NCBI RefSeq assembly: GCF_000271485.2
Contig: NZ_AKVN02000001.1
Location: 2,050,001 to 2,114,000, forward strand
Source of the DNA: Pelosinus fermentans DSM 17108
Lineage (GTDB): Bacteria > Bacillota > Negativicutes > DSM-13327
Reading direction: 5' to 3'
DNA length: 64,000 nucleotides
Positions 1-64,000 of this stretch are shown in pieces. Position 1 is the first letter of the stretch. Every line of letters starts with the position of its first letter. The translations under genes were made by a program, and so were the position numbers. Below the pieces are notes generated by a model. It searched no databases and was not told where the DNA came from. It worked only from the letters and a program-made list of their open reading frames with translations.

Positions 1-356
1 GTGATGAAGAGATGAACGAGTATCTAGAGGTGGCGGCTATGCTTGGCCTGGATTGCCTGGTAGAGGTTCATACATTGGAGGAACTCCTGCGGGTGCAAAA
101 AACTTCAGCGGTGCTAGTGGGGATTAATAATCGCGATTTGAAGACCTTTACTACTGACATTAGTAATACGTTTGCTTTATTGCCTTATTGCTCTTCGAAG
201 GTTGTACTAATTAGTGAAAGCGGCATCAAAAATCAAGAAGATGCTAAAAGACTGCAAGAGGCAGGAGTAAAAGGAATATTGGTAGGAGAGGGATTGGTTT
301 GTGCTCATGATATTGGTCGGATGACACAGGAAATGGCATTGTGCCAAGGGCAGTGA
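1..356 (+). CDS. trpC: Indole-3-glycerol-phosphate synthase, C-terminal part
   Basis: This is the 3' end of a gene cut by the left window edge; the reading frame is open from base 3. TrpC closes the indole ring of tryptophan precursors in the cytoplasm. The visible part has the TrpC-like stretch LGLDCLVEVHTLEEL, the segment GINNRDLKTF and the late barrel motif ISESGIK, followed by GILVGEGL, a phosphate-binding end of a TIM barrel. The stop is 30 bases before trpB, so the genes are probably co-transcribed. A trpF gene, often placed between trpC and trpB, is absent here and may lie upstream or elsewhere. Confidence 0.9.
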   Translation, partial: DEEMNEYLEVAAMLGLDCLVEVHTLEELLRVQKTSAVLVGINNRDLKTFTTDISNTFALLPYCSSKVVLISESGIKNQEDAKRLQEAGVKGILVGEGLVCAHDIGRMTQEMALCQGQ

Positions 357-386
357 TGCAGCTGAAATAATAAGGAGGAATAGAAT

Positions 387-1568
387 ATGCCTGATAAAAA
401 TGGGAAATTCGGGGAATTTGGTGGCCGATTTGTACCAGAGACGGTGATGCCGGCTTTGATTGAACTGGAAGAACGTTACGAAGCATTAAAGAATGATGCA
501 GCTTTTCAGGAGGAACTGCACTTTTATTTACAGGAGTATGCAGGTCGTCCCACTGCCTTATATTTTGCAAAGAATTTGACAGCACATTATGGACGGGGAA
601 AAATCTACTTAAAACGGGAAGATTTACTGCATACAGGAGCTCATAAAATCAATAATGCTATTGGGCAGGCTCTGCTGGCTCGTCGCATGGGGAAAAAGAA
701 AATTGTGGCTGAGACGGGTGCCGGACAGCATGGTGTAGCTTGCGCTACCGTTGCAGCTCTCTTTGGTCTAGAATGTCGTGTATATATGGGAAAAGAAGAT
801 ATTGAACGGCAGGCTTTAAATGTATTTCGTATGCGGCTCTTGGGGACCGAGGTAATACCTGTGACGAGTGGCACTGGTACGTTAAAGGATGCTACAAGCG
901 AGGCTATTCGCTACTGGGTAACGAATGTAGAAGATACTCATTATATTATTGGCTCTGTCGTAGGACCTCATCCCTATCCTATGATTGTACGGGATTTTCA
1001 AAAGATCATTGGTGAAGAAGTAAAAGAGCAAATCCTGAAATGTAATATAGAAAAATTAAAGTATATTGTTGCTTGTATCGGTGGAGGCAGTAATGCCATG
1101 GGAATGTTTTATTCCTTTCGCAACGACAAAGCGATTACTAAAATTGGTGTAGAGGCGGCAGGTAAAGGCATCACTACCAATGAGCATGCGGCATCCTTGA
1201 CAGAAGGGCGTCCAGGCGTGCTGCACGGAGCATTTAGTTATTTATTGCAAGATAAGGATGGGCAGATCATTGAACCCTATTCCATTTCTGCTGGTCTTGA
1301 TTATCCTGGCGTTGGTCCCGAACATTCCTTTTTTAAAGATAGTGGAATCGTTGAATATAAAGCAGTCACGGATGAGGAGGCATTGCAAGCATTTAAACGC
1401 CTGGCCCGTATAGAAGGGATTATTCCAGCTTTGGAAAGTTCTCATGCATTGGCATATTTAGAAGAAATTATGCCGAAGACGCAATTAGATGAAACGGTAA
1501 TTGTTTGTCTTTCTGGTCGTGGTGACAAAGATGTAGATATGGCAATAAAAGTAATGGGGGGATTATAA
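387..1568 (+). CDS. trpB: Tryptophan synthase beta chain
   Basis: TrpB condenses indole and serine into tryptophan with pyridoxal phosphate, in an alpha2-beta2 complex with TrpA. The 393-residue length is normal. The PLP lysine is Lys87 in [11 protein letters not shown], and [10 protein letters not shown] is the phosphate-binding loop. A good ribosome site (aaggagga) precedes the ATG. The stop overlaps the trpA start by one base (taatg), which implies translational coupling. It belongs to the anthranilate-to-tryptophan operon seen on both sides. Confidence 0.97.
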
Positions 1569-2359
1569 TGTCAAATTTGTCGGAAACGTTGCAAGGATTA
1601 AAAGCGTCAGGACGCAAGGGGCTTATTGTCTATCTAACAGCTGGTTACCCTGATTATGCCACAACATTAGAAACTGTTTTGGCGATGGAAGCAGAAGGAG
1701 CAGACGTGATTGAAATTGGCATTCCTTTTTCTGATCCCATTGCCGATGGACCTGTGATTCAACATGCTGCTACCTTAGCCTTAAAGGCGGGTGCAACTAC
1801 TGCGAAGTCCATAGAATTAGTTGCCCAAATACGTAAAAACTCTCGTATTCCCTTAGTGGTTATGACCTATGTCAATAGTATATTAGGGTATGGAAAAGAA
1901 AAGTTTATTGCTGATTTTGTTAAGGCGGGAATCGATGGGCTTATTGTACCTGATTTACCTCTTGAAGAGGCCGGTTTATTAGAAGATATTTGTAAAAGGC
2001 AGGGGATTCCTCTTATTGGGCTTATTGCGCCAACATCGACAGTAGATCGGATCAAATGCATTGCACAAAAGGCGGAGGGTTTCTTATATTGTGTTTCCAA
2101 TACTGGTGTAACAGGCGGTCAGCATAATAATTATGACCAGATTGGCACCGTGATAAAGGCAGCTCGTCAGGTCAGTCAGATACCTATGGCAATTGGATTT
2201 GGAATTGGCAACTCTCAAGGAGCCTCTGCCGCAGCTCGCTATGCTGATGCTGTTATTGTTGGCAGTGCCATTCTTGAGAAACTTACGAATGAGGGAGTTA
2301 TAGGTGTTCGCAGCTTGGTCAGATCCATTCGTGAAGCGTTAGATGAGGAGGGAAAATAG
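1568..2359 (+). CDS. trpA: Tryptophan synthase alpha chain
   Basis: TrpA cleaves indole-3-glycerol phosphate to indole, which is channelled to TrpB. The protein has 263 residues. The catalytic pair is visible as Glu49 (VIEIGIPFSDP) and Asp60 (IADGPVIQ), matching the enterobacterial numbering. GFGIGNSQGA near the C-terminus is the phosphate-binding region. It overlaps trpB by one base, and its TAG stop abuts the trpE ATG directly, so trpB, trpA and trpE form one tightly packed unit. Confidence 0.97.
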   Translation: MSNLSETLQGLKASGRKGLIVYLTAGYPDYATTLETVLAMEAEGADVIEIGIPFSDPIADGPVIQHAATLALKAGATTAKSIELVAQIRKNSRIPLVVMTYVNSILGYGKEKFIADFVKAGIDGLIVPDLPLEEAGLLEDICKRQGIPLIGLIAPTSTVDRIKCIAQKAEGFLYCVSNTGVTGGQHNNYDQIGTVIKAARQVSQIPMAIGFGIGNSQGASAAARYADAVIVGSAILEKLTNEGVIGVRSLVRSIREALDEEGK

Positions 2360-3853
2360 ATGGAAATCATTCCTAGCCTGGCTGATTTTTCTGACTTAGC
2401 TAAAGAACATAATCTGATTCCTATCTTTACTGATTTATCTGTTGATCTGGATACTCCAGTGTCCATTTATTCTAAGATCACAGGCGATAACCCTGGATTT
2501 ATTTTAGAAAGTGCGGATACGAGTAAAGCTTTTGGACGATATTCATTTATTGGAGCGGATCCTTTTATTACGGTATTTGGGAGGAGTAAAAAGACTGAAG
2601 TTAGAAAAGGGCAGGATGTTACTACAATTGATGCTCCACCGCTTGTTGCACTGCAAAGGATATTAGGACAGTTCTCTTTTCCTAATATCCCTGAATTACC
2701 TCCCTTTAGCGGCGGGGCGGTCGGATATTTTAATTACGAAACCGTTGGTACATGGGAAAAAATTAGAGGGATGAATATTCCTGAAGACGAAATTTTAGGC
2801 GAATTTATGTTCTGCCGCATCATTATCGTTATGGATCATCTCACCCATTCAGCAAAATTATTATACCTGGCTAGTATTGAGTCTGGTATCGATATTCCTG
2901 CAGAATACGAAAAAGCTGTTGGACATTTGCGTGGCTTAATAAATAAAATACAACAGTCAGTTGCGATAGCTCAAAATACAGATCGTAAGTCAGAAGCGCA
3001 AGCAACTCCTGCAGCGGCAGATGATGAAAAAATTAAACAAAATTATTTAGCTATGGTAGAAAAAGCAAAGGAATACATTGCTGCAGGAGATATTTTTCAA
3101 GTTGTACTCTCTAAACCCTTTTACCTAAAGACGGCTAAAACCCCTTTTAATTTGTATCGCCGCTTACGTCAAGTCAATCCTTCTCCCTATATGTTTTTTA
3201 TTAATGTTGGCAATAGACAAATTGTTGGTGCATCACCAGAGATGCTGGTAAAATTAGAAGGCGGGCATGTATTTACTTGTCCCATTGCTGGTACTAGGCC
3301 GCGGGGGAAAAACCAGGAAGAGGATGAGAAATTAGCAGCGGAATTAATTGCTGATGAAAAGGAAAGAGCAGAGCATTATATGCTGGTTGATTTAGGGCGT
3401 AATGATGTTGGTCGTGTAAGTATGCCAGGGACTGTAAAGGTGAAGCGCATGCTTGAAGTAGAAAAATTTTCTCATGTGATGCACTTGGTTTCTGAGGTAT
3501 CTGGTGTTCTTAATCCTAAATATACTCCGATGGATGTATTGGCAGCTTGTTTTCCAGCGGGTACCTTAAGTGGCGCACCAAAGGTTCGGGCTATGGAGAT
3601 TATTCATGAGTTGGAACAATTACCTCGCGGACCTTATGGGGGCGCAGTCGGTTACTTTGACTTTAGAAATAATATGGACACTTGCATCACAATACGTACA
3701 ATGGTCATTGATGGCGATCGGGTGGGAATCCAAACGGGTGCTGGCATCGTAGCCGACTCAGTGCCGGAAATGGAATATCAGGAGATCTTAAATAAAGCAA
3801 AAGTTTTGTTTAAAGTGATTATGGAGGATGAAAATTATGATTTTAATTATTGA
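2360..3853 (+). CDS. trpE: Anthranilate synthase component I
   Basis: TrpE makes anthranilate from chorismate, using ammonia supplied by TrpG. The 497-residue protein has the N-terminal FILESAD segment, corresponding to the LLES tryptophan-binding element, so feedback inhibition by tryptophan is likely. It also has PFSGGAVGYFNYE, and in the chorismate-binding half LSGAPKVRAMEII and RGPYGGAVGYFD. It starts directly after the trpA stop and its end overlaps trpG. Placing trpEG after trpBA is unusual, since trpE normally leads the operon. A related aminodeoxychorismate synthase is less likely given the tryptophan context. Confidence 0.95.
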   Translation: MEIIPSLADFSDLAKEHNLIPIFTDLSVDLDTPVSIYSKITGDNPGFILESADTSKAFGRYSFIGADPFITVFGRSKKTEVRKGQDVTTIDAPPLVALQRILGQFSFPNIPELPPFSGGAVGYFNYETVGTWEKIRGMNIPEDEILGEFMFCRIIIVMDHLTHSAKLLYLASIESGIDIPAEYEKAVGHLRGLINKIQQSVAIAQNTDRKSEAQATPAAADDEKIKQNYLAMVEKAKEYIAAGDIFQVVLSKPFYLKTAKTPFNLYRRLRQVNPSPYMFFINVGNRQIVGASPEMLVKLEGGHVFTCPIAGTRPRGKNQEEDEKLAAELIADEKERAEHYMLVDLGRNDVGRVSMPGTVKVKRMLEVEKFSHVMHLVSEVSGVLNPKYTPMDVLAACFPAGTLSGAPKVRAMEIIHELEQLPRGPYGGAVGYFDFRNNMDTCITIRTMVIDGDRVGIQTGAGIVADSVPEMEYQEILNKAKVLFKVIMEDENYDFNY

Positions 3854-4400
3854 TAATTATGATTCCTTTACGTATAATATTTATCAATACGTTGCTAGTT
3901 TAGGGTATGAAGTAGAAGTTGTCCGTAATGATGCTATTACGGTAGATGAGATTAGGGCAAGAAAATACGACGCCATTATTATTTCACCAGGTCCAGGCAC
4001 ACCTAGTGATGCTGGAATTAGCAAAGAGGTCATCGCAGCCTTTGCTGGTCAATTGCCCATTTTGGGTATCTGTCTTGGTCATCAGGCAATTGGTGAAGTA
4101 TTTGGCGGGAAGGTAGTGCGTGCTCCTAAGCCTATACATGGTAAGGTGTCAGATGTCTATCATAAAGAGGATGGGATTTACCAAGGCTTGTCTCAGCCTT
4201 TTGTTGCAGGGCGCTATCATTCCTTGCTGGTGGAAGAGGAGAGCATACCTGATTGTTTAGAAATAACAGCCAGAACAGCAGACGGTTTGATAATGGGGCT
4301 TAGGCACAAAGAATACCCGATTGAAGGCGTGCAATTTCATCCCGAATCGGTGTTGACGCCAGACGGAATGAGGTTGTTTGAACATTTTTTAGATAAGTAG
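3837..4400 (+). CDS. trpG: Anthranilate synthase glutamine amidotransferase (component II)
   Basis: This class I glutamine amidotransferase releases ammonia from glutamine for TrpE, and in many Bacillota also for folate PabB. The triad is Cys79 in GICLGHQ, with His168 and Glu170 in QFHPES. I chose the ATG at 3837, giving MILIIDNYDSF, because GGAGG at 3823-3827 is nine bases upstream. The in-frame ATG at 3828 touches that ribosome site and would be poorly spaced. The gene overlaps the trpE end by 17 bases, so expression is probably coupled. Confidence 0.95.
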   Translation: MILIIDNYDSFTYNIYQYVASLGYEVEVVRNDAITVDEIRARKYDAIIISPGPGTPSDAGISKEVIAAFAGQLPILGICLGHQAIGEVFGGKVVRAPKPIHGKVSDVYHKEDGIYQGLSQPFVAGRYHSLLVEEESIPDCLEITARTADGLIMGLRHKEYPIEGVQFHPESVLTPDGMRLFEHFLDK

Positions 4401-4423
4401 ATGAAAGGCACAGGAGGAGCAGC

Positions 4424-5284
4424 ATGGAGCTTAGCAGTTGGTTTGGGAAAGAGGCGATAATAGGTTATCTTGGCCCCCATGGTACGTATAGTGAAGAAGT
4501 AGCATTTCGTCTATACAATAAGGAGCAAGTGAGTTTTAAAACCTATTCCAGCATTGATGTGGCCATCAAAGCGGTAGAGTCTGGCGAAGTATCCCAAGGG
4601 ATTGTTCCTGTGGAAAACTCCCTTGAGGGTTCAGTAAATGTTACGTTGGACATCTTAGCTCATGAAGTTAATTTATATATTAGGAAAGAAGTGATCTGGC
4701 CAGTACGACATAATCTCTTGGTCAAAGAGCATTGGGATGATGTTAAGATCATCGTTTCTCATCCCCAGGCCCTGGCCCAGTGTCGCCATAATCTGAGGCG
4801 GCTTTATCCCGATGCTGAGCTAAGAGCTATGAATAGTACGGCTGATGCTGCGACTCTTGTTGCTAGTGGTATAGAAAACTATGCAGCTGTAGGGAGTCAA
4901 AGTGCTGGTGCTCTTTATAATTTACAAACCATAGCTGGTGATATTCAGGATAGTTCTACCAATTGTACACGTTTTATTGTCTTAGGCGATAGCCCGATAG
5001 ATACTCATTCTTTGTCAGATCCATGTAAAACTTCTGTTGTTTGCAAAATGAATGGAGAACGTCCAGGTAGTTTATGTGAGATTCTACAGGAATTTTCCAC
5101 GCGGAATGTTAATCTTACAAGAATCGAATCCAGACCTGCACGGACTGGCATGGGAAATTACATCTTTTTCTTTGATATGGACGGTAGTATAGAAAATAAT
5201 AGTGTTCGCAGTGCAGTAGAGGCTGTAAAAGAAAAGAGCCTATGGTTTAAGAGTTTTGGTTCATATCCTATATGTACGTTGTAG
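4424..5284 (+). CDS. pheA: Prephenate dehydratase
   Basis: The enzyme turns prephenate into phenylpyruvate for phenylalanine synthesis. The 286 residues hold a dehydratase domain (GYLGPHGTYSEEVA, VPVENSLEGSVN, and the catalytic NCTRFIVLG) followed by an ACT domain from about residue 205. That domain carries GERPGSLCEIL and the ESRPARTG motif typical of phenylalanine feedback sites. No chorismate mutase domain is fused. A GGAGG site precedes the ATG, 23 bases after trpG, so it probably belongs to the tryptophan operon transcript. Confidence 0.95.
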   Translation: MELSSWFGKEAIIGYLGPHGTYSEEVAFRLYNKEQVSFKTYSSIDVAIKAVESGEVSQGIVPVENSLEGSVNVTLDILAHEVNLYIRKEVIWPVRHNLLVKEHWDDVKIIVSHPQALAQCRHNLRRLYPDAELRAMNSTADAATLVASGIENYAAVGSQSAGALYNLQTIAGDIQDSSTNCTRFIVLGDSPIDTHSLSDPCKTSVVCKMNGERPGSLCEILQEFSTRNVNLTRIESRPARTGMGNYIFFFDMDGSIENNSVRSAVEAVKEKSLWFKSFGSYPICTL

Positions 5285-5306
5285 GAAAGGATTAGAGGGG
5301 ATACAT

Positions 5307-5765
5307 ATGCAATATAGTATTGTCAATACAGATTATGAATTACAATTATGTTTAGCCTTACGTCGGAAAGTATTTGTGATCGAGCAAGGCATTCCAGTTG
5401 ATCTTGAAATTGATCATTATGATGCTGCTCCTCATGAATGTGTACATGGGCTGATTATCGCTGAGGATGGGGAAGCGGCGGCTACAGGGCGGTTAATATC
5501 CTACGGAGAAAATAGCGGCAAACTGCAGCGTATTGCTGTACGTAAAGAAATGCGTGGCAGTGGAGTAGGGCGAGAAATTGTGAATTTGTTAGAACAACAG
5601 GCAATTGCTGGTCATTTTTCTAATGTGCTGCTGGACGCCCAATGCAGTGCAGAAGCATTTTATACTAACTTGGGTTATGTGACCTTATCGGTGGAACCGT
5701 TTTTAGACGCTGGTATCTGGCATGTTAGAATGAAAAAGGATTTAACAGCACATTATATAAGATAA
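5307..5765 (+). CDS. GNAT family N-acetyltransferase (YjcF-like)
   Basis: A 152-residue GNAT protein with the acetyl-CoA loop RGSGVGREIV and an upstream beta strand LQRIAV, ending in the fold's LGY element (YTNLGYVTL). The N-terminus, with LRRKVFVIEQGIPVDLEID, resembles the YjcF/ElaA branch, whose natural substrates are not settled. I chose ATG 5307 because AGAGGGG lies just upstream. It sits 22 bases after pheA, perhaps as the last gene of the operon. The acceptor molecule cannot be told from sequence. Confidence 0.85.
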   Translation: MQYSIVNTDYELQLCLALRRKVFVIEQGIPVDLEIDHYDAAPHECVHGLIIAEDGEAAATGRLISYGENSGKLQRIAVRKEMRGSGVGREIVNLLEQQAIAGHFSNVLLDAQCSAEAFYTNLGYVTLSVEPFLDAGIWHVRMKKDLTAHYIR

Positions 5766-5788
5766 TCTATTTAATTTTAGAGGGAATT

Positions 5789-5845
5789 TATCGATAATCT
5801 TGAAATAATAATCATATATATAATAACCATTTAAGATTATCGATA
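5789..5845. repeat. Perfect 13-bp inverted repeat before the GalT-like gene
   Basis: Arms TATCGATAATCTT (5789-5801) and AAGATTATCGATA (5833-5845) are exact complements around a 31-base AT-rich spacer. The right arm ends one base before the GGAGA ribosome site of the next gene. In RNA the hairpin would bring the ribosome site next to a stem; in DNA it could be an operator with widely spaced half-sites. A TATAAT-like box lies in the spacer. Function is inference. Confidence 0.6.
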
Positions 5846-5855
5846 GGAGATAGAT

Positions 5856-6620
5856 ATGGTGGACATGGCGAAGCATTTAATTTTTGATTCTGCGATTGGG
5901 AGTTTTAAACCAGAGAATATTGTAAATACAGAAGTGAAATGTCCATTTTGCTGTAGAGAGAAGTTAGAGCATGTATTAGCAGAAGATGGTACAATTATAC
6001 TTTTAAAAAATAAATACCCTGTTTTACGGGATACCTTACAAACGGTCATTATTGAAACCGATCAATGCCACTCGGAACTGTCTCTTTATCCGAAAGAACA
6101 TTTGCATAAATTATTTCGCTTCAGTATGGAAAAATGGCAAGACATGATAGCAAGCAGAGAATTTGCATCGGTACTCTTTTTTAAGAATCATGGTCCTTTT
6201 TCCGGAGGTACGATTCGGCATCCTCATATGCAGATTGTAGGTTTAAGAACGATTGATTATGCTCCGCGGATCCCAGTGGAAACGATGGATGGAACTGTGA
6301 TTCATCAAAGCAGAGGGGCGGAGTTAAATCTTGCCAAAGAACCGAAAATTGGATTCTGTGAGTTCAATGTGAAGCTAAAAGAGGTATCGGATGTAGACAA
6401 GATGGCGGATTATATACAAGTCATAGCGCATTACTTATTGAATCATTTTCACAAGCGCTGTAATAGTTATAATATATTTTTTTATCAGTTAGAAGGTAAA
6501 ATTTCTGCTAAAATTATGCCTAGGCTTGTTACTTCGCCGATCTTTATTGGTTATTCAATTCCTCAGGTGTCAAGTCGTGGGGAAGAGGTTATCAAAGAGA
6601 TACAAAAATTATATTTTTAA
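5856..6620 (+). CDS. DUF4931 / GalT-like HIT-fold protein
   Basis: A 254-residue protein of the family that resembles galactose-1-phosphate uridylyltransferase. It has the early CPFC zinc-type pair, a PKEHLHKLF segment like the GalT substrate region, and RHPHMQIVGL, an H-x-H-x-Q nucleotidyl-transfer motif of the histidine-triad superfamily. It is shorter than true GalT (about 330-500 residues). The substrate is unknown. An internal galactose gene set lies 25 kb away without a galT, so a role there is possible but unproven. AGGAG precedes the ATG. Confidence 0.75.
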   Translation: MVDMAKHLIFDSAIGSFKPENIVNTEVKCPFCCREKLEHVLAEDGTIILLKNKYPVLRDTLQTVIIETDQCHSELSLYPKEHLHKLFRFSMEKWQDMIASREFASVLFFKNHGPFSGGTIRHPHMQIVGLRTIDYAPRIPVETMDGTVIHQSRGAELNLAKEPKIGFCEFNVKLKEVSDVDKMADYIQVIAHYLLNHFHKRCNSYNIFFYQLEGKISAKIMPRLVTSPIFIGYSIPQVSSRGEEVIKEIQKLYF

Positions 6621-6641
6621 AGCTAAAAAATAGTAGGATAT

Positions 6642-6694
6642 AAATAAACAAAGGGCTTCTTCACCACGGGGATGAAGAAGCCCTTTGTTTATTT
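6642..6694. terminator. Bidirectional terminator, 22-bp stem
   Basis: Arms 6642-6663 and 6673-6694 are perfectly complementary over 22 bp with a 9-base loop. A-rich and T-rich ends flank it on both sides. It separates the convergent GalT-like and LysR genes and can stop transcription from either side. Confidence 0.93.
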
Positions 6695-6708
6695 GATTAT
6701 GCTAGAGG

Positions 6709-7584
6709 TTAAGAAAGAGATTCTATCACAAAGTTTTTGAATCGTTGAGCGGCTGGGGATAAATAACGTTCTTTTGTCCAGGCGATTCCGATGACCCGCT
6801 GGCATTGAGGCTTGGAAACAGGTAGAAAGGATACATTGGTTTTATCTAGACCAAAGACATGGGGAATGAGTGCTACTCCTAATTTAGCTTCGACAAGACC
6901 AGCAACGGTCAGAATTTCCTCACCTTCAAAAGTGATAAATGGCTTTAGATTTACTTCTTTAAAGAAATGGTCAGTTAAAATACGTAAGCCATAATCTTTT
7001 TTAAACGTAACAATTGGATCAAGGGCAATTTCTTTAAGCTCGATAGATTTTCGCTGGGCAAGTCGGTGGCCGAAAGGAACCACAACAAATAATTCTTCGG
7101 TAAAGAGTGGTTCCCACTCCATATAGTCTTTTGTTGTTACAGGAGAACAAAGACATAAATCAACCTCTCCTGCTTCTAGTTGATCTAAGAGGAGAGTGGT
7201 AGCATTTTGATAAAGCTTAAATTGTATATTGGGGAATTTGGAGCGGAATTTACTTAAGAGACTTGGTACAAGATTCGAACCAAGAGAGTGAAGAAAGGAT
7301 AAGGACACGCTGCCATAGTCAGGATGTATTAAATCGTGAATAACTTGTTTTCCTGCATCAATTTCTTGGAGCGATCGTTCTACATACTGCAGAAAGATGA
7401 CTCCATACCGATTGAGGACAATGTGTTTACCGCGACGTTCAAATAGTGGAAATCCTAGTTCCTCTTCAAGTTTAGCGATAGAACGGCTAAGAGCGGGCTG
7501 AGAAATCGATAATTGTTCTGCAGCATGAGTAACGTGCTGTAATTGGGCAACTAATTTAAAGTACTCTAGTTGATGCCATTCCAT
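6709..7584 (-). CDS. LysR family transcriptional regulator
   Basis: A 291-residue LysR-type regulator. The N-terminal winged helix-turn-helix is clear (HAAEQLSISQPALSRSIAKL), followed by a substrate-binding domain of two alpha/beta lobes. The start is the ATG giving MEWHQLEYF, which has a GGTGG site eight bases upstream; an earlier in-frame GTG (at 7596) overlaps that site. It is divergent from the MFS transporter at 7766, and such neighbours are commonly the regulated target. The effector is unknown. Confidence 0.93.
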   Translation of the reverse strand: MEWHQLEYFKLVAQLQHVTHAAEQLSISQPALSRSIAKLEEELGFPLFERRGKHIVLNRYGVIFLQYVERSLQEIDAGKQVIHDLIHPDYGSVSLSFLHSLGSNLVPSLLSKFRSKFPNIQFKLYQNATTLLLDQLEAGEVDLCLCSPVTTKDYMEWEPLFTEELFVVVPFGHRLAQRKSIELKEIALDPIVTFKKDYGLRILTDHFFKEVNLKPFITFEGEEILTVAGLVEAKLGVALIPHVFGLDKTNVSFLPVSKPQCQRVIGIAWTKERYLSPAAQRFKNFVIESLS

Positions 7585-7629
7585 TGTCTTGACCACCTTT
7601 TGTCATGTTTATTTCAATATGTAAGTTAG

Positions 7630-7692
7630 ATGATGCGTTGAAAAATATCTTTATATAATTATAACACATTAATTATATAAAAATGATGCATT
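7630..7692. promoter_or_regulatory. Divergent control region with 12-bp inverted repeat
   Basis: Between the LysR gene and the MFS gene lies a perfect inverted repeat, TTTATATAATTA (7650-7661) and TAATTATATAAA (7670-7681), with eight bases between. It is flanked by near-identical direct repeats of TGATGCRTTG on both sides. LysR proteins bind dyads of this kind, so this is a candidate operator. The AT-rich arms could also supply the -10 elements. Confidence 0.5.
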
Positions 7693-7765
7693 GGACAGAT
7701 GACACTCTGGAGGTTTAATATGATAAAAAGAGAATGATTGTTGATTAGAAGGGATTGTGCGTAGT

Positions 7766-8980
7766 ATGAAGACCTATATACAAAAGAATAGTACGGCATA
7801 TTGGCGAGGGATATCAGCTATGTTTTTAGGAAGCTTTGTTACGTTTGCTTTGCTTTATTGTATGCAGCCTTTAATTCCAGTTTTTTCGGAAGAGTTTCAT
7901 ATAGCACCAGCTTATGCGAGTTTGTCAATATCTCTTACTACAGGAATTATGGCATTTTTTATGCTATTAGTTTCTTGGTTTTCTGATGCAAAGGGAAGGA
8001 AAATCGTGATGGCAATATCGTTATCAGTTTCTGCCATATTAGGGATTATAATTGCTTTTTGCAATAACTTCTCTATATTGCTCATATTACGGATCTTGCA
8101 AGGAATCATGCTGGCAGGATTTCCTGCTATTGCTATGGCATACGTAAATGAGGAATTTGATCCTAAAATAGTAGGTATGGTAATGGGGATTTATATTAGT
8201 GGCAATTCTGTTGGTGGTTTAGCTGGGCGTATTATGGTTAGTACATTGGCTGATTTTTCTACATGGCATATTGCAGTGGCTGGCATTAGTACAATTGGGC
8301 TGCTATTAAGTATTTGGTTTTGGATTGCTTTACCCAAATCCCAGAATTTCTCCCCCAAGAAAAGGGATTTAAGAGAGATGCTTGCTGCTTTGACTAAAAA
8401 ATTGCAGAATATAGAATTACTCATGCTATATAGTATTAGTTTTTTAATTATGGGGGGATTTGTAACCTTATATAATTATATTGGTTATTCTTTAATGGCT
8501 CCGCCTTACAATTTAAGTCAAACTCTGGTTGGCTGTATCTTTATTGTTTATCTGATTGGAACCTTTAGCTCTACGTTTATGGGAAAGCTGGCGGATAGTA
8601 ATGGCAGTTCAAAAGTGCTGTGTTTGTCCATTGGTATTATGTTGCTAGGTTGTTTGACTACCGTACATGGAAGTCTGTCCATTAAGATTGTGGGTGTAGC
8701 GTTATTTACCTTTGGTTTTTTTGGCAGTCATTCTGTTGCAAGCAGTTGGGTAGGGAAATGCGCTCATTCTGACAAAGCGCAGGCTGCTTCTTTATATTTG
8801 CTTTTTTTCTATTTGGGCGCTAGTACAATTGGGACAATTGGAGGAAAATTCCTGCTTTGGTATGATTGGGAGGGAGTCGTTATTGTTATTGCTCTTGCCC
8901 TAGTACTGGCTTTGATACTTTCCGGTGTCTTATTACTACGGGAAATGCGTTATAAAATATATTCGGCGGCTCAAAGCTGA
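7766..8980 (+). CDS. MFS transporter (YnfM-like)
   Basis: A roughly 404-residue, 12-helix major facilitator. The start of the domain (LLYCMQPLIPVFSEEF) and the loop 2-3 signature FSDAKGRKIV (G-x-x-x-D/R-x-G-R-R type) are visible. A weaker copy (MGKLADSNGSSKV) sits in the second half, and a central hydrophilic loop lies at about residues 190-215. It resembles the YnfM/arabinose-efflux group. I use ATG 7766 rather than GTG 7757 because AAGGGA at 7749 is then better spaced. Its divergent LysR neighbour probably controls it. Substrate unknown; drug or metabolite export is the usual guess. Confidence 0.88.
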   Translation: MKTYIQKNSTAYWRGISAMFLGSFVTFALLYCMQPLIPVFSEEFHIAPAYASLSISLTTGIMAFFMLLVSWFSDAKGRKIVMAISLSVSAILGIIIAFCNNFSILLILRILQGIMLAGFPAIAMAYVNEEFDPKIVGMVMGIYISGNSVGGLAGRIMVSTLADFSTWHIAVAGISTIGLLLSIWFWIALPKSQNFSPKKRDLREMLAALTKKLQNIELLMLYSISFLIMGGFVTLYNYIGYSLMAPPYNLSQTLVGCIFIVYLIGTFSSTFMGKLADSNGSSKVLCLSIGIMLLGCLTTVHGSLSIKIVGVALFTFGFFGSHSVASSWVGKCAHSDKAQAASLYLLFFYLGASTIGTIGGKFLLWYDWEGVVIVIALALVLALILSGVLLLREMRYKIYSAAQS

Positions 8981-9037
8981 CTTATTTCTCACATGATGAT
9001 ATAATTAGAAAAAAATCCCTGGAAAGGAATTATAATT

Positions 9038-9676
9038 ATGAGTGAGATTATACAGTCCATTGATCAAGAGATCCTTTCATCCTATCGGCAAGGTGACCAG
9101 GATCAAGCACTACAGCTGTTTATAAATCAATACCAAGCTAGATTATATGCTTTAGCATATAAAATGCTGGGAAATCATGATGATGCGATGGATGCTTTGC
9201 AAGAAATTCTATACCAGGTAAATCGATCTATGCATAATTTTAAGGAAAAGTCCAGTTTATACACTTGGGTGTATCGCTTAGGTTCAAATGTCTGCTTTAA
9301 TTTTCGCAAAAAAAGGAATCAAACTGCAAATCAGGTAGAATGGGATGAGAGTTTATACCATTCGATGATGTTGCCCATAGAGCAGCCAAATGAAGATCCG
9401 GATAGAATGTGTGAGGTTAAGTATAAGCAGTACTTGGTTCAGCAGGCTATTTTAAAATTGCCCGAAAACCAGAGGATTCTCCTTGTTTTACATGATATTG
9501 AAGGGATTTCAAGTTCAGAAATTGCACAAATCCTAAATATTAATATCAATGCGGTCAAGTCCCGCCTTCATCGCAGTAGGGCAGCCTTGCGTAATATTAT
9601 CAGTAAAGGATTCTCCGTTAAAGGAATGGAAGGGGTCGGAACGTTTTCTGTTAATTCTTCTGGTCATTTACGATAA
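9038..9676 (+). CDS. ECF-type RNA polymerase sigma factor
   Basis: A 212-residue sigma-70 family protein with region 2 (AYKMLGNHDDAMDALQEIL, FKEKSSLYTWVYRL) and region 4 (LPENQRILLVLHDIEG, then the helix-turn-helix SSEIAQILNININAVKSRL). This is the layout of extracytoplasmic-function sigma factors. No anti-sigma gene follows, and a strong terminator does. The last 25 residues (from about GFSVKGMEG) look like an unstructured tail. Regulon and signal are unknown. Confidence 0.9.
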   Translation: MSEIIQSIDQEILSSYRQGDQDQALQLFINQYQARLYALAYKMLGNHDDAMDALQEILYQVNRSMHNFKEKSSLYTWVYRLGSNVCFNFRKKRNQTANQVEWDESLYHSMMLPIEQPNEDPDRMCEVKYKQYLVQQAILKLPENQRILLVLHDIEGISSSEIAQILNININAVKSRLHRSRAALRNIISKGFSVKGMEGVGTFSVNSSGHLR

Positions 9677-9772
9677 GCTTTACAGTAATTCACAAATGAT
9701 ATCCAGGTATGGAAGACTATCCGGTATGAGGAGGTTTTGCAATCATTGTACTGTATATTCATACATATAAAG

Positions 9773-9815
9773 AATAAGAAGGCTTTTACTAGTCTTTAGT
9801 AAAAGCCTTCTTATT
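9773..9815. terminator. Terminator after the sigma factor gene
   Basis: A 19-bp perfect stem (9773-9791 with 9797-9815) and five-base loop, T-rich on both flanks. It sits between the sigma gene and the convergent small Cys-rich gene and may serve both. Confidence 0.9.
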
Positions 9816-9833
9816 TCTTTACATAAAATATAA

Positions 9834-9974
9834 TTAATTCTTCGTTCCTAATTTTCGTAAACAATATACAAGATTTTCTTTTTTACGATGGAAATTGATG
9901 CACTCACAGCATTTACCGTGGCGTTCGCAATCTGCCTTTGGACAGGTACAATTTTGTTCATTACAGCCAGCCAT
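9834..9974 (-). CDS. Small cysteine-rich protein (DUF6485-like), 46 aa
   Basis: A short reading frame starting MAGCNEQNCTC and ending LRKLGTKN. It has eight cysteines in 46 residues (C4, C9, C11, C16, C22, C23, C25, C38), with the block HGKCCEC, consistent with a metal-binding knuckle. A strong ribosome site (GGGAGGGAG) lies eight bases before the ATG. It resembles small proteins annotated DUF6485 in anaerobic Bacillota; the family name is from memory. Function unknown. Confidence 0.8.
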   Translation of the reverse strand: MAGCNEQNCTCPKADCERHGKCCECINFHRKKENLVYCLRKLGTKN

Positions 9975-10092
9975 ATAAAAAACTCCCTCCCTATGATTCT
10001 ATTACTATTTTAGTATAAAGGCAGGCGAGAGTAAAACCCTTTATTAAGAGTAGTAAAATAATTCTGCAAGAAATACGATAAGGAGGCTATGA

Positions 10093-10980
10093 ATGTCTGA
10101 AAATAAAGTTTGTCTATTAATGGTCTTTACAGCCCTTTTCTGGTCGGGTGCATTTATAACAGGGAAAATCGCAGTACTGCAATTTCCGCCCTTTGCCCTG
10201 ACCTTTTTCCGTTTCTTGCTGGCATTGCCGTTTATATTCTTTTTGTTATATAGTAGGGAGAGGGAGAAATGGTTACCAAAAAGAAATCAGTGGCTGCCTC
10301 TTACTATATTAGGGATTATAGGTACTTTTTTTTATCATGTCTTATTTTTTAGTGCATTACAATACACTACAGCAATTAATTCTTCCTTGATTGGTGCAAC
10401 CAATCCCGTATTGACAACTCTTATGGCGGTTTTATTCTTCAAAGAACATATGACACCAAAACGTTTAATTGGTATTATCTTTTCTTTTTCAGGTGTCTTT
10501 TTGATTGTAACGAATGCAGATTGGCTGCTGATTTCTACGTTTAATTTTAATCTTGGGGATATGCTCATGTTTAGCGCTGTTTTTAGTTGGGCATTGTATG
10601 CTCTTTTAAGCCGTTCTTATATGCAGAAGTATTGTTTATCACCATTAATGGTGACAGCCTATACATTTTTAGTTTGCGTAGTCATATCCATACCCTTTGT
10701 AATAGCAGAAAATCCTGCATCTTATTTATCTAAAACCAGTGTAGCTGGCTGGTTATCAATTGCATATATGAGTATATTTGCGTCTGTATTAGGATATTTA
10801 ATTCAATTGTTTGCCATTGAAAAGATTGGTGCATCTCGGGCTGCAGTATTTGTTAATTTGGTACCTATTTTCACAATTGTTCAATCTGTTTTCATCTTAG
10901 GAGAATCCTTTACATTATTTAAGTGTATAGGAGCCTTGGGAATTGTTACAGGCGTGTACCTAGCGACAAGATCTAATTGA
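10093..10980 (+). CDS. EamA/DMT-superfamily transporter
   Basis: A 295-residue membrane protein with ten predicted helices in two EamA repeats. The first begins FTALFWSGAFITGKIA and the second GDMLMFSAVFSWALYALLSR. The internal motif NPVLTTLMAVLFFKE and its second-half counterpart NLVPIFTIVQSVFILGE are typical. Members export amino acids or other small metabolites. The substrate cannot be inferred. AAGGAGG precedes the ATG. It stands alone. Confidence 0.9.
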   Translation: MSENKVCLLMVFTALFWSGAFITGKIAVLQFPPFALTFFRFLLALPFIFFLLYSREREKWLPKRNQWLPLTILGIIGTFFYHVLFFSALQYTTAINSSLIGATNPVLTTLMAVLFFKEHMTPKRLIGIIFSFSGVFLIVTNADWLLISTFNFNLGDMLMFSAVFSWALYALLSRSYMQKYCLSPLMVTAYTFLVCVVISIPFVIAENPASYLSKTSVAGWLSIAYMSIFASVLGYLIQLFAIEKIGASRAAVFVNLVPIFTIVQSVFILGESFTLFKCIGALGIVTGVYLATRSN

Positions 10981-11017
10981 AGTTAAATAAAGATATCAAA
11001 TTCTAAGAAAATAAAAA

Positions 11018-11040
11018 AGTCCCTGTCATAGACAGGGACT
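11018..11040 (-). terminator. Terminator for the zinc-ribbon gene
   Basis: Stem AGTCCCTGTC (11018-11027) with GACAGGGACT (11031-11040). Read on the minus strand it is followed by a run of T, so it ends the zinc-ribbon gene transcript. It lacks a T run on the plus strand. Confidence 0.85.
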
Positions 11041-11048
11041 CTGACATC

Positions 11049-11345
11049 CTAGCGGTTCTGGCTAAAGCAATCTCTGCAATAAACAGGACGATCACCACTT
11101 GGACGGAAAGGAACTTGTGTTTGAACGCCACATGCTGCACAAGTTGCATCATGCATTTCACGTTGTTGGAAGCTGCTGTTGCGACCGCCACCGTTACCGT
11201 TTCTTTGTTTGTGAGCTGCTCTGCATGAAGGGCAACGTCCTGGCTCATTAGTAAAGCCTTTTTCAGCAAAGAAATCTTGTTCTGAAGCTGAGAATACGAA
11301 TTGGTCTGCGCAATCGCGGCAAGTTAAAGTTTTGTCTTGGTTCAT
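11049..11345 (-). CDS. Zinc-ribbon protein with CxxC-x17-CxxC domain
   Basis: A 98-residue protein with two metal-binding modules. Residues about 5-45 form a zinc ribbon (TCRDCADQF ... RCPSCRAAH). Residues about 69-93 form a second module, CAAC-x17-CRDC, the spacing of the CxxC-x17-CxxC family. A Gly/Asn/Arg-rich linker (NGNGGGRNSS) joins them. These proteins are widespread small cytosolic zinc proteins of unknown role, perhaps nucleic-acid binding. It is single, with its own terminator and a long leader containing an inverted repeat. Confidence 0.9.
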   Translation of the reverse strand: MNQDKTLTCRDCADQFVFSASEQDFFAEKGFTNEPGRCPSCRAAHKQRNGNGGGRNSSFQQREMHDATCAACGVQTQVPFRPSGDRPVYCRDCFSQNR

Positions 11346-11399
11346 GTGTTGTATAGCCTCCTAAAATCTGTTACTAAAATAGGTAATGAGAATATTCAT

Positions 11400-11432
11400 T
11401 GTTTCTTGTTAAAGTTACGTTAACAAGAAACA
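11400..11432. repeat. 13-bp perfect inverted repeat upstream of the zinc-ribbon gene
   Basis: TGTTTCTTGTTAA (11400-11412) and TTAACAAGAAACA (11420-11432) flank seven bases. There is no T run, so it is not a classic terminator. It lies about 55 bases before the minus-strand start of the zinc-ribbon gene, a place suited to an operator or a leader hairpin. The rest of this 380-base gap is AT-rich, with a TATAAT box near 11655 and a possible TTTATA box 17 bases before it, a likely promoter for the hemerythrin gene. Confidence 0.5.
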
Positions 11433-11728
11433 TGAGAAATTCAATCGATCTATTTAAGTGCTTCTAAATCATACGCTGAATTGATATAAAAGTAAAGAGG
11501 ATTTTTACTAAATTTTAAAAAAATTTATAAAAATTATAAAAATAGTCTCTATTTAACAATTAATTGGTGAATTTGCTCATAAATAAAAGAGAAAAACAGT
11601 ATTGTTTAACTCTCTTTCCCAGAAAAAATGTTTATATTTTAGCAGATAAATTATATAATGAGCAGGTAGGAACTTGTCTCTTTTAGGTAAATGACAAAGA
11701 GAATGCAAGTAAAATGGAGGAACGAAAT

Positions 11729-12148
11729 ATGGAGTTTTTTGAATGGGATGAAGGCTTTTCAACAAAAATTCAAAGATTTGATGATGATCATAAAAAATTA
11801 TTGACATTATTCAATAATGTATATCACCGTGTGTTTGAATGTACAAGCCTGGAAGAAGAAAGAGAATTAACGCAGCATACCTTAGTTGAATTATTAGACT
11901 ATGTGAAGTATCATTTTTCCGCAGAAGAAGAATTGATGATACAGCTTGACTATCCTCAATATTTAGAGCATAAAAAAGAGCATGGATCTTATATAGCCGA
12001 AGTGAATAATTTCTTAGATCAGCATAAACAAGGGACGGCTGCATTGTCCTTTCCAACCTTTATGTTTCTTAAAGAATGGATTACTAAGCATATTTTAGTA
12101 CGTGATAAGGAGTATGGACAATTTTTTAATGATAAGGGAATCAGATAA
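11729..12148 (+). CDS. Bacteriohemerythrin
   Basis: A 139-residue four-helix protein that binds oxygen at a di-iron site. The ligands line up well: His21 (DDDHKK), His62 and Glu66 (YHFSAEEE), His81 and His85 (EHKKEH), His121 and Asp126 (KHILVRD). I start at ATG 11729 because the upstream ATG at 11714 forms part of its ribosome site (GGAGG). In anaerobes such proteins sense or scavenge oxygen. It is single and has no fused signalling domain. Confidence 0.95.
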   Translation: MEFFEWDEGFSTKIQRFDDDHKKLLTLFNNVYHRVFECTSLEEERELTQHTLVELLDYVKYHFSAEEELMIQLDYPQYLEHKKEHGSYIAEVNNFLDQHKQGTAALSFPTFMFLKEWITKHILVRDKEYGQFFNDKGIR

Positions 12149-12220
12149 TAATCATTCACTCTAACTTTTATAGCAATTTTGATAAATCGTTAGGGCTTTT
12201 CCCACTCTGAATTGTAAATT

Positions 12221-13177
12221 TTAGTGTAAGTCACAAGGGATCTGGGTAGTGCTGCCGTAAGTATGAAGATAAGAAGTCGTGGGATGGTTAGTAGTATGAT
12301 CAAATATAATAGTAGCCCGATGAAGAAATTGTTTATTTAAAACATAGCGAAGGTCATAAATTGTAACTGAGATGGAATGAGTATTTTTCTGTTCTGCAAA
12401 ATAAATAAAAGGCGTAAAGGTAGCAAAAAAGTTTCCGATTAGTGTTTTTTTTGCTTGTAAAGTAAGATTCGAAAGGTTCTTTTGTTTTGCTAAATCTGCA
12501 TGAAGTTTTAATTCCGGGGAAATGGTTCCTAATTGTCCGACCAAGTACGCATTTTTTGTTTCTAAAACAAAATCCCAGAACAATATGCGCTTTAGTGATG
12601 GCATGACAGTGATTTGCAAAATTTCTCGTTGAGAAAATAATCGATGAAGCTGTTTTGTTGCTTTTTTGCGCAAGACCATTCTAAACAAGATATATGCTGT
12701 AAGAATTACAAATGTAAAGCACGATAATGTGAACATTGTAAAATCAAAAGCGTATACACTAAGTAATAGCACGAATAGTATAGGATCAAATACATTTAAA
12801 AGGTGTAAGCTTTTGCGTTCTTTTTGAATTGGCCATAAGATAGCAGCGCCATGGGTATTGAAATAATCCATAATGATATGAGATAAACTACCAGAGAAGG
12901 CCCATCCAAATAGGGAAAGGAAATTAGCTTGTGGCATAATCATAGATAAAACTGTACTGATCAGGAACGACCATAGAACTAAGCCCGGGATGGAATGAGA
13001 AAAAGAACGATGTTGCCTAAGATAAGAGAATTTTCCTTTTATTTGTGCAATGATATCAAAATCCGGCGCTTGCGCGCCAAGAATGGCAGCTAGATAAATC
13101 GGATCATAAATGGACAAAGGATGACCAGATAATCCTGCAATCGCGATGCCAACAAGTGCATGAGAGAAAGAATCCAT
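12221..13177 (-). CDS. Membrane-bound metal-dependent hydrolase (YdjM/DUF457 type)
   Basis: A 318-residue protein starting with MDSFSHALVGIAIAG, the family's His-containing opening. It continues with AILGAQAPDFDII and QHRSFSHSIPGL, which carry the conserved Asp and His residues, then several hydrophobic helices to about residue 165. The C-terminal half is soluble. E. coli YdjM belongs to this family and is under SOS control; the reaction is not known. No SOS box was seen upstream by eye. Confidence 0.85.
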   Translation of the reverse strand: MDSFSHALVGIAIAGLSGHPLSIYDPIYLAAILGAQAPDFDIIAQIKGKFSYLRQHRSFSHSIPGLVLWSFLISTVLSMIMPQANFLSLFGWAFSGSLSHIIMDYFNTHGAAILWPIQKERKSLHLLNVFDPILFVLLLSVYAFDFTMFTLSCFTFVILTAYILFRMVLRKKATKQLHRLFSQREILQITVMPSLKRILFWDFVLETKNAYLVGQLGTISPELKLHADLAKQKNLSNLTLQAKKTLIGNFFATFTPFIYFAEQKNTHSISVTIYDLRYVLNKQFLHRATIIFDHTTNHPTTSYLHTYGSTTQIPCDLH

Positions 13178-13294
13178 AATGAATGTGCCTCCAGCTTTCT
13201 ATTTTGTTTACATAACATTATAACACAGAACTACAGGTGCACTTCCATAGTAAGTTTTGCCTTTCGATATACACTTATCTCAAGATATGAAATA

Positions 13295-13332
13295 AAAAAG
13301 TGGTGACCTCATAGTAGAGACCACCACTTTTT
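13295..13332 (-). terminator. Terminator of the lysine permease gene
   Basis: AAAAAGTGGTG (13295-13305) pairs with CACCACTTTTT (13322-13332). On the minus strand the stem ends in a T run, 36 bases after the permease stop. The T-rich ends on both strands could make it bidirectional. Confidence 0.85.
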
Positions 13333-13367
13333 ACTATACTAAATTTTAAAAAAACGTGCCAAGTTTT

Positions 13368-14795
13368 TCAGCTCATTTTTTCTTCAATTTTAGCTGCGCT
13401 AATTTTCTTGTCCAAGAATAAAATATAGTATAAATAAACACCTAATAATGCAGGAAGGCCTGTATATAAAACAATTCGTTGGGATTCATCAAAATACAAG
13501 CTGCATATGACTCCAAGGTTCAAGACTAAAGCTAATATTGGGACCAGAGGATAAAAGGGAGTCCGAAATTTTAGCTGCTCTATTTTGCCGCCTAGACGGA
13601 AAAATTCTCTGCGGAAGTTGAGCTGACACCAGGCAATAATAACCCATATCAGGCAGCCAGTCAGTCCTGTACTGGACATAAGCCACAGGTACACGGTATC
13701 AGCAGCATATTCACTGGTGAGTAAAGACATACACGCCAAGATAACAGTAATATAAACTCCATTGACAGGAACACCGCGAGAATTTAATGTACCTAAACAT
13801 TTTGGCGCTAAGCCTTCTTTAGACATAGACCAGAGAAGACGAGAACAGGCATATAAGGCTGAATTGCCTGCAGATAAAGCTGATGTCATAACAACGAAAC
13901 TCATAATATCCTTAGCTAAAGGAAAACCTAAGATGCCGAATACATGAGCAAAAGGACTTTCTAAAACACTTGCTTCTTGCCAAGGGATAATACCTGCCAG
14001 TACGATCATTGCCAACACATAGAAAAAAATAATCCGAAAGGTAATACCTTTAATAACACGGGGGACATTTTTACTGGCATCTTGGCATTCGCCGGCTGCG
14101 ATACCGACAAGTTCAGCACCTTGAAAGGAGTAGACTACAGCAATCATAGTTAAAAATACAGCTTGAAATCCATTAGGAAATAAACCCGATTCTGTATTAA
14201 AGTTGGATAATCCAACAATAGGAACGGAATGACTGGAAAAACCAAAGAGCAAACCTGCACCTGCGACAATAAATGCTAAAATTGCAGTTACCTTTATACT
14301 CGCAAACCAAAATTCAGCTTCGCCATAAGCCTTTACAGAAATGACGTTTAGTAAAGCAAGCATAATAGCAAAAAAACCGCACCATATCCAAATCGCAATT
14401 TGCGGAAACCAATTGTGCATGATAATACCTGCAGCAGTAAAGTCGGCAGCAATACAAATGGCCCAATTCAGCCAATACAGCCAGCCGGTAGTGAAGCCAG
14501 CACCAGGAGAAATAAAACGTGAAGCATAGCTTTGGAAGGAACCAGAAACAGGCATGGCTGAAGTGAGTTCTCCTAGGCACAATAATACCAGATACATGAT
14601 AAAGCCGCCGGTTAAATACGCAAGAACGGCACCTAAAGGACCTGCCTGATTGAGGGTTACGCCTGAGCCTAGAAAAAGTCCGGTACCAATGGTACCACCA
14701 ATGGATATCATCATGAGATGCCGTGAGTTCATGCCGCGTTTGAGCCCTTCTTTTTCAGGACATAAATCTTTAAGATTCACTGTAGAATTTGACAT
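13368..14795 (-). CDS. lysP: Lysine-type amino-acid permease (APC family)
   Basis: A 475-residue, 12-helix amino acid permease with the family opening MISIGGTIGTGLFLGSG and the core motif YSFQGAELVGIAAGEC. By sequence alone it could be LysP or a related basic-amino-acid or S-methylmethionine permease. The lysine riboswitch and terminator directly upstream make lysine the likely substrate. GGAGG precedes the ATG. It brings lysine in across the inner membrane, driven by the proton gradient, and should be shut off when lysine is abundant. Confidence 0.9.
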   Translation of the reverse strand: MSNSTVNLKDLCPEKEGLKRGMNSRHLMMISIGGTIGTGLFLGSGVTLNQAGPLGAVLAYLTGGFIMYLVLLCLGELTSAMPVSGSFQSYASRFISPGAGFTTGWLYWLNWAICIAADFTAAGIIMHNWFPQIAIWIWCGFFAIMLALLNVISVKAYGEAEFWFASIKVTAILAFIVAGAGLLFGFSSHSVPIVGLSNFNTESGLFPNGFQAVFLTMIAVVYSFQGAELVGIAAGECQDASKNVPRVIKGITFRIIFFYVLAMIVLAGIIPWQEASVLESPFAHVFGILGFPLAKDIMSFVVMTSALSAGNSALYACSRLLWSMSKEGLAPKCLGTLNSRGVPVNGVYITVILACMSLLTSEYAADTVYLWLMSSTGLTGCLIWVIIAWCQLNFRREFFRLGGKIEQLKFRTPFYPLVPILALVLNLGVICSLYFDESQRIVLYTGLPALLGVYLYYILFLDKKISAAKIEEKMS

Positions 14796-14826
14796 ATTTG
14801 ACCTCCTATCGAATTAAAACAAAAAT

Positions 14827-14848
14827 GGTTGTGATCAATCTCACAACC
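14827..14848 (-). terminator. Terminator of the lysine riboswitch expression platform
   Basis: GGTTGTGA and TCACAACC (14827-14834, 14841-14848) form a stem followed on the minus strand by a T-rich run. It lies between the lysine aptamer and the permease start, the usual place for lysine-induced premature termination. Confidence 0.9.
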
Positions 14849-14880
14849 AAAAAATTTACTCCAAGGAATAAACTAACGCT

Positions 14881-15047
14881 TGCGTGAGATAGCACTTCAT
14901 CTGAAAAATTAGATGACAGTCTTGTATTTATTTAATACAAGCCCAACAACAAGAAATGGCATTTTTTGTTGTTTCGGCAACTATTCCTTTCTATATAGTT
15001 CATTGCTGCCAGCTCACTATATATACTGATAATATTTGCGCCTCTAT
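14881..15047 (-). promoter_or_regulatory. Lysine riboswitch (L-box)
   Basis: On the minus strand the leader carries the L-box consensus in order: AGAGGCGC at the 5' side of P1, a GAAAGGAAT segment, GCCGAAACAAC, TTGGGCTTGTA, ACTGTCATCT, and the closing GTGCTATCTC. Spacing and order match the five-helix lysine aptamer. Lysine binding would favour the following terminator and turn the permease off. The exact ends are estimates. Confidence 0.93.
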
Positions 15048-15206
15048 AATCACAACATATTTAATTTCTTGCTTATTTTAATCAATATCAGATTAGTTGT
15101 CAATCACTAGATTCGTATTAGAAACCTTTACTATAGGAAAGTAACAAGTCTCTACAAAAGGAAATAAAAAAATGTATGTCAAAGTCATTGTGTGGAGGAG
15201 TGAATT

Positions 15207-16280
15207 ATGAACAATACATATGGACGGATGGATGCTGAATTTGCTCAATCCTTAGTTGATATCGTTGCTGCTGAATTAAATAAAAATGTAAATATCCTTG
15301 ATGATCAGGGTGTAATTATTGCTTCTTTTAGTAGAGAACGGATTGGGCAAATACATGAATCAGGGGCTAGAATGCTTGGAACTGGAGTTGTAAAAGAATT
15401 TTATGTCACAAAAGAAGAGGAATGCTATCTAAAGGGGATACGACAAGGTTATAATGTACCCATCATGTTTGATAATCGGTGTATAGGAGTAATTGGTATT
15501 ACAGGGGATCAAAAAACAGCAGAACCTTATGCCCGATTAGCAGCACGCTTTGTAGAGGCAAATGTGCAGTCGAATGCTCAGCAGGAAAAGTTAGTAGGAG
15601 CATTACAAGAAAAAGAAGAATTACGTTCTGTATTCTTAAATAAAATTATCACGGTACAAGAAGAAGAACGTAAAAGAATTTCCCGCGAGCTGCATGATGA
15701 AACAAGCCAATCTCTTACCTCGATCATTGTAGGTTTGCGTATGCTGGCTGAGCAGGTACAAGACAGTGAAGATAAGGAAAAAATATTAAAAATGCGTGAC
15801 CTTGCTGTTACAACTCTAGAAGCGGTTCATCATATTGCAGTTGAACTGCGTCCTGTATTATTAGATGATTTAGGACTGGTTGCCGCAGCTAAAAAGTATA
15901 TAGAAAATTACGCTAAGCAATATGAAATTTCTTTACATAGTGATTTTAGTAATTTGTCCAGAGAGCGATTTTCTCCAGAAGTTGAGATTACGTTATACCG
16001 AATTCTGCAAGAGGCCTTAACGAATATTGTGAAACATGCGCAGGCATCGGAAGTTTGGGTATCATTAAACAAAAGACAGGACAAACTTATGTTAATGATC
16101 CAGGACAATGGTGTAGGTTTTGATACAAAAATGGTTAAAAATACTCATACCCGTACCTGTTTAGGAATCTACGGCATAGGTGAACGGGTAGCCTTAGTGG
16201 AAGGTACCTTTACGATTACATCTGTTATTGGTGAAGGAACTAAACTTTCTGTGGAAATTCCTTTGGGAGAAAAAAATTGA
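15207..16280 (+). CDS. Sensor histidine kinase with CdaR-type diacid-recognition domain
   Basis: A 357-residue soluble kinase. Residues 5-125 resemble the sugar-diacid recognition domain of CdaR (FAQSLVDIVAAELNKNVNILD ending in the VPIMFDNRCIGVIGITG strand). Residues 145-215 are a HisKA_3 dimerisation domain with the phospho-acceptor His163 in ISRELHDETSQ. The C-terminus is a HATPase (EALTNIVKHA, DNGVGFD, GIGERVALVEG), so it should pair with a NarL-type regulator. None is adjacent; the orphan regulator at 23876-24583, next to glycolate-oxidase genes, is a good candidate. No membrane segment is seen, so sensing is cytoplasmic. Confidence 0.88.
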   Translation: MNNTYGRMDAEFAQSLVDIVAAELNKNVNILDDQGVIIASFSRERIGQIHESGARMLGTGVVKEFYVTKEEECYLKGIRQGYNVPIMFDNRCIGVIGITGDQKTAEPYARLAARFVEANVQSNAQQEKLVGALQEKEELRSVFLNKIITVQEEERKRISRELHDETSQSLTSIIVGLRMLAEQVQDSEDKEKILKMRDLAVTTLEAVHHIAVELRPVLLDDLGLVAAAKKYIENYAKQYEISLHSDFSNLSRERFSPEVEITLYRILQEALTNIVKHAQASEVWVSLNKRQDKLMLMIQDNGVGFDTKMVKNTHTRTCLGIYGIGERVALVEGTFTITSVIGEGTKLSVEIPLGEKN

Positions 16281-16510
16281 AAAAACGCTAATTTGACTCA
16301 TTATAAGTAAATATTGTCTGCTGAATGAGGGAATGCTTGTATATTGTAGAAAGATCAAGTACAATGTAGGTAATGGGTTGTGAGCGGGTATTTTCATTTA
16401 TGAACATTTGGATGAAGTCAGCCATTTTATCTTGGTGGGGTGACTTACGGAACGTCTATTGGTGAAAACAAAGTTAAATATACAAACTCAAATAATGGAG
16501 GTATTTTTTT

Positions 16511-18184
16511 TTGGAAAAACAAAATAAGCTCGCTATTATTCCACTGGGTGGATTGGGCGAAATAGGGAAAAACATGACGGTCATTCAATATGAGGATGAT
16601 ATTGTCATACTAGATTCTGGGTTGGCATTTCCAGAAGATGATATGTTAGGGATTGATTTAGTGATACCTGATATATCCTATCTTCTTGAAAACCAGGATA
16701 AGATAAGGGCAGTTGTCATTACTCATGGTCATGAAGATCACATTGGATCTTTATCTTATTTACTCAAGCAGATTGACGTACCTGTTTATGGTACGCGTCT
16801 TGCAATGGGACTGGCTGAGTGCCGCTTGAAGGAAAATAATGTGGCAAATTATAAATTGATTTCCATAAAGCCAGGAGATCAGATAACATTTGGCAAAATT
16901 CAAGTGGGATTTATGCGGGTGAGTCATTCTATTCCTGATTCTGTAGGGATGTATTTTAAAACTCCAGTTGGCACGATTGTTCATACTGGCGATTTTAAAA
17001 TTGATTACACACCAGTTGATGGTAAGGTAATGGATCTTCATAAGTTTGCTGAACTGGGCGATGAAGGCGTAATGGTTTTAATGTCCGACAGTACGAATGC
17101 GGAAAGACCTGGTTTTACGAAGTCAGAGCGTCAGGTGGGTCTTGCCCTTGATGAAGCTTTTAATGCAGCAAAAGGACGAATTCTTCTGGCAACCTTTGCA
17201 TCTAATGTGCTAAGGGTGCAGCAAGCGATTACTTCTGCTTGTAAATATGGTCGAAAAGTCGCAATCATTGGACGAAGTATGATCAATGTGGTAAATATTG
17301 CTACAGAGCTTGGATACTTAACAGTTCCTGAAGGTGTGTTAATTGATATTGATGAAATTAAAAATTATCCAGGAAATCAAATTTTAATTTTATCAACAGG
17401 AAGCCAAGGAGAGCCCATGTCAGCTTTGACACGTATGGCAATGAATGATCATAGAAAAGTTGAAATATACCCTAGTGATACCGTTATTATTTCTGCTTCA
17501 CCGATTCCAGGAAATGAAAAATCAGTATCAAAGACTATTGATGCTCTACTGCGCTTAGGAGCGGAAGTTATTCACGAACGTTCTGCAGGTATTCATGTTT
17601 CTGGACATGCCAGTCAAGAAGAATTGAAATTGATGCTGACTTTGGTGCGGCCTCAATATTTCATTCCAGTGCATGGAGAGTATCGAATGTTGATGAGCCA
17701 TGGAAAGCTTGCTCAAGACTTGGGCGTTGCCAAAGAGAATATTTTTATTGGCAGTAATGGACAGGTCTTTGAGTTTAGTAAAGATGCCGGCACTATAACA
17801 GGAAAATTGGCTGGCAAGGTAACTTCAGGAAAAGTATTTGTTGATGGTTTAGGTGTAGGTGATGTGGGTAACATTGTTATGAGAGATCGAAGTAAATTAT
17901 CTCAGGACGGTGTACTTATCGTTGTCATAACCATGGACAAAGAAAGTGGTTGTGTTGTGGCTGGACCGGATCTCGTTTCTCGGGGATTTGTTTATGTTCG
18001 AGAGTCAGGACAATTAATGGTTGAAGCCAAACAAAAAGTCAAACAGGTTTTGGCTAATTGCGAAGCGAATAAAGTGATAGAATGGGCATCGATAAAAGGC
18101 AGTGTGCGGGATGCTTTAAGTAAGTTTGTATATGAGAAGACTCGCCGCAGCCCCATGATTTTACCCATTATTATGGAAGTATAA
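16511..18184 (+). CDS. rnj: Ribonuclease J
   Basis: A 557-residue metallo-beta-lactamase/beta-CASP ribonuclease with both endo- and 5'-3' exonuclease activity in mRNA and rRNA processing. The zinc motif is THGHEDHIG (His72, His74, Asp76, His77). Later motifs include HTGDFKID, SDSTNAERPG, the beta-CASP segment ATFASNVLRVQQ and HVSGHASQEE. The start is TTG, supported by GGAGG nine bases upstream and the expected N-terminus. Whether it is J1 or J2 cannot be told here. A strong terminator follows. Confidence 0.95.
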   Translation: MEKQNKLAIIPLGGLGEIGKNMTVIQYEDDIVILDSGLAFPEDDMLGIDLVIPDISYLLENQDKIRAVVITHGHEDHIGSLSYLLKQIDVPVYGTRLAMGLAECRLKENNVANYKLISIKPGDQITFGKIQVGFMRVSHSIPDSVGMYFKTPVGTIVHTGDFKIDYTPVDGKVMDLHKFAELGDEGVMVLMSDSTNAERPGFTKSERQVGLALDEAFNAAKGRILLATFASNVLRVQQAITSACKYGRKVAIIGRSMINVVNIATELGYLTVPEGVLIDIDEIKNYPGNQILILSTGSQGEPMSALTRMAMNDHRKVEIYPSDTVIISASPIPGNEKSVSKTIDALLRLGAEVIHERSAGIHVSGHASQEELKLMLTLVRPQYFIPVHGEYRMLMSHGKLAQDLGVAKENIFIGSNGQVFEFSKDAGTITGKLAGKVTSGKVFVDGLGVGDVGNIVMRDRSKLSQDGVLIVVITMDKESGCVVAGPDLVSRGFVYVRESGQLMVEAKQKVKQVLANCEANKVIEWASIKGSVRDALSKFVYEKTRRSPMILPIIMEV

Positions 18185-18204
18185 CCAAAAGTGTCATTGT
18201 AGTT

Positions 18205-18249
18205 ACTAATAAAGAAGGAAGCCTAAAGCAGGCTTCCTTCTTTATTAGT
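18205..18249. terminator. Terminator after RNase J
   Basis: A perfect 20-bp stem (18205-18224 with 18230-18249) and five-base loop, T-rich at the 3' side, 21 bases after the RNase J stop. Confidence 0.93.
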
Positions 18250-18315
18250 AAAAATGCTTCATCGATAAAAATGTTTATATTATTTTTATTGATGAACATC
18301 ATATTTTAAAAAGAA

Positions 18316-18374
18316 AAAATTAGGCATATCAAGGTAACATAATTTACTTATGTTACCTTGATATGCCTAATTTT
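18316..18374. repeat. 27-bp perfect inverted repeat in the gap before the HD-GYP gene
   Basis: Arms 18316-18342 and 18348-18374 are exact complements with a five-base loop. The right arm ends in TTTT and the left begins with AAAA, so it could terminate transcription either way. A full terminator already lies 70 bases upstream, so it is not needed to end RNase J transcripts. Its core (GTAACATAA ... TTATGTTAC) shares sequence with the second hairpin at 18515-18569. Confidence 0.7.
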
Positions 18375-18472
18375 GATATATTACGTCATTTTTCATGTTT
18401 TTTCCTTCTTTTACGACTTTATTTTTTTTGTAATATGAAATATTTTTTATTATTCTTAGAAAATAGTTAAAA

Positions 18473-18569
18473 TTGCTTTTAAATAAGTGAGAATTATACT
18501 AAATCTATCTTCTGAAAATACAAAGCTAATGTAACATAAGTAAATTGTGTTACATTAGCCTTGTATTTT
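18473..18569 (+). promoter_or_regulatory. Promoter and leader hairpin of the HD-GYP gene
   Basis: TTGCTT (18473-18478) and TATACT (18495-18500) are 16 bases apart, a fair sigma-A promoter. Starting about eight bases after the expected transcript start, a 22-bp stem with one mismatch (18515-18536 with 18548-18569) runs up to a T run and the AGGAGG ribosome site. It could be an attenuator or an RNA-stabilising hairpin. No c-di-GMP aptamer was recognised. Confidence 0.55.
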
Positions 18570-18581
18570 TAGGAGGTCTGC

Positions 18582-19163
18582 ATGCCCAATAACGCTACTA
18601 TTCTTCCAAAGTCTGAGGCAATAGCCTGTCTATTTCAATTGATAGTCAATTATAATCTCTCAACCGCCAAACATTCTTGTAGAGTTAAGAAACTTGCAGT
18701 TGGATTTGCAGTAAGGCTTGGTCTTTCATTTCAGATCATCCAACTAATGTCAGCGGCGGCTTTACTTCATGACATCGGAAAGATAATAATTCCTAAAAAA
18801 ATTTTAAATAAACCAGAAAAACTAACAAAACATGAATTTGAGATTATAAAGCAGCATCCTGAAAATGGATATCATCTACTGAAAAAGATAGATCCCTTGC
18901 ACAAATTAGAAAATTTAGCAGAAGCTATTCTTTTTCATCATGAAAGATATGATGGTACTGGATATCCCCGCGGAAAGGCAGGTGATGAAATACCTTTGGT
19001 AGCAAGAATATTATCTATTGCAGATGTGTATGAGGCCATTACCTCAAATCGAGTCTATCATAAAGCAATGACTCAAAAGGAAGCAAAAAAAATTATCGAT
19101 GAAGGAAAGGATAAGCATTTTGATCCTTATTTAGTAGATGTTTTTTTGCGGATAAGGAATTGA
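18582..19163 (+). CDS. HD-GYP domain protein (putative c-di-GMP phosphodiesterase)
   Basis: A 193-residue stand-alone HD-GYP domain. The metal residues are visible: LLHDIGK (HD), HPENGYHLL, FHHERYDGTGYP (the GYP motif) and SIADVYEAIT. HD-GYP proteins hydrolyse cyclic di-GMP, so it may set the motile/sessile balance. There is no receiver or sensor domain, so control may be transcriptional through the leader hairpin. The following chemoreceptor gene is 43 bases away and may be co-transcribed. Confidence 0.9.
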   Translation: MPNNATILPKSEAIACLFQLIVNYNLSTAKHSCRVKKLAVGFAVRLGLSFQIIQLMSAAALLHDIGKIIIPKKILNKPEKLTKHEFEIIKQHPENGYHLLKKIDPLHKLENLAEAILFHHERYDGTGYPRGKAGDEIPLVARILSIADVYEAITSNRVYHKAMTQKEAKKIIDEGKDKHFDPYLVDVFLRIRN

Positions 19164-19206
19164 AAATAGTGGCGAACCAAAATAAATTTGAGAAGGAGCA
19201 AGGAAG

Positions 19207-20922
19207 TTGGAAATTTTTGATAATATGAAAGTCGTGTTTAAATTAGGTGTTTTAATTATTATATCTTTATTATCTTTAGGCGTTAGTGGTTATACAGGAT
19301 ATTATTTCCTTCAGGAATCTAATATTGATATGAATAGTATGTATAAGGAGCGATTGATTCCAGTTAAGATATTAAATGAGACTCGTGCAGAAGTCCGAAA
19401 AGGTGATGCTGCAACTTTGGAATTGATGCTGGCAACGAATGACAATAAGAATCAGGAATTAAGAAAAATTTTGGTTGAGGTAACAGAAAAGACAAATACA
19501 AATCTTGCAGAAATTGAAAAAGCGAATTTGGATGTAAAAAGTAGTGAGCTGTTAAATCAAATAAAAACGACTATGCAAAAATACCGTGAAGCCAGAAAAC
19601 AAACATCTGAATTGTCTATGCAAAATAAAAATGCGGAAGCCTATGTCTTATATGTTACGAGTGTAGATCCGCTAGCAAATGAACTTTTACAACAATTATA
19701 CAACCTTTCTGATTATTATAGTAGTTTGTCAGAACAAATGAATAATGAAAATCAGCTATCTTTCAAAAAGGCGACTCAGATTACGATTGCTATTATGGTG
19801 TTATCACTCATCATATTGGGCGTAAGCGGATTATATATTACAAGAATTATAACGAAGCCTTTAAATGAGATGGTATTAATTTGCGGAGAATTAGCAGCTG
19901 GTGATTTTCGCGATAAACCTCGCACCTTTGTGAGAGAAGATGAAATTGGACAACTATCAGATGCTTTGTTTAAAATCCAGGGTAGTCTTCGTTCTCTTAT
20001 GAAGCAGGTCAATGTATCTGTGGAGCAAGTGGCAGCTTCCTCAGAAGAATTGACAGCTAGCGCGGATCAATCTGCTCAAGCGTCAAATCAGATTGCCGGA
20101 TCGATTACGGATGTGGCACAAGGAATGGAAGAACAGATGGCTGCTGCCGATGATACATCTGCTGTAATGCAGCAGATGTCTGCCAGCGTTCAGCAAATTG
20201 CTGCGAATGCGAATGAAGTATCGGAGCAATCAGCGATGGCAGCTGATAAGGCAAATGAAGGCAATATATCGGTGGATAAAGCGGTAAAGCAAATGGTATA
20301 CATAGAAAAAACAGTTAGTACTTCTGCAGAAGTCGTAGCGAAACTTGGTGAGCGGTCAATTGAAATAGGACAAATCGTAGATACGATTTCCGGTATTGCC
20401 GGTCAAACCAATTTGCTGGCTCTAAATGCTGCTATTGAAGCTGCCCGGGCGGGAGAACAAGGGCGAGGTTTTGCTGTTGTAGCAGAGGAAGTACGAAAGT
20501 TAGCTGAACAATCCCAGGATGCGGCTAAACAAATAGCTACCCTTATTAGCGAGATTCAAGGGGATACGAATAAGGCGGTAGTTGCCATGGGGGAAGGCAC
20601 TAGAGAAGTAAAATTAGGAACAGAAATTGTTAATACTTCTGGCCTGGCTTTCCAAGAAATTGCGAAGTTGGTTACTCATGTGTCTTCTCAGATTAAAGAG
20701 ATCTCTTCGGCGATTGAGCAGATGGCCATTGGCAGTCAGCAAATTGTAAGCTCTGTGAAACGTATGGATGATTTGAGTAAGAAAGCATCGGGAGAAGCCC
20801 AGGCAGTATCAGCTGCAACAGAGGAACAAGCAGCATCTATGGAAGAAATCGCATCCTCTAGTCAGGCGTTGGCTAAATTAGCAATGGATTTGCAGGGAGA
20901 AGTTAACAAGTTCCAAATATAA
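19207..20922 (+). CDS. Methyl-accepting chemotaxis protein
   Basis: A 571-residue chemoreceptor. A first membrane helix lies at about residues 10-32, then a helical periplasmic or extracellular ligand domain of four-helix-bundle type (residues 35-185), a second membrane helix at about 190-212 and a HAMP domain ([20 protein letters not shown]). A long signalling coiled coil has the conserved tip [20 protein letters not shown]. It passes ligand signals to CheA/CheW. The start is TTG, supported by AAGGAG eight bases upstream; ATG 19225 would cut the N-terminal tail. The ligand is unknown. Confidence 0.95.
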
Positions 20923-20977
20923 TAAGATAAACAAAAGGAGTATAGCAAAAGCTATACTCCTTTTGTTTATCTTATTA
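20920..20977. terminator. Bidirectional terminator, 27-bp stem
   Basis: Arms running from 20920 to 20946 and 20951 to 20977 are perfectly complementary with an AAAA loop. The element lies between convergent chemoreceptor and FeS-subunit genes and overlaps both stops. Confidence 0.93.
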
Positions 20978-22294
20978 CTTTTGATGACCTGCTTTGTAGG
21001 ATCTGTCTAGGACTTGAATGACATGAAGAGCATCTTGATTCATGTTGTTTTGGAATAAACCATCTGTCAAATGCATTCGGCAAGTTCCACAACTGGTTAC
21101 TACGGTATCAGCATTAGTAGATGCAATGTCCGCAATTTTCTTATCATTAATCTTACGGGAAAGTTCGTAGTTACCCAAGCTAAAGGAACCTCCTGAACCG
21201 CAGCAGCGATCAGGTGCTTTCATTTCGACAAAGTGTAAGCCAGGGATCGATTTTAGAACTTCCCGAGGCTGCTTCGTGACTTTAATGCCTCGTGCCATGT
21301 GGCATGGATCATGCATTGTCACAGTAGCATTTACCGGACCTAGCTTTGTTTTATCAATTTTTACAACATCAATGAGAAACTCACTAATTTCATAGGTTTT
21401 CTTAGCAAGTTTTTCCGTCATAGCACTCATTTTTGGATCATCGTGAAAAAGATGAGGAAATTCAATGCGGAAAGCTTCTGTACAGGAACCGCAAGCGGAA
21501 ACAATGTAATCAAAGTTATAGCTGTCAAAGGTTTCGATATTGTGTTTGGCTAGTATTTTAGCAGAATCTACGTCGCCTGACATATACACTGGTGTGCCGC
21601 AGCAATGCTGCATACTAGGCATGGTTACTTCTATATTATTTTCTTTTAAAACATTGATGACGGATTGTCCAACATCAGTATAGATATAGTTGATTGTACA
21701 GCCAGTAAAAAATCCAACTCGCATTGTAGGTCGGTCAACTTTGATTACTTCAGGATATTGGCTTCTAAGGGGAGTGGAGGCAAAAGGAGCTGTTACCCTT
21801 TTATAGTCCATTCCTGGCATTGGAAAACGAGCTAAGGCTGCCATTTTACCAGGGATTTTCTTAAAAGATAATGGACCAAAGATACCTGCCATTCGTAGAG
21901 AAAAGTCAAATAGATGTCTATTTTTTAAGAGGGCAAAAACTTTTTTCTTAATAGGGTGCAAACCACGTGCTTTTACAGCAGCTTGGCGTCCGCGTAAGAT
22001 TAATTCATCAGCTGGTACGCCACAAGGACATTTGGCAGTACAAGCTTTGCACGAAACGCATTTGGACATGGCGGCATCAAAGGCAGCAGAAAGGGGAATT
22101 GAGCCTTTAAGGACTCCTTCCATTAATGATAATTTACCACGTGCTACCGCAGCTTCCTTACCAACTTCTTTATATACAGGGCAGACTTCCATGCAATTGC
22201 CGCATTTCATACAATTGGCAAGAGCATCTTGAAGGTCTGATAATAAAGCTTTATCTTGTTCATTTATATCCTTAGCTGTTATTTTTTCAGTCAT
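20975..22294 (-). CDS. glcF: Glycolate/lactate oxidase iron-sulfur subunit (GlcF-like)
   Basis: A 439-residue electron-transfer subunit. Two 4Fe-4S motifs lie near the N-terminus (CMKCGNCMEVCP and CVSCKACTAKCP). Two CCG cysteine-rich domains follow (HCCGTPVYMSGD and RCCGSGGSFSLGNYELS). This is the GlcF/LutA/GlpC plan. With the FAD subunit one base upstream, it forms a 2-hydroxyacid dehydrogenase that passes electrons to quinones or, in anaerobes, to an electron-transfer flavoprotein. Glycolate and D- or L-lactate are both possible substrates. Confidence 0.9.
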   Translation of the reverse strand: MTEKITAKDINEQDKALLSDLQDALANCMKCGNCMEVCPVYKEVGKEAAVARGKLSLMEGVLKGSIPLSAAFDAAMSKCVSCKACTAKCPCGVPADELILRGRQAAVKARGLHPIKKKVFALLKNRHLFDFSLRMAGIFGPLSFKKIPGKMAALARFPMPGMDYKRVTAPFASTPLRSQYPEVIKVDRPTMRVGFFTGCTINYIYTDVGQSVINVLKENNIEVTMPSMQHCCGTPVYMSGDVDSAKILAKHNIETFDSYNFDYIVSACGSCTEAFRIEFPHLFHDDPKMSAMTEKLAKKTYEISEFLIDVVKIDKTKLGPVNATVTMHDPCHMARGIKVTKQPREVLKSIPGLHFVEMKAPDRCCGSGGSFSLGNYELSRKINDKKIADIASTNADTVVTSCGTCRMHLTDGLFQNNMNQDALHVIQVLDRSYKAGHQK

Positions 22295-22295
22295 A

Positions 22296-23678
22296 TTAAC
22301 ACTCTCCCACTAATTTTCCTGGGTTTAAAATCAAGTTAGGATCAAGTGCGCGCTTGATTGATCTCATCGCATTCATGGTTACTAGACCATGTTGCTGTTC
22401 CATCCATGGTAGTTTGCCGAGACCAATGCCATGTTCGCCACTTAATGTACCGCCTAGAGCAATTGCCGCTTTAAACATTTCATCCATAGCTTGGTAAACT
22501 CGTTCCATTTCTTCTGGAATACGAATGTCACACACAATTGTAGGATGCATATTGCCATCGCCAGCATGACCGAAGGTACCGATTGTCACATTATGTTTTT
22601 TGGCAATGCTGCTTACTTCACGAAGGAAATCAGGTACTTTATTACGAGGTACGGTTGCATCTTCTACATAGGTGGTAGGACGAAGTTTAGCCAAAGCTGG
22701 CAAAGCAGCACGACGAGCAGCCCATAACTTATCGCGTTCAGCATCATCTTTAGCGATTTGTACCAAATCAGCATGATTTGCTTTAAGAGCTTCCATAACT
22801 TTTTCAGCTTCTTTTTCTACAACAATGGGGTTGCCATCGACTTCAATTAAAAGTACTGCTTCTGCATCTAGTGGCAGACCTACTTTAGCATAATCTTCTA
22901 CGGTACGAATTGTAGCGTTATCCATAATTTCTAGAGTGGCAGGGATGATTTTTGCTGCAATAATAGCGGAAACTGCTTTGCCAGCATTATCAAGATCTTT
23001 AAAGATTGCCATCATAGCTTTTTTGGCTTCAGGTGCAGGGACCAGTTTGGAAATAATTTTAGTGATGACACATAAGGTGCCTTCTGATCCAGTAAAGAGT
23101 TTGGTCATATCATAACCAGAAACATCTTTAACATTTTTTCCGCCTGTATTCATAATATCCCCGTTTGCTAAGACAACTTCTAAACCCATAACATAATGTT
23201 TAGAAACGCCGTATTTTAGGCCACGCAAACCGCCTGCATTTTCTGCTACCGTGCCGCCTAAGGTTGCAGTTGCCACAGTACCAGGATCAGGAGGATAAAT
23301 AAGACCTAATGAAGCTATTTCTTTATTTAAGTCGGCCACAATAACACCGGGTTCTGCTACAGCTACTAGGTTTTCTAAATCAACTTCTAAAATTTTATTT
23401 AGGCGAGTCATTAATAATACAATGCCGCCTTTTGTAGGAACACAGCCTGCGCTAAGGTTAGTGCCTGATCCTCTGGTATATACTGGAATGTGATTTTCGT
23501 TAGCCAGTTTTAAAATTTTAGAAGTTTCTGCAGTATTAGCTGGTGATACAACTGCATCTGGCATGTGAGCATGGCCAGGTGTTGCATCATAGGAGTAACA
23601 GTATAAGTCCTCGGCGCTTGTCAATACATTTTCTTCTCCAACAATCTCTTTCAACGCATTGATGTGGTGTTTTTCCAT
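22296..23678 (-). CDS. glcD: FAD-linked 2-hydroxyacid dehydrogenase (GlcD-like)
   Basis: A 460-residue flavoprotein with the PCMH FAD domain (RGSGTNLSAGCVPTKGGIV, DPGTVATATLGGTVAENAGG) and the C-terminal oxidase domain (GHAGDGNMHPTI, SGEHGIGLGKL). I start at the ATG giving MEKHHINALKEIVG because AAAGGGG lies upstream. An earlier ATG at 23777 would add 33 unusual residues with no ribosome site and would cross the promoter area. It is followed one base later by the FeS subunit. Substrate is glycolate or lactate; the NarL-type regulator upstream may control it. Confidence 0.92.
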   Translation of the reverse strand: MEKHHINALKEIVGEENVLTSAEDLYCYSYDATPGHAHMPDAVVSPANTAETSKILKLANENHIPVYTRGSGTNLSAGCVPTKGGIVLLMTRLNKILEVDLENLVAVAEPGVIVADLNKEIASLGLIYPPDPGTVATATLGGTVAENAGGLRGLKYGVSKHYVMGLEVVLANGDIMNTGGKNVKDVSGYDMTKLFTGSEGTLCVITKIISKLVPAPEAKKAMMAIFKDLDNAGKAVSAIIAAKIIPATLEIMDNATIRTVEDYAKVGLPLDAEAVLLIEVDGNPIVVEKEAEKVMEALKANHADLVQIAKDDAERDKLWAARRAALPALAKLRPTTYVEDATVPRNKVPDFLREVSSIAKKHNVTIGTFGHAGDGNMHPTIVCDIRIPEEMERVYQAMDEMFKAAIALGGTLSGEHGIGLGKLPWMEQQHGLVTMNAMRSIKRALDPNLILNPGKLVGEC

Positions 23679-23751
23679 TTTCAATAACCCCTTTATCTTT
23701 TTATTGGAACATTGATGATAAGATATAATACCTTTATTGTAACATGTTTGA

Positions 23752-23774
23752 AAAATACAAACTATTTGTATTTT
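23752..23774. promoter_or_regulatory. 10-bp inverted repeat upstream of glcD, candidate operator
   Basis: AAAATACAAA (23752-23761) and TTTGTATTTT (23765-23774) are perfect arms around three bases. It lies about 75 bases before the glcD start in the only gap between the regulator terminator and glcD. The compact dyad is typical of a dimeric regulator site. The bound protein is unknown. Confidence 0.5.
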
Positions 23775-23818
23775 CACTTAAATATGAAAAAAAGTAAATA
23801 AGGCATATACAGTAAAAT

Positions 23819-23864
23819 CCTGTAGGGTTATATCCTACACTACTGTAGGATATAACCCTACAGG
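23819..23864 (-). terminator. Terminator of the NarL-type regulator gene
   Basis: A perfect 21-bp stem (23819-23839 with 23844-23864) and four-base loop, 11 bases after the regulator stop on the minus strand, followed by ATTTTA. It separates the regulator from glcDF transcription. Confidence 0.85.
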
Positions 23865-23875
23865 ATGATGGCAGA

Positions 23876-24583
23876 TTAAATTGTTATTAATTTATATTGA
23901 ATTGCATAATTCACTAAATCAGATTTCTTATGGATATTTAATTTATTCATGATACGTGAACGATAGGTGTCAATGGTTTTGGGACTAAGAGAAAGAGTAT
24001 TGGCAATTTCGCTGTTCGTGTGTCCAAGAGCCAGAAAGCGAAGCACTTCACGCTCACGTACACTGAGCACTTTATATGGATGCTGCAGATCATACGTATC
24101 AGAGTCGGTATAAAGTAAATTATTCAATAAGGATTGGGAGAGTTTTTCACTTAAATAACGTTTACCTTTATGGATCTTAATAATACTTTCGATTAATTCT
24201 GTATCTGCTGACTTTTTTAAGACATAGCTATTGGCTCCGGAACGCATGACTTCCTTAATATATTCTTCATCATCGTACATACTTAAAACCAGAATCGGAC
24301 ATGTTAGTCCTCGGGAGCGAATTTCTTTAATACAATCAATACCATTCATATCTGGCATTGACAAGTCAAGTATTAGAACATCAGGAGCAAGAGATTTGAC
24401 CAAGGAGATCGCTTCAATGCCATTTTCTGCTTCTCCTACTACTTCAAATTGAGGATCACTATTGAGCAGAGACTTTAATCCTGAACGTAAAACAGCGTGA
24501 TCATCAGCTAAAATAATACGGATCTTATTTATAATGACACCCCCTATTTTAAAGTATAGAAGTTCTTGCTTATACTGTAACAT
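23876..24583 (-). CDS. NarL/FixJ-type response regulator
   Basis: A two-component regulator with a receiver domain (ADDHAVLRSGL, phospho-acceptor in DVLILDLSMPDMNG, VLSMYDDEEY, YVLKKS) and a LuxR-type helix-turn-helix (LSVREREVLRFLALGHTNSEIA, then LSPKTIDTYRSRIM). The start is a puzzle. The first canonical codon, ATG 24583, has no ribosome site and adds about 17 odd residues. A strong site (AGGGGGT, 24539-24545) instead precedes ATA 24530-24532, which would give the usual receiver start (I)NKIRIILADD. No kinase is adjacent; the kinase at 15207 is a likely partner. Confidence 0.9.
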   Translation of the reverse strand: MLQYKQELLYFKIGGVIINKIRIILADDHAVLRSGLKSLLNSDPQFEVVGEAENGIEAISLVKSLAPDVLILDLSMPDMNGIDCIKEIRSRGLTCPILVLSMYDDEEYIKEVMRSGANSYVLKKSADTELIESIIKIHKGKRYLSEKLSQSLLNNLLYTDSDTYDLQHPYKVLSVREREVLRFLALGHTNSEIANTLSLSPKTIDTYRSRIMNKLNIHKKSDLVNYAIQYKLITI

Positions 24584-24717
24584 ATAAAAAAAAACACGTA
24601 AACCTAATTACATGATTGATTGATCAAAGGGTAACTGGTTAAGGCGATTGCAGGCAAAAGTATGTTGCTTGGAGGAACGCTAATAGCATATTGCATACAA
24701 TCCGGTTATAAGTGTTA

Positions 24718-24746
24718 TTGTCCGCGGAGAGTAAACATGTTAATAT
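24718..24746 (+). promoter_or_regulatory. Candidate sigma-A promoter for the serine dehydratase operon
   Basis: TTGTCC (24718-24723) and TAATAT (24741-24746) are 17 bases apart and lie about 75 bases before the sdaAB start. No other signal was seen in this 235-base gap. Confidence 0.5.
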
Positions 24747-24818
24747 GATAATAGATGAGCAGGTGAGTATATTCAGGAGTTTTAAGTTACATGCATCTTG
24801 AAGGAGATGAAATTTTAA

Positions 24819-25481
24819 ATGAATATTTTTGATGTAATTGGTCCAGTCATGATTGGTCCTTCCAGCTCCCATACAGCTGGCGCAGTGCGTTTAGGAAATT
24901 TAGCATTAGCAATTTTAGGCGAAGGCGTGAAAGAGGCAGTGATTGGCTTGCATGGTTCTTTTGCCCAAACGTATCGAGGGCATGGTACCGATTTGGCTCT
25001 GTCAGCAGGTCTGCAGGGATGGGCAACGGATGATAGCCGTATTCCTAAATCTTTCGATTCAGCAAAAGAGGCAGAAATTGAGATCTCTTTTACCACTATT
25101 AACCTAGGTGATCTGTCTCATCCTAATTCTGTTCGGTTCTGGATGACGGGTGTGAATGGAAATAAGTGCACAGTAACGGGGGCCTCGATTGGTGGGGGTC
25201 GTGTTGTGGTTACGAATATAGATGATTTTCCTGTAGAATTTAGTGGTGACTTCCCAGCCATTTTGACAATGCACCGCGATCGTCCTGGTGCCATTGCCTT
25301 AGTTACAAGTATTTTATCTACACAAGGTGTGAATGTTGCGCAGATGAAGGTATTTCGTAAACAAAAAGGTGGTTTAGCGGCTATGATTGTTGAGACTGAT
25401 CAACCAATTGATGATGCAGCATTTGAGGTCATTGGAAAGTTGCCTCATATACAATCAGTGCGCCGTATTCAGTTAGTATAA
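24819..25481 (+). CDS. sdaAB: L-serine dehydratase, iron-sulfur type, beta subunit
   Basis: A 220-residue subunit of the 4Fe-4S serine dehydratase, which deaminates L-serine to pyruvate and ammonia. It opens with IGPVMIGPSSSHTAGAVRLG, the family hallmark, and ends with an ACT domain (HRDRPGAIALVTSILSTQGVNV). AAGGAG precedes the ATG. The alpha subunit follows 27 bases later. The split two-gene form is typical of Bacillota. Confidence 0.95.
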   Translation: MNIFDVIGPVMIGPSSSHTAGAVRLGNLALAILGEGVKEAVIGLHGSFAQTYRGHGTDLALSAGLQGWATDDSRIPKSFDSAKEAEIEISFTTINLGDLSHPNSVRFWMTGVNGNKCTVTGASIGGGRVVVTNIDDFPVEFSGDFPAILTMHRDRPGAIALVTSILSTQGVNVAQMKVFRKQKGGLAAMIVETDQPIDDAAFEVIGKLPHIQSVRRIQLV

Positions 25482-25508
25482 GATGGTAAAGTGATGAGGT
25501 GAAAAAGT

Positions 25509-26399
25509 ATGGAAGAAAAGTTATCTTTGCAAGAATGGATTGATCTAGCAGAAACAGAAAATAAAAGTTTTGGTGATTTTTGTATAGAATTCCAAGCAAA
25601 AGAGTTAGAGATGGACAAAAGAGTCTTACTAGAGCGTATGGAGGAAATGTTACATGTAATGGAGCAGTCGGTTGTGATTGGCCTTACAGGTATTACTTCT
25701 ATGGGGGGACTGGTTGGTGGTAATGGAAAAAAAATAGAGACTTACAGGGCCGAGTCCGCTGCTAAGAGTGTTGTAGGCAGTGTGATGTCTAAAGCCATAA
25801 TGATTGCTTTGGCTGTAGGAGAAGCGAATGCGTCCATGGGGCGTATTGTGGCTGCTCCTACGGCAGGCGCCAGTGGTACTTTGCCGGCTGTTTTATTTTC
25901 CTTGTCCGAAGCTCGTGGTTCTTCCATGGACGAGCTTGGGAAAGCTTTGATAGTAGCAGGTGCTATTGGCATGGTGATTGCCTCCAGAGCTTCTTTGTCG
26001 GGCGCGGCTGGTGGCTGTCAGGCTGAGTGCGGCTCAGCTGCCGCTATGGCAGCTGGTGCAGCTGTAGAACTATACGGAGGCAGTCCTGAGCAAGTAGGGC
26101 AAGCAGTCGCGATTACCTTAAAAAATATGTTGGGATTAGTTTGTGATCCGGTAGCCGGATTAGTGGAGGTACCTTGTGTAAAACGTAATGCAGGGGCCGC
26201 TGCTCAAGCGATGGTAGCTGCTGAAATGGCATTAGCTGGAATTTGCAGTGTCATACCTGTTGATGAAGTAATTGATGCTATGGCTGCAGTTGGGAATGCA
26301 ATGTCTTGTACCTTGAAAGAAACCGCTCAAGGCGGGCTGGCTGTATCACCTACAGGAATTCTTCTAGCCAATAAGCTATTTGCCAAAGTGGAATCATAG
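25509..26399 (+). CDS. sdaAA: L-serine dehydratase, iron-sulfur type, alpha subunit
   Basis: The 296-residue catalytic subunit. The cysteines expected to hold the cluster are in GGCQAECGSAAAM, VCDPVAGLVEVPC and nearby. MGGLVGGNGKKIETYR and TAGASGTLPAVLF are further family motifs. With the beta subunit it forms an oxygen-sensitive enzyme in the cytoplasm. A RidA gene lies 140 bases downstream, a sensible pairing because serine dehydration yields 2-aminoacrylate. Confidence 0.95.
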   Translation: MEEKLSLQEWIDLAETENKSFGDFCIEFQAKELEMDKRVLLERMEEMLHVMEQSVVIGLTGITSMGGLVGGNGKKIETYRAESAAKSVVGSVMSKAIMIALAVGEANASMGRIVAAPTAGASGTLPAVLFSLSEARGSSMDELGKALIVAGAIGMVIASRASLSGAAGGCQAECGSAAAMAAGAAVELYGGSPEQVGQAVAITLKNMLGLVCDPVAGLVEVPCVKRNAGAAAQAMVAAEMALAGICSVIPVDEVIDAMAAVGNAMSCTLKETAQGGLAVSPTGILLANKLFAKVES

Positions 26400-26540
26400 T
26401 ACATACAATCTATATATGCTGCGGATGTTGTAATTTTGAAATCTATATAAAAGTAATTTTTTAATCTGAATTTACAGGAGTTTTTTTCTTCACAACGAAA
26501 ATAATAAGATATTAAAGTCAAAAATTAAAGGAGAATGAAT

Positions 26541-26924
26541 ATGAAGGCTGTAGTTAATACTGATTTTGCTCCCCAAGCGATTGGACCTTATTCTCAGGCA
26601 ATTAAGGCCAATGGATTTTTATTTGTTTCGGGACAGATACCTTTAGATCCGATGACAGGACAGATTGTTTATGGTGGAATTGAATCACAAACTTATCAGG
26701 TACTAAACAATCTTAAGGCAATTTTAGAAAAAGAAGGACTGCGCTTTGAACATGTAGTAAAAACAAGTGTATTTTTAAAAGATATGGAAGATTTTGCTGC
26801 CATGAATAAAGTTTACGCAGAGTATTTTAAAACGGAGCCACCAGCTCGAGCTTGCGTGCAAGTTGCTAGATTGCCCCGTGATGTAAGTGTGGAAATTGAA
26901 GTAATTGCCGTCTACGAAAAGTAA
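26541..26924 (+). CDS. ridA: RidA family 2-iminobutanoate/2-iminopropanoate deaminase
   Basis: A 127-residue trimeric enzyme that hydrolyses reactive enamines and imines such as 2-aminoacrylate. Hallmarks are [19 protein letters not shown], the substrate-binding arginine (Arg103 in [13 protein letters not shown]) and [10 protein letters not shown] use ATG 26541, seven bases after AAGGAG; the ATG at 26535 is too close to it. Its place after serine dehydratase fits detoxification of that enzyme's intermediate. Confidence 0.95.
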
Positions 26925-26968
26925 AAAATACAGTCTCAAACCTTTCGGTTTTGAGGCTGTATTTTTTA
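26925..26968. terminator. Terminator after ridA
   Basis: An A-rich arm and its T-rich partner form a stem of about 20 bp with a short TTTC loop and a T run. It also lies at the end of the convergent lgt gene. Confidence 0.88.
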
Positions 26969-27025
26969 AAATTTGTATATTTAGTAGATTGAGAAATGAT
27001 CTAAATGTTATACTATAAGTGATAA

Positions 27026-27832
27026 TCATTTTCTTTTCTTTTGCTTTTTAGGTTCCGGAGGTTGTGATTTTTGTTTTAAACCGCACCACACAAAAAAGAT
27101 ACTGCCAATAATGATTATGACAAGGCTGGTTAACTGAGCAGATTTTAAGCCTAGAAGCAGTGCTGTGCTATAGTCACCTCGCAAAAATTCTAAGAAAAAA
27201 CGAGCGATAGAGTATAAAATGGCATAGAGAATAAACACTTGACCTTTAGCATGGTTGGTAGTGCGAAAGAGTAGTAATAGGACGAAAATGATGATGTCAA
27301 TTTGTCCTTCCCAAATTTCAGCTGGCCAAAGAGGCTTATCTCCATAGACTTGATAAGCCAAGGTTGTTGCAGGATAGATAATACCAAAAGGACCACCCGT
27401 AGGATGCCCAAAAGCATCGCCATTTAATAAATTTGCCATGCGCCCAATGGATTGCCCCATGATAATGGCTGGTGCTACAATATCAGCAAAGGCCCAGGTA
27501 TCAATGTGATGACGTTTCGTATAAATATATCCAGCAAGGAAACCGAAAAGGATGCCGCCTTGTATCGCCATTCCACCTTGCCAAACAAAAGGGATTTCTA
27601 ATAGATGATGCTGGTAATAATCCCAATCAAAGAAAAAGACATCCCATAAGCGGGCACCCACAATTCCAGATAAACCGCCATAAATTCCTATATCCACAAC
27701 ATGTTCATGCCAGCGGCCATCTTGTTTTGCTAAAAAATATGCTGTGCCTGTTGCAAGAATAATGCTTAAACTAAGTATTAAGCCATAGGCCCGAATTGGG
27801 AAGTCGCCGATAAAAAAAAGATATTGGTGCAT
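27026..27832 (-). CDS. lgt: Prolipoprotein diacylglyceryl transferase
   Basis: A 268-residue membrane enzyme that attaches diacylglycerol to the lipobox cysteine of lipoproteins. It has the early RAYGLILSLSI segment, GGLSGIVGARLWDV, the Lgt signature GQSIGRMANLLNGDAFG, and hydrophobic helices throughout. The C-terminus is lysine-rich (PPEPKKQKKRK) and cytoplasmic. The window encodes several substrates, such as the binding lipoproteins at 33474, 59155 and 60499. Confidence 0.95.
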   Translation of the reverse strand: MHQYLFFIGDFPIRAYGLILSLSIILATGTAYFLAKQDGRWHEHVVDIGIYGGLSGIVGARLWDVFFFDWDYYQHHLLEIPFVWQGGMAIQGGILFGFLAGYIYTKRHHIDTWAFADIVAPAIIMGQSIGRMANLLNGDAFGHPTGGPFGIIYPATTLAYQVYGDKPLWPAEIWEGQIDIIIFVLLLLFRTTNHAKGQVFILYAILYSIARFFLEFLRGDYSTALLLGLKSAQLTSLVIIIIGSIFFVWCGLKQKSQPPEPKKQKKRK

Positions 27833-27944
27833 AAAGTCCTCCTAATGTGGTTCTATTTTGTACATTCAACTTGTGTCTATAGTATAACAAAATTTGGTTA
27901 TTAAACACATCATAAAATAATATTAATGAGATGAGGCAGATGCG

Positions 27945-28472
27945 ATGAGAAAAAAACTGTTTATTACGTTGCTGGTACTTTTAGTCTTTGCAGGAGTTTG
28001 GTATGTTGGGTTCTCCGAGAAAGAGCCAACACCACAACCACAGGCACCAGATGAAAAGATTGATGTAAAAGTGGGAAAGAATTCACCATCTTTTACTCTT
28101 GACAGCTTGGCAGGCAATCAAGTTACTGTTGGGAAAACCGGCAGGATTACTGTCATAAATTTCTGGGCTACCTGGTGTCCGCCTTGTTTAGAAGAAATGC
28201 CTGAATTAGAGAAGTTTGCTAAGAAAAATCAGCAAAAGGTGCAATTTTATGCTGTTAATTTGCAAGAATCTCAAGAAAATGTAAGGGGTTTTATGAATAA
28301 GCATAATTATACCATGCCCGTCCTATTAGATAAAGACGGCATGGTTGCTAAACAATTTCAAATTACTGCAATCCCCACTACGATCATAGTGGATAAAAAC
28401 GGTATTATAAAACATCGGCAATCTGGGGCGATGACCATGAATCAGCTAGATGGCATCATAAACAGTTTGTAG
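27945..28472 (+). CDS. TlpA/ResA-like thiol-disulfide oxidoreductase
   Basis: A 175-residue protein with an N-terminal membrane anchor (residues 5-22) and an external thioredoxin fold. The active site is NFWATWCPPC (Cys78, Cys81). The cis-proline loop is TAIPTTIIVD. It acts outside the membrane, reducing or oxidising cysteines, often in cytochrome c maturation. The CcdA gene nine bases downstream would supply electrons from cytoplasmic thioredoxin. Confidence 0.92.
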   Translation: MRKKLFITLLVLLVFAGVWYVGFSEKEPTPQPQAPDEKIDVKVGKNSPSFTLDSLAGNQVTVGKTGRITVINFWATWCPPCLEEMPELEKFAKKNQQKVQFYAVNLQESQENVRGFMNKHNYTMPVLLDKDGMVAKQFQITAIPTTIIVDKNGIIKHRQSGAMTMNQLDGIINSL

Positions 28473-28480
28473 GGGATGAC

Positions 28481-29206
28481 ATGGATTATAATGAAGTTAC
28501 TTTAGTAACAGCTTTTATTGCTGGTACCATTTCTTTTTTATCTCCTTGCGTACTACCTTTACTGCCTACGTATATGGCATTTCTGACAGGAGCAGAATCC
28601 GGGAAATTGCAGGATGATAATCTTGTTAACACATGGCCGTTTTTGCTGCGCATAAGTTGTTTTCTAAGTGGACTTAGCCTGGTATTTATAATGATGGGTG
28701 CTACGGCGTCTTATTTTGGACAGCTGTTTCTGGATTATCAAGACGCGATTCGCCAAATCGGTGCAATCTTCATGGTGATTATGGGAATTCATTTATTAGG
28801 AATTGTAAAGTTAGAATGGTTAGAACGGGAATATCGCCCGTTATTACAACATACCTTTCAGGGGCCGATTGGCGCATTTATTTTGGGGGTGGCTTTTACG
28901 GCAGGCTGGACTCCCTGCACGGGTCCAATTCTAGCTTCTATTTTAGTATATGCAAGTACCACCATCACCCTTAGTCAGGGGGCCTTCTTGCTGTTTGTCT
29001 ATTCATTAGGATTTTCAGTACCTTTTTTATTAATGGCTTTGTTCTTTAAAAACTATTTTTTCCGGATCAAAGTCGTTATGAAATGGCTGCCGTATTTACA
29101 GGGACTATCAGGTGTAATGCTTATTATCATTGGTATAATGCTTTACTTCAATCTAATTCAAAGGGTACTGGGCATCTTTTTAGGATTTGAAGGATTTCAA
29201 TCGTAA
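28481..29206 (+). CDS. ccdA: CcdA-type cytochrome c biogenesis / thiol transport protein
   Basis: A 241-residue, six-helix membrane protein. The two electron-carrying cysteines lie in helices 1 and 4 (SFLSPCVLPLLPTY and AGWTPCTGPILAS). It passes reducing power across the membrane to the partner TlpA-like protein encoded just upstream. The pair is probably one operon. Confidence 0.93.
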   Translation: MDYNEVTLVTAFIAGTISFLSPCVLPLLPTYMAFLTGAESGKLQDDNLVNTWPFLLRISCFLSGLSLVFIMMGATASYFGQLFLDYQDAIRQIGAIFMVIMGIHLLGIVKLEWLEREYRPLLQHTFQGPIGAFILGVAFTAGWTPCTGPILASILVYASTTITLSQGAFLLFVYSLGFSVPFLLMALFFKNYFFRIKVVMKWLPYLQGLSGVMLIIIGIMLYFNLIQRVLGIFLGFEGFQS

Positions 29207-29328
29207 AAACTAAGCACTAGAGCATTTATTTATGTGGAAGGAATATTTACAAGAAGGTAGAAAAGATACACATAGATAGCGTGGGATTGAACAAAGGAAA
29301 CGGAGTTATTATTCTAGGAGGTGGTTTG

Positions 29329-30468
29329 GTGAAAAATAGTATTTTAATCGTTGATGATCTGACTTTCAATCGAAAGCAAATTAAAGCAGTATTAAAAGAT
29401 ATGCAGCAGATTGAATTCTATGATGCGGAAGATGGATTTCAAGCGATTAAAGAAGTTGAAGATAATGATATTGATTTGATCATATTAGATTTAATGATGC
29501 CAGGAAAAGATGGATTTGATGTACTTAGAGAATTAAAAGCTGATGATAAATATAAAGATATTCCAATTATTGTCTATTCAGGAATGGATAATATAGATAG
29601 CGTAAATCAAGCATTAGAATTAGGTGCTTATGATTATTTTTCCAAACCCCTGACATTGGAGCAAATCCAATTTGTCGTTCCGGTAAAAGTTAAAAATGCA
29701 CTGGACAGTTATGTTCAGCGCAAAGCGTTACTGCGTATGCATGAAAAGATGAAGTTAGAATTAATGCTGGCAAATGTTTTGCAGCAAACATTAATAGCAA
29801 CCTCAAAAAAAGGGCCACTGGCTGATATGTATGGTAAGTATCTTTCTTGTGATGAAATTGGTGGAAACTTTTATGAGTGTGTACAATATGAAGAAAGTAT
29901 CTGGTTTATTATGGCTGATGTATCAAGCCATGGGGTAGCGGCAGCCATGATTGCCTCGATGATTAAAGTGGATTTTACGAATTCGATTAAGTACTTATCT
30001 TGTCCAGCAGAAGTTTTGCGTCATATGAATGCTACTTTCTATTCTATGATGCAAGGGGATTATTCTTTTACTGCTGTTGTGGGCAAAAGGCAAGGCAATG
30101 TTCTTGCATTTGCTAATGCTGGCCATAGCCATCCTATGGTTTATACACATGAAACAAATCACGTACATGTACTCTATTCAAAGGATAAGCCTGTCGGCCT
30201 TGTGGAGAAGGCAGAATATAATTCCCATAAGATTAAAATTAGTACAGAAGATATTATTTTTCTTTATACAGATGGATTATTTAATACCCGGGAACAATAT
30301 GATATGGAAATGAATTATCAGGATTTAAGCGGTTGTTTTATGAACTATAAGCATATCATTCAAGAGAACCCGGAAGAGTTCTTTAATGTCGTGTTACGGT
30401 TATTTGCAGGAATTACGGATGAAAAAGTAATTGATGATGTTTCCTTGATGTTGATTAAAATCCATTAG
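29329..30468 (+). CDS. Response regulator fused to PP2C-type phosphatase (RsbU-like)
   Basis: A 379-residue protein. The N-terminal receiver (ILIVDDLTFNRKQ, phospho-acceptor in DLIILDLMMPGKDG, and the K in FSKPLT) is linked to a SpoIIE/PP2C phosphatase (GDEIGGNFYECV, MADVSSHGVAAAMIASM, IIFLYTDGLFN). Such proteins act on anti-sigma-antagonist switches. I chose GTG 29329, preceded by AGGAGGTGG; an upstream GTG would add an unlikely N-terminus. No partner kinase or antagonist is adjacent. Confidence 0.9.
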   Translation: MKNSILIVDDLTFNRKQIKAVLKDMQQIEFYDAEDGFQAIKEVEDNDIDLIILDLMMPGKDGFDVLRELKADDKYKDIPIIVYSGMDNIDSVNQALELGAYDYFSKPLTLEQIQFVVPVKVKNALDSYVQRKALLRMHEKMKLELMLANVLQQTLIATSKKGPLADMYGKYLSCDEIGGNFYECVQYEESIWFIMADVSSHGVAAAMIASMIKVDFTNSIKYLSCPAEVLRHMNATFYSMMQGDYSFTAVVGKRQGNVLAFANAGHSHPMVYTHETNHVHVLYSKDKPVGLVEKAEYNSHKIKISTEDIIFLYTDGLFNTREQYDMEMNYQDLSGCFMNYKHIIQENPEEFFNVVLRLFAGITDEKVIDDVSLMLIKIH

Positions 30469-30523
30469 CTTGTGGATGAGTTGTGTTTTAGAATTACCAG
30501 ACACAAGTAATAAAGTGAATTGT

Positions 30524-30556
30524 AAAAATAACTTAGCATTTTGTTAAGTTATTTTT
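30524..30556 (+). terminator. Terminator after the RsbU-like gene
   Basis: AAAAATAACTTA (30524-30535) and TAAGTTATTTTT (30545-30556) form a 12-bp stem with a T-rich end. The following 235 bases hold an AT-rich stretch with TTGACT near 30638 and the AGGAGGGG ribosome site for galK. Confidence 0.85.
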
Positions 30557-30790
30557 ATTTATAAAAAAGTTATCGGAAAAAACTGAAAAATACGGCAATG
30601 GAAAAGGAATTTACCAAAAAATAGCGAATACAGTATTTGACTTAATAAAACGTTTAAAAAAGTATTGTGATCATCCATAGAGAGACGATTTATTTTCCTT
30701 AAGAGATATACAGCGTATTCTCGTTCTTTGCTTGTAACCATATAGATCTGTTTTACGAGAACACAATCTATTCATTAGGAGGGGTTAGTC

Positions 30791-31963
30791 ATAAATATTC
30801 TTCAATTTAAGGATAGATTTCACAAAGAATATGGAAGTAGTAGCAATCAGTCAAAGCATTGCTTTTTCTCACCTGGCAGAGTGAACTTAATTGGTGAGCA
30901 TATTGATTATAATGGTGGTTATGTATTTCCAGCAGCCTTATCGTTAGGGATTTATGGTGCACTACGTTTTCGTTCAGACAACCTAATTCAGCTGAAATCC
31001 ACAAATACATCGCTGGAGGTCTCTGTTGATCTAAAAAAGCCCATTGCATTTAATGAAGAAGACCGTTGGGCTAATTATCCTAAAGGCGTAATTAAGCAAT
31101 TACTGGATGATGGATATTCGCTAAAAGGGTGTGATATTCTGGTTTCAGGTAACCTTCCTGATGGAGCAGGTCTTTCTTCTTCTGCAGCTCTCCTAGTGCT
31201 AATAGCCTTTATGCTACGTTATGCTGGCGGAGAAACCACTATAGATAAGGTTGAATTGGCGAAGTTCTGCCAACAGGTAGAAAATCGATTTATGGGAGTT
31301 AATTGTGGAATTATGGATCAATTTTCAGTGGCGATGGGAAAGCAAGACCATGCTATATTACTGGATTGTGATACTCTACAATATAAATATACCCCTTTTG
31401 TATTAGGAGAATATAGTTTAGTTATTATGAATACCAATAAGAAACGAGAATTAGCAGATTCAAAATATAATCAACGCCGAAGCGAATGCGAAACAGTTTT
31501 AGGGATTATACGAGAGCATCGTCAAGTGGTGAGTCTTTGTCAAGTATCTTTTGAGGATGTAGAAAAATATGTGAAAGATGATGTATTGCAGCGTAGGGCG
31601 CGTCATGTCATTTCGGAAAACCGTCGAGTCTTATTAGCCGTTGAACTTCTAAGCCAAGGGGATATTATAGGTTTTGCGAATCTTATGACTCAGTCTCATA
31701 TATCTTTAAAGAATGATTATGAAGTAACAGGTTTAGAATTAGATACAATCGTTGAATGTGCTCTTAAGAGGGCTGGGTGTATTGGTGCACGTATGACAGG
31801 AGCTGGATTTGGCGGTTGTGCTATTGCATTGGTTGCAACTGATCAATTAGAAGCATTCACAGTGACAGTAAATCAGGAATATGAACAAAAGACAGGTTTG
31901 AAACCGGACTTTTATGTGGCAAGAATTTCAGATGGTGTAAAAGCCATTGCCTGCTCTGGGTAA
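30791..31963 (+). CDS. galK: Galactokinase, probably starting at an ATA codon
   Basis: GalK phosphorylates galactose with ATP. Motifs are SPGRVNLIGEHIDYNGGYVF, LPDGAGLSSSAAL, GIMDQFSVAMG and RMTGAGFGGCAI. The first canonical in-frame start is GTG 30881, inside the PGR-V-NLIGEH motif, which would remove about 30 essential residues. Reading upstream gives (I)NILQFKDRFHKEYG from an ATA at 30791, six bases after AGGAGGGG, and a normal length of 390 residues. I therefore place the start there. Next genes are the ROK regulator and a galactose-type ABC transporter. Confidence 0.9.
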   Translation: MNILQFKDRFHKEYGSSSNQSKHCFFSPGRVNLIGEHIDYNGGYVFPAALSLGIYGALRFRSDNLIQLKSTNTSLEVSVDLKKPIAFNEEDRWANYPKGVIKQLLDDGYSLKGCDILVSGNLPDGAGLSSSAALLVLIAFMLRYAGGETTIDKVELAKFCQQVENRFMGVNCGIMDQFSVAMGKQDHAILLDCDTLQYKYTPFVLGEYSLVIMNTNKKRELADSKYNQRRSECETVLGIIREHRQVVSLCQVSFEDVEKYVKDDVLQRRARHVISENRRVLLAVELLSQGDIIGFANLMTQSHISLKNDYEVTGLELDTIVECALKRAGCIGARMTGAGFGGCAIALVATDQLEAFTVTVNQEYEQKTGLKPDFYVARISDGVKAIACSG

Positions 31964-32166
31964 GATTGGATATTGATAGTGACTACGCAAAGGATTTCTC
32001 AATATTCCTAATTGTGAAAAAATATTGCCGGTGATAAGAGCAGGAAGTTGCATAAATGTTAAATCAGGGGAGTGTTGGCAATAAACTGAAATGATTTAAA
32101 CATTGTGCTACACTCTTGGATCATAAGAATTTTAATGGTGTGCGCCACTAAAGGGTAGGGGATAGA

Positions 32167-33378
32167 GTGGAAAATATTATAGCAAATAGTTTTAAATTAG
32201 GAAGCAGTAATGATGCATTAACGTTGAATGTGATTCGACGCCAGGGACCCATATCCAGGGTGGAAATTTCCAAAATGACAGGTTTAACTCCGCCGACGGT
32301 TACTAATATTACAACAAAGTTACTAGAATTGGGTTTGATAGCGGAAGATCGAATTGGGGAGTCCAGTGGTGGGCGTCGTCCATTATTATTAAAAATTAAT
32401 AGTCTTTTGGCTACTGTTATTATTGTATATATTCGCTCTGAAAAAATGATTGGATATGTGATAAACCCTGAGTTTCAATGTCAATTAGAAGACAGTAGAA
32501 ATATAAAAGGCAAAAAAGAAGATGAAATTTTAAGGATGTTGCTGGATATTATTAGCGATTGTCGTAAAAGAGCTGTTGTTCCTGTGCTTGCCGTAGGAGT
32601 TGTGGTTCGCGGTCCAGTGAGAAGAAAAGATGGAATTGCTGTATTTGTGCCTAATATTGGCTGGCGGAACACACCTTTAAAAGGGATTATAGAGGAACAT
32701 ATTGGCTTACCTGCTTTTATTGAAAATGATGTGAAAGCATTAAGCAATGGTGAATATTATTATGGATCAGTAAAAGATGCCGAAAGTATGATTTTATTAA
32801 AAGTTAGTCATGGTATTGGCGGCGGTATTATCTTTAATGGCAGTCTTTATCGCGGTGTCAATGATAGTGCCGGTGAAGTGGGTCATACGACAATTGACGT
32901 TGCGGGTCCTATATGCAGTTGTGGGAATTACGGGTGTTTAGAAGCTTTAGCTTCAGAGAATGCGTTAGTCGATGCAGTAGCGAAAGCGATTAAGGAAGGG
33001 CAAAGCTCTATTATTTACGACATGGTAAAGGGCGAGTTGAAAGATTTGGCTCCCGAGGTTATTTATAAGGCCGCAGATGCTGGTGATGAGTTAGCGATTC
33101 GTATGTTAGGACAGGTAGCAAGATATTTGGGCATTGGCATTGCAAATCTTGTTAATACTTTTAATCCTGAAATTCTTATAATTGGCGGAGGTATAGTGAG
33201 AGGACGTCAATATATTGAAGATATAGTTAGACAAACCGTTGAAGATCGATCTTTTGAAAGTTCTAGCAATGTTTTAGAAATTAGTTTTTTAACTACGACA
33301 ACAGAAAATACACTAAAAGGTGCAGCTGATATTGTATTTGCTGAAATCACAGAATCAATATGGCTGGGTCAGCGGTAA
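32167..33378 (+). CDS. ROK family transcriptional regulator
   Basis: A 403-residue NagC/XylR-type repressor. The N-terminal winged helix (ISRVEISKMTGLTPPTVTNITTKLLELGL) is followed by a ROK sugar-binding domain with the zinc motif CSCGNYGCLE and GHTTID. It likely binds galactose or a phosphorylated sugar and controls galK and mglBAC around it. The start is GTG with a GTAGGGG site. A 200-base gap precedes it, where no clear operator was seen by eye. Confidence 0.9.
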   Translation: MENIIANSFKLGSSNDALTLNVIRRQGPISRVEISKMTGLTPPTVTNITTKLLELGLIAEDRIGESSGGRRPLLLKINSLLATVIIVYIRSEKMIGYVINPEFQCQLEDSRNIKGKKEDEILRMLLDIISDCRKRAVVPVLAVGVVVRGPVRRKDGIAVFVPNIGWRNTPLKGIIEEHIGLPAFIENDVKALSNGEYYYGSVKDAESMILLKVSHGIGGGIIFNGSLYRGVNDSAGEVGHTTIDVAGPICSCGNYGCLEALASENALVDAVAKAIKEGQSSIIYDMVKGELKDLAPEVIYKAADAGDELAIRMLGQVARYLGIGIANLVNTFNPEILIIGGGIVRGRQYIEDIVRQTVEDRSFESSSNVLEISFLTTTTENTLKGAADIVFAEITESIWLGQR

Positions 33379-33473
33379 TTTCTAATGGTGGCACTATTAT
33401 AAGACCAAGAGTACGTATTCTGGGTTTTATAATCTGTAATATCCACACTAAATTATTGGAGGAGGGTTAAACT

Positions 33474-34499
33474 ATGAAAAAAAACTGGAAGGGACTTATG
33501 ATGGCAACGCTCTTAGCTGGGGCATTGGTAGCTGGATGTTCGAGCTCAACGCCACCTGCAGCAGATGCAGACAAAGGTGGTAAAAATTTAATTGGTGTCG
33601 CAATCTATAAATTTGATGACACATTTATGAGTGGTGTACGAAGTGCCATTTCCAAGGCTGCTGAAGGTAAGGCCCAATTGGAAATCGTTGACAGTCAGAA
33701 CTCCCAGCCAACTCAGAACGATAAAGTTGATTTATTTATTAACAAAAAAGCAAAAGCTCTTGCCATTAATCCAGTTGATCGCAATGCGGCAGGTGTAATT
33801 ATTGATAAAGCAAAAGCTGCGAATATTCCTGTAGTATTCTTAAACCGTGAACCTTTGCCAGAAGATATGAAAAAGTGGGATAAGGTATATTATGTGGGAG
33901 CCAAGGCTGAGCAATCCGGAATTATGGAAGGTCAATTAGTAGTAGACTACTTTAAAGCTCATCCTACCAAAGATGGGGTTATCCGTTATGTTATGTTAAA
34001 AGGTGAGCCAGGTCATCAAGATGCTGAAATGCGTACTAAATTTGCTATTAAAGCAATTGAAGATGCAGGTTTAAAAGTTGAAAAAGTAGCTGAAGATACT
34101 GCCATGTGGGATCGTGTAAAAGGTCAAGAAAAAATGGCGGCATTCTTAGCAGCGCATGGGGACAAAATTGATGTTGTGCTTGCAAATAATGATGATATGG
34201 CTTTAGGCGCTATCGAAGCATTAAAAGCTAAAGGGTATTTTAAAGATGGTAAATTCATGCCTGTAGTTGGTGTTGATGCTACTGCTCCTGCATTAAAGGC
34301 TTTGGAAGAAGGTACACTTTATGGTACCGTTTTAAATGATGCTAATAATCAGGGAAAAGCTACTTTTAATCTTACTGATGTATTGGCTCAAGGTCAGACT
34401 CCTAGTAAGGAAAACACCGGGTATACGATTACAGATGGCAAGTATGTCTGGATTGATTATAAAAAGATTACGAAAGAAAACATGAACGAAGCTAAGTAA
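33474..34499 (+). CDS. mglB: Galactose/glucose-binding lipoprotein
   Basis: A 341-residue periplasmic-type binding protein with a lipobox (GALVAGCSSS, cysteine about residue 22). The mature domain has IGVAIYKFDDTFMSGVR, NPVDRNAAGVIIDKAK and ANNDDMALGAIEALKA, the MglB pattern for D-galactose and glucose, including Asp and Asn ligands. It is anchored outside the membrane by Lgt. It heads the mglBAC operon, with GGAGG before the ATG and a hairpin after the stop. Confidence 0.93.
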   Translation: MKKNWKGLMMATLLAGALVAGCSSSTPPAADADKGGKNLIGVAIYKFDDTFMSGVRSAISKAAEGKAQLEIVDSQNSQPTQNDKVDLFINKKAKALAINPVDRNAAGVIIDKAKAANIPVVFLNREPLPEDMKKWDKVYYVGAKAEQSGIMEGQLVVDYFKAHPTKDGVIRYVMLKGEPGHQDAEMRTKFAIKAIEDAGLKVEKVAEDTAMWDRVKGQEKMAAFLAAHGDKIDVVLANNDDMALGAIEALKAKGYFKDGKFMPVVGVDATAPALKALEEGTLYGTVLNDANNQGKATFNLTDVLAQGQTPSKENTGYTITDGKYVWIDYKKITKENMNEAK

Positions 34500-34525
34500 A
34501 TTTCTTTTTTGGGATCAAACTTTTT

Positions 34526-34571
34526 AAAATGGCAAGGGTTAATGCATCTCGGATCGTACCCTTGCCATTTT
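34526..34571 (+). terminator. Intercistronic hairpin between mglB and mglA
   Basis: AAAATGGCAAGGGT (34526-34539) pairs with ACCCTTGCCATTTT (34558-34571). It sits between the binding-protein and ATPase genes. Partial termination or mRNA protection here would explain the excess of binding protein normal for such systems. Confidence 0.75.
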
Positions 34572-34622
34572 GATTACTAAGGGATAGTAAAATGCCTTTG
34601 AGAGAAAGAGAGGCGCTCAATA

Positions 34623-36140
34623 ATGACAGAACTTGAATTTTTACTTGAAATGAATAACATCTCTAAAGAATTTCCGGGTGTTAAAGCTCTTGACGATGTA
34701 ACGCTTAAGGTTAGGCCTGGTACTGTACACGCTCTCATGGGAGAAAACGGTGCAGGAAAATCAACGTTAATGAAATGCCTTTTTGGAATTTATAAACAAG
34801 ATGCTGGTGAAATTATCTTAAACCAGCAAAAGCTAGAAATACATAATTCTAAAGATGCATTGAATTATGGTATATCCATGATTCATCAGGAATTGCATCC
34901 TGTTCCTCATCGAGATGTGATGGAAAATGTATGGTTAGGACGTTTTCCTATGACTGGTTTTGGTCCTTTTCAATTTGTAGACCATAAAAAAATGTATGCT
35001 GATACTACTGCTTTATTTCAACAATTGGAAATTGATATTGATCCTAATGCGCTGGTTAAAACTCTATCAGTATCGAAAGTGCAGTCTATTGAAATTGCTA
35101 AAGCTGTATCCTTTAATGCGAAAATCATCGTGATGGATGAACCAACATCTTCGTTGACTGGCAATGAGGTGGAACAGTTATTTAAGATTATACGTGACTT
35201 ACGAAAAAGAGGAGTTTCGATCATTTATATATCTCATAAAATGGAAGAAATTCTCCAAATATCAGATGACGTTACAATTATGCGGGATGGTAAATATATT
35301 GGTACCTGGAATGCTTCGGAGCTGACTACTGACTTAATTATTTCTAAGATGGTTGGACGTGATCTTACCCAGCGCTTTCCAGAGCGCAGTAATGTACCTG
35401 GTGAAGTGGTGCTGCGGGTAGAAAATCTTACGTCACCTAATCCCCGGTCCTTTAAAAAAATTACCTTTGATCTGCGAAAAGGCGAAGTACTTGGAATCAG
35501 CGGACTTGTAGGTGCCCAACGTACGGAGCTGGTAGAAGCAATTTTTGGATTGCGTACTATAGCAGAAGGCAAATTTATTTTGAATGGAAAAGAGGTTAAA
35601 ATTAAGTCGCCGGCAGATGCCAAGAAATATAAAATTGCTTTACTTACGGAAGAACGACGTGTTACAGGAATCTTTCCGGTTTTATCGATCGTGGAAAATA
35701 CAGCGATTGCTGATCTGAATGCGTATCAAACTTCGTATTTCTTTCTAAACGAGAAAAAGATGAAAGAAGATACAGCAAAGAGTATTGAGAAACTTAGAAT
35801 AAAAACACCTTCGATCAAGGAGCTGATAAAGAATCTGTCCGGGGGGAATCAGCAAAAAGTTTTAATCGGACGATGGTTGCTTACTGATCCGGATATATTG
35901 CTGCTTGATGAGCCAACCCGTGGTATTGACGTTGGTGCAAAATTTGAAATTTACACGATTATTACAGAGCTTGCCAAGCAAGGGAAAAGTATCATCATGA
36001 TATCTTCTGAAATGCCTGAAATCTTAGGGATGTCGGATCGAATCATGGTAATGTGTGAGGGACGACTTACGGGCATATTGGATCAAAAGAATGCTACTGA
36101 GCGAGAAATCATGCGCCATGCAACCTTATATTTGGCGTGA
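34623..36140 (+). CDS. mglA: Galactose ABC transporter, fused double ATPase
   Basis: A 505-residue protein with two ATP-binding domains. The first has Walker A GENGAGKST, a degenerate signature, and Walker B IIVMDEPTSSLT. The second has a degenerate Walker A (GLVGAQRTEL), the signature LSGGNQQKVLIGRWL and Walker B LLLDEPTRGIDV. This is the MglA/RbsA plan for monosaccharide import. It follows mglB after a hairpin and precedes mglC by 16 bases. Confidence 0.95.
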   Translation: MTELEFLLEMNNISKEFPGVKALDDVTLKVRPGTVHALMGENGAGKSTLMKCLFGIYKQDAGEIILNQQKLEIHNSKDALNYGISMIHQELHPVPHRDVMENVWLGRFPMTGFGPFQFVDHKKMYADTTALFQQLEIDIDPNALVKTLSVSKVQSIEIAKAVSFNAKIIVMDEPTSSLTGNEVEQLFKIIRDLRKRGVSIIYISHKMEEILQISDDVTIMRDGKYIGTWNASELTTDLIISKMVGRDLTQRFPERSNVPGEVVLRVENLTSPNPRSFKKITFDLRKGEVLGISGLVGAQRTELVEAIFGLRTIAEGKFILNGKEVKIKSPADAKKYKIALLTEERRVTGIFPVLSIVENTAIADLNAYQTSYFFLNEKKMKEDTAKSIEKLRIKTPSIKELIKNLSGGNQQKVLIGRWLLTDPDILLLDEPTRGIDVGAKFEIYTIITELAKQGKSIIMISSEMPEILGMSDRIMVMCEGRLTGILDQKNATEREIMRHATLYLA

Positions 36141-36156
36141 AAAAGGAGGTTAAAAA

Positions 36157-37170
36157 ATGAACTTTGATACGAAAAAATTGAATGAATTCTTTTTGCAATA
36201 TGCAATCTATGGTGTCCTAATCGTTCTTATCATAGCAATTGCCATCTATAATTCAAATTTTTTATCAATTAATACCCTGCGTGATATTTTAATGCAGTCT
36301 TCCACTCGGGTAATTATTGCTCTCGGTGCTGGCTTTGTATTGATAACAGCAGGCGTTGATCTTTCTGCCGGACGTGTTGTAGGTTTGGCTGCTGTATTAT
36401 CCGGTTCTATGCTGCAAATCGCAGATTACTCGCGACGGTTTTTTCCAAACCTGCCTGATTTGCCAATCTGGATCCCGATTCTCGTGGCTGTTATTGGTGG
36501 TCTGATTGTAGGTATACTCAATGGATGGATTGTGGCTAAATTTAGTGTACCACCGTTTATTGCAACATTGGGTACTTACGTTATGGTTTATGGCGTAAAT
36601 TCGATTTACTTTGATATGAAGCCTAATGAATCACAGCCAATTGGTGGTCTACGGCCTGACTTTACAATCATCGGCTCGGGATCAATTGGTACTGGTCCCT
36701 ATTCGATTCCCTATATAGTACTGATAGCCCTGATCGTATCGTTTGTAGTTTGGGTAATCTTTAACAAAACAAAGCTAGGTAAAAATATGTATGCTATTGG
36801 CGGTAATATCAATGCTGCCAAAGTTTCAGGAATTAATGTTGGTCTTAATTTGATTATGATCTATGCAATTGCCGGGGCGCTTTATGGCTTTGCTGGTGTA
36901 TTGGAGGCTGCAAGAACAGGTGGCGCGACTAACAATTATGGTAACATGTATGAATTAGATGCCATTGCTGCTTGTGTCGTAGGTGGTGTTTCTACAACTG
37001 GCGGTATTGGCACAGTGCCAGGTATACTGGTAGGAGTTGTGATTTTTACTGTTATTAACTATGGTTTAACCTTTGTTGGAATGAACCCTTATTGGCAGCT
37101 TATTATAAAAGGTCTCATTATTGTCTCGGCGGTTGCAGTAGATATTCGAAAATATATTTCCAAAACCTAA
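36157..37170 (+). CDS. mglC: Galactose ABC transporter permease
   Basis: A 337-residue permease of the ribose/galactose type with about ten membrane helices. Family motifs include SSTRVIIALGAGFVLITAGVDLSAG near the N-terminus, FSVPPFIATLGTYV in the middle, and GNINAAKVSGINV followed by AACVVGGVSTTGGIG. AAGGAGG precedes the ATG. It forms the channel for MglA and MglB. Downstream lies a terminator at 37266-37306. Confidence 0.95.
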   Translation: MNFDTKKLNEFFLQYAIYGVLIVLIIAIAIYNSNFLSINTLRDILMQSSTRVIIALGAGFVLITAGVDLSAGRVVGLAAVLSGSMLQIADYSRRFFPNLPDLPIWIPILVAVIGGLIVGILNGWIVAKFSVPPFIATLGTYVMVYGVNSIYFDMKPNESQPIGGLRPDFTIIGSGSIGTGPYSIPYIVLIALIVSFVVWVIFNKTKLGKNMYAIGGNINAAKVSGINVGLNLIMIYAIAGALYGFAGVLEAARTGGATNNYGNMYELDAIAACVVGGVSTTGGIGTVPGILVGVVIFTVINYGLTFVGMNPYWQLIIKGLIIVSAVAVDIRKYISKT

Positions 37171-37265
37171 GAAAAACGCTCCGCGTCCTTTTAAGAGAAG
37201 ACCTTTTGAACGCGAAGACACGAAGGATAGGAGAACACGAAGTAATTTATAAACGTTTGCCATGA

Positions 37266-37306
37266 AAAAACAAAGTGACTACCGATTGGCAGCCACTTTG
37301 TTTTTT
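37266..37306. terminator. Terminator after mglC
   Basis: AAACAAAGTG-type left arm pairs with CACTTTGTTTTTT on the right around the accgattggc loop region. It lies 95 bases after mglC and before the convergent small genes. The bases between mglC and this stem (about 37171-37250) carry a degenerate repeat-like stretch with GAACGCGAAG and GGAGAACACGAAG. Confidence 0.8.
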
Positions 37307-37332
37307 ATTGATTGTATGTATTACAGTTTATA

Positions 37333-37629
37333 TCAAAAGGGATTAAAGGAAAAAAGGCTGGAAGTAGAATTAACATAAAGAACTTTCTGCTTTCGTTTTT
37401 TTGTTATTGGTGTGTGTCTAGCGTAGTTATACAACAACTCAGTTGTTATTTCAGGATAGAGTGTACCATCTGGTCTTTGGATTTGATCTTCTGCCATCCA
37501 TTTTTTTATATCTGATATGGTAAATTGGGTAGGTAACATTTCAGCATCAACTGCTAATTTCATATCCTCAATCAGAGATGCTTCACACAATACAAGAGAC
37601 TCTGCTTTTTTGTCCTGGTTTGATTCCAT
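37333..37629 (-). CDS. Hypothetical protein, 98 aa
   Basis: A small protein starting MESNQDKKAESLVLCEASL. It has a central ISDIKKWMAEDQIQRPDGTLYPEITTE segment that looks like an alpha-helical domain. AAGGAG is well spaced before the ATG. It follows the gene at 37665-38117 by 35 bases on the same strand, so they probably form a two-gene operon. I do not recognise it. Confidence 0.6.
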   Translation of the reverse strand: MESNQDKKAESLVLCEASLIEDMKLAVDAEMLPTQFTISDIKKWMAEDQIQRPDGTLYPEITTELLYNYARHTPITKKRKQKVLYVNSTSSLFSFNPF

Positions 37630-37664
37630 AATATGAATTCTCCTTTCTAGTAAGGGTTCTTTTA

Positions 37665-38117
37665 TTAATAAATGATACGAATACTGCCATCCTTATATAT
37701 TTCTATATCATTATAGCTATCGAATATTCTTTTTGCTGCATCGCTGCTTACGGTGCTAAGTTCAATGTTGCCATAGATAATCTCATGATAATGATTGAAA
37801 GTTCCTAGGTTGTTAATTGCCATATAACAGTAGGCGTTATTTCGATAGCCTGTAGGTGCTAGCTTCACGCCATGTTTTTGTAGCCATTCGACGGTTGCCT
37901 CGTGATTTGGAAGGTTTTTGGTTAGATGGGCAATAGCATGGCGATCTGTACCGACATGTCCTGCTTTAAAATGATCCAGACAATCTTGGCAAATACCTTT
38001 AGCTCCCACAAAAGCAACTGCTACAGGTTTATCCTCATAGCAATAAAAACAGGTACCATTATTATGACGATGCCATTTATAAATATCTTCATATGTTTTT
38101 TTCCTGCGAAAGGTCAT
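37665..38117 (-). CDS. Hypothetical protein with CxxC zinc-type motifs, 150 aa
   Basis: It begins MTFRRKKTYEDIYKWHRHNNGTCFYC. Two cysteine pairs, CFYC and CQDC, some 23 residues apart suggest a small zinc ribbon. The C-terminal half (from YRNNAYCYMAINNLGTF) is mixed alpha/beta. I chose the ATG at 38117, ten bases after AGGAG; a longer reading frame from 38171 lacks a ribosome site. Function unknown. Confidence 0.65.
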   Translation of the reverse strand: MTFRRKKTYEDIYKWHRHNNGTCFYCYEDKPVAVAFVGAKGICQDCLDHFKAGHVGTDRHAIAHLTKNLPNHEATVEWLQKHGVKLAPTGYRNNAYCYMAINNLGTFNHYHEIIYGNIELSTVSSDAAKRIFDSYNDIEIYKDGSIRIIY

Positions 38118-38336
38118 GAGTTCAATTCTCCTATGTATTTTATAGTATAAACCCCAATGGTGCAGGTGCAATGTTCTCGATAATATTCACAAGTCTAGGG
38201 ATGATGCTGTACTAGTATACCTGTTTATCTTCATCTTGTATACATGAGTTTTTGTAAGGAAGCAGCCTGTCTGCCTATTCATGAGTATCGTCTAGCTGAT
38301 AGCCATTCTAAAAAAATATAGGGTAGGAGATGAGGT

Positions 38337-38465
38337 ATGCAGGATACTTCTGTCTCATTTGCGAATAGTACAAGAAATGATGATATGAATCCTCATTATA
38401 TCCATTCAAACTTCTTCTTTCATTATTCTACATTGTTATTTGAAGATAGTAAACATACTAACTAA
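38337..38465 (+). CDS. Possible small ORF, 42 aa
   Basis: An ATG with GTAGGAGATGAGG upstream opens a 42-codon frame (MQDTSVSFANSTRNDDMN ... DSKHTN). Composition is rich in Asn, Ser and His with no known motif. It lies in a 400-base gap before the HEAT-like gene. The ribosome site is its only support. The rest of the gap shows nothing I can name. Confidence 0.3.
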   Translation: MQDTSVSFANSTRNDDMNPHYIHSNFFFHYSTLLFEDSKHTN

Positions 38466-38523
38466 GATTTTGCAGGTATGATTGTAAAGAAGCAGAAAGC
38501 CACTTTTAAGGAGGAAATTAGTT

Positions 38524-39036
38524 TTGTTAATACCATGGGAAATTGTAGCCGAGGATAGCGAAGAGGCACGTAACCTTGTAGAAAAATTATTGGAGGCTGC
38601 GGCTAGCGATCCTCTCATTTTGAGTGAAATCATGCGGGGGGTATTGCACGAAGATCCCTGTATTCAGATGCAAGCTGCATCTATGGTAGAAAAGGTGACA
38701 CGTGTTCGTCCTTTATTTTTGACACCTTATAGAAGAGTATTACTCAATGAATTCTCGAGGATCAATCAGCCTGGAGTACGCAGGCAAGTTGCAGTGCTCT
38801 ATGGGCGCATGATGTGGGATGAATGGGAAATGAAGCAAGTGGTTGTTTTGCTTAGCCAATGGATTGAGACACAAGAAGATGAAGATACTGCTAAGAACTC
38901 CATCGAGTCTCTTCATAAACTGGCTATGCAAAAGGAATGGATTCTTCCTATATTTAGGGAGTGCCTGGTAAAGACTACAGAACATGGTAATCCTGGCATT
39001 AGCAGTTTAGCAAATGAATTTCTTCATCGCATGTAG
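38524..39036 (+). CDS. HEAT-repeat-like alpha-helical protein, 170 aa
   Basis: The sequence is almost all helix, in repeats of about 35-40 residues (DPLILSEIMRGVLHEDPCIQMQAASMVEKV, then FSRINQPGVRRQVAVLYGRM), the look of HEAT or armadillo repeats. It is probably a protein-binding scaffold in the cytoplasm. The start is TTG, supported by AAGGAGG about eight bases upstream. It is the last gene before the nitrogenase-like island. Specific role unknown. Confidence 0.7.
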   Translation: MLIPWEIVAEDSEEARNLVEKLLEAAASDPLILSEIMRGVLHEDPCIQMQAASMVEKVTRVRPLFLTPYRRVLLNEFSRINQPGVRRQVAVLYGRMMWDEWEMKQVVVLLSQWIETQEDEDTAKNSIESLHKLAMQKEWILPIFRECLVKTTEHGNPGISSLANEFLHRM

Positions 39037-39097
39037 CGGCTTCTATTTCTAGCAGTAGATGGAAGTCTTAAAGCGGTTTAGTTCTTAGATAAAAAAA

Positions 39098-39126
39098 TTG
39101 ACTATTGGAAAGTTTTATGTTAGAGT
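39098..39126 (+). promoter_or_regulatory. Sigma-A promoter before leader element 1
   Basis: TTGACT (39098-39103) and TAGAGT (39121-39126) have 17 bases between them. The predicted transcript starts about 20 bases before the leader element. Confidence 0.65.
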
Positions 39127-39150
39127 AGAACCAAAAATTAGTATCGTGTG

Positions 39151-39210
39151 GCTGATCAGGAGACTGAAGGCAAAGAAAATGGATTATTTTCTTTGCCTTC
39201 AGTCTTTTTC
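39151..39210 (+). promoter_or_regulatory. Leader element 1: CUGA/mini-hairpin/AGGC plus terminator
   Basis: CTGA, then TCAG-gaga-CTGA (4-bp hairpin), then AGGC. The CTGAAGGC segment is also the 5' arm of a 17-bp terminator stem (39164-39180 with 39186-39202) ending in TCTTTTTC. The second CTGA can therefore pair either upstream or within the terminator. It precedes the chimeric nitrogenase-like gene. See the finding on the 11 copies. Confidence 0.8.
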
Positions 39211-39315
39211 AAATAGAAAGATTTGATTCAAGCAGTATTTTTCTTGTATTTGCATCTTAGATTTGCTGGTGGGTCATAAAACTTTTAACAATGGTTAGGA
39301 AGAGGAGGATACGTG

Positions 39316-40281
39316 ATGAGTTACTTTTTGCAGAAAGAAGCGCCAAAGCGGGAACAACGCTTAAATGCATGCATTGCCAGCGGTGGGACCTTGTCGGATA
39401 TGACGAATCGGAAAATGAGATGTTGTGTACCAGATGGAGAGAGGACATTTACCCAAAATAATATCTGCTTACTGCTGCCAGCCTTAGGGATGATGAACAG
39501 CATACCGAATAGTGTTGTGCTGATGCATGGAGCGGTGGGGTGTGGATCTTCTTCTCATGGTGGAAATATAGGGGTTCGAGCTGGAAATAATCACCGCTGG
39601 GGTGTGATTAAAGATGGTACATGGCTTTCGACGGCTTTAAATGAGAGCGATGTAATCTGTGGGGGCGAAGAGAAATTAGAAGCTGCCATTCGTGAAATTG
39701 ATGAACATTATAAGCCCATGATTATCTTTGTTGTAGCCGGGATTGAAGCGGTTATTACTACTGAAAATCAACGCTATTATAAACTGCTTGAACCCCTTAC
39801 TGATTGCTACAATGATATGGATTTGCAGCGATATGCAGCTGTAGTGGGAGACTCTAATTATGCAACGGCCATTACTGCCTTTCTTGAAAATGATTTCGGA
39901 TGGCTCCCACAAGTAATCATCATTACGGATACATTAATGGAGGAGCAACAAGAGCGCATCGTAAATCGATTATCGAGTCTGAAATCAGGACGTATACCTA
40001 AAATTATTTTCAAAGGTGATTCAACAGATATTGCAAAAAGTATTAAAGAACATTGGGAAGGCAGCCAAACGCGATATGGAAAATATGTAAATGCATTATC
40101 ACCTGCATTTGTTGTTGGCAGCTCATTAGATCGGCCATTGGCACAAGAGTTAGGTGCTGCTCATTTAAGTATCAGTTTTCCTGTATCCAATAGAGCCGTA
40201 ATTGACCGAGGTTATACTGGCTACCAGGGCGGTTTGCGGCTGATTGAGGATCTGATTAGTGCCATTATCGTAAATCGTTAA
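39316..40281 (+). CDS. In-frame chimera of NifD-like N-half and NifK-like C-half
   Basis: A 321-residue protein, far shorter than its 440-500-residue relatives. Residues 1-146 match the N-terminus of the D-like protein at 47902 (REQRLNACIASGG, MHGAVGCG, GGEEKLEAAI). Residues 147-321 match the C-terminus of the K-like protein at 46546 (YNDMDLQRY, NDFGWLPQ, SPAFVVGSSLDR, GGLRLIEDLI). The junction is at the conserved cysteine motif, and that third P-cluster-type cysteine is now Ile143; Cys51 and Cys76 remain. The cofactor domain of both parents is missing. It has its own promoter and leader, an intact frame and GGAGG before ATG, so it may be expressed. Function unknown. Confidence 0.8.
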   Translation: MSYFLQKEAPKREQRLNACIASGGTLSDMTNRKMRCCVPDGERTFTQNNICLLLPALGMMNSIPNSVVLMHGAVGCGSSSHGGNIGVRAGNNHRWGVIKDGTWLSTALNESDVICGGEEKLEAAIREIDEHYKPMIIFVVAGIEAVITTENQRYYKLLEPLTDCYNDMDLQRYAAVVGDSNYATAITAFLENDFGWLPQVIIITDTLMEEQQERIVNRLSSLKSGRIPKIIFKGDSTDIAKSIKEHWEGSQTRYGKYVNALSPAFVVGSSLDRPLAQELGAAHLSISFPVSNRAVIDRGYTGYQGGLRLIEDLISAIIVNR

Positions 40282-40357
40282 AAGAGAAATGTTAATACGG
40301 ATAAATTTGTGTTTAAATGACAATTCTTTTTCTCCAGCTGTACTCGTAGCTCATAGT

Positions 40358-40420
40358 GCTGATTAGGTGAAACCTAAAGGCAAAGAAGTTTCCTTTCAGG
40401 AACGTTCTTTGCCTTTTTTA
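40358..40420 (+). promoter_or_regulatory. Leader element 2 with terminator
   Basis: CTGA, TTAG-gtgaaac-CTAA, AGGC (40359-40381), then a terminator stem with GGCAAAGAA and TTCTTTGCC and a T run. It precedes the YezD, flavoprotein, nifB and D/K gene series. No clear promoter was seen in front; readthrough or a weak promoter is possible. Confidence 0.75.
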
Positions 40421-40467
40421 TTTTATGTAATATAACAAAATCGCACTTAAAATTAGGAGGGATCTGT

Positions 40468-40839
40468 ATGCCGAAATACCTTAAAAAGGAACCTAATTCT
40501 ACCGAATCTCAGCCAATTCAAGTATTAGAAATTATTAATTATTTTTTACACACTGCTTATAGTGGATTTTTGATCGTATCAGTACAAGATGGATATGTTG
40601 TTAAAATGGAGAAAACAGAAAGATTTACGATTACAGCCAAGAGCCGTCAGGGAAGTTACGTGAAAATTGAGAAGCCTAAAGAGAAACATCCTCTTTGCGT
40701 ACGAATATTAACAGAGCTGCAAGATATTCGTTATGGTCAGCTGATCATTCGTTTAGATAATGGGCAAGTGGATCATTTGGAGAAAACAGAAAAAAGACGC
40801 ATTCATGAATTTGAAGGAGTTGATGGAGCGGGCATATGA
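40468..40839 (+). CDS. Tandem YezD-like (DUF2292) protein
   Basis: A 123-residue protein made of two YezD-like units, VLEIINYFLHTAYSGFLIV ... EKTERF (residues about 19-55) and CVRILTELQDIRYGQLIIR ... EKTEKRR (about 77-112). Single-unit YezD is a short Bacillota protein often found near sulfur-assimilation genes; its function is not known. The duplication within one chain is unusual. It opens the transcript after leader element 2 and so links the nitrogenase-like set to sulfur supply. Confidence 0.75.
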   Translation: MPKYLKKEPNSTESQPIQVLEIINYFLHTAYSGFLIVSVQDGYVVKMEKTERFTITAKSRQGSYVKIEKPKEKHPLCVRILTELQDIRYGQLIIRLDNGQVDHLEKTEKRRIHEFEGVDGAGI

Positions 40840-40890
40840 AGAAGGCTTGCTGGATAGACATGAGAACTGCTTTAGGAGGTTGGGATTAAA

Positions 40891-42306
40891 ATGTCTAATT
40901 ATAAAAAAGTAACATCGAATATAATTGTTAAATTACAGATTATTGTTGGTGTAGAGCATGTATTATCAGGAGCGGCAATTTTGGATCATTATGCTTATGA
41001 TGCGGGTACAAGGAAAGATATCTTACGTTACCCTGAACTCGTGGTTCTGCCAGGAAGCTCCCAAGAAGTGGCTGAAATAATGAAATTAGCGAATAAACAT
41101 TTAATACCAGTTACGCCTAGAGGAGGAGGAAGCGGTCTTGCGGGAGGTGCTGTGGCGTTAAAGGGGGGCATCCTCCTTGATTTAGTTCGTATGAATCGCA
41201 TTATCCATGTAGATATTGCAGCAAAATATATGATCGTGGAAGCTGCTGTGCGGACTTTAGATATTCAAAATGAAGCGAAAAGACATGGTCTATTATATGC
41301 TGGAGATCCTTGCAGCAGCGACGATTGTGTAATTGCAGGAAATGTTGCTACTAATGCTGGAGGAAATAAAGCGGTTAAGTATGGCGTGACCGCTGATCAA
41401 ATCTACGAGTTGGAGATCGTGACTCCGCAAGGGAAAATTCTTACTCTGGGAGGGCGGTTGAAAAAGAACTCTACTGGATACAGCTTAATTAAACTGATTG
41501 CCGGATCAGAAGGAACGCTAGGTATTATTACCAAAATTACACTTAAATTACAAAAGCTTGCCCCTTTATTGCCAAACTTCTTAGCGATATTCCCAAATCT
41601 AGCTGCAGCTGTTACTTTGGTGGAAGCATTACTAGCAGAAAAAAATGCGTTGGATACGACTTCTCTTGAATTGATGGATCGGCATACTGTGATAGCGATT
41701 GAAAACTATCAAAAGACAAAAATCTTTTATGGTGACATTGGAGATGTTTTGCTAATTCAGTTAGAGGCCCAAAACCAAGAAGATGTAAGATTCAAAGAAC
41801 TATACTTAAAAGAACTTTGCAGTTTACACAATTGTCTGGATATCAGGTCAATAGAAGGGGAAGCTATCTGGCGAGGGCGCAGACAGTGGGGGAAGGCACT
41901 TGAAGTAGATGAGCCTATAGGAGCATCAGAAGATCTAGTTGTACCAGTAGATCTTATTACCCCGTTTATTCAAAACTTAGAATCATTAGCCACTTCTTTC
42001 CAATTTGACTTTCGGATAGCAGGGCATGCTGGTGATGGCAATCTGCATTTGCGTATTTTGCCTGGGACAGTGCCGATAGAGGAATGGGAGAATAAGCTTA
42101 AGGAATTCAGAGAGGTGTTGTACGCTGTTACCTATTCTCTTGGTGGGCGATTATCAGGAGAACATGGAATCGGTTTTAAACGCAAGTATTTTTTGCGTTC
42201 AGTAATACAACCAGATGAGCTTGAACTTATGAAGAATTTAAAGAAGGCCTTTGATCCTAATTTCATACTAAATCCAGGAAAAATATTTGATATTGATGCT
42301 AGTTAA
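40891..42306 (+). CDS. Stand-alone FAD-linked oxidase (GlcD-like)
   Basis: A 471-residue flavoprotein of the GlcD/lactate dehydrogenase family. The FAD domain is clear (PRGGGSGLAGGAVALKGGI, IAGNVATNAGGNKAVKYGV), as is the oxidase C-domain (AGHAGDGNLHLRILP, SGEHGIGFKRKYF). Unlike the pair at 20975-23678 it has no FeS subunit beside it. Its place between YezD and nifB suggests it oxidises a 2-hydroxy acid to feed electrons to, or handle a product of, the nitrogenase-like enzymes. The substrate is inference only. Confidence 0.85.
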   Translation: MSNYKKVTSNIIVKLQIIVGVEHVLSGAAILDHYAYDAGTRKDILRYPELVVLPGSSQEVAEIMKLANKHLIPVTPRGGGSGLAGGAVALKGGILLDLVRMNRIIHVDIAAKYMIVEAAVRTLDIQNEAKRHGLLYAGDPCSSDDCVIAGNVATNAGGNKAVKYGVTADQIYELEIVTPQGKILTLGGRLKKNSTGYSLIKLIAGSEGTLGIITKITLKLQKLAPLLPNFLAIFPNLAAAVTLVEALLAEKNALDTTSLELMDRHTVIAIENYQKTKIFYGDIGDVLLIQLEAQNQEDVRFKELYLKELCSLHNCLDIRSIEGEAIWRGRRQWGKALEVDEPIGASEDLVVPVDLITPFIQNLESLATSFQFDFRIAGHAGDGNLHLRILPGTVPIEEWENKLKEFREVLYAVTYSLGGRLSGEHGIGFKRKYFLRSVIQPDELELMKNLKKAFDPNFILNPGKIFDIDAS

Positions 42307-42336
42307 ATAAACAGTAAAAGTAAATGAGGTGATACA

Positions 42337-43173
42337 ATGAAAAATCCTTGCTTTAGCAATATTCCTCTTCATATTTTAGAACAGACACAAAAACACCCCT
42401 GCTATTCTGTAGAAGTGCATCAACAGTTTGCTGTGATGCATTTGCCAGTTGCACCGACGTGTAATATACAGTGCAATTATTGTAATCGCAGCTTTGACTG
42501 CATCAATGAAAACCGCCCTGGCGTAACCAGTGAAAGCTTGACTCCTGCTCTTGCCGTCGAAAACTTTCGTAGCGTAAAAGGTAAAATCGCAGAACTTGGC
42601 GTGGTAGGCATTGCAGGTCCGGGAGATGCCTTAGCGGATTGGCAGCAGACAAAAGAAACCATAGAACAAATTCAAAAGATCGATCCGGACATTGTATTTT
42701 GTTTATCTACAAATGGCTTATTATTAGCAAAATATGCACCAGAGATTATTCAGTTGGGAATTCATCATGTAACCGTTACCATAAATGCCGTCAATCCCCG
42801 GATCGGTGCGCAAATTTATAAATTTGTACTCTACGAAGGGCAGAAGTATGAAGGTTTAGAAGCAGCGCAGCTGCTTTATGAACAGCAGTTAGCAGGTATT
42901 GAGTATCTGGCTGCTCATGGCGTATTAATAAAAATCAATATTGTCATGTTAAAAGGAATTAACGATCAGCATATTCCAGATGTAGTAAAAAAAATGAAAG
43001 AGCTGGGGGCTTTCATTATTAACATTATTCCGCTTATTCCTGCTCCTGGAAGCAGCTTTGCAGAAAATCTTCAAGTAAGTGAACAAGAAATTAACGAAAT
43101 GAGAAAACGTTGCCAATTAGGGCGGCGGCAGGTGCGAGATTGCGGACAGTGCAGAGTTGATAAGGTAGGGTAA
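42337..43173 (+). CDS. nifB: NifB-type radical SAM protein (cluster-assembly)
   Basis: A 278-residue NifB core. It has HPCYSVEVHQQFAVMHLPVAP, then TCNIQCNYCN with the radical-SAM cysteines 42, 46 and 49, ENRPGVTSE and GPGDALAD. The C-terminus keeps CGQCRVDKVG. There is no NifX-like domain; such short NifB proteins occur in archaea and some Bacillota. NifB builds the 8Fe-9S-C core from which nitrogenase cofactors are made. Its presence, directly before D/K genes, argues that these subunits carry a NifB-derived cluster. Confidence 0.93.
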   Translation: MKNPCFSNIPLHILEQTQKHPCYSVEVHQQFAVMHLPVAPTCNIQCNYCNRSFDCINENRPGVTSESLTPALAVENFRSVKGKIAELGVVGIAGPGDALADWQQTKETIEQIQKIDPDIVFCLSTNGLLLAKYAPEIIQLGIHHVTVTINAVNPRIGAQIYKFVLYEGQKYEGLEAAQLLYEQQLAGIEYLAAHGVLIKINIVMLKGINDQHIPDVVKKMKELGAFIINIIPLIPAPGSSFAENLQVSEQEINEMRKRCQLGRRQVRDCGQCRVDKVG

Positions 43174-43235
43174 TTTGAAATGACTAATTAGTAAACTTTG
43201 CAATCTAGTAGAAATTTTAAGGATGGTGAGTATTG

Positions 43236-44702
43236 ATGTCGATTAATTTAAACATTTCTGAAGTTGCTATTCGGGAAAATCGCTTAGGATCGGTGACTGG
43301 ATACCAGGGGTCTATCAAAGAACTTGCTGCTCAAGCATCGAGCTGCTCTTTAAAGAATAAGGAAAGATGCTTTAGCCAGTCCAGTGCTTGCAGCTCCGGT
43401 TGTGCTCAAGGGTATCTTTCGAGAATTGTAGATGCTGCTATTGTTGTTCATGCGCCAATCGGTTGTGCGGCAGATAGTGTTTACAGTAATACACAAAATA
43501 AATGGGGCGAAAAGGTTAGAAATTGGAAACATAGAAATATCAATGTGATTAATACGAATATGGTAGAGGAAGATACTGTATTCGGTGCTGTAGTCAAACT
43601 TAAAGAGGCTGTACGAGAAGCATATCGGCGGTTTAATCCCAAGGCGATTTTTGTGACAACTTCTTGTGTGTCAGGAATTATAGGGGAAGACATTACGAGT
43701 GTCCTTGATGAATTAGAAGAAGAAATTCCCATTCCCTTAGCACCTGTATTTTGTGAAGGATTTAAATCTAAGATATGGGCATCTGGTTTTGATGCGGCAT
43801 TCCATGCAATATTGACGAAAATTGTAAAACCCCCTCAGCGAAAGACAAACAAAGTCAATATGATCAATTTTAGCGGCAGTGCCCGAAAACAAATTGTTGA
43901 AACTCTTGCACGGTTTGGCTTGGAGCCTGTGTTTGTGGCACCATACAGCACGGTGGAAGAACTATCAAAGATGTCTGAGTCTGCTGCAACCATCAGTATT
44001 TGTGGAACATTAGGCAGTTATATCGGCAATGGATTGGAAGAACATTATGGAGTTCCTTATGTAAAAACCTTACAGCCTCATGGAATCGTAGGAATGGACA
44101 GTTGGTTGCGGGGATTAGGTGCAGTAACTGGCAAGGAAGACGAAGTAGAGGCTTATATTCGGGAAGAAAAAGAGAAGATTGCTTCTGATCTAGTAGAAAT
44201 CAGGGAAAAACTCCAGGGACATACAGCTGTTGTTGGAATGGGGCCTAGCTTTGGTCATAATTATATTAGAACCATTCAAGAACTTGGGATAAAAGTAATA
44301 TGGGGGGCCACATGGCATTTTGATCCTCAGTATGATAATGGGAAAACTCCAGCGTCTACAGAACTATTGGCAAGTCAGGAAGTCGATATACCTGTTAGTG
44401 TGGGGGATCAGCAAAATTATGAATTACTTAATTTATTGAATCGATTGAAACCTGATTTATATGTAGCACGCCATGGCGGCTCTACCGTATGGGCGACGAA
44501 ATTGGGAATACCTTCCGTAATGGTTGCTGACGAGTTTAGTGCTTTTGGTTACCAAGGACTCATTGATTTTGGTTATCGGCTCAGTGACGCTCTTACAAAT
44601 CGCAGTCTTGCCAAAAATTTATCATCGCGAGTAAAAATGCCTTATACAGATTGGTGGATGGCACAAGATAGCTTTATATTCTTAGAAAATGAGGTGGTAT
44701 AA
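43236..44702 (+). CDS. Nitrogenase-like D subunit, pair A
   Basis: A 488-residue nitrogenase component-1 alpha-like subunit starting MSINLN, with RENRLGSVTGYQG. P-cluster-type cysteines are Cys52 (SSACSSGC), Cys77 (HAPIGC) and Cys144 (TTSCVSGIIGED). Cys256 in SICGTLGSYIGNGLEEHYGVP matches the NifD cofactor cysteine. Where NifD has its histidine ligand, here reads VADEFSAFGYQG without His. I start at ATG 43236 (AAGGATGG upstream). It follows nifB by 62 bases and overlaps the K gene by one base. It is not a true NifD; a methylthio-alkane-reductase-like role is possible. Confidence 0.88.
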   Translation: MSINLNISEVAIRENRLGSVTGYQGSIKELAAQASSCSLKNKERCFSQSSACSSGCAQGYLSRIVDAAIVVHAPIGCAADSVYSNTQNKWGEKVRNWKHRNINVINTNMVEEDTVFGAVVKLKEAVREAYRRFNPKAIFVTTSCVSGIIGEDITSVLDELEEEIPIPLAPVFCEGFKSKIWASGFDAAFHAILTKIVKPPQRKTNKVNMINFSGSARKQIVETLARFGLEPVFVAPYSTVEELSKMSESAATISICGTLGSYIGNGLEEHYGVPYVKTLQPHGIVGMDSWLRGLGAVTGKEDEVEAYIREEKEKIASDLVEIREKLQGHTAVVGMGPSFGHNYIRTIQELGIKVIWGATWHFDPQYDNGKTPASTELLASQEVDIPVSVGDQQNYELLNLLNRLKPDLYVARHGGSTVWATKLGIPSVMVADEFSAFGYQGLIDFGYRLSDALTNRSLAKNLSSRVKMPYTDWWMAQDSFIFLENEVV

Positions 44703-46024
44703 TGAGCCAGTATTCAGAACAAGTACGACATGTATGTTCTCTTGGTGCGCTGCAGTCTGTGCTGGCTATTGACAGAGCTGTTCCCATACTTCATGCAGGA
44801 CCTGGCTGCGGGCAAAAACTCTGGGGAGCTTTAGGATTTCAAAATGGATGCCAAGGATCTGGTTATGTTGGCGGGCATTCAGTGCCGTGTACCAATATTG
44901 GTGAGAAAGAAGTTATTTTTGGCGGTGATGATCGACTGAAAGAGATTGTTGGCAATTCTCTTAAGATCATTGATGCTGATTTATTTGTTATATTGACAGG
45001 TTGTACCTCCGATATTGTTGGCGATGATACAGGGGAAGTAGCTCGTCGGTTCCAAGAGCAAGGCAAACCCGTTATTTACGCCGAAACGGGCGGTTTTAAA
45101 GGAACAAATCTATTTGGGCATGAACTGGTAGTGGATGCTATTATTGACCAATACTTAAAACCCGCCAATACCGTGGAACCTGGTCTTATTAATATTTGGT
45201 CTGTTGTGCCTTATCAGGATCCTTTTTGGGTTGGCAATTTAAAAGAAATAGAAAGTCTAATTGCCCAGTTGGGGCTGACACCCAATGTTATCTTTGGACC
45301 AGGTCCAGAAAAAGGATTGGAAGCTCTTGGAAAAGTACCGAAAGCACAATTAAATGTATTGATTTCTCCCTGGGTCGGGCTAAAGAATGTTCAGCACTTG
45401 GAAGAAAAATTTAATACGCCATACTTGCATTATCCTGTATTACCCATAGGACCGACAGAGACGGCTAAATTTTTAAGAACCGTAGGACAAAATGCAGGAG
45501 TAGAAGAAAAAAGAATTGAAAAAGTGATCCAGAAGAATGAGGCGGAGTATTATTATTACATTGAACGATCAGCAGATGTTCTACTTGAGACTCGGCTGCT
45601 TCCTCGGCGTTTTATAACGATTGCAGATAGTTTTTATGCACTGGGAATTTCCAAATTCTTAATTAATGATTTAGGACTTCTTCCTGAAAAACAATATATA
45701 ACCGATGGTGTTTCAGAAGAATATCAAGACAGTATAACTGCCCAGTTTAAAAATTTTGCAGACGGGATTACTGCAGATGTAGTTTTTAACAGCGATGGTG
45801 GTGCCATACATGAAGATATTCGAAAAATTAAGTTTCGCAGCAGACCGTTAATTTTAGGAAGTGCATGGGATCGAGTACTTTCTGATGAAGTAAATGGATA
45901 TCAGTTATCTGTTTCTATGCCAGTAAGCGACCGTTTGGCTTTGAATCGTTCTTATGTTGGCTATCAAGGCGCACTGCGTTTAGTTGAAGATATCTATTCG
46001 ATCGTTTTGTCAGATTTTCAGTAA
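44702..46024 (+). CDS. Nitrogenase-like K subunit, pair A
   Basis: A 440-residue beta-like partner of the upstream D subunit; start and stop overlap (taatg). The three P-cluster-type cysteines are Cys12 (HVCSLGALQ), Cys36 (HAGPGCG) and Cys101 (LTGCTSDIVGDD). The C-terminus has YVGYQGALRLVEDI. As in NifK, no active-site cluster ligands are expected. The AB pair would form an alpha2-beta2 reductase fed by a NifH-like protein encoded outside this window. Confidence 0.88.
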   Translation: MSQYSEQVRHVCSLGALQSVLAIDRAVPILHAGPGCGQKLWGALGFQNGCQGSGYVGGHSVPCTNIGEKEVIFGGDDRLKEIVGNSLKIIDADLFVILTGCTSDIVGDDTGEVARRFQEQGKPVIYAETGGFKGTNLFGHELVVDAIIDQYLKPANTVEPGLINIWSVVPYQDPFWVGNLKEIESLIAQLGLTPNVIFGPGPEKGLEALGKVPKAQLNVLISPWVGLKNVQHLEEKFNTPYLHYPVLPIGPTETAKFLRTVGQNAGVEEKRIEKVIQKNEAEYYYYIERSADVLLETRLLPRRFITIADSFYALGISKFLINDLGLLPEKQYITDGVSEEYQDSITAQFKNFADGITADVVFNSDGGAIHEDIRKIKFRSRPLILGSAWDRVLSDEVNGYQLSVSMPVSDRLALNRSYVGYQGALRLVEDIYSIVLSDFQ

Positions 46025-46091
46025 GAAGACAGAATGAGTTTTTCTAGCTGTACTATGATAGGCTTCGTAGGTGGAAAAATATAAGAATTTA

Positions 46092-46186
46092 TGAACCACA
46101 AAAGCACAATGCCGCTACTGCGGCACACAAAGGAGAACACAAAAAATAAATCGATCCCTTTGTGTACTTTGCATCTTTGTGGTTCA
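46092..46186. repeat. Nested inverted-repeat element
   Basis: TGAACCACAAA (46092-46102) pairs with TTTGTGGTTCA (46176-46186). Inside, ACACAAAGG (46125-46133) pairs with CCTTTGTGT (46157-46165), and GCCGC-tact-GCGGC forms a small GC hairpin. The phrase GGAGAACAC also occurs at about 37231-37239. It looks like a small interspersed non-coding repeat rather than a terminator. Confidence 0.6.
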
Positions 46187-46232
46187 ATTCGTTTTACGTG
46201 TTTTAATGGATGCAGTTTTTCTAGTAAAACTC

Positions 46233-46260
46233 TTGACAAGAAAATAAATTGCTGTATAAT
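46233..46260 (+). promoter_or_regulatory. Sigma-A promoter before leader element 3
   Basis: TTGACA (46233-46238), 16 bases, TATAAT (46255-46260): a consensus-grade promoter for pair B. Confidence 0.85.
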
Positions 46261-46282
46261 GAAATAAATGTTATATATTCTA

Positions 46283-46346
46283 GCTGATCAGAGAAGCTGA
46301 AGGCTAAAGTATTTTGCTGCTAGCAAAATACTTTAGCCTTTTTTAT
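46283..46346 (+). promoter_or_regulatory. Leader element 3 with terminator
   Basis: CTGA, TCAG-agaag-CTGA, AGGC (46284-46304), then a terminator stem GGCTAAAGTATTTTGC with its complement and TTTTTT. It starts about 15-20 bases into the transcript and is the first of two tandem copies. Confidence 0.82.
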
Positions 46347-46388
46347 TTTTTAAAATTGATATTAGCTAGATAATAAGGAAATTTAGTC

Positions 46389-46475
46389 TATAATGAAGTT
46401 GACTGATCGGCAGACCATGCCGAAGGCAAAGAAAATTCTTTCTGTATAGAAAGAAATTTTCTTTGCTTTTTTTAT
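46389..46475 (+). promoter_or_regulatory. Second -10 box and leader element 4 with terminator
   Basis: TATAAT (46389-46394) lies nine bases before CTGA, TCGG-cagaccatg-CCGA, AGGC (46403-46427). A transcript from here would begin almost at the motif. A terminator with GGCAAAGAAAATT and a T7 run follows. With element 3 it makes a tandem arrangement before pair B. Confidence 0.8.
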
Positions 46476-46545
46476 TAAGTTAGAAAATTTTCTAATTTAA
46501 TAATACAAACCATTTGCAGATAGTAATGATTATGGAGGCAAGCAT

Positions 46546-47886
46546 ATGAGCAATTTTATCGACAGACCACGTTATTTATGTACTATGGGAGGGGCGGTGT
46601 CAACTCTAAAAGCACTGCCGAGAGCGATTTCAATTATTCATGCAGCTGCTGGCTGCGGCGGTAATTTTGGCAATGCATTAAACGGCGCTGCTGGCTACTT
46701 GGGAAGCGGATATTGTGCTGGGCAGGCATTACCCAGTTCCAATGTTTTTGAAAGAGACATTGTATTTGGTGGTGAGGAGCGATTAGAGGAACAAATTGCT
46801 AGTACCTTAGAAATTGTTGATGGAGATCTATATTTTGTTGTTACAGGGTGTATGGTAGATATTATCGGCGATGATGCAGTGTCAGTCGCTAGAAGATTTA
46901 ATCAGCAGGGAAAGCCGGTTTTTGCCGCTGAAACAGGGGGATTTAAAGGAAATGCCTACACCGGATATGATATTGTTCTGAGTACATTATTTAGAGATTT
47001 TGTGGAAAAAAGGCCAGTAAAAAATAAAAAGATTGTGAACCTATTCGGTCTGGTTCCCATCCAGGATGTATTTTGGAAAGGAAACTTAAATGTATTAAAA
47101 GATTTAATTCAAAAATTAGGCTATAAAGTAAATACCTTTTTTGGTGAAGGAGAAACCATTGAAAATTTAAAACAAGCTGGTGAAGCTCATTTGAATATTG
47201 TGGTGTCCGATGTCTATGGTGTTAAATCGGCGAAAATATTTGAAGAAATTCATGACGTTCCCTATATTGTTGCAAACTTGCCGATTGGACCTGCTGGTAC
47301 AAAAGAATTCTTAGAGACAGTAGGCAAAGCGCTAGGGGTGGATGAACTGCTGGTTTCAAATGTAATAGCAGAAGAAAAAGCCCGTTATTACAGCTATGTA
47401 GAACGATTGGCTGATGTCTACAATGATTTGGATTTTCAACGTTATAGCGTAGTGGTTGCAGATGCAAATTATGCTCCAGCACTAACAAGATTTATTGCTG
47501 ATGATTTAGGGTGGCTGCCGGAATTAGTTGTAATTACAGATCTTCTTTCCGAAGATGAGGAAAAGCTGGTCGCAGAGAAATTTACTACGTTTTCATCCGG
47601 TGTCATTCCCAAAGTGGTGTTTGATACGGATACTTCCAACGTGAGCAAACATTTTAATAAAGCATGGCCGCGTAATAATAATAATCGCTATTTTAATGCT
47701 TTTAGTCCAGCATTCGTTTTTGGCAGCAGCTTGGACAGAGAATTTGCCGATAGCCTAGGAGCTGCGCATTTAAGTGTATCCTATCCCATATCCAACCGGG
47801 TTGTTTTGGATCGTGCCTATTTAGGCTATAGTGGGTCCTTACGTTTAATTGAAGATGTTATAGGATTATTAGTAGGCAGCAGATAA
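46546..47886 (+). CDS. Nitrogenase-like K subunit, pair B
   Basis: A 446-residue K-like subunit. P-cluster-type cysteines are Cys12 (YLCTMGGAV), Cys37 (HAAAGCGG) and Cys102 (VTGCMVDIIGDD). The C-terminus (SPAFVFGSSLDREFADSLGAAHLS) is the parent-like match of the chimera at 39316. In this pair the K gene comes first, the reverse of pairs A, C and D. It is driven by the tandem leaders and followed 15 bases later by the D gene. Confidence 0.87.
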   Translation: MSNFIDRPRYLCTMGGAVSTLKALPRAISIIHAAAGCGGNFGNALNGAAGYLGSGYCAGQALPSSNVFERDIVFGGEERLEEQIASTLEIVDGDLYFVVTGCMVDIIGDDAVSVARRFNQQGKPVFAAETGGFKGNAYTGYDIVLSTLFRDFVEKRPVKNKKIVNLFGLVPIQDVFWKGNLNVLKDLIQKLGYKVNTFFGEGETIENLKQAGEAHLNIVVSDVYGVKSAKIFEEIHDVPYIVANLPIGPAGTKEFLETVGKALGVDELLVSNVIAEEKARYYSYVERLADVYNDLDFQRYSVVVADANYAPALTRFIADDLGWLPELVVITDLLSEDEEKLVAEKFTTFSSGVIPKVVFDTDTSNVSKHFNKAWPRNNNNRYFNAFSPAFVFGSSLDREFADSLGAAHLSVSYPISNRVVLDRAYLGYSGSLRLIEDVIGLLVGSR

Positions 47887-47901
47887 GAGGAGGTTTTATA
47901 T

Positions 47902-49410
47902 ATGGACTATATTAAAGAAAAAGCACCACCTGTGCGGGAAGAACGATTGCGGGCTTGTAATGCATATGGTGGATCTTGTGGAAATTTGGTAGAGAAGTCT
48001 AAAAAAGGATGCCTGAATGGGATTAAAAGAAAGTTTTCTCAAACCCAAGGGTGTCAACTGAATCTAAGTTTGGCAATTATCAATACCATTCGGGATGCTG
48101 TCGTCATTGTTCATGGTCCTGTTGGCTGCGGCGGTGCTAGCCTAGCCCAAGCCGGTGTGAATAAGGGGTTTCAAAAATTGCGGGATAGCAATGCCCGAGG
48201 GCTCATATGGGTAAATACAAATATGGGGGAAAACGAGGTTGTTCAAGGGGGAGAGTCTAGGCTCCGAGACGCTATATTGCATGCAGAAAAGGAGTTTCGT
48301 CCCAGTGCGATTATCATTGTAAATAGCTGTGTACCAGCGATTATTGGTGATGATATCGATGGTGTTGTTGAGCAGGCACAAAAAGAAGTCAAAGCCAAAA
48401 TCGTCCCTGTTCATTGCGAAGGATTTAAGACGAAGATTATGGCGAGTGCTTATGATGCTGTCTATCATGGCATACTTCGCAACTTAATACCTCATGAGAA
48501 GATCATTCAGGATGAAAAAACTGAATTAGAAGCATTGCAAGAAAAGTACCGCGCGAGTCGTACTGTCAATGTATTGAATGTTTCTTCCATGAGCCGTATT
48601 GATGAGTATGAATTAGTTCGCTTATTGAAAGCGATTGATTTGGAATTAAATATTCTTCCTTGTTATGCTCATCCAGATGATTTTCAAAAAGCCACTGAAG
48701 CTGCTTTAAATGTAAGTATTTGTGCTACTCATGATGATTATTTCGTAGAACATTTAAAAGAGAAATATGGTATTCCTTTTATTCTTCGCACGATTCCCAT
48801 TGGAGTTCAATATACCAATCGATGGATTTTAGATATTGCTAAATTTTTTGGCGCTGAAGAGGCTGCTCAGCGTTTTATCGATCAAGAAGTAAAACAACTA
48901 GAAGAAGCCATTGCTCCCTTTAGAGATATATTCAAAGGGAAGAGAGTATTAATTGGCGGTGGTGAAATTCGCGTTGTTGCCAATGCAGAGCTATTACATT
49001 ATTTGGGATTTGAGATTATTGGACTAAGAGCATATCATTATGACCAATTTGCCGATGAAATGCTCGGTGAGCAAGATATTATTAAGCAAATTCCTTTTAA
49101 TGTTGCAACAGGTCAACCTTTTGAACAGGCAAATCTAAATCACAATTTAAAGCCTGACTTATATGTTGGTCATGTGAATACGAATGTGTGGGCTGCCAAA
49201 CAAGGAATTCCAGTAATACCTTTGTTCCACCAAAGCCAACTATTCTTAGGCTATACTGGAATTTACGAATTTGCCAGACGTTTAGCCAGAATATTGCGGA
49301 ATCCTTCTTTTAATCGTAATTTTAAAGATAATGTTCACCTTCCTTACTTTGAAGAGTGGTATGAAAAGGATGCCTTTTCCTACATCGATGAAAGTGAGCT
49401 GCAGGCCTAG
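47902..49410 (+). CDS. Nitrogenase-like D subunit, pair B
   Basis: A 502-residue D-like subunit of a branch distinct from pairs A, C and D. It begins MDYIKEKAPPVREERLRACNA. Cys51 (QGCQLNL), Cys76 (HGPVGCGG) and Cys143 (NSCVPAIIGDD) fit a P-cluster site. SICATHDDYFVEHLKEKYG holds the cofactor-type cysteine. Unlike the other D subunits, a histidine (PLFHQSQLFLGY) lies near the place of the NifD His ligand. Cysteine synthase follows 56 bases later, linking this pair most directly to sulfide use. Confidence 0.87.
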   Translation: MDYIKEKAPPVREERLRACNAYGGSCGNLVEKSKKGCLNGIKRKFSQTQGCQLNLSLAIINTIRDAVVIVHGPVGCGGASLAQAGVNKGFQKLRDSNARGLIWVNTNMGENEVVQGGESRLRDAILHAEKEFRPSAIIIVNSCVPAIIGDDIDGVVEQAQKEVKAKIVPVHCEGFKTKIMASAYDAVYHGILRNLIPHEKIIQDEKTELEALQEKYRASRTVNVLNVSSMSRIDEYELVRLLKAIDLELNILPCYAHPDDFQKATEAALNVSICATHDDYFVEHLKEKYGIPFILRTIPIGVQYTNRWILDIAKFFGAEEAAQRFIDQEVKQLEEAIAPFRDIFKGKRVLIGGGEIRVVANAELLHYLGFEIIGLRAYHYDQFADEMLGEQDIIKQIPFNVATGQPFEQANLNHNLKPDLYVGHVNTNVWAAKQGIPVIPLFHQSQLFLGYTGIYEFARRLARILRNPSFNRNFKDNVHLPYFEEWYEKDAFSYIDESELQA

Positions 49411-49466
49411 AATAACGAGGAGCGCTTATTTCTTCCTGTAAAACTTATTAAAGAGGAGTGGTATAT

Positions 49467-50396
49467 ATGTCCAAAATTGCAAACAGCGTAACAGATTTAA
49501 TCGGTCAGACACCTTTGCTAAAGTTGAATCGTGTGGCAGAGGGGACGGCAGCCGAAGTTGTCGTGAAACTTGAATTATTCAATCCAGGTGGCAGTATTAA
49601 AGACCGTATTGGTTTTAGCATGATCAAAGATGCAGAAGAAAAAGGACTAATAAAAAAAGATACTGTAATCATTGAACCAACCAGTGGCAATACAGGGATT
49701 GCTTTGGCCCTTATTGCAGCAGCCAGAGGATATCGTTTAATCTTAACCATGCCAGAAACAATGAGTACGGAAAGACGCAGTTTACTTAAGGTTTACGGTG
49801 CTGAATTGGTACTGACACCTGGTGCTGAGGGGATGAAAGGTGCTGTGCGTAAAGCAGAAGAATTAGCAGCTCAAATTCCAAATTCTTTTGTGCCTCAGCA
49901 ATTTAATAATCCTGCAAATCCTGAAATTCATCGAGCTACAACAGCAGAAGAAATTTGGGAGGATACGAATGGCAAAGTTGATATTGTCGTGGGAGGCGTA
50001 GGTACTGGTGGTACAATCACTGGTGTAGGTGAAAATCTAAAAAAACGGAATCCCAATATTAAAATCGTGGCTGTAGAACCTTTCGGCTCTCCTGTCCTGT
50101 CGGGAGGCCAGCCGGGACCTCATAAAATTCAAGGGATTGGTGCTGGCTTCTTACCGAATGTATTGAATCTGGATATTGTAGATGAGATCTATAAAGTAAA
50201 GAATGAAGAAGCGTTAGAAATTGCTCAGCGATTAGCAAGAGAAGAAGGAATTCTCGTAGGCATTTCATCAGGAGCAAGTGCTTTTGCGGCGCTGCAGATT
50301 GCAAGCCGTCAGGAAAACCAAGGTAAGCTGATCGTTGCTGTACTTCCGGATACAGGTGAAAGATATATTAGTACGGCACTGTTTGAGGATAATTAA
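49467..50396 (+). CDS. cysK: Cysteine synthase (O-acetylserine sulfhydrylase)
   Basis: CysK joins sulfide to O-acetylserine to make cysteine, using PLP. Lys45 in [11 protein letters not shown] is the PLP lysine, and [19 protein letters not shown] and [12 protein letters not shown] are the substrate and phosphate loops. It has 309 residues. I chose ATG 49467, eight bases after GAGGAG; a GTG at 49458 overlaps that site. In an operon with pair B, it could capture sulfur released by the nitrogenase-like enzyme. Confidence 0.95.
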
Positions 50397-50420
50397 TACT
50401 ACGAATGAATAAGAATCAGT

Positions 50421-50458
50421 GGTCAAGTTTCTAATTATGGGAACTTGGCTTTTGGTTT
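50421..50458 (+). terminator. Weak hairpin between cysK and metN
   Basis: TCAAGTTTC pairs, with a G-U, to GGGAACTTGG, followed by CTTTTGGTTT. It could end or reduce transcription after cysK. Confidence 0.5.
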
Positions 50459-50504
50459 AGATTATGGAGAATACATCATCCTTGGTAAAGAGAGTTGAAT
50501 GTAA

Positions 50505-51284
50505 GTGATAAGGATTCAAGAATTGAGCAAGATGTATATAACACCCAGTTCCAAAACCGTTGCACTGGAAAATGTAAATCTGCAAATTCAGCAGGGGGAT
50601 ATCTTTGGTATTATTGGCTTTAGTGGCGCAGGAAAATCAACTCTAATTCGCTGCTTAAATCGTTTAGAAGAACCTGATTCCGGGAAAATAATGATTGCGG
50701 GTCAAGATATTACTGCTATGAATAAAAAAGAATTACAATTGGCAAGAAGAAAGATCGGGATGATTTTTCAGCAATTCAACTTATTAGATGCGAAAACGGT
50801 ATTTGAAAATGTAGCTTTTCCGTTACAGGTTTCGAATTACCCTAAAAAACAAATTAAAAGTCGAGTAGAAGAGATTCTGGATCTAGTCGGTTTAGCGAAT
50901 AAGTCCAAGGCATATCCATTGCAGCTCAGCGGAGGACAAAAGCAAAGAGTCGGTATTGCACGTGCTCTGTCTAATGAACCGAGTGTGCTGCTTAGTGATG
51001 AAGCTACTTCGGCCCTTGATCCTCAAACAACCTATTCCATTTTAGAATTATTAAAAGATATCAATCAAAAACTGGGTTTAACCATTGTTTTAATTACCCA
51101 TGAATTAGACGTCTTAAAACATATTTGCAATCATATGGCTGTTATTGAGCATGGAAAAATAGTTGAAACAGGAGTAGTGGAAAAGTTCTTTTTAAATCCT
51201 GAGAGTGATACTGCTAAGCGCTTTATCAGCATTCTTCAAGGGTTCCAAGAAAAAAGAGTATATAAGGAGGGAGAGGGCATTTGA
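50505..51284 (+). CDS. metN: Methionine-type ABC transporter ATPase lacking the NIL domain
   Basis: A 259-residue ATPase with Walker A GFSGAGKST, Q-loop FQQFNLLDA, signature LSGGQKQRVGIARAL, Walker B VLLSDEATSALD and switch ITHELDVL. It is closest in style to MetN but ends soon after the ATPase core, where full MetN (about 340 residues) has a NIL/ACT methionine-inhibition domain. The start is GTG with a weak site. It overlaps the permease gene by four bases. It probably works with MetI here and the MetQ-like lipoprotein at 60499. Confidence 0.88.
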   Translation: MIRIQELSKMYITPSSKTVALENVNLQIQQGDIFGIIGFSGAGKSTLIRCLNRLEEPDSGKIMIAGQDITAMNKKELQLARRKIGMIFQQFNLLDAKTVFENVAFPLQVSNYPKKQIKSRVEEILDLVGLANKSKAYPLQLSGGQKQRVGIARALSNEPSVLLSDEATSALDPQTTYSILELLKDINQKLGLTIVLITHELDVLKHICNHMAVIEHGKIVETGVVEKFFLNPESDTAKRFISILQGFQEKRVYKEGEGI

Positions 51285-51949
51285 ATGATGATGTATTAGA
51301 ACTATTGTTTACTGGCCTTGGCGAAACTCTTTATATGGTATTATTATCGACTCTTATTGCCTTGATTCTTGGATTGCCCTTGGGAATTATATTAGTTGCT
51401 ACTGAAAAGGGGAACATTCTAGAATCGCCTAGAATTAATAAAGTATTAGGTACCATTATTAATGTGGTACGATCCTTTCCCTCTATTATTTTAATTGTTG
51501 TGCTGCTTCCATTAGCTCGATTTATTGTAGGGACGACATTGGGGGCAACAGCAGCTATTGTTCCTTTATCCATTGGTGCAGCGCCTTTTATTGCAAGAAT
51601 TATTGAGAATAGCCTTAAAGAAGTCAGCTTTGGTAAGATTGAAGCTGCAATGGCTATAGGAGCAAATCCCTTAACCATTATTACAAAAGTATTAATTCCA
51701 GAAGCTTTGCCGTCTCTTATCCGTGGTCTAACAATTGCTGTTATAGGAATTACTGGCATGACGGCGGTCGCAGGAGCGATTGGTGCAGGAGGTCTGGGGA
51801 GTCTTGCTATACGATTTGGGTATATGAGATATCGAGATGATATTATGCTAGCCACTATTATAACGCTAGTTATTCTTGTTCAAGGTGTACAATTGGCTGG
51901 AGATTATTTGGCTACCTACATTAATCGGAAACGATACAAATTTGATTAA
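51281..51949 (+). CDS. metI: Methionine-type ABC transporter permease
   Basis: A 222-residue permease with about five membrane helices and the coupling loop EAAMAIGANPLTIITKVLIPEALP. NVVRSFPSIILIV and GAIGAGGLGSLAIRFGY are typical of MetI. It starts at TTG, overlapping the ATPase stop, with AGGAGGGAG upstream. The substrate may be methionine, methionine sulfoxide or another organosulfur compound. Confidence 0.92.
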   Translation: MNDDVLELLFTGLGETLYMVLLSTLIALILGLPLGIILVATEKGNILESPRINKVLGTIINVVRSFPSIILIVVLLPLARFIVGTTLGATAAIVPLSIGAAPFIARIIENSLKEVSFGKIEAAMAIGANPLTIITKVLIPEALPSLIRGLTIAVIGITGMTAVAGAIGAGGLGSLAIRFGYMRYRDDIMLATIITLVILVQGVQLAGDYLATYINRKRYKFD

Positions 51950-52077
51950 AGATATTAAGGAGTAATTTTGGTCTTCACTTATTATTCTGTCAAGTATAGG
52001 ATATAAGGGTTTCCTGGCTTCCTATCGCTGACGATTACTGTATATATTTATTTTTGTAGATATAAATTTAAGAATTA

Positions 52078-52160
52078 GAAGCTACCGGCGAAAATCGTAG
52101 CTTCTCTCTATATAAATTTCTAAACGAAGAAGATACTAGTCTGCTTTATAAAGCAGACTA
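52078..52160. repeat. Hairpin and 24-bp palindrome downstream of metI
   Basis: GAAGCTAC (52078-52085) pairs with GTAGCTTC (52097-52104). A second structure at 52137-52160 is a perfect 24-bp palindrome centred on TTTATAAA, without a loop. The first may end the metI transcript. The second has no T run and is unexplained. Confidence 0.55.
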
Positions 52161-52269
52161 AGAGAAGAATAGTACTTTTAGTCAATAGACAGGAAGCACA
52201 AAATATTTTATAATTCAACTGAGAATTAATTGCAATTATAGGGTAATCTTAAGGTCAAATAAGAATTCT

Positions 52270-52337
52270 TAGCTGATTAGTTAATGCATCTAAAGGCTGG
52301 ATTTGTCCATAAAGGGATAAGTCTAGCTTTTTCTTTT
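52270..52337 (+). promoter_or_regulatory. Leader element 5 with terminator
   Basis: CTGA, TTAG-ttaatgcat-CTAA, AGGC (52273-52297), then a G-U-rich terminator stem ending AGTCTAGCTTTTTCTTTTT. It precedes the membrane FeS module. No clear promoter was identified. Confidence 0.75.
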
Positions 52338-52396
52338 TAAATAGTTACAGATAATATAATAAAAATTGTATATTGGAATTGAAAGGAGATAATGTA

Positions 52397-52996
52397 GTGT
52401 TCATTAAAAAGTCTTATTTAAGTTCTGTAATGCTATTGATTGTAGGTATTTCCTTTGCTCTAGGTTTTGGCTATTATAAAAATGCAGTAGCTAAAGAGCA
52501 GGCAACAGTGACCGTTGCTATTAATGGTGAACATATTGCAGCCACCAAAAGTGTTGTTTTTGACATAGCGGATCAGGGGAAGCCTAAAAAGTGGCTGCAG
52601 CCTAATCAGATATTGATAGCAAGCTATTTGATTAAAAATGAAAGTAAGAATCCATTAGCTATTCAAGTAGAAGCTGTTGATTTTGTTAAGCAGGTCGTTT
52701 TAGAGGTTGGTTCTCCTGATCTGCAAAAGCCTTCTGCTATCTATATGGGTACTGTGGAATCAGGAAAAACATTGCGTGTGAAAGTCAAAATGGATCTTGC
52801 TGATCAACATTTCAGTCAAACGAAGCAGCAGATTGGTGTGCTTCAGATTGTGGACATACAAACCGGTGCTCTGCTTGGAACTACATCTGTTTATGCCATG
52901 AATTCCACACAATCATTGAACCTGGATCAGAAACCAGTGACACCGTCGACTCCTCATGAAACACATGAATCTCATGGATTACATGAAGAAAAGTAA
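52397..52996 (+). CDS. Membrane-anchored extracytoplasmic protein with His-rich tail
   Basis: A 199-residue protein with an N-terminal membrane helix (residues about 6-25, SVMLLIVGISFALGFGYY). The external domain is mostly beta strand. The tail carries HETHESHGLHEEK, a likely metal site. I chose GTG 52397, seven bases after AGGAG; the TTG frame upstream adds residues covering that site. It is 12 bases before the FeS membrane protein and probably works with it. I do not recognise the family. Confidence 0.65.
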   Translation: MFIKKSYLSSVMLLIVGISFALGFGYYKNAVAKEQATVTVAINGEHIAATKSVVFDIADQGKPKKWLQPNQILIASYLIKNESKNPLAIQVEAVDFVKQVVLEVGSPDLQKPSAIYMGTVESGKTLRVKVKMDLADQHFSQTKQQIGVLQIVDIQTGALLGTTSVYAMNSTQSLNLDQKPVTPSTPHETHESHGLHEEK

Positions 52997-53008
52997 GGAG
53001 ATAATAAG

Positions 53009-53875
53009 ATGAATCAGCGAGAAATAAAACGTATCTTAGGATATTTAGCAGGATTATTCTTGTTTTTTGCCCCATTTGCCTATTACCAGAAAACACTTTC
53101 TGCTTGGTTAGGCGGCTCTCAAGCATCTGATATTCATAGTTTTTGTTTGCGCATTCCGTTATTGAATGTGTTAACAGGACAAAGTATTGAAATATTCAAT
53201 GTCGGTATTATTTCTTTATTATTATTGGTCAGCGCGGCTTTTTTCCTAGGTCCTTTCTTTTGCGCCCACCTTTGCGCGAGTGGTGCGTTACCTGAATATC
53301 TTAGCCGTCTGATGCCAAAGCGGTTTAAAATCGATTGGCAACATTCAGTAAATCCAGTCCCCATACGATATGGATTTTTTGCAGGGTATCTGCTTTCGCC
53401 TTTTTTGGCTGGTTCCATAGCGTGTGCGCTTTGTAACTATAGCTTTATGGAAAGGCTGATTGTTGGCGGGGTGCAAGGTAATATTGGCCCTTTGGGCTCT
53501 ACTGCCATTATTACAGCTATTTTATGTCTGGGGATCTTTGGTGTTATGGCTAAAGGAGGACGGGGATTTTGCAGTTATTTATGCCCTGTTGGAGCGCTGC
53601 AAAGTGCTGTACATAGTGTGGGTGCTCGATTTCGATTTACTTATAAATTACGCTTTATCCCAAGCAAATGTGTTAATTGCAAACAGTGCGTAAAAAAATG
53701 TCCAATGGGTGCACTTAGTCATAAGGATGGTGTTTTATCTTATGAAGTATATAATTGTATTACTTGCGGACAATGCGCTGGGGTTTGTGCAAAAAACGCT
53801 CTTTCCTATGGTACCGGCGAAAGTGGCTGGCAAAAAGAGAATGCTGGAGAGCCAGAGCTGGAGTTAGTAAAATGA
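53009..53875 (+). CDS. NapH/NosR-like membrane 4Fe-4S protein
   Basis: A 288-residue membrane protein with about four helices. Cytoplasmic-side CxxxC(P) pairs FFCAHLCASGALP and FCSYLCPVGALQS resemble NapH/NosR. At the C-terminus two ferredoxin motifs hold 4Fe-4S clusters (CVNCKQCVKKCP and CITCGQCAGVCA). It should move electrons between the membrane and soluble FeS proteins. In this island it could reduce, or protect, the donor to the nitrogenase-like enzymes. The second ferredoxin motif ends in A, not P, a small departure. Confidence 0.85.
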   Translation: MNQREIKRILGYLAGLFLFFAPFAYYQKTLSAWLGGSQASDIHSFCLRIPLLNVLTGQSIEIFNVGIISLLLLVSAAFFLGPFFCAHLCASGALPEYLSRLMPKRFKIDWQHSVNPVPIRYGFFAGYLLSPFLAGSIACALCNYSFMERLIVGGVQGNIGPLGSTAIITAILCLGIFGVMAKGGRGFCSYLCPVGALQSAVHSVGARFRFTYKLRFIPSKCVNCKQCVKKCPMGALSHKDGVLSYEVYNCITCGQCAGVCAKNALSYGTGESGWQKENAGEPELELVK

Positions 53876-54093
53876 AGGAAAAGATCAAGTCTTTAGGAGT
53901 TGGGGTGAGTGCGGCGGCGATATCCATGGTTCCCAGTTTCTTGCCCGCAGCCAGTGCTGTATGCACCGGTGTATGCGGCTCTTGTGGCGGTGGTTGTGCT
54001 GGCTTGATCGTAGGATTCGGGGCTGGAGGATTAATTCTTCTGACTAAACTGCAAAATGATAAAAAAGAAAAAGTAGATGACCAGGAGTTGTAA
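53872..54093 (+). CDS. Small membrane protein with a CxxxCxxCxxxC motif
   Basis: A 73-residue protein whose start overlaps the FeS protein stop by four bases (ATGA). A hydrophobic N-terminal segment is followed by AVCTGVCGSCGGGCAG and a glycine-rich second helix (LIVGFGAGGLILLT), then a charged tail. The four closely spaced cysteines could bind a cluster or metal near the membrane. Translational coupling suggests it is a subunit of the upstream FeS protein. The family is unknown. Confidence 0.7.
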   Translation: MKEKIKSLGVGVSAAAISMVPSFLPAASAVCTGVCGSCGGGCAGLIVGFGAGGLILLTKLQNDKKEKVDDQEL

Positions 54094-54110
54094 TAAGGGG
54101 ATTTGAAAGT

Positions 54111-54689
54111 ATGAAAGTAAAACAAGTTTTTTCAGCATATAATTTTCAAGCAAGAAATTCTTTGTGTAATCGTTATTGCTCAGCATGCGGTGAAAAATGT
54201 GTAAAAAAAGAAGCGGGTGGGAGAGAAAGAGACAGCTGCCCTTCATGCGGCTTTGTTCATTATGAGAACCCTTCGCCAGCGGTATCCGTCTTGTTGGTAA
54301 AGGATGAAAAAGTGCTTTTAGGCAAACGAGCTCATGGCAGCTTTAAAGAAGGGTTATGGTGTTTGCCTTGTGGATTTATTGAATTTGATGAAGATTTTCT
54401 AACAGCTGCAAGACGGGAAGTTCAGGAAGAAACAGGTCTTATTAGTGAGATCGAATCAATTATTAGCGTAATGTCTAATTATTTAACCCCTAATTTACAT
54501 ACCTTAGTAGTTGTTTTAGTAGCTCATGTTATTGGTGGAGAACTTTGCCCTGGTGATGATTTGGATGAAGTCCAATGGTTTTCTTTTTCAGGAGTACTGC
54601 CTCAAATGGCCTTTGAAGCAGATGAGAACATTATAGCAAGATATTGGAATACCAGAATAAAGGGGATACCTGTAGATGAAGATTTTTGA
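54111..54689 (+). CDS. NUDIX hydrolase with N-terminal zinc ribbon
   Basis: A 192-residue protein. The zinc ribbon (YCSACGEKC ... SCPSCGF) leads into a NUDIX domain. The NUDIX box is G-x5-E-x7-REVQEETGL, preceded by LWCLPCGF. Such proteins hydrolyse nucleoside-diphosphate-linked molecules such as ADP-ribose or NAD. It lies 17 bases after the small Cys protein in the same operon. Its link to the island's chemistry is unclear. Confidence 0.88.
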   Translation: MKVKQVFSAYNFQARNSLCNRYCSACGEKCVKKEAGGRERDSCPSCGFVHYENPSPAVSVLLVKDEKVLLGKRAHGSFKEGLWCLPCGFIEFDEDFLTAARREVQEETGLISEIESIISVMSNYLTPNLHTLVVVLVAHVIGGELCPGDDLDEVQWFSFSGVLPQMAFEADENIIARYWNTRIKGIPVDEDF

Positions 54690-54768
54690 AATCGATTGTA
54701 TATAGTAAAATCATATATATTGGTTGTTAGTATAATCTATATCTGAAGAAATAAAAGCAAAGATCTAT

Positions 54769-54796
54769 TGACAGAATGTATATAGTCGTTTATAAT
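54769..54796 (+). promoter_or_regulatory. Sigma-A promoter before leader element 6
   Basis: TTGACA (54769-54774), 16 bases, TATAAT (54791-54796), a consensus promoter about 45 bases before the leader motif. Confidence 0.88.
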
Positions 54797-54842
54797 TCGA
54801 AAAAAGAGATAGTACTTTTAAAAAGCTAATAACAAAAACTTG

Positions 54843-54905
54843 CTGACTGGATAAACTAGAGGCAGATTTTTTCATTTTTGAAAACTTCTGCCTCTAATTT
54901 TATTT
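54843..54905 (+). promoter_or_regulatory. Leader element 6 with terminator
   Basis: CTGA, CTGG-ataaa-CTAG, AGGC (54843-54863), then terminator stem TAGAGGCAGA with TCTGCCTCTA and a T-rich tail. It precedes the DUF1858 gene. Confidence 0.8.
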
Positions 54906-54956
54906 CTATTTATTTTAGAAAGAAGTCCATACTTCTTTATGAAAGGAGGTGTTAGT

Positions 54957-55148
54957 ATGGCAATTACCAAAGAACAAAGTATTAACGAAGTGGTTGAACA
55001 ATACCCAAACACCATAGCAATATTTCGTAATTATGGAATGGGGTGCTTTGGTTGCGCTGCTGCCAGATTTGAGAACATTGAGCAAGGAGCGGCAGCTCAC
55101 GGCATCGACATTCATGCATTGATTACGGATTTAAACAAAGCTGTATAA
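54957..55148 (+). CDS. DUF1858 redox-disulfide domain protein, 63 aa
   Basis: A small protein of the DUF1858/ScdA-N type (ITKEQSINEVVEQYPNTIAIFRNYGMGCFGC), with the CFGC pair that gives the hybrid-cluster-associated disulfide domain its name. Members are linked to FeS cluster repair or redox chemistry. I chose ATG 54957 after AAGGAGGTG; the earlier ATG at 54939 includes that site. Leader elements sit both before and after it, so it is its own unit near pair C. Confidence 0.9.
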   Translation: MAITKEQSINEVVEQYPNTIAIFRNYGMGCFGCAAARFENIEQGAAAHGIDIHALITDLNKAV

Positions 55149-55163
55149 AGTAATCCTGATAGT

Positions 55164-55193
55164 TTGTTCGTTTCATGAGTGTGTAGATATAAT
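55164..55193 (+). promoter_or_regulatory. Sigma-A promoter before leader element 7
   Basis: TTGTTC (55164-55169), 18 bases, TATAAT (55188-55193). It lies 17 bases before the leader motif. Confidence 0.65.
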
Positions 55194-55209
55194 GGATAAA
55201 TTATATGGG

Positions 55210-55262
55210 TTGACCAGAAGAAAAGCTGGAGACGTACGTGTCTTTGGCTTTTCTTTTTTTAT
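55210..55262 (+). promoter_or_regulatory. Leader element 7 with terminator
   Basis: TTGA, CCAG-aagaaaag-CTGG, AGAC (55210-55233), a slightly divergent copy. The terminator stem (55222-55233 with the GTCTTTGGCTTT segment) uses several G-U pairs and ends in a T7 run. It precedes pair C. Confidence 0.75.
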
Positions 55263-55297
55263 TTAATTTAAAAATGGTTGCAAAAGGAGAAAAGGTG

Positions 55298-56755
55298 ATG
55301 AGTATAAATTTAAGCCAACCAGCAGTGGAACTAAGAGAATCCAGATTGAAAACAATCACTGGCTATGAAGGTGATGCTGCTGAATTACTCAGTAGAAATG
55401 ATATTCCCAATAGGGAAAGGTCCTTTACCCAGTGTGGCTCATGCAGTGCTGATCAAGTAATGAATCTGCTTACTCAGATTCAGGATGCCGCTGTTGTGGA
55501 GCATGGTCCTGCAGGTTGTGCAGGTGATATTCCTATGCGTAACGGTGTATTTCGGACAGGTAATAAGAGAATGGGCTATAACGTACATAATGTGAAATAT
55601 CTCAATACCAATCTTGATGAAAAAGATACTATTTATGGCGGCGGCGCCAAGCTGGAAAAAGCAATCAGGGAAGCTAAGCGTAGATTCAATCCCAAAGTGA
55701 TTTTTGTGACCACTACTTGTGCATCAGCCATCATTGGTGACGATGTTCCTGGTATTTGCAATGAATTGGAAGAAGAATTCGGCATCCCGGTAATTGCCAC
55801 CTTGTGTGAAGGCTTCCGCACCAATATCTGGGCGACAGGCTTTGACTCGGCCAATCATAGCATCTTACGGAAAATTGTCAAACCAGCACGCCAAAAACAG
55901 CCGGATTTAATCAATGTTATTAGTTTTGAACATAAATTTTTGTATGAAAGTGTTTTTCGGCAGCTTGGCCTTAGAACGAATCATATTGTACCACTTTCAA
56001 CTGTGGAGGAATTAGAGCGCATTTCAGAAGCAGCGGCAACAGTGCAGTACTGCGAAACATTGGGGAGTTATCTTGCTGCTGGGTTGGAAGAGCATTTTGG
56101 CGTGCTGGAAATCAAAGCCCCTGCTCCTTTCGGTATAAAGGCCTCCGATGAATTATTAAGAGAGATTGGGCGGATTTTTCATAAAGAAGAAGAGGTTGAA
56201 AAAGTAATTATTTCCGAAAAGGAAAAGATTGCTGAGGATCTTGAAAGACTACGAGGGCGGTTAACAGGAAAAACAGCCTATATTGCTGCTGGCGGTCCTC
56301 TCGCTTATAGCATTATTGCCTTGGTTAAAGATCTAGGCATGGAGGTAGTGGGAACTAGTGTCTGGCATCATGACCAAAGATATGACAATGATGATGAACG
56401 GCTCAATTTCCTTAGATTTGGCGTGGAAACTTACGGTAATTTTAAGGTTGGGGTCTGCAATAAACAAGCTTTTGAAGTTACCAATGCGATCAACAAATAT
56501 AAGCCTGATATTGCTATTACGAGACACCTTGCCACAGTTTGGGCGGCAAAATTGGGAGTTCCCTCTATTTTTGCCGGCAACGAGCCCACAGAAATGCTGT
56601 ATGATGGGCTAATCCGTTTTGGACAATCCATCGATGATGCAATTTCTAATCCTGCTTATATCAAAAATGTAGCAAAGCACAGCAAGTTACCCTATACAGA
56701 CTGGTGGCTCAAGCAAGGTACCTATTCATTTTTAAGGAGCGAACAAAATGTCTGA
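55298..56755 (+). CDS. Nitrogenase-like D subunit, pair C
   Basis: A 485-residue D-like subunit starting MSINLSQPAVELRESRLKTI. P-cluster-type cysteines are Cys49 (CGSCSADQ; Cys46 is nearby), Cys74 (GPAGCAG) and Cys141 (TTTCASAIIGDD). QYCETLGSYLAAGLEEHFG holds the cofactor-type cysteine. The His-ligand region reads FAGNEPTEMLYDG with no His. I chose ATG 55298, after AAAAGGTG; a reading frame from 55238 begins inside the leader terminator. It overlaps the K gene by eight bases. Confidence 0.88.
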   Translation: MSINLSQPAVELRESRLKTITGYEGDAAELLSRNDIPNRERSFTQCGSCSADQVMNLLTQIQDAAVVEHGPAGCAGDIPMRNGVFRTGNKRMGYNVHNVKYLNTNLDEKDTIYGGGAKLEKAIREAKRRFNPKVIFVTTTCASAIIGDDVPGICNELEEEFGIPVIATLCEGFRTNIWATGFDSANHSILRKIVKPARQKQPDLINVISFEHKFLYESVFRQLGLRTNHIVPLSTVEELERISEAAATVQYCETLGSYLAAGLEEHFGVLEIKAPAPFGIKASDELLREIGRIFHKEEEVEKVIISEKEKIAEDLERLRGRLTGKTAYIAAGGPLAYSIIALVKDLGMEVVGTSVWHHDQRYDNDDERLNFLRFGVETYGNFKVGVCNKQAFEVTNAINKYKPDIAITRHLATVWAAKLGVPSIFAGNEPTEMLYDGLIRFGQSIDDAISNPAYIKNVAKHSKLPYTDWWLKQGTYSFLRSEQNV

Positions 56756-58073
56756 AATTATACAAGGACCACGCCACGGCTGTGCATTAGGAGCCCAGCA
56801 GACGGTAGTGGCAATTGAAAGAGCCATTCCTATTTTACACGCAGGACCTGGGTGTGGTTCCAAGCTGCATAGGGGCTTATCTCTTGCAGGAGGATACCAA
56901 GGTGCTGGGTATGCTGGGGCGGATGCGATCCCATGCACGAACATGATTGAAAAAGATGTGGTTTTCGGTGGTACAGATAAATTAAGAGATGTGATTGAGG
57001 GGACGCTGAAAATCATGGATGGCGATTTCTTCGTTGTCTTGACAGGTTGTACTGCTGATATTATTGGCGATGACGTAGGCAGTATAGTCAGCGAGTTCAG
57101 AGAACAGGGCGTACCCATTGTTCATGCCGAAACAGCAGGATTCAAGGGGGATGCCTATAAAGGACATGAACTTGTGCTGGAAGCTATTATCAAACAGCAT
57201 TTAAAGCCTGCTGCACAAATTGAAAAAGGACTTGTCAATGTATTTGCAAGTGTCCCCAGGCATGATCCATTTTGGGAAGGTGATTTGAACGAAATAAAGA
57301 AATTGCTGGCAGGCATAGGACTCAAAGCAAATATTTTGTTTGGTTATAATAGTGGAGGCATTAAGGCATTGGAAGAGATTCCGGCGGCACAATTTAATTT
57401 AGTTGTTTCTCCTTATATTGGTCTTAAGATAGCAGAGCTGCTGGAAGAAAAATTTCAAACTCCTTATCTTCATTATCCGGTGTTGCCAGTTGGAGGTATA
57501 GAAACATCAAAATTTCTGAGAACCGTCGCTGAATTCGCAGGTACTTTATCGGAACAGACGGAGAAATTTGTTGTTCAGCAGGAAGAAGAATTCTATCATT
57601 ATATTGTTCGTGCAGCAGATGTGCTTACAGAATACAGACTAAATCAGCCAAAGCGCTTTTACAATATAAATGATGCCTCTTACGCCCTTGGCTTTAGTAA
57701 ATTCTTAGTGAATGAACTAGGCTATTTTCCCATTCATCAGTTTATTAACGAGGATGTTCCTGAGGAATATAAAGATGCCATTGAGGGCTACTTTAAAGAG
57801 CTTTCACCAGAGATTTCTTCCGGTATAACCTTTACCCAGGACGGTGGAGTCATTGAAGATAAGATTCGTTCAATAAAAGCATTAACTGCTCCTTTAGTGC
57901 TTGCTAGTTCATGGGAATTCGATATTGCAAAAGAGATATCCGGTTTGCATCTTAGTGTTGGTTTGCCGATTATCGACCGTTTAATTTTGCATCATACTTA
58001 TGTAGGTTATATAGGTGGTCTTAACCTTGTGGAAGATATTTATACAAGATTGCTATCAAAGAATCGTGAGTAA
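56748..58073 (+). CDS. Nitrogenase-like K subunit, pair C
   Basis: A 441-residue K-like subunit closely resembling the pair A partner. Cys12 (HGCALGAQQ), Cys36 (HAGPGCGSK) and Cys101 (LTGCTADIIGDD) form the P-cluster-type set. The start overlaps the D stop by eight bases, giving coupled translation and a 1:1 ratio. The next genes, after leader 8, are sulfonate-type transporter parts. Confidence 0.88.
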   Translation: MSEIIQGPRHGCALGAQQTVVAIERAIPILHAGPGCGSKLHRGLSLAGGYQGAGYAGADAIPCTNMIEKDVVFGGTDKLRDVIEGTLKIMDGDFFVVLTGCTADIIGDDVGSIVSEFREQGVPIVHAETAGFKGDAYKGHELVLEAIIKQHLKPAAQIEKGLVNVFASVPRHDPFWEGDLNEIKKLLAGIGLKANILFGYNSGGIKALEEIPAAQFNLVVSPYIGLKIAELLEEKFQTPYLHYPVLPVGGIETSKFLRTVAEFAGTLSEQTEKFVVQQEEEFYHYIVRAADVLTEYRLNQPKRFYNINDASYALGFSKFLVNELGYFPIHQFINEDVPEEYKDAIEGYFKELSPEISSGITFTQDGGVIEDKIRSIKALTAPLVLASSWEFDIAKEISGLHLSVGLPIIDRLILHHTYVGYIGGLNLVEDIYTRLLSKNRE

Positions 58074-58135
58074 TAAGAATAAGAAATAGCAACTTGATGA
58101 GTGTATTTTTTGGATAAATAAGCATATAATAGGTA

Positions 58136-58260
58136 TTGATTAAGAAATCTTTATCGATATTTTTGAAACAGATAATTTTGCAGTAAATACATTGCTGGCT
58201 GGATTGAAATCCAGAGGCTGTACTCTTTTTTATAAGGGGTGTAGCCTCTGGATTTTTATT
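58136..58260 (+). promoter_or_regulatory. Promoter and leader element 8 with terminator
   Basis: TTGATT (58136-58141), 16 bases, TATTTT (58158-58163). Then CTGG, CTGG-attgaaat-CCAG, AGGC (58195-58218). The terminator stem CCAGAGGCTGTAC pairs with GTAGCCTCTGG and ends in T. Its CCAG can pair upstream or downstream. The region is homologous to leader 9. Confidence 0.78.
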
Positions 58261-58343
58261 TGTTAAAAGGAAGCAATGCATTTGATGGAGAATGGCAGTG
58301 GCAAAACTCTTAGTAATTTGTTTTGTTTAGGAGGAGGTTAAAA

Positions 58344-59129
58344 GTGATTCGTAAATGTGTAAATAAGATAATGAAAATTTGTTATCGCTTACTTGCTGTA
58401 GCAATCTTTTTGCTAATATGGGAAATGGCGCCGCGGGTAGGGCTAGCGGATCCTGTTTTTTTACCTCCCTTTTCCAAAGTATTCGTGGAATTCTTTAGGA
58501 TGCTCATTAGCGGCGAATTATTAAAACATATTGGGATTAGTCTTCAGCGATCGATTTTGGGTTTCAGTTTAGGATTGATCATCTCTGTACCCTTAGGATT
58601 ACTGATTGGTTGGTTTAAAGGATTTGAACGTTTTAGCGATCCTCTGCTGCAAACCTTTAGGCAGACTTCTACATTGGCTCTTTTTCCTGTATTTATACTT
58701 CTTTTCGGCATAGGTGAAATATCAAAAATAGCTATTATATTTTGGGGAGTTCAGTGGGCTATTCTGTTAAATACAATTGCAGGTGTCAAAAATGTGGATC
58801 CGCTTCTGATAAAGTCAGCAAGGTCAATGGGAACAACGTCATTTGAAATCTTTGTAAAGGTAATTGTTCCAGCATCGATCCCATCCATCTTTATGGGGAT
58901 AAGGCTTAGTGCTACGACATCCATTTTAATTCTCGTAGCAGCCGAAATGATGGGGGCAAATTCAGGACTCGGTTTTTTAATATATGATGCTGAGGTCAAG
59001 TATCAAATTCCTAAAATGTACGCAGCAATCATAAGTATGTCTATGCTTGGACTCATTTTGAATTATTCTCTAGTGGCAATTGAAAAAAGAGTGACCAGGT
59101 GGAAAGAAGAGCCATATAGAGCAGCATAA
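58344..59129 (+). CDS. ABC transporter permease, sulfonate/taurine type (SsuC-like)
   Basis: A 261-residue permease with about six helices. LQTFRQTSTLALFPVFILLFG is the SsuC/TauC core, and SARSMGTTSFEIFVKVIVPASIPS is the ATPase-coupling loop. I chose GTG 58344, six bases after AGGAGGAGG; the ATG frame at 58323 starts inside that site. The partner binding protein follows 25 bases later. No ATPase of this type is encoded next to it. Confidence 0.88.
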   Translation: MIRKCVNKIMKICYRLLAVAIFLLIWEMAPRVGLADPVFLPPFSKVFVEFFRMLISGELLKHIGISLQRSILGFSLGLIISVPLGLLIGWFKGFERFSDPLLQTFRQTSTLALFPVFILLFGIGEISKIAIIFWGVQWAILLNTIAGVKNVDPLLIKSARSMGTTSFEIFVKVIVPASIPSIFMGIRLSATTSILILVAAEMMGANSGLGFLIYDAEVKYQIPKMYAAIISMSMLGLILNYSLVAIEKRVTRWKEEPYRAA

Positions 59130-59154
59130 ATCATTTTGTGGAGGAGAGAAAAAT

Positions 59155-60198
59155 TTGGATAATAAGAAGAAATCAATCATTGTATTCATGCTTATATTTA
59201 TTGTAGCTTTAATGACTGGATGCGCCCAAAAAGCTAATGGAGGTAAGGTTGATAGTGACGGTTATCAATTTAAAGATGGTAAGCTGATGAATGAATATCA
59301 TCTTAAAGTGATAAAAGGGGGAGCCTTTGATTATGCGATGGCAGATTTGAACGGTTTTTTCAAAGATGTGGGAATCGTGACTGATTACCTAGGACCCCTT
59401 AAGGGAGGTACTTTGGCTCAGGCTGTGGTAAAAGGAGACGTAGATGTTATGCATTCTGGTCATGTCATTAATATTGCAATGGCAAGACAGGCTGGCATGA
59501 AAATTAAAATTGTAATGGAAGGAATGGTTGATAATCCGGACAAGGATAAAGGACACATGTACTGGATGGTGCAAGATAACGGGAAAATTAATTCAGCACA
59601 AGATGTTATTGGCAAAAAAATAGCTGTTTCAAATAGAGGCGGCTGCGGAGATTTGCTTACTTATGAATATTTGCGACAGAATGGAATACGCCAGGACCAA
59701 GTAGAGTTGGTAAATATGCCCGATACTCAGCAAGAACAAGCTTTAAGGCAAGGATTGATTGATGTTGCGGTTCTTCATTCCACATTTTCTTTAGCAGCTC
59801 AACAGCGTCCAGGAGTTAAAGTATTGGTTTCAAGTTATCAAATTGGTGAAGCGGCTGGTGATGGTGAAGCTGGAGGATTGGCTGTAAGGGCGTTTAGTGA
59901 AGACTTTATAGCAAAACATCCTGACGTAGTCAAAGCGTACATCGCTGGAAACTATCGAGGGCAGCAATGGGGGAATAAGAATTTTGAAGAGGCTAAAAGT
60001 CTTTGGGCAAAGTATAATGACGCACCTGTATCAGGCGGTAATTGGCATTCAAAGGATCAATGGGTAGATGAGAAAAAAATTCAATTTTGGGTAGATATGA
60101 TGGAACGAAATGGTTTTGCTAAACCGGGAGAAATAAATGTGAAGGATCTTTATACAAATGACCTTAATCCGTTTTTTATCGGTGAATTAAAAGAGTGA
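59155..60198 (+). CDS. ABC transporter binding lipoprotein, SsuA/NMT1-like
   Basis: A 347-residue binding protein with a lipobox (ALMTGCAQK, cysteine about residue 23). The domain is of the SsuA/TauA/ThiY class (GGTLAQAVVKGDVDVMHSGH, DVIGKKIAVSNRGGCGDLLTYEYLRQNGI). It starts at TTG with GGAGGAG upstream. It should capture an organosulfur compound such as a sulfonate or sulfone, but thiamine-precursor-like ligands cannot be excluded. It pairs with the permease at 58344. Confidence 0.87.
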   Translation: MDNKKKSIIVFMLIFIVALMTGCAQKANGGKVDSDGYQFKDGKLMNEYHLKVIKGGAFDYAMADLNGFFKDVGIVTDYLGPLKGGTLAQAVVKGDVDVMHSGHVINIAMARQAGMKIKIVMEGMVDNPDKDKGHMYWMVQDNGKINSAQDVIGKKIAVSNRGGCGDLLTYEYLRQNGIRQDQVELVNMPDTQQEQALRQGLIDVAVLHSTFSLAAQQRPGVKVLVSSYQIGEAAGDGEAGGLAVRAFSEDFIAKHPDVVKAYIAGNYRGQQWGNKNFEEAKSLWAKYNDAPVSGGNWHSKDQWVDEKKIQFWVDMMERNGFAKPGEINVKDLYTNDLNPFFIGELKE

Positions 60199-60274
60199 TT
60201 TGCATGGATCTAATATAGTTTTGAGGGGTTCCTATCCTTTATGGTATTTTCAGAAAATAAACATAGTATGGGTA

Positions 60275-60400
60275 TTGACAAGAAATCTTCGTGGATATAC
60301 TATGATAATAGACAATCTAGCGTAATTACATTGCTGACTGGTTTGAGAATCAGAGGCTGTGTCCCATTTATTTTGGGGTGCAGCTTTTTTTATTTTCAAT
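60275..60400 (+). promoter_or_regulatory. Promoter and leader element 9 with terminator
   Basis: TTGACA (60275-60280), 15 bases, TATACT (60296-60301). Then CTGA, CTGG-tttgagaa-TCAG, AGGC (60334-60357), and a terminator with CTGTGTCCC and GGGGTGCAG and a T7 run. It aligns over about 150 bases with the leader 8 region. It precedes the MetQ-like gene. Confidence 0.8.
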
Positions 60401-60498
60401 TGTCAAAAGCGGTCAATGTATATGATTGGGAGGCGGTTTAATATAAAGAAAATATTATAATTATGAGTAGCTTAATTATTTTTGAAAGGGTGATTTGT

Positions 60499-61344
60499 GT
60501 GTTGAAAAAAGGTATTATCTTTAAAATGGTAGTCGGAATTCTCGGCGTTGTAACAGCTGCCAGTGTATTGGTGGGATGCTCGTCAAGTAAAAAAGAGAGT
60601 ACCCCAGCTGTCACTGCAAAAACAGAAGTAACAGTCAAAGTAGGGGCAGCATTAGTACCACATGCTGAAATATTGAATTTTATTAAGCCAAAATTAAAAC
60701 AAGAGGGTATTAATCTTGAAGTAGTTGTGCTGGATGATGAAGCCCAATTAAATCCTGCACTGCAAACAAAGCAGATCGATGCCAACTATTTTCAGCATGT
60801 TCCTTATTACGAGTCAGTAGCAAAAGAAAAGGGCTATAGTTTTGTTGTAGCTGCGAAAGTACATGTAGAGCCCATTGGTTTTTATTCACAAAAAATCAAA
60901 AGCAAAGATGAGTTAAAAGAAGGTGCTACCATCGCCATTCCTAATAATCCATCGAATGAATATAGAGCATTAGCACTTTTACAAGCAAATGGATTGATTA
61001 AATTAAAAGATGGTATTGCGAATTTCTCGGCTACTCCTAGAGATATTGTAGAAAATACGAAAAAAATAAAATTTGTAGAGGTAGAAGCTGCCCAGCTTAC
61101 CAGATCCTTACCGGATGTTGATGGTGCTATCATCAATACTAATTTTATCCTCGAAGCGAAAATCGATCCTAAGAGCGCGATTTTTAGAGAGGATGCAAAT
61201 TCTCCTTATGCAAATGACTTGTATGTAAGACAAGGTGAAGAAAGTCGACCAGAAATTAAAAAACTGGCAGAGGTTTTAACGTCTCCTGATGTTAAAAAAT
61301 TCATCCAAGATAAATACGGAGTTGCTGTGGTTCCTGCCTTTTAA
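60499..61344 (+). CDS. metQ: MetQ/NlpA-type binding lipoprotein
   Basis: A 281-residue NlpA-family lipoprotein with a lipobox (ASVLVGCSSS). The domain has VKVGAALVPHAEILNFIKP, DANYFQHVPYYE and IPNNPSNEYRALALL, typical of methionine-binding proteins. I chose GTG 60499, after AAAGGGTG; a longer frame from 60463 lies across that site. It is separated from the MetN/MetI genes by about 9 kb but carries the same leader type, so the three are probably co-regulated and co-functional. Confidence 0.9.
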   Translation: MLKKGIIFKMVVGILGVVTAASVLVGCSSSKKESTPAVTAKTEVTVKVGAALVPHAEILNFIKPKLKQEGINLEVVVLDDEAQLNPALQTKQIDANYFQHVPYYESVAKEKGYSFVVAAKVHVEPIGFYSQKIKSKDELKEGATIAIPNNPSNEYRALALLQANGLIKLKDGIANFSATPRDIVENTKKIKFVEVEAAQLTRSLPDVDGAIINTNFILEAKIDPKSAIFREDANSPYANDLYVRQGEESRPEIKKLAEVLTSPDVKKFIQDKYGVAVVPAF

Positions 61345-61381
61345 ATACGTGATGGAAATTAACGATTGGATTAACGAATAT

Positions 61382-61435
61382 TTGATTCGGGAGGGAACTG
61401 AAGGCTGAGCAGTCAAATCTGCTCAGCCTTCAGTT
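61382..61435 (+). promoter_or_regulatory. Leader element 10 with terminator (divergent copy)
   Basis: TTGA, TTCG-...-CTGA (imperfect), AGGC (61382-61405). The 17-bp terminator stem (61396-61412 with 61419-61435) has only TTTG after it. It directly follows metQ and may act mainly as its terminator. Confidence 0.6.
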
Positions 61436-61507
61436 TGAAATAGTATTATCATAAGTAGTCTTTGAATGATTAGCAGATCGTTATAACATTAGGGAGAAAT
61501 GGCATAA

Positions 61508-61582
61508 ATGGATGAGATAAAATCATTAAGTGAATCATTATATCCATTTTTACATGCCAACAAGAAAGGAGAGACAAGGTGA
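61508..61582 (+). CDS. Possible 24-aa ORF coupled to the next gene
   Basis: ATG 61508, with AGGGAG upstream, opens MDEIKSLSESLYPFLHANKK and closes at TGA 61580-61582, overlapping the next ATG (TGATG). The coupling suggests real translation. It may be a leader peptide or just set initiation of the next gene. There is no known motif. Confidence 0.4.
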   Translation: MDEIKSLSESLYPFLHANKKGETR

Positions 61583-61926
61583 TGGTGCAGGAGTTATCGC
61601 ATGTTGTTTGCAAAAATTGTGCAGCTCGTCTTGCTAAATGGTGTTATAAACGGTACTGGTGGTTTCGGTTGGTTCGAGAGCCATTGTTATTAGGAATGCG
61701 TATCTTGGCCTGGTGGCACGGAATTGATGCCCGAACTCATAAAGTGCGCAACAATGAATGTCATGGGTGTATCCGCTTTATGAAAGCAGAGCTGACAGCC
61801 AAGTCATCTATCTTTTGCTTTTTTGATAAAATTATTGGTAAGAAAGTCAGTAAATTACGAGACTCTATGCTTACCCAAGATCAATTGGATGAAGCAAAAC
61901 GTTATGCTCGTGAAGTAAGTAACTGA
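61582..61926 (+). CDS. Cysteine-rich hypothetical protein, 114 aa
   Basis: It begins MVQELSHVVCKNCAARLAKWCYKRYWWFRLV and has a second pair CHGC. The CxxC-x8-C and CxxC spacing suggests a metal or FeS site. The middle is aromatic and basic (RYWWFRLVREP, LAWWHG). The end is helical and charged. AAGGAGAG precedes the ATG. It lies between MetQ and pair D. I do not recognise it; a redox or cluster-carrier role would be a guess. Confidence 0.65.
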   Translation: MVQELSHVVCKNCAARLAKWCYKRYWWFRLVREPLLLGMRILAWWHGIDARTHKVRNNECHGCIRFMKAELTAKSSIFCFFDKIIGKKVSKLRDSMLTQDQLDEAKRYAREVSN

Positions 61927-62040
61927 GAGTGGATAATTTCATAATAAAGAATAAGGAGGGCAAGAGTATTTGTAAGGCGGGATAAACAGGCATGAGCAAA
62001 GGTACTATACGGGATTGAATAAAAATAGAGTTGTGAGCAA

Positions 62041-62105
62041 CTGACTAGTTACCTACTAGAGGTTGCGTTCCATAGAGTTGGAATGCAGCCGTTTTAATTT
62101 CTATT
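62041..62105 (+). promoter_or_regulatory. Leader element 11 with terminator
   Basis: CTGA, CTAG-ttaccta-CTAG, AGGT (62041-62063), then stem GGTTGCGTTCC with GGAATGCAGCC and a T-rich tail. It precedes pair D. The promoter is not clear; TGAATA lies about 20 bases upstream. Confidence 0.75.
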
Positions 62106-62178
62106 ATTTTCAGGGAGTTGTCATTGGCTAAATGGTATAAGAAATTCATAGGATTGAGTAAATTAGGGAGGAATTTTA

Positions 62179-63645
62179 ATGCCGATTAATTTAAACGTAA
62201 CTTCAGCAGGCACCCGGGAAAACAGGTTAGGATCGATTACGGGATATGCAGGGGATCTTCATGATTTAGTTAACCAGAGCAGATGCGGGACGCTAAAAGA
62301 AAGGGAAAGGTGCTTTAGTCAGTCAAGTTCTTGTGATGCGGGATGCGCCTTGAGCCAGCTTGCCTACATTCGGGATGTTGCCATCATCAATCATGCGCCC
62401 TCAGGCTGCACTGCAATGGCATCAGCAACGATTGTGGCTCATACACAGCTTGCAGCGAAGAGAGGACTTGCCTATGATACTATTTTTCTAGGAACAGATA
62501 TGGATGAGAATGATACGATTTTTGGTGCAACCATCGGTCTTCGGGAAATCATCTTGGAGACATATAACAGATATAAACCCAATGCCATTTTCGTCGGAAC
62601 CTCTTGCGTATCTGGGATTATCGGTGAAGATGTGGATAGCGTAATAAATGAACTTGCATCAGAGATTCCGATTCCTTTAGCAGCAGTCCATTGTGAAGGA
62701 TTTAAATCGAGAGTATGGGCATCCGGTTTTGATGCAGCAGATCATGCTGTACTTACAAGTCTGGTAAAACCACCCCAGAGAAAGACAAATCTCATTAACT
62801 TTAAGAATTTTAATGAAAATGCTAGAGGAGAAATCACTGAACTATTTGCTAATTTCGGTGTAGAGCCTTTTTTCTTGTATTCAAATTCAACGGTTGAGGA
62901 ACTGTCACATATATCCGAAGCCCTTGCTACAGTATCCATATGCGGTACATTAGGTACGTATTTAGGGAATGCCCTGGAAGAAAAATATGGGGTTCCTTAT
63001 ATAAAAACAATCAATCCTTTAGGCATTGCCGGTTTTGAAATTTGGCTAAGAGAAATAGGTCGTGTGATTCATCAAGAAACAGAAGTGGAAGCTTATATTG
63101 AACGGGAGAGGGCAAAATATCTGCCTAAAATTGAAGAAATAAAAAAAGAACTCAAAGGACTGCGTGCCGTTTTAGGCATGGGGGCCAGCTATGCTTTTCA
63201 AATATCGCGTGTTTTACAGGAGCTTGGGATAAAAGTAGTATGGGTGGCTTCATGGCATTATGATACGAAATATGATAACAATGAAATTCCGCCTCATGTA
63301 GAGTATTTGGAAAAAGAAAGTCCCTATAATTTTAAAGTAAGTGTTTCCGATCAACAGAATTTTGAAATTCTTAATATATTAAATACCTATCAGCCCGATA
63401 TTTATCTAGCTAGGCACCCTGGTACGACGGTGTGGGCGATTAAACAAGGGATTGCAGCCTTCTTTTTAGCAGATGAGTATAAGACATTTGGGTATCGTGG
63501 TACGTTGGATTTTGCTCAGACGATACTCGATACGATTCGCAACCGAAGCTTTGAAAAAAATTTAGCAGCTAGGATTACCCTTCCTTACACTGATTGGTGG
63601 TATCAGCAGAATCATGCAGCTTTTTTAAAGGAGGATTCAAAATAA
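62179..63645 (+). CDS. Nitrogenase-like D subunit, pair D
   Basis: A 488-residue D-like subunit very like pair A (MPINLNVTSAGTRENRLGSITGY). P-cluster-type cysteines are Cys52 (SSCDAGC), Cys77 (HAPSGC) and Cys143 (TSCVSGIIGED). SICGTLGTYLGNALEEKYG holds the cofactor-type cysteine. The His-ligand region reads FLADEYKTFGYRG, with no His. Its stop abuts the K gene start. Confidence 0.88.
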   Translation: MPINLNVTSAGTRENRLGSITGYAGDLHDLVNQSRCGTLKERERCFSQSSSCDAGCALSQLAYIRDVAIINHAPSGCTAMASATIVAHTQLAAKRGLAYDTIFLGTDMDENDTIFGATIGLREIILETYNRYKPNAIFVGTSCVSGIIGEDVDSVINELASEIPIPLAAVHCEGFKSRVWASGFDAADHAVLTSLVKPPQRKTNLINFKNFNENARGEITELFANFGVEPFFLYSNSTVEELSHISEALATVSICGTLGTYLGNALEEKYGVPYIKTINPLGIAGFEIWLREIGRVIHQETEVEAYIERERAKYLPKIEEIKKELKGLRAVLGMGASYAFQISRVLQELGIKVVWVASWHYDTKYDNNEIPPHVEYLEKESPYNFKVSVSDQQNFEILNILNTYQPDIYLARHPGTTVWAIKQGIAAFFLADEYKTFGYRGTLDFAQTILDTIRNRSFEKNLAARITLPYTDWWYQQNHAAFLKEDSK

Positions 63646-64000
63646 ATGCCAAAAATATTAGATCAACCTAGATATAAATGTGCCCTTGGAGCCATGCAAA
63701 CGGTGCATAGCATTACTAAAGCCCTGCCAATTTTGCATTCAGGACCTGGTTGTGCTGACAAATTGTCAGGCAGCCAGGGCGGTTCAGGGCATTTTGCACC
63801 TCGTATTTTTCCTTGTACAAATCTTAACGAAAAAGATGTAATTTTTGGTGGGGAAGAAGGACTGCGGGATGTCATTACAAATGCCTTAAAAATAGTAAAT
63901 GCGGATCTGTATGTTGTATTAAGCGGTTGTTCTTCAGAAATTGTTGGTGATGATATGCAAGAAGTCGTCAGATCTTTCAAAGATGCGGAGAAGCCAGTTG
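63646..64000 (+). CDS. Nitrogenase-like K subunit, pair D (cut by window edge)
   Basis: The first 118 residues of a K-like subunit, beginning MPKILDQPRYKCALGAMQ. Cys12, Cys36 (HSGPGCADK) and the LSGCSSEIVGDD cysteine are present. The start is directly after the D stop, with GGAGG 12 bases upstream. The rest of the gene lies beyond the window. Confidence 0.88.
   Translation, partial: MPKILDQPRYKCALGAMQTVHSITKALPILHSGPGCADKLSGSQGGSGHFAPRIFPCTNLNEKDVIFGGEEGLRDVITNALKIVNADLYVVLSGCSSEIVGDDMQEVVRSFKDAEKPV

Follow-up and report, generated by a model that had tools for sequence, protein, structure and literature searches.

An in-frame fusion by deletion, like a young pseudogene, involves two adjacent genes, one deletion, a reading phase kept by chance and a joint without conservation. 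The leader RNAs of antitermination systems of the RAT/BglG and ANTAR types, and small riboswitches, carry a covarying hairpin that shares its 3' strand in part with the 5' arm of an intrinsic terminator, and they lie close ahead of coregulated genes; ANTAR leaders have two hairpins with hexanucleotide loops ahead of the terminator. The locus described here lies in a window of 64,000 nucleotides from Pelosinus fermentans DSM 17108, the whole stretch of DNA that was analysed. Compared with ordinary deletion fusions, its only oddity is that the fused genes encode subunits of one nitrogenase-like enzyme, whose nearest counterpart among solved structures is methylthio-alkane reductase (Mar). In that enzyme, MarD residues 66, 91, 158 and 270 and MarK residues 32, 56 and 121 are ligands of the P-cluster and the [Fe8S9C] cluster (PMC12552129).

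The fusion is a single open frame of 321 aa on the forward strand (39316..40281), with an additional in-frame GTG start at 39313, one codon upstream. An earlier note on this DNA had described it as an in-frame chimera of a D-type and a K-type subunit, and this is borne out: residues 1-141 are D-type, residues 143-321 are K-type, and Pfam matches Oxidored_nitro as two pieces. The D-derived half (39316..39740, forward) comprises codons 1-141 plus two bases of codon 142, and the K-derived half (39741..40281, forward) runs from K codon ~270 to the native K stop. The deletion junction at 39740..39741 (forward) hence falls inside codon 142, and not between residues 146 and 147 as first placed. The joint had also been assigned to a cysteine motif shared by the two subunits, which is correct for the D side, where it lies just ahead of the D cysteine (intact D reads V-A/T-G-C143-V-P-G-I-I), but not for the K side, where K residue ~270 is far from GCMVDII. 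Likewise, GIEAVI is not a degenerate form of the shared motif, as had been thought: its K part, IEAVI, is K residues 270-274, with the K cysteine motif lying approximately 170 residues further upstream, and the fusion lacks K residues 1-269. The promoter, leader and ribosome site claimed for the intact frame are all present and kept in relatives, although the promoter (TTGACT-N17-TAGAGT, 39098..39126, forward), found by eye and largely conserved in two relatives by alignment, is better called promoter-like.

Both halves occur in five relatives as separate full-size frames (D ~500 aa, K ~450-467 aa), and D precedes K in every relative examined. Two of these five are Pelosinus, UBA6563 and P. 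propionicus DSM 13327, to whose D and K the fusion halves are 92-99% identical; at the DNA level the D half has 94-95% identity to the Pelosinus D genes and the K half 98% to UBA6563. Both flanks of the fusion are syntenic with the intact D-K locus of these two genomes, and base-by-base alignment shows 1868 bp absent from the window relative to UBA6563 and the same relative to P. propionicus. Alignment of the left flank extends to 39740 and that of the right flank begins at 39741, giving a blunt junction with zero shared bases, and no microhomology or direct repeats that fit were found at the deletion ends. In UBA6563 the segment missing here spans D codon 142 to K codon ~270. The D and K genes of that genome lie in different frames, with a one-base overlap, and the fusion is in frame because 1868 leaves the remainder required to keep phase. 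The deleted segment was not found elsewhere in the P. fermentans genome, which holds only four weak paralogue matches (67-85% in short stretches). Among 380 genomes of the class, one per species, a full-length match to the fusion is confined to its own genome; every other match is to a single half, and at least 10 further genomes carry the two halves in intact adjoining genes. A scan of genome contigs likewise found the chimera joint absent from 7 related loci. We therefore regard the fusion as very probably the in-frame remnant of a Mar-like D-K operon, left by a 1868-bp deletion private to this Pelosinus lineage, in which one event would have joined D codon 141/142 to approximately K codon 270.

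A different origin had been proposed, in which the halves derive from pair B, a K-type (46546..47886, forward) and a D-type gene (47902..49410, forward) of the same window, through a deletion that ran from D into the following K of an ancestral tandem K-D-K-D array. The order of pair B is indeed K then D, and its products are the closest paralogues of the ancestral pair within the window. They are, however, not the source of the fusion: in BLASTP, fusion residues 1-140 have 33% identity to the pair B D protein (E 3e-25) and residues 143-321 have 48% identity to residues 270-446 of the pair B K protein (E 2e-64), and the halves stand at 33-49% to pair B against 92-99% to the separate Pelosinus pair, which is ordered D then K. 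A D-K deletion chimera thus remains from this proposal, but the array is refuted because the syntenic locus holds an intact D-K pair, and we give it practically no chance. Since the closest relatives have that intact D-then-K pair in this very position, a single deletion inside one D-K operon suffices. It is also very improbable that P. fermentans has an intact pair from which the assembly dropped 1.87 kb, given that the two breakpoints have no shared sequence able to mislead an assembler and that the genome is in 2 contigs, with the chromosome as one large contig.

On sequence comparison, the ancestral D-K pair is closest to methylthio-alkane reductase. The best solved-structure matches of the intact D and K are MarD (E 5e-67) and MarK (E 2e-82) of Rhodospirillum rubrum (PDB 9FMG/9D9U), with Mar far ahead of NifD/NifK among solved structures. 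All P-cluster cysteines and the cofactor cysteine of MarD/MarK have aligned counterparts in the intact pair: D 51, 76, 143 and 265 of the relatives align with MarD 66, 91, 158 and 270, and K 12, 37 and 102 (UBA6563 numbering) with MarK 32, 56 and 121. A conserved His417 of the intact relatives, absent from the fusion, falls one column off MarD His429 (Mar-specific loop) in pairwise alignment. The name NifD-NifK used in the earlier note is not appropriate, given that the fusion scores 26.3 bits against nifD and 20.9 against nifK and that pair B, with 152.7 bits for D against nifD and 72.0 for K against nifK, is also far below the NCBIfam equivalog cut-offs (653.6 and 427.3 bits). Literature searches on Pelosinus nitrogenase genes gave nothing on point.

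In contrast to Mar and to the intact pair, the fusion has lost the greater part of each subunit, and with it the cofactor cysteine and four of the six P-cluster ligands. D Cys51, Cys76, Cys143 and Cys265 are kept in 18/18 relatives and the three K cysteines in 15-16 of 16; the fusion retains only D Cys51 and Cys76 (2/6 P-cluster ligands), and the cofactor cysteine (D Cys265 equivalent) is deleted. Its product would bind neither the P-cluster nor the cofactor and would have no catalytic activity. This loss of metal ligands is stronger evidence for a pseudogene than the substitutions at conserved residues. The D half has three nonsynonymous changes, two of which (P9A and R11K) alter residues that do not vary among 18 relatives, whereas the third (V85I) is at a position where all 18 have V or A; together they hint at relaxed constraint.

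It is unlikely that the fusion has been retained as a small functional protein, such as one that binds the intact subunits of the paralogues as a regulator or decoy. The open frame, its own leader, the promoter-like site and the ribosome site would fit such a role, as would the low nonsynonymous count. On the window branch since the UBA6563 split there are 4 nonsynonymous and 8 synonymous changes, with nonsynonymous changes below neutral expectation (binomial p 0.001), but these substitutions are few and undated relative to the deletion; most or all may predate it. The window branch is not distinguishable from its sister branches in substitution pattern (Fisher p 0.45). The dN/dS comparison suggested earlier thus does reveal a nonsynonymous deficit, yet in too few changes to test function. 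The suggested search for orthologues argues against a working protein, as the same joint occurs in 0 other of the 380 class genomes and no fusion orthologue is present in the five relatives or the 7 related loci; the changes at invariant residues and the missing P-cluster and cofactor cysteines point the same way. AlphaFold gives the fusion a pLDDT of 39.9, a weak point against it and in itself uninformative, given that a control run on intact K, with an alignment just as shallow, reaches only 50.5. The fusion ORF is most likely a young pseudogene that is still open and probably still transcribed, and it is probably not a working enzyme. The frame may have stayed open because the fusion is young, under its inherited promoter and leader.

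The fusion lies in a cluster of approximately seven nitrogenase-like D/K pairs or remnants within some 40 kb (2089-2129 kb of the genome; window 39-64 kb onward), which also holds cysK, ABC transporter genes and a gene similar to NifB. The D gene at 62179-63645 of the window has as its partner a K-type gene immediately beyond the end of the window, and this K gene is frameshifted near its residue 280 (147-1438 of L039; about 2113646-2114937 in the genome). It is a second sign, in line with the fusion being a remnant, that parts of the nitrogenase-like cluster are decaying in this genome.

The leader ahead of the fusion (39132..39210, forward) contains an asymmetric-loop hairpin (GGCU-GA-UCAG...CUGA-A-GGC) overlapping an intrinsic terminator, and is conserved in both UBA6563 and P. 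propionicus. Further copies in the window, all on the forward strand, are at 40339..40419, preceding the DUF2292 gene 40468-40839, and in duplicate before the pair B K gene (46264..46344 and 46383..46473). Using a covariance model built from 13 copies, we obtained 41 matches in the P. fermentans genome at E <= 0.05, which correspond to about 40 copies, several of the weakest matches being antisense echoes of the hairpins. Other Pelosinus genomes have 13-34 matches each, and at E <= 1e-6 the element is found in 55/200 genomes and 30/82 genera of the class. Tandem arrays of three to four copies, spaced by ~150-300 bases, were seen in two genomes (G007 contig C265, 302-821; G089 contig C268, 10124-10745).

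In P. fermentans, genes for homocysteine synthase and cysteine synthase A are among those that first follow the leader, as are a gene for a sulfonate-binding protein and a weaker SsuA-like one. Also among them are transporter parts of the taurine/sulfonate type, amino-acid-binding proteins and a methionine-aminotransferase-like gene, as well as several D/K genes, two NifH-like genes and two DUF2292 genes; some others, for instance a copper-receptor-like gene and a polysaccharide deacetylase, are without evident sulfur link. In other genomes the leader precedes cysteine synthase A (four), homocysteine synthase (two) and a sulfite-reductase-like gene. As the leader stands before each of two DUF2292 (PF10055) genes (window 40468-40839 and L098 2002-2388), DUF2292 may have a sulfur-related role. 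No Rfam family matches the leader, the hairpins giving only sub-threshold microRNA-type matches, and literature searches on the element gave nothing on point. It is apparently a large, undescribed RNA family upstream of sulfur genes.

The leader RNA can fold into a hairpin of the form N-GCU-GA-UCAG-loop-CUGA-A-GGC-N with a GA/A internal loop. In 53 distinct elements, parsed by their inner pairing and compared with shuffles that ignore relatedness, outer pairs 2 and 3 pair above shuffled partners (p 0.0004 and 0.0016), with exchanges from C-G to U-A and G-C and from G-C to A-U, and inner pairs 2 and 4 are above every shuffle. The 3' GGC of the hairpin doubles as the foot of the terminator. In the fusion's leader, the short 5' part alone folds the hairpin (-7.8 kcal/mol), and with the terminator included the hairpin is displaced (-33.9 kcal/mol). 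The arrangement is that of the RAT/BglG-type, ANTAR-type and small riboswitch leaders, from which the present one differs in having no Rfam match and sulfur genes downstream. An ANTAR antitermination leader is ruled out by one hairpin per element, with the GA/A internal loop and a loop of 4-9 nt in 52/53 parsed elements instead of double hexaloops.

The leader is a candidate sulfur-responsive antiterminator. If held by a protein or ligand, the hairpin would compete with the intrinsic terminator and lead to antitermination, and the genes downstream suggest sulfur supply as the likely signal. On balance we favour a joint reading in which an undescribed cis-regulatory RNA (GCU-GA-UCAG-loop-CUGA-A-GGC), bound by a protein or ligand and set against a terminator, would switch on a sulfur-acquisition regulon that includes many nitrogenase-like operons across the class, and in which the nitrogenase-like genes it controls would scavenge sulfur and not fix nitrogen.

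As an outcome, the leader is more useful than the fusion. As one more case of adjacent genes merged through a deletion, the fusion is unremarkable, and it warns that an open frame need not imply function. The widespread leader, which is not in Rfam, would group many nitrogenase-like genes with sulfonate transporters and the synthases of cysteine and homocysteine under common control. If confirmed, this regulon would provide a genetic handle on the role of poorly understood nitrogenase relatives.
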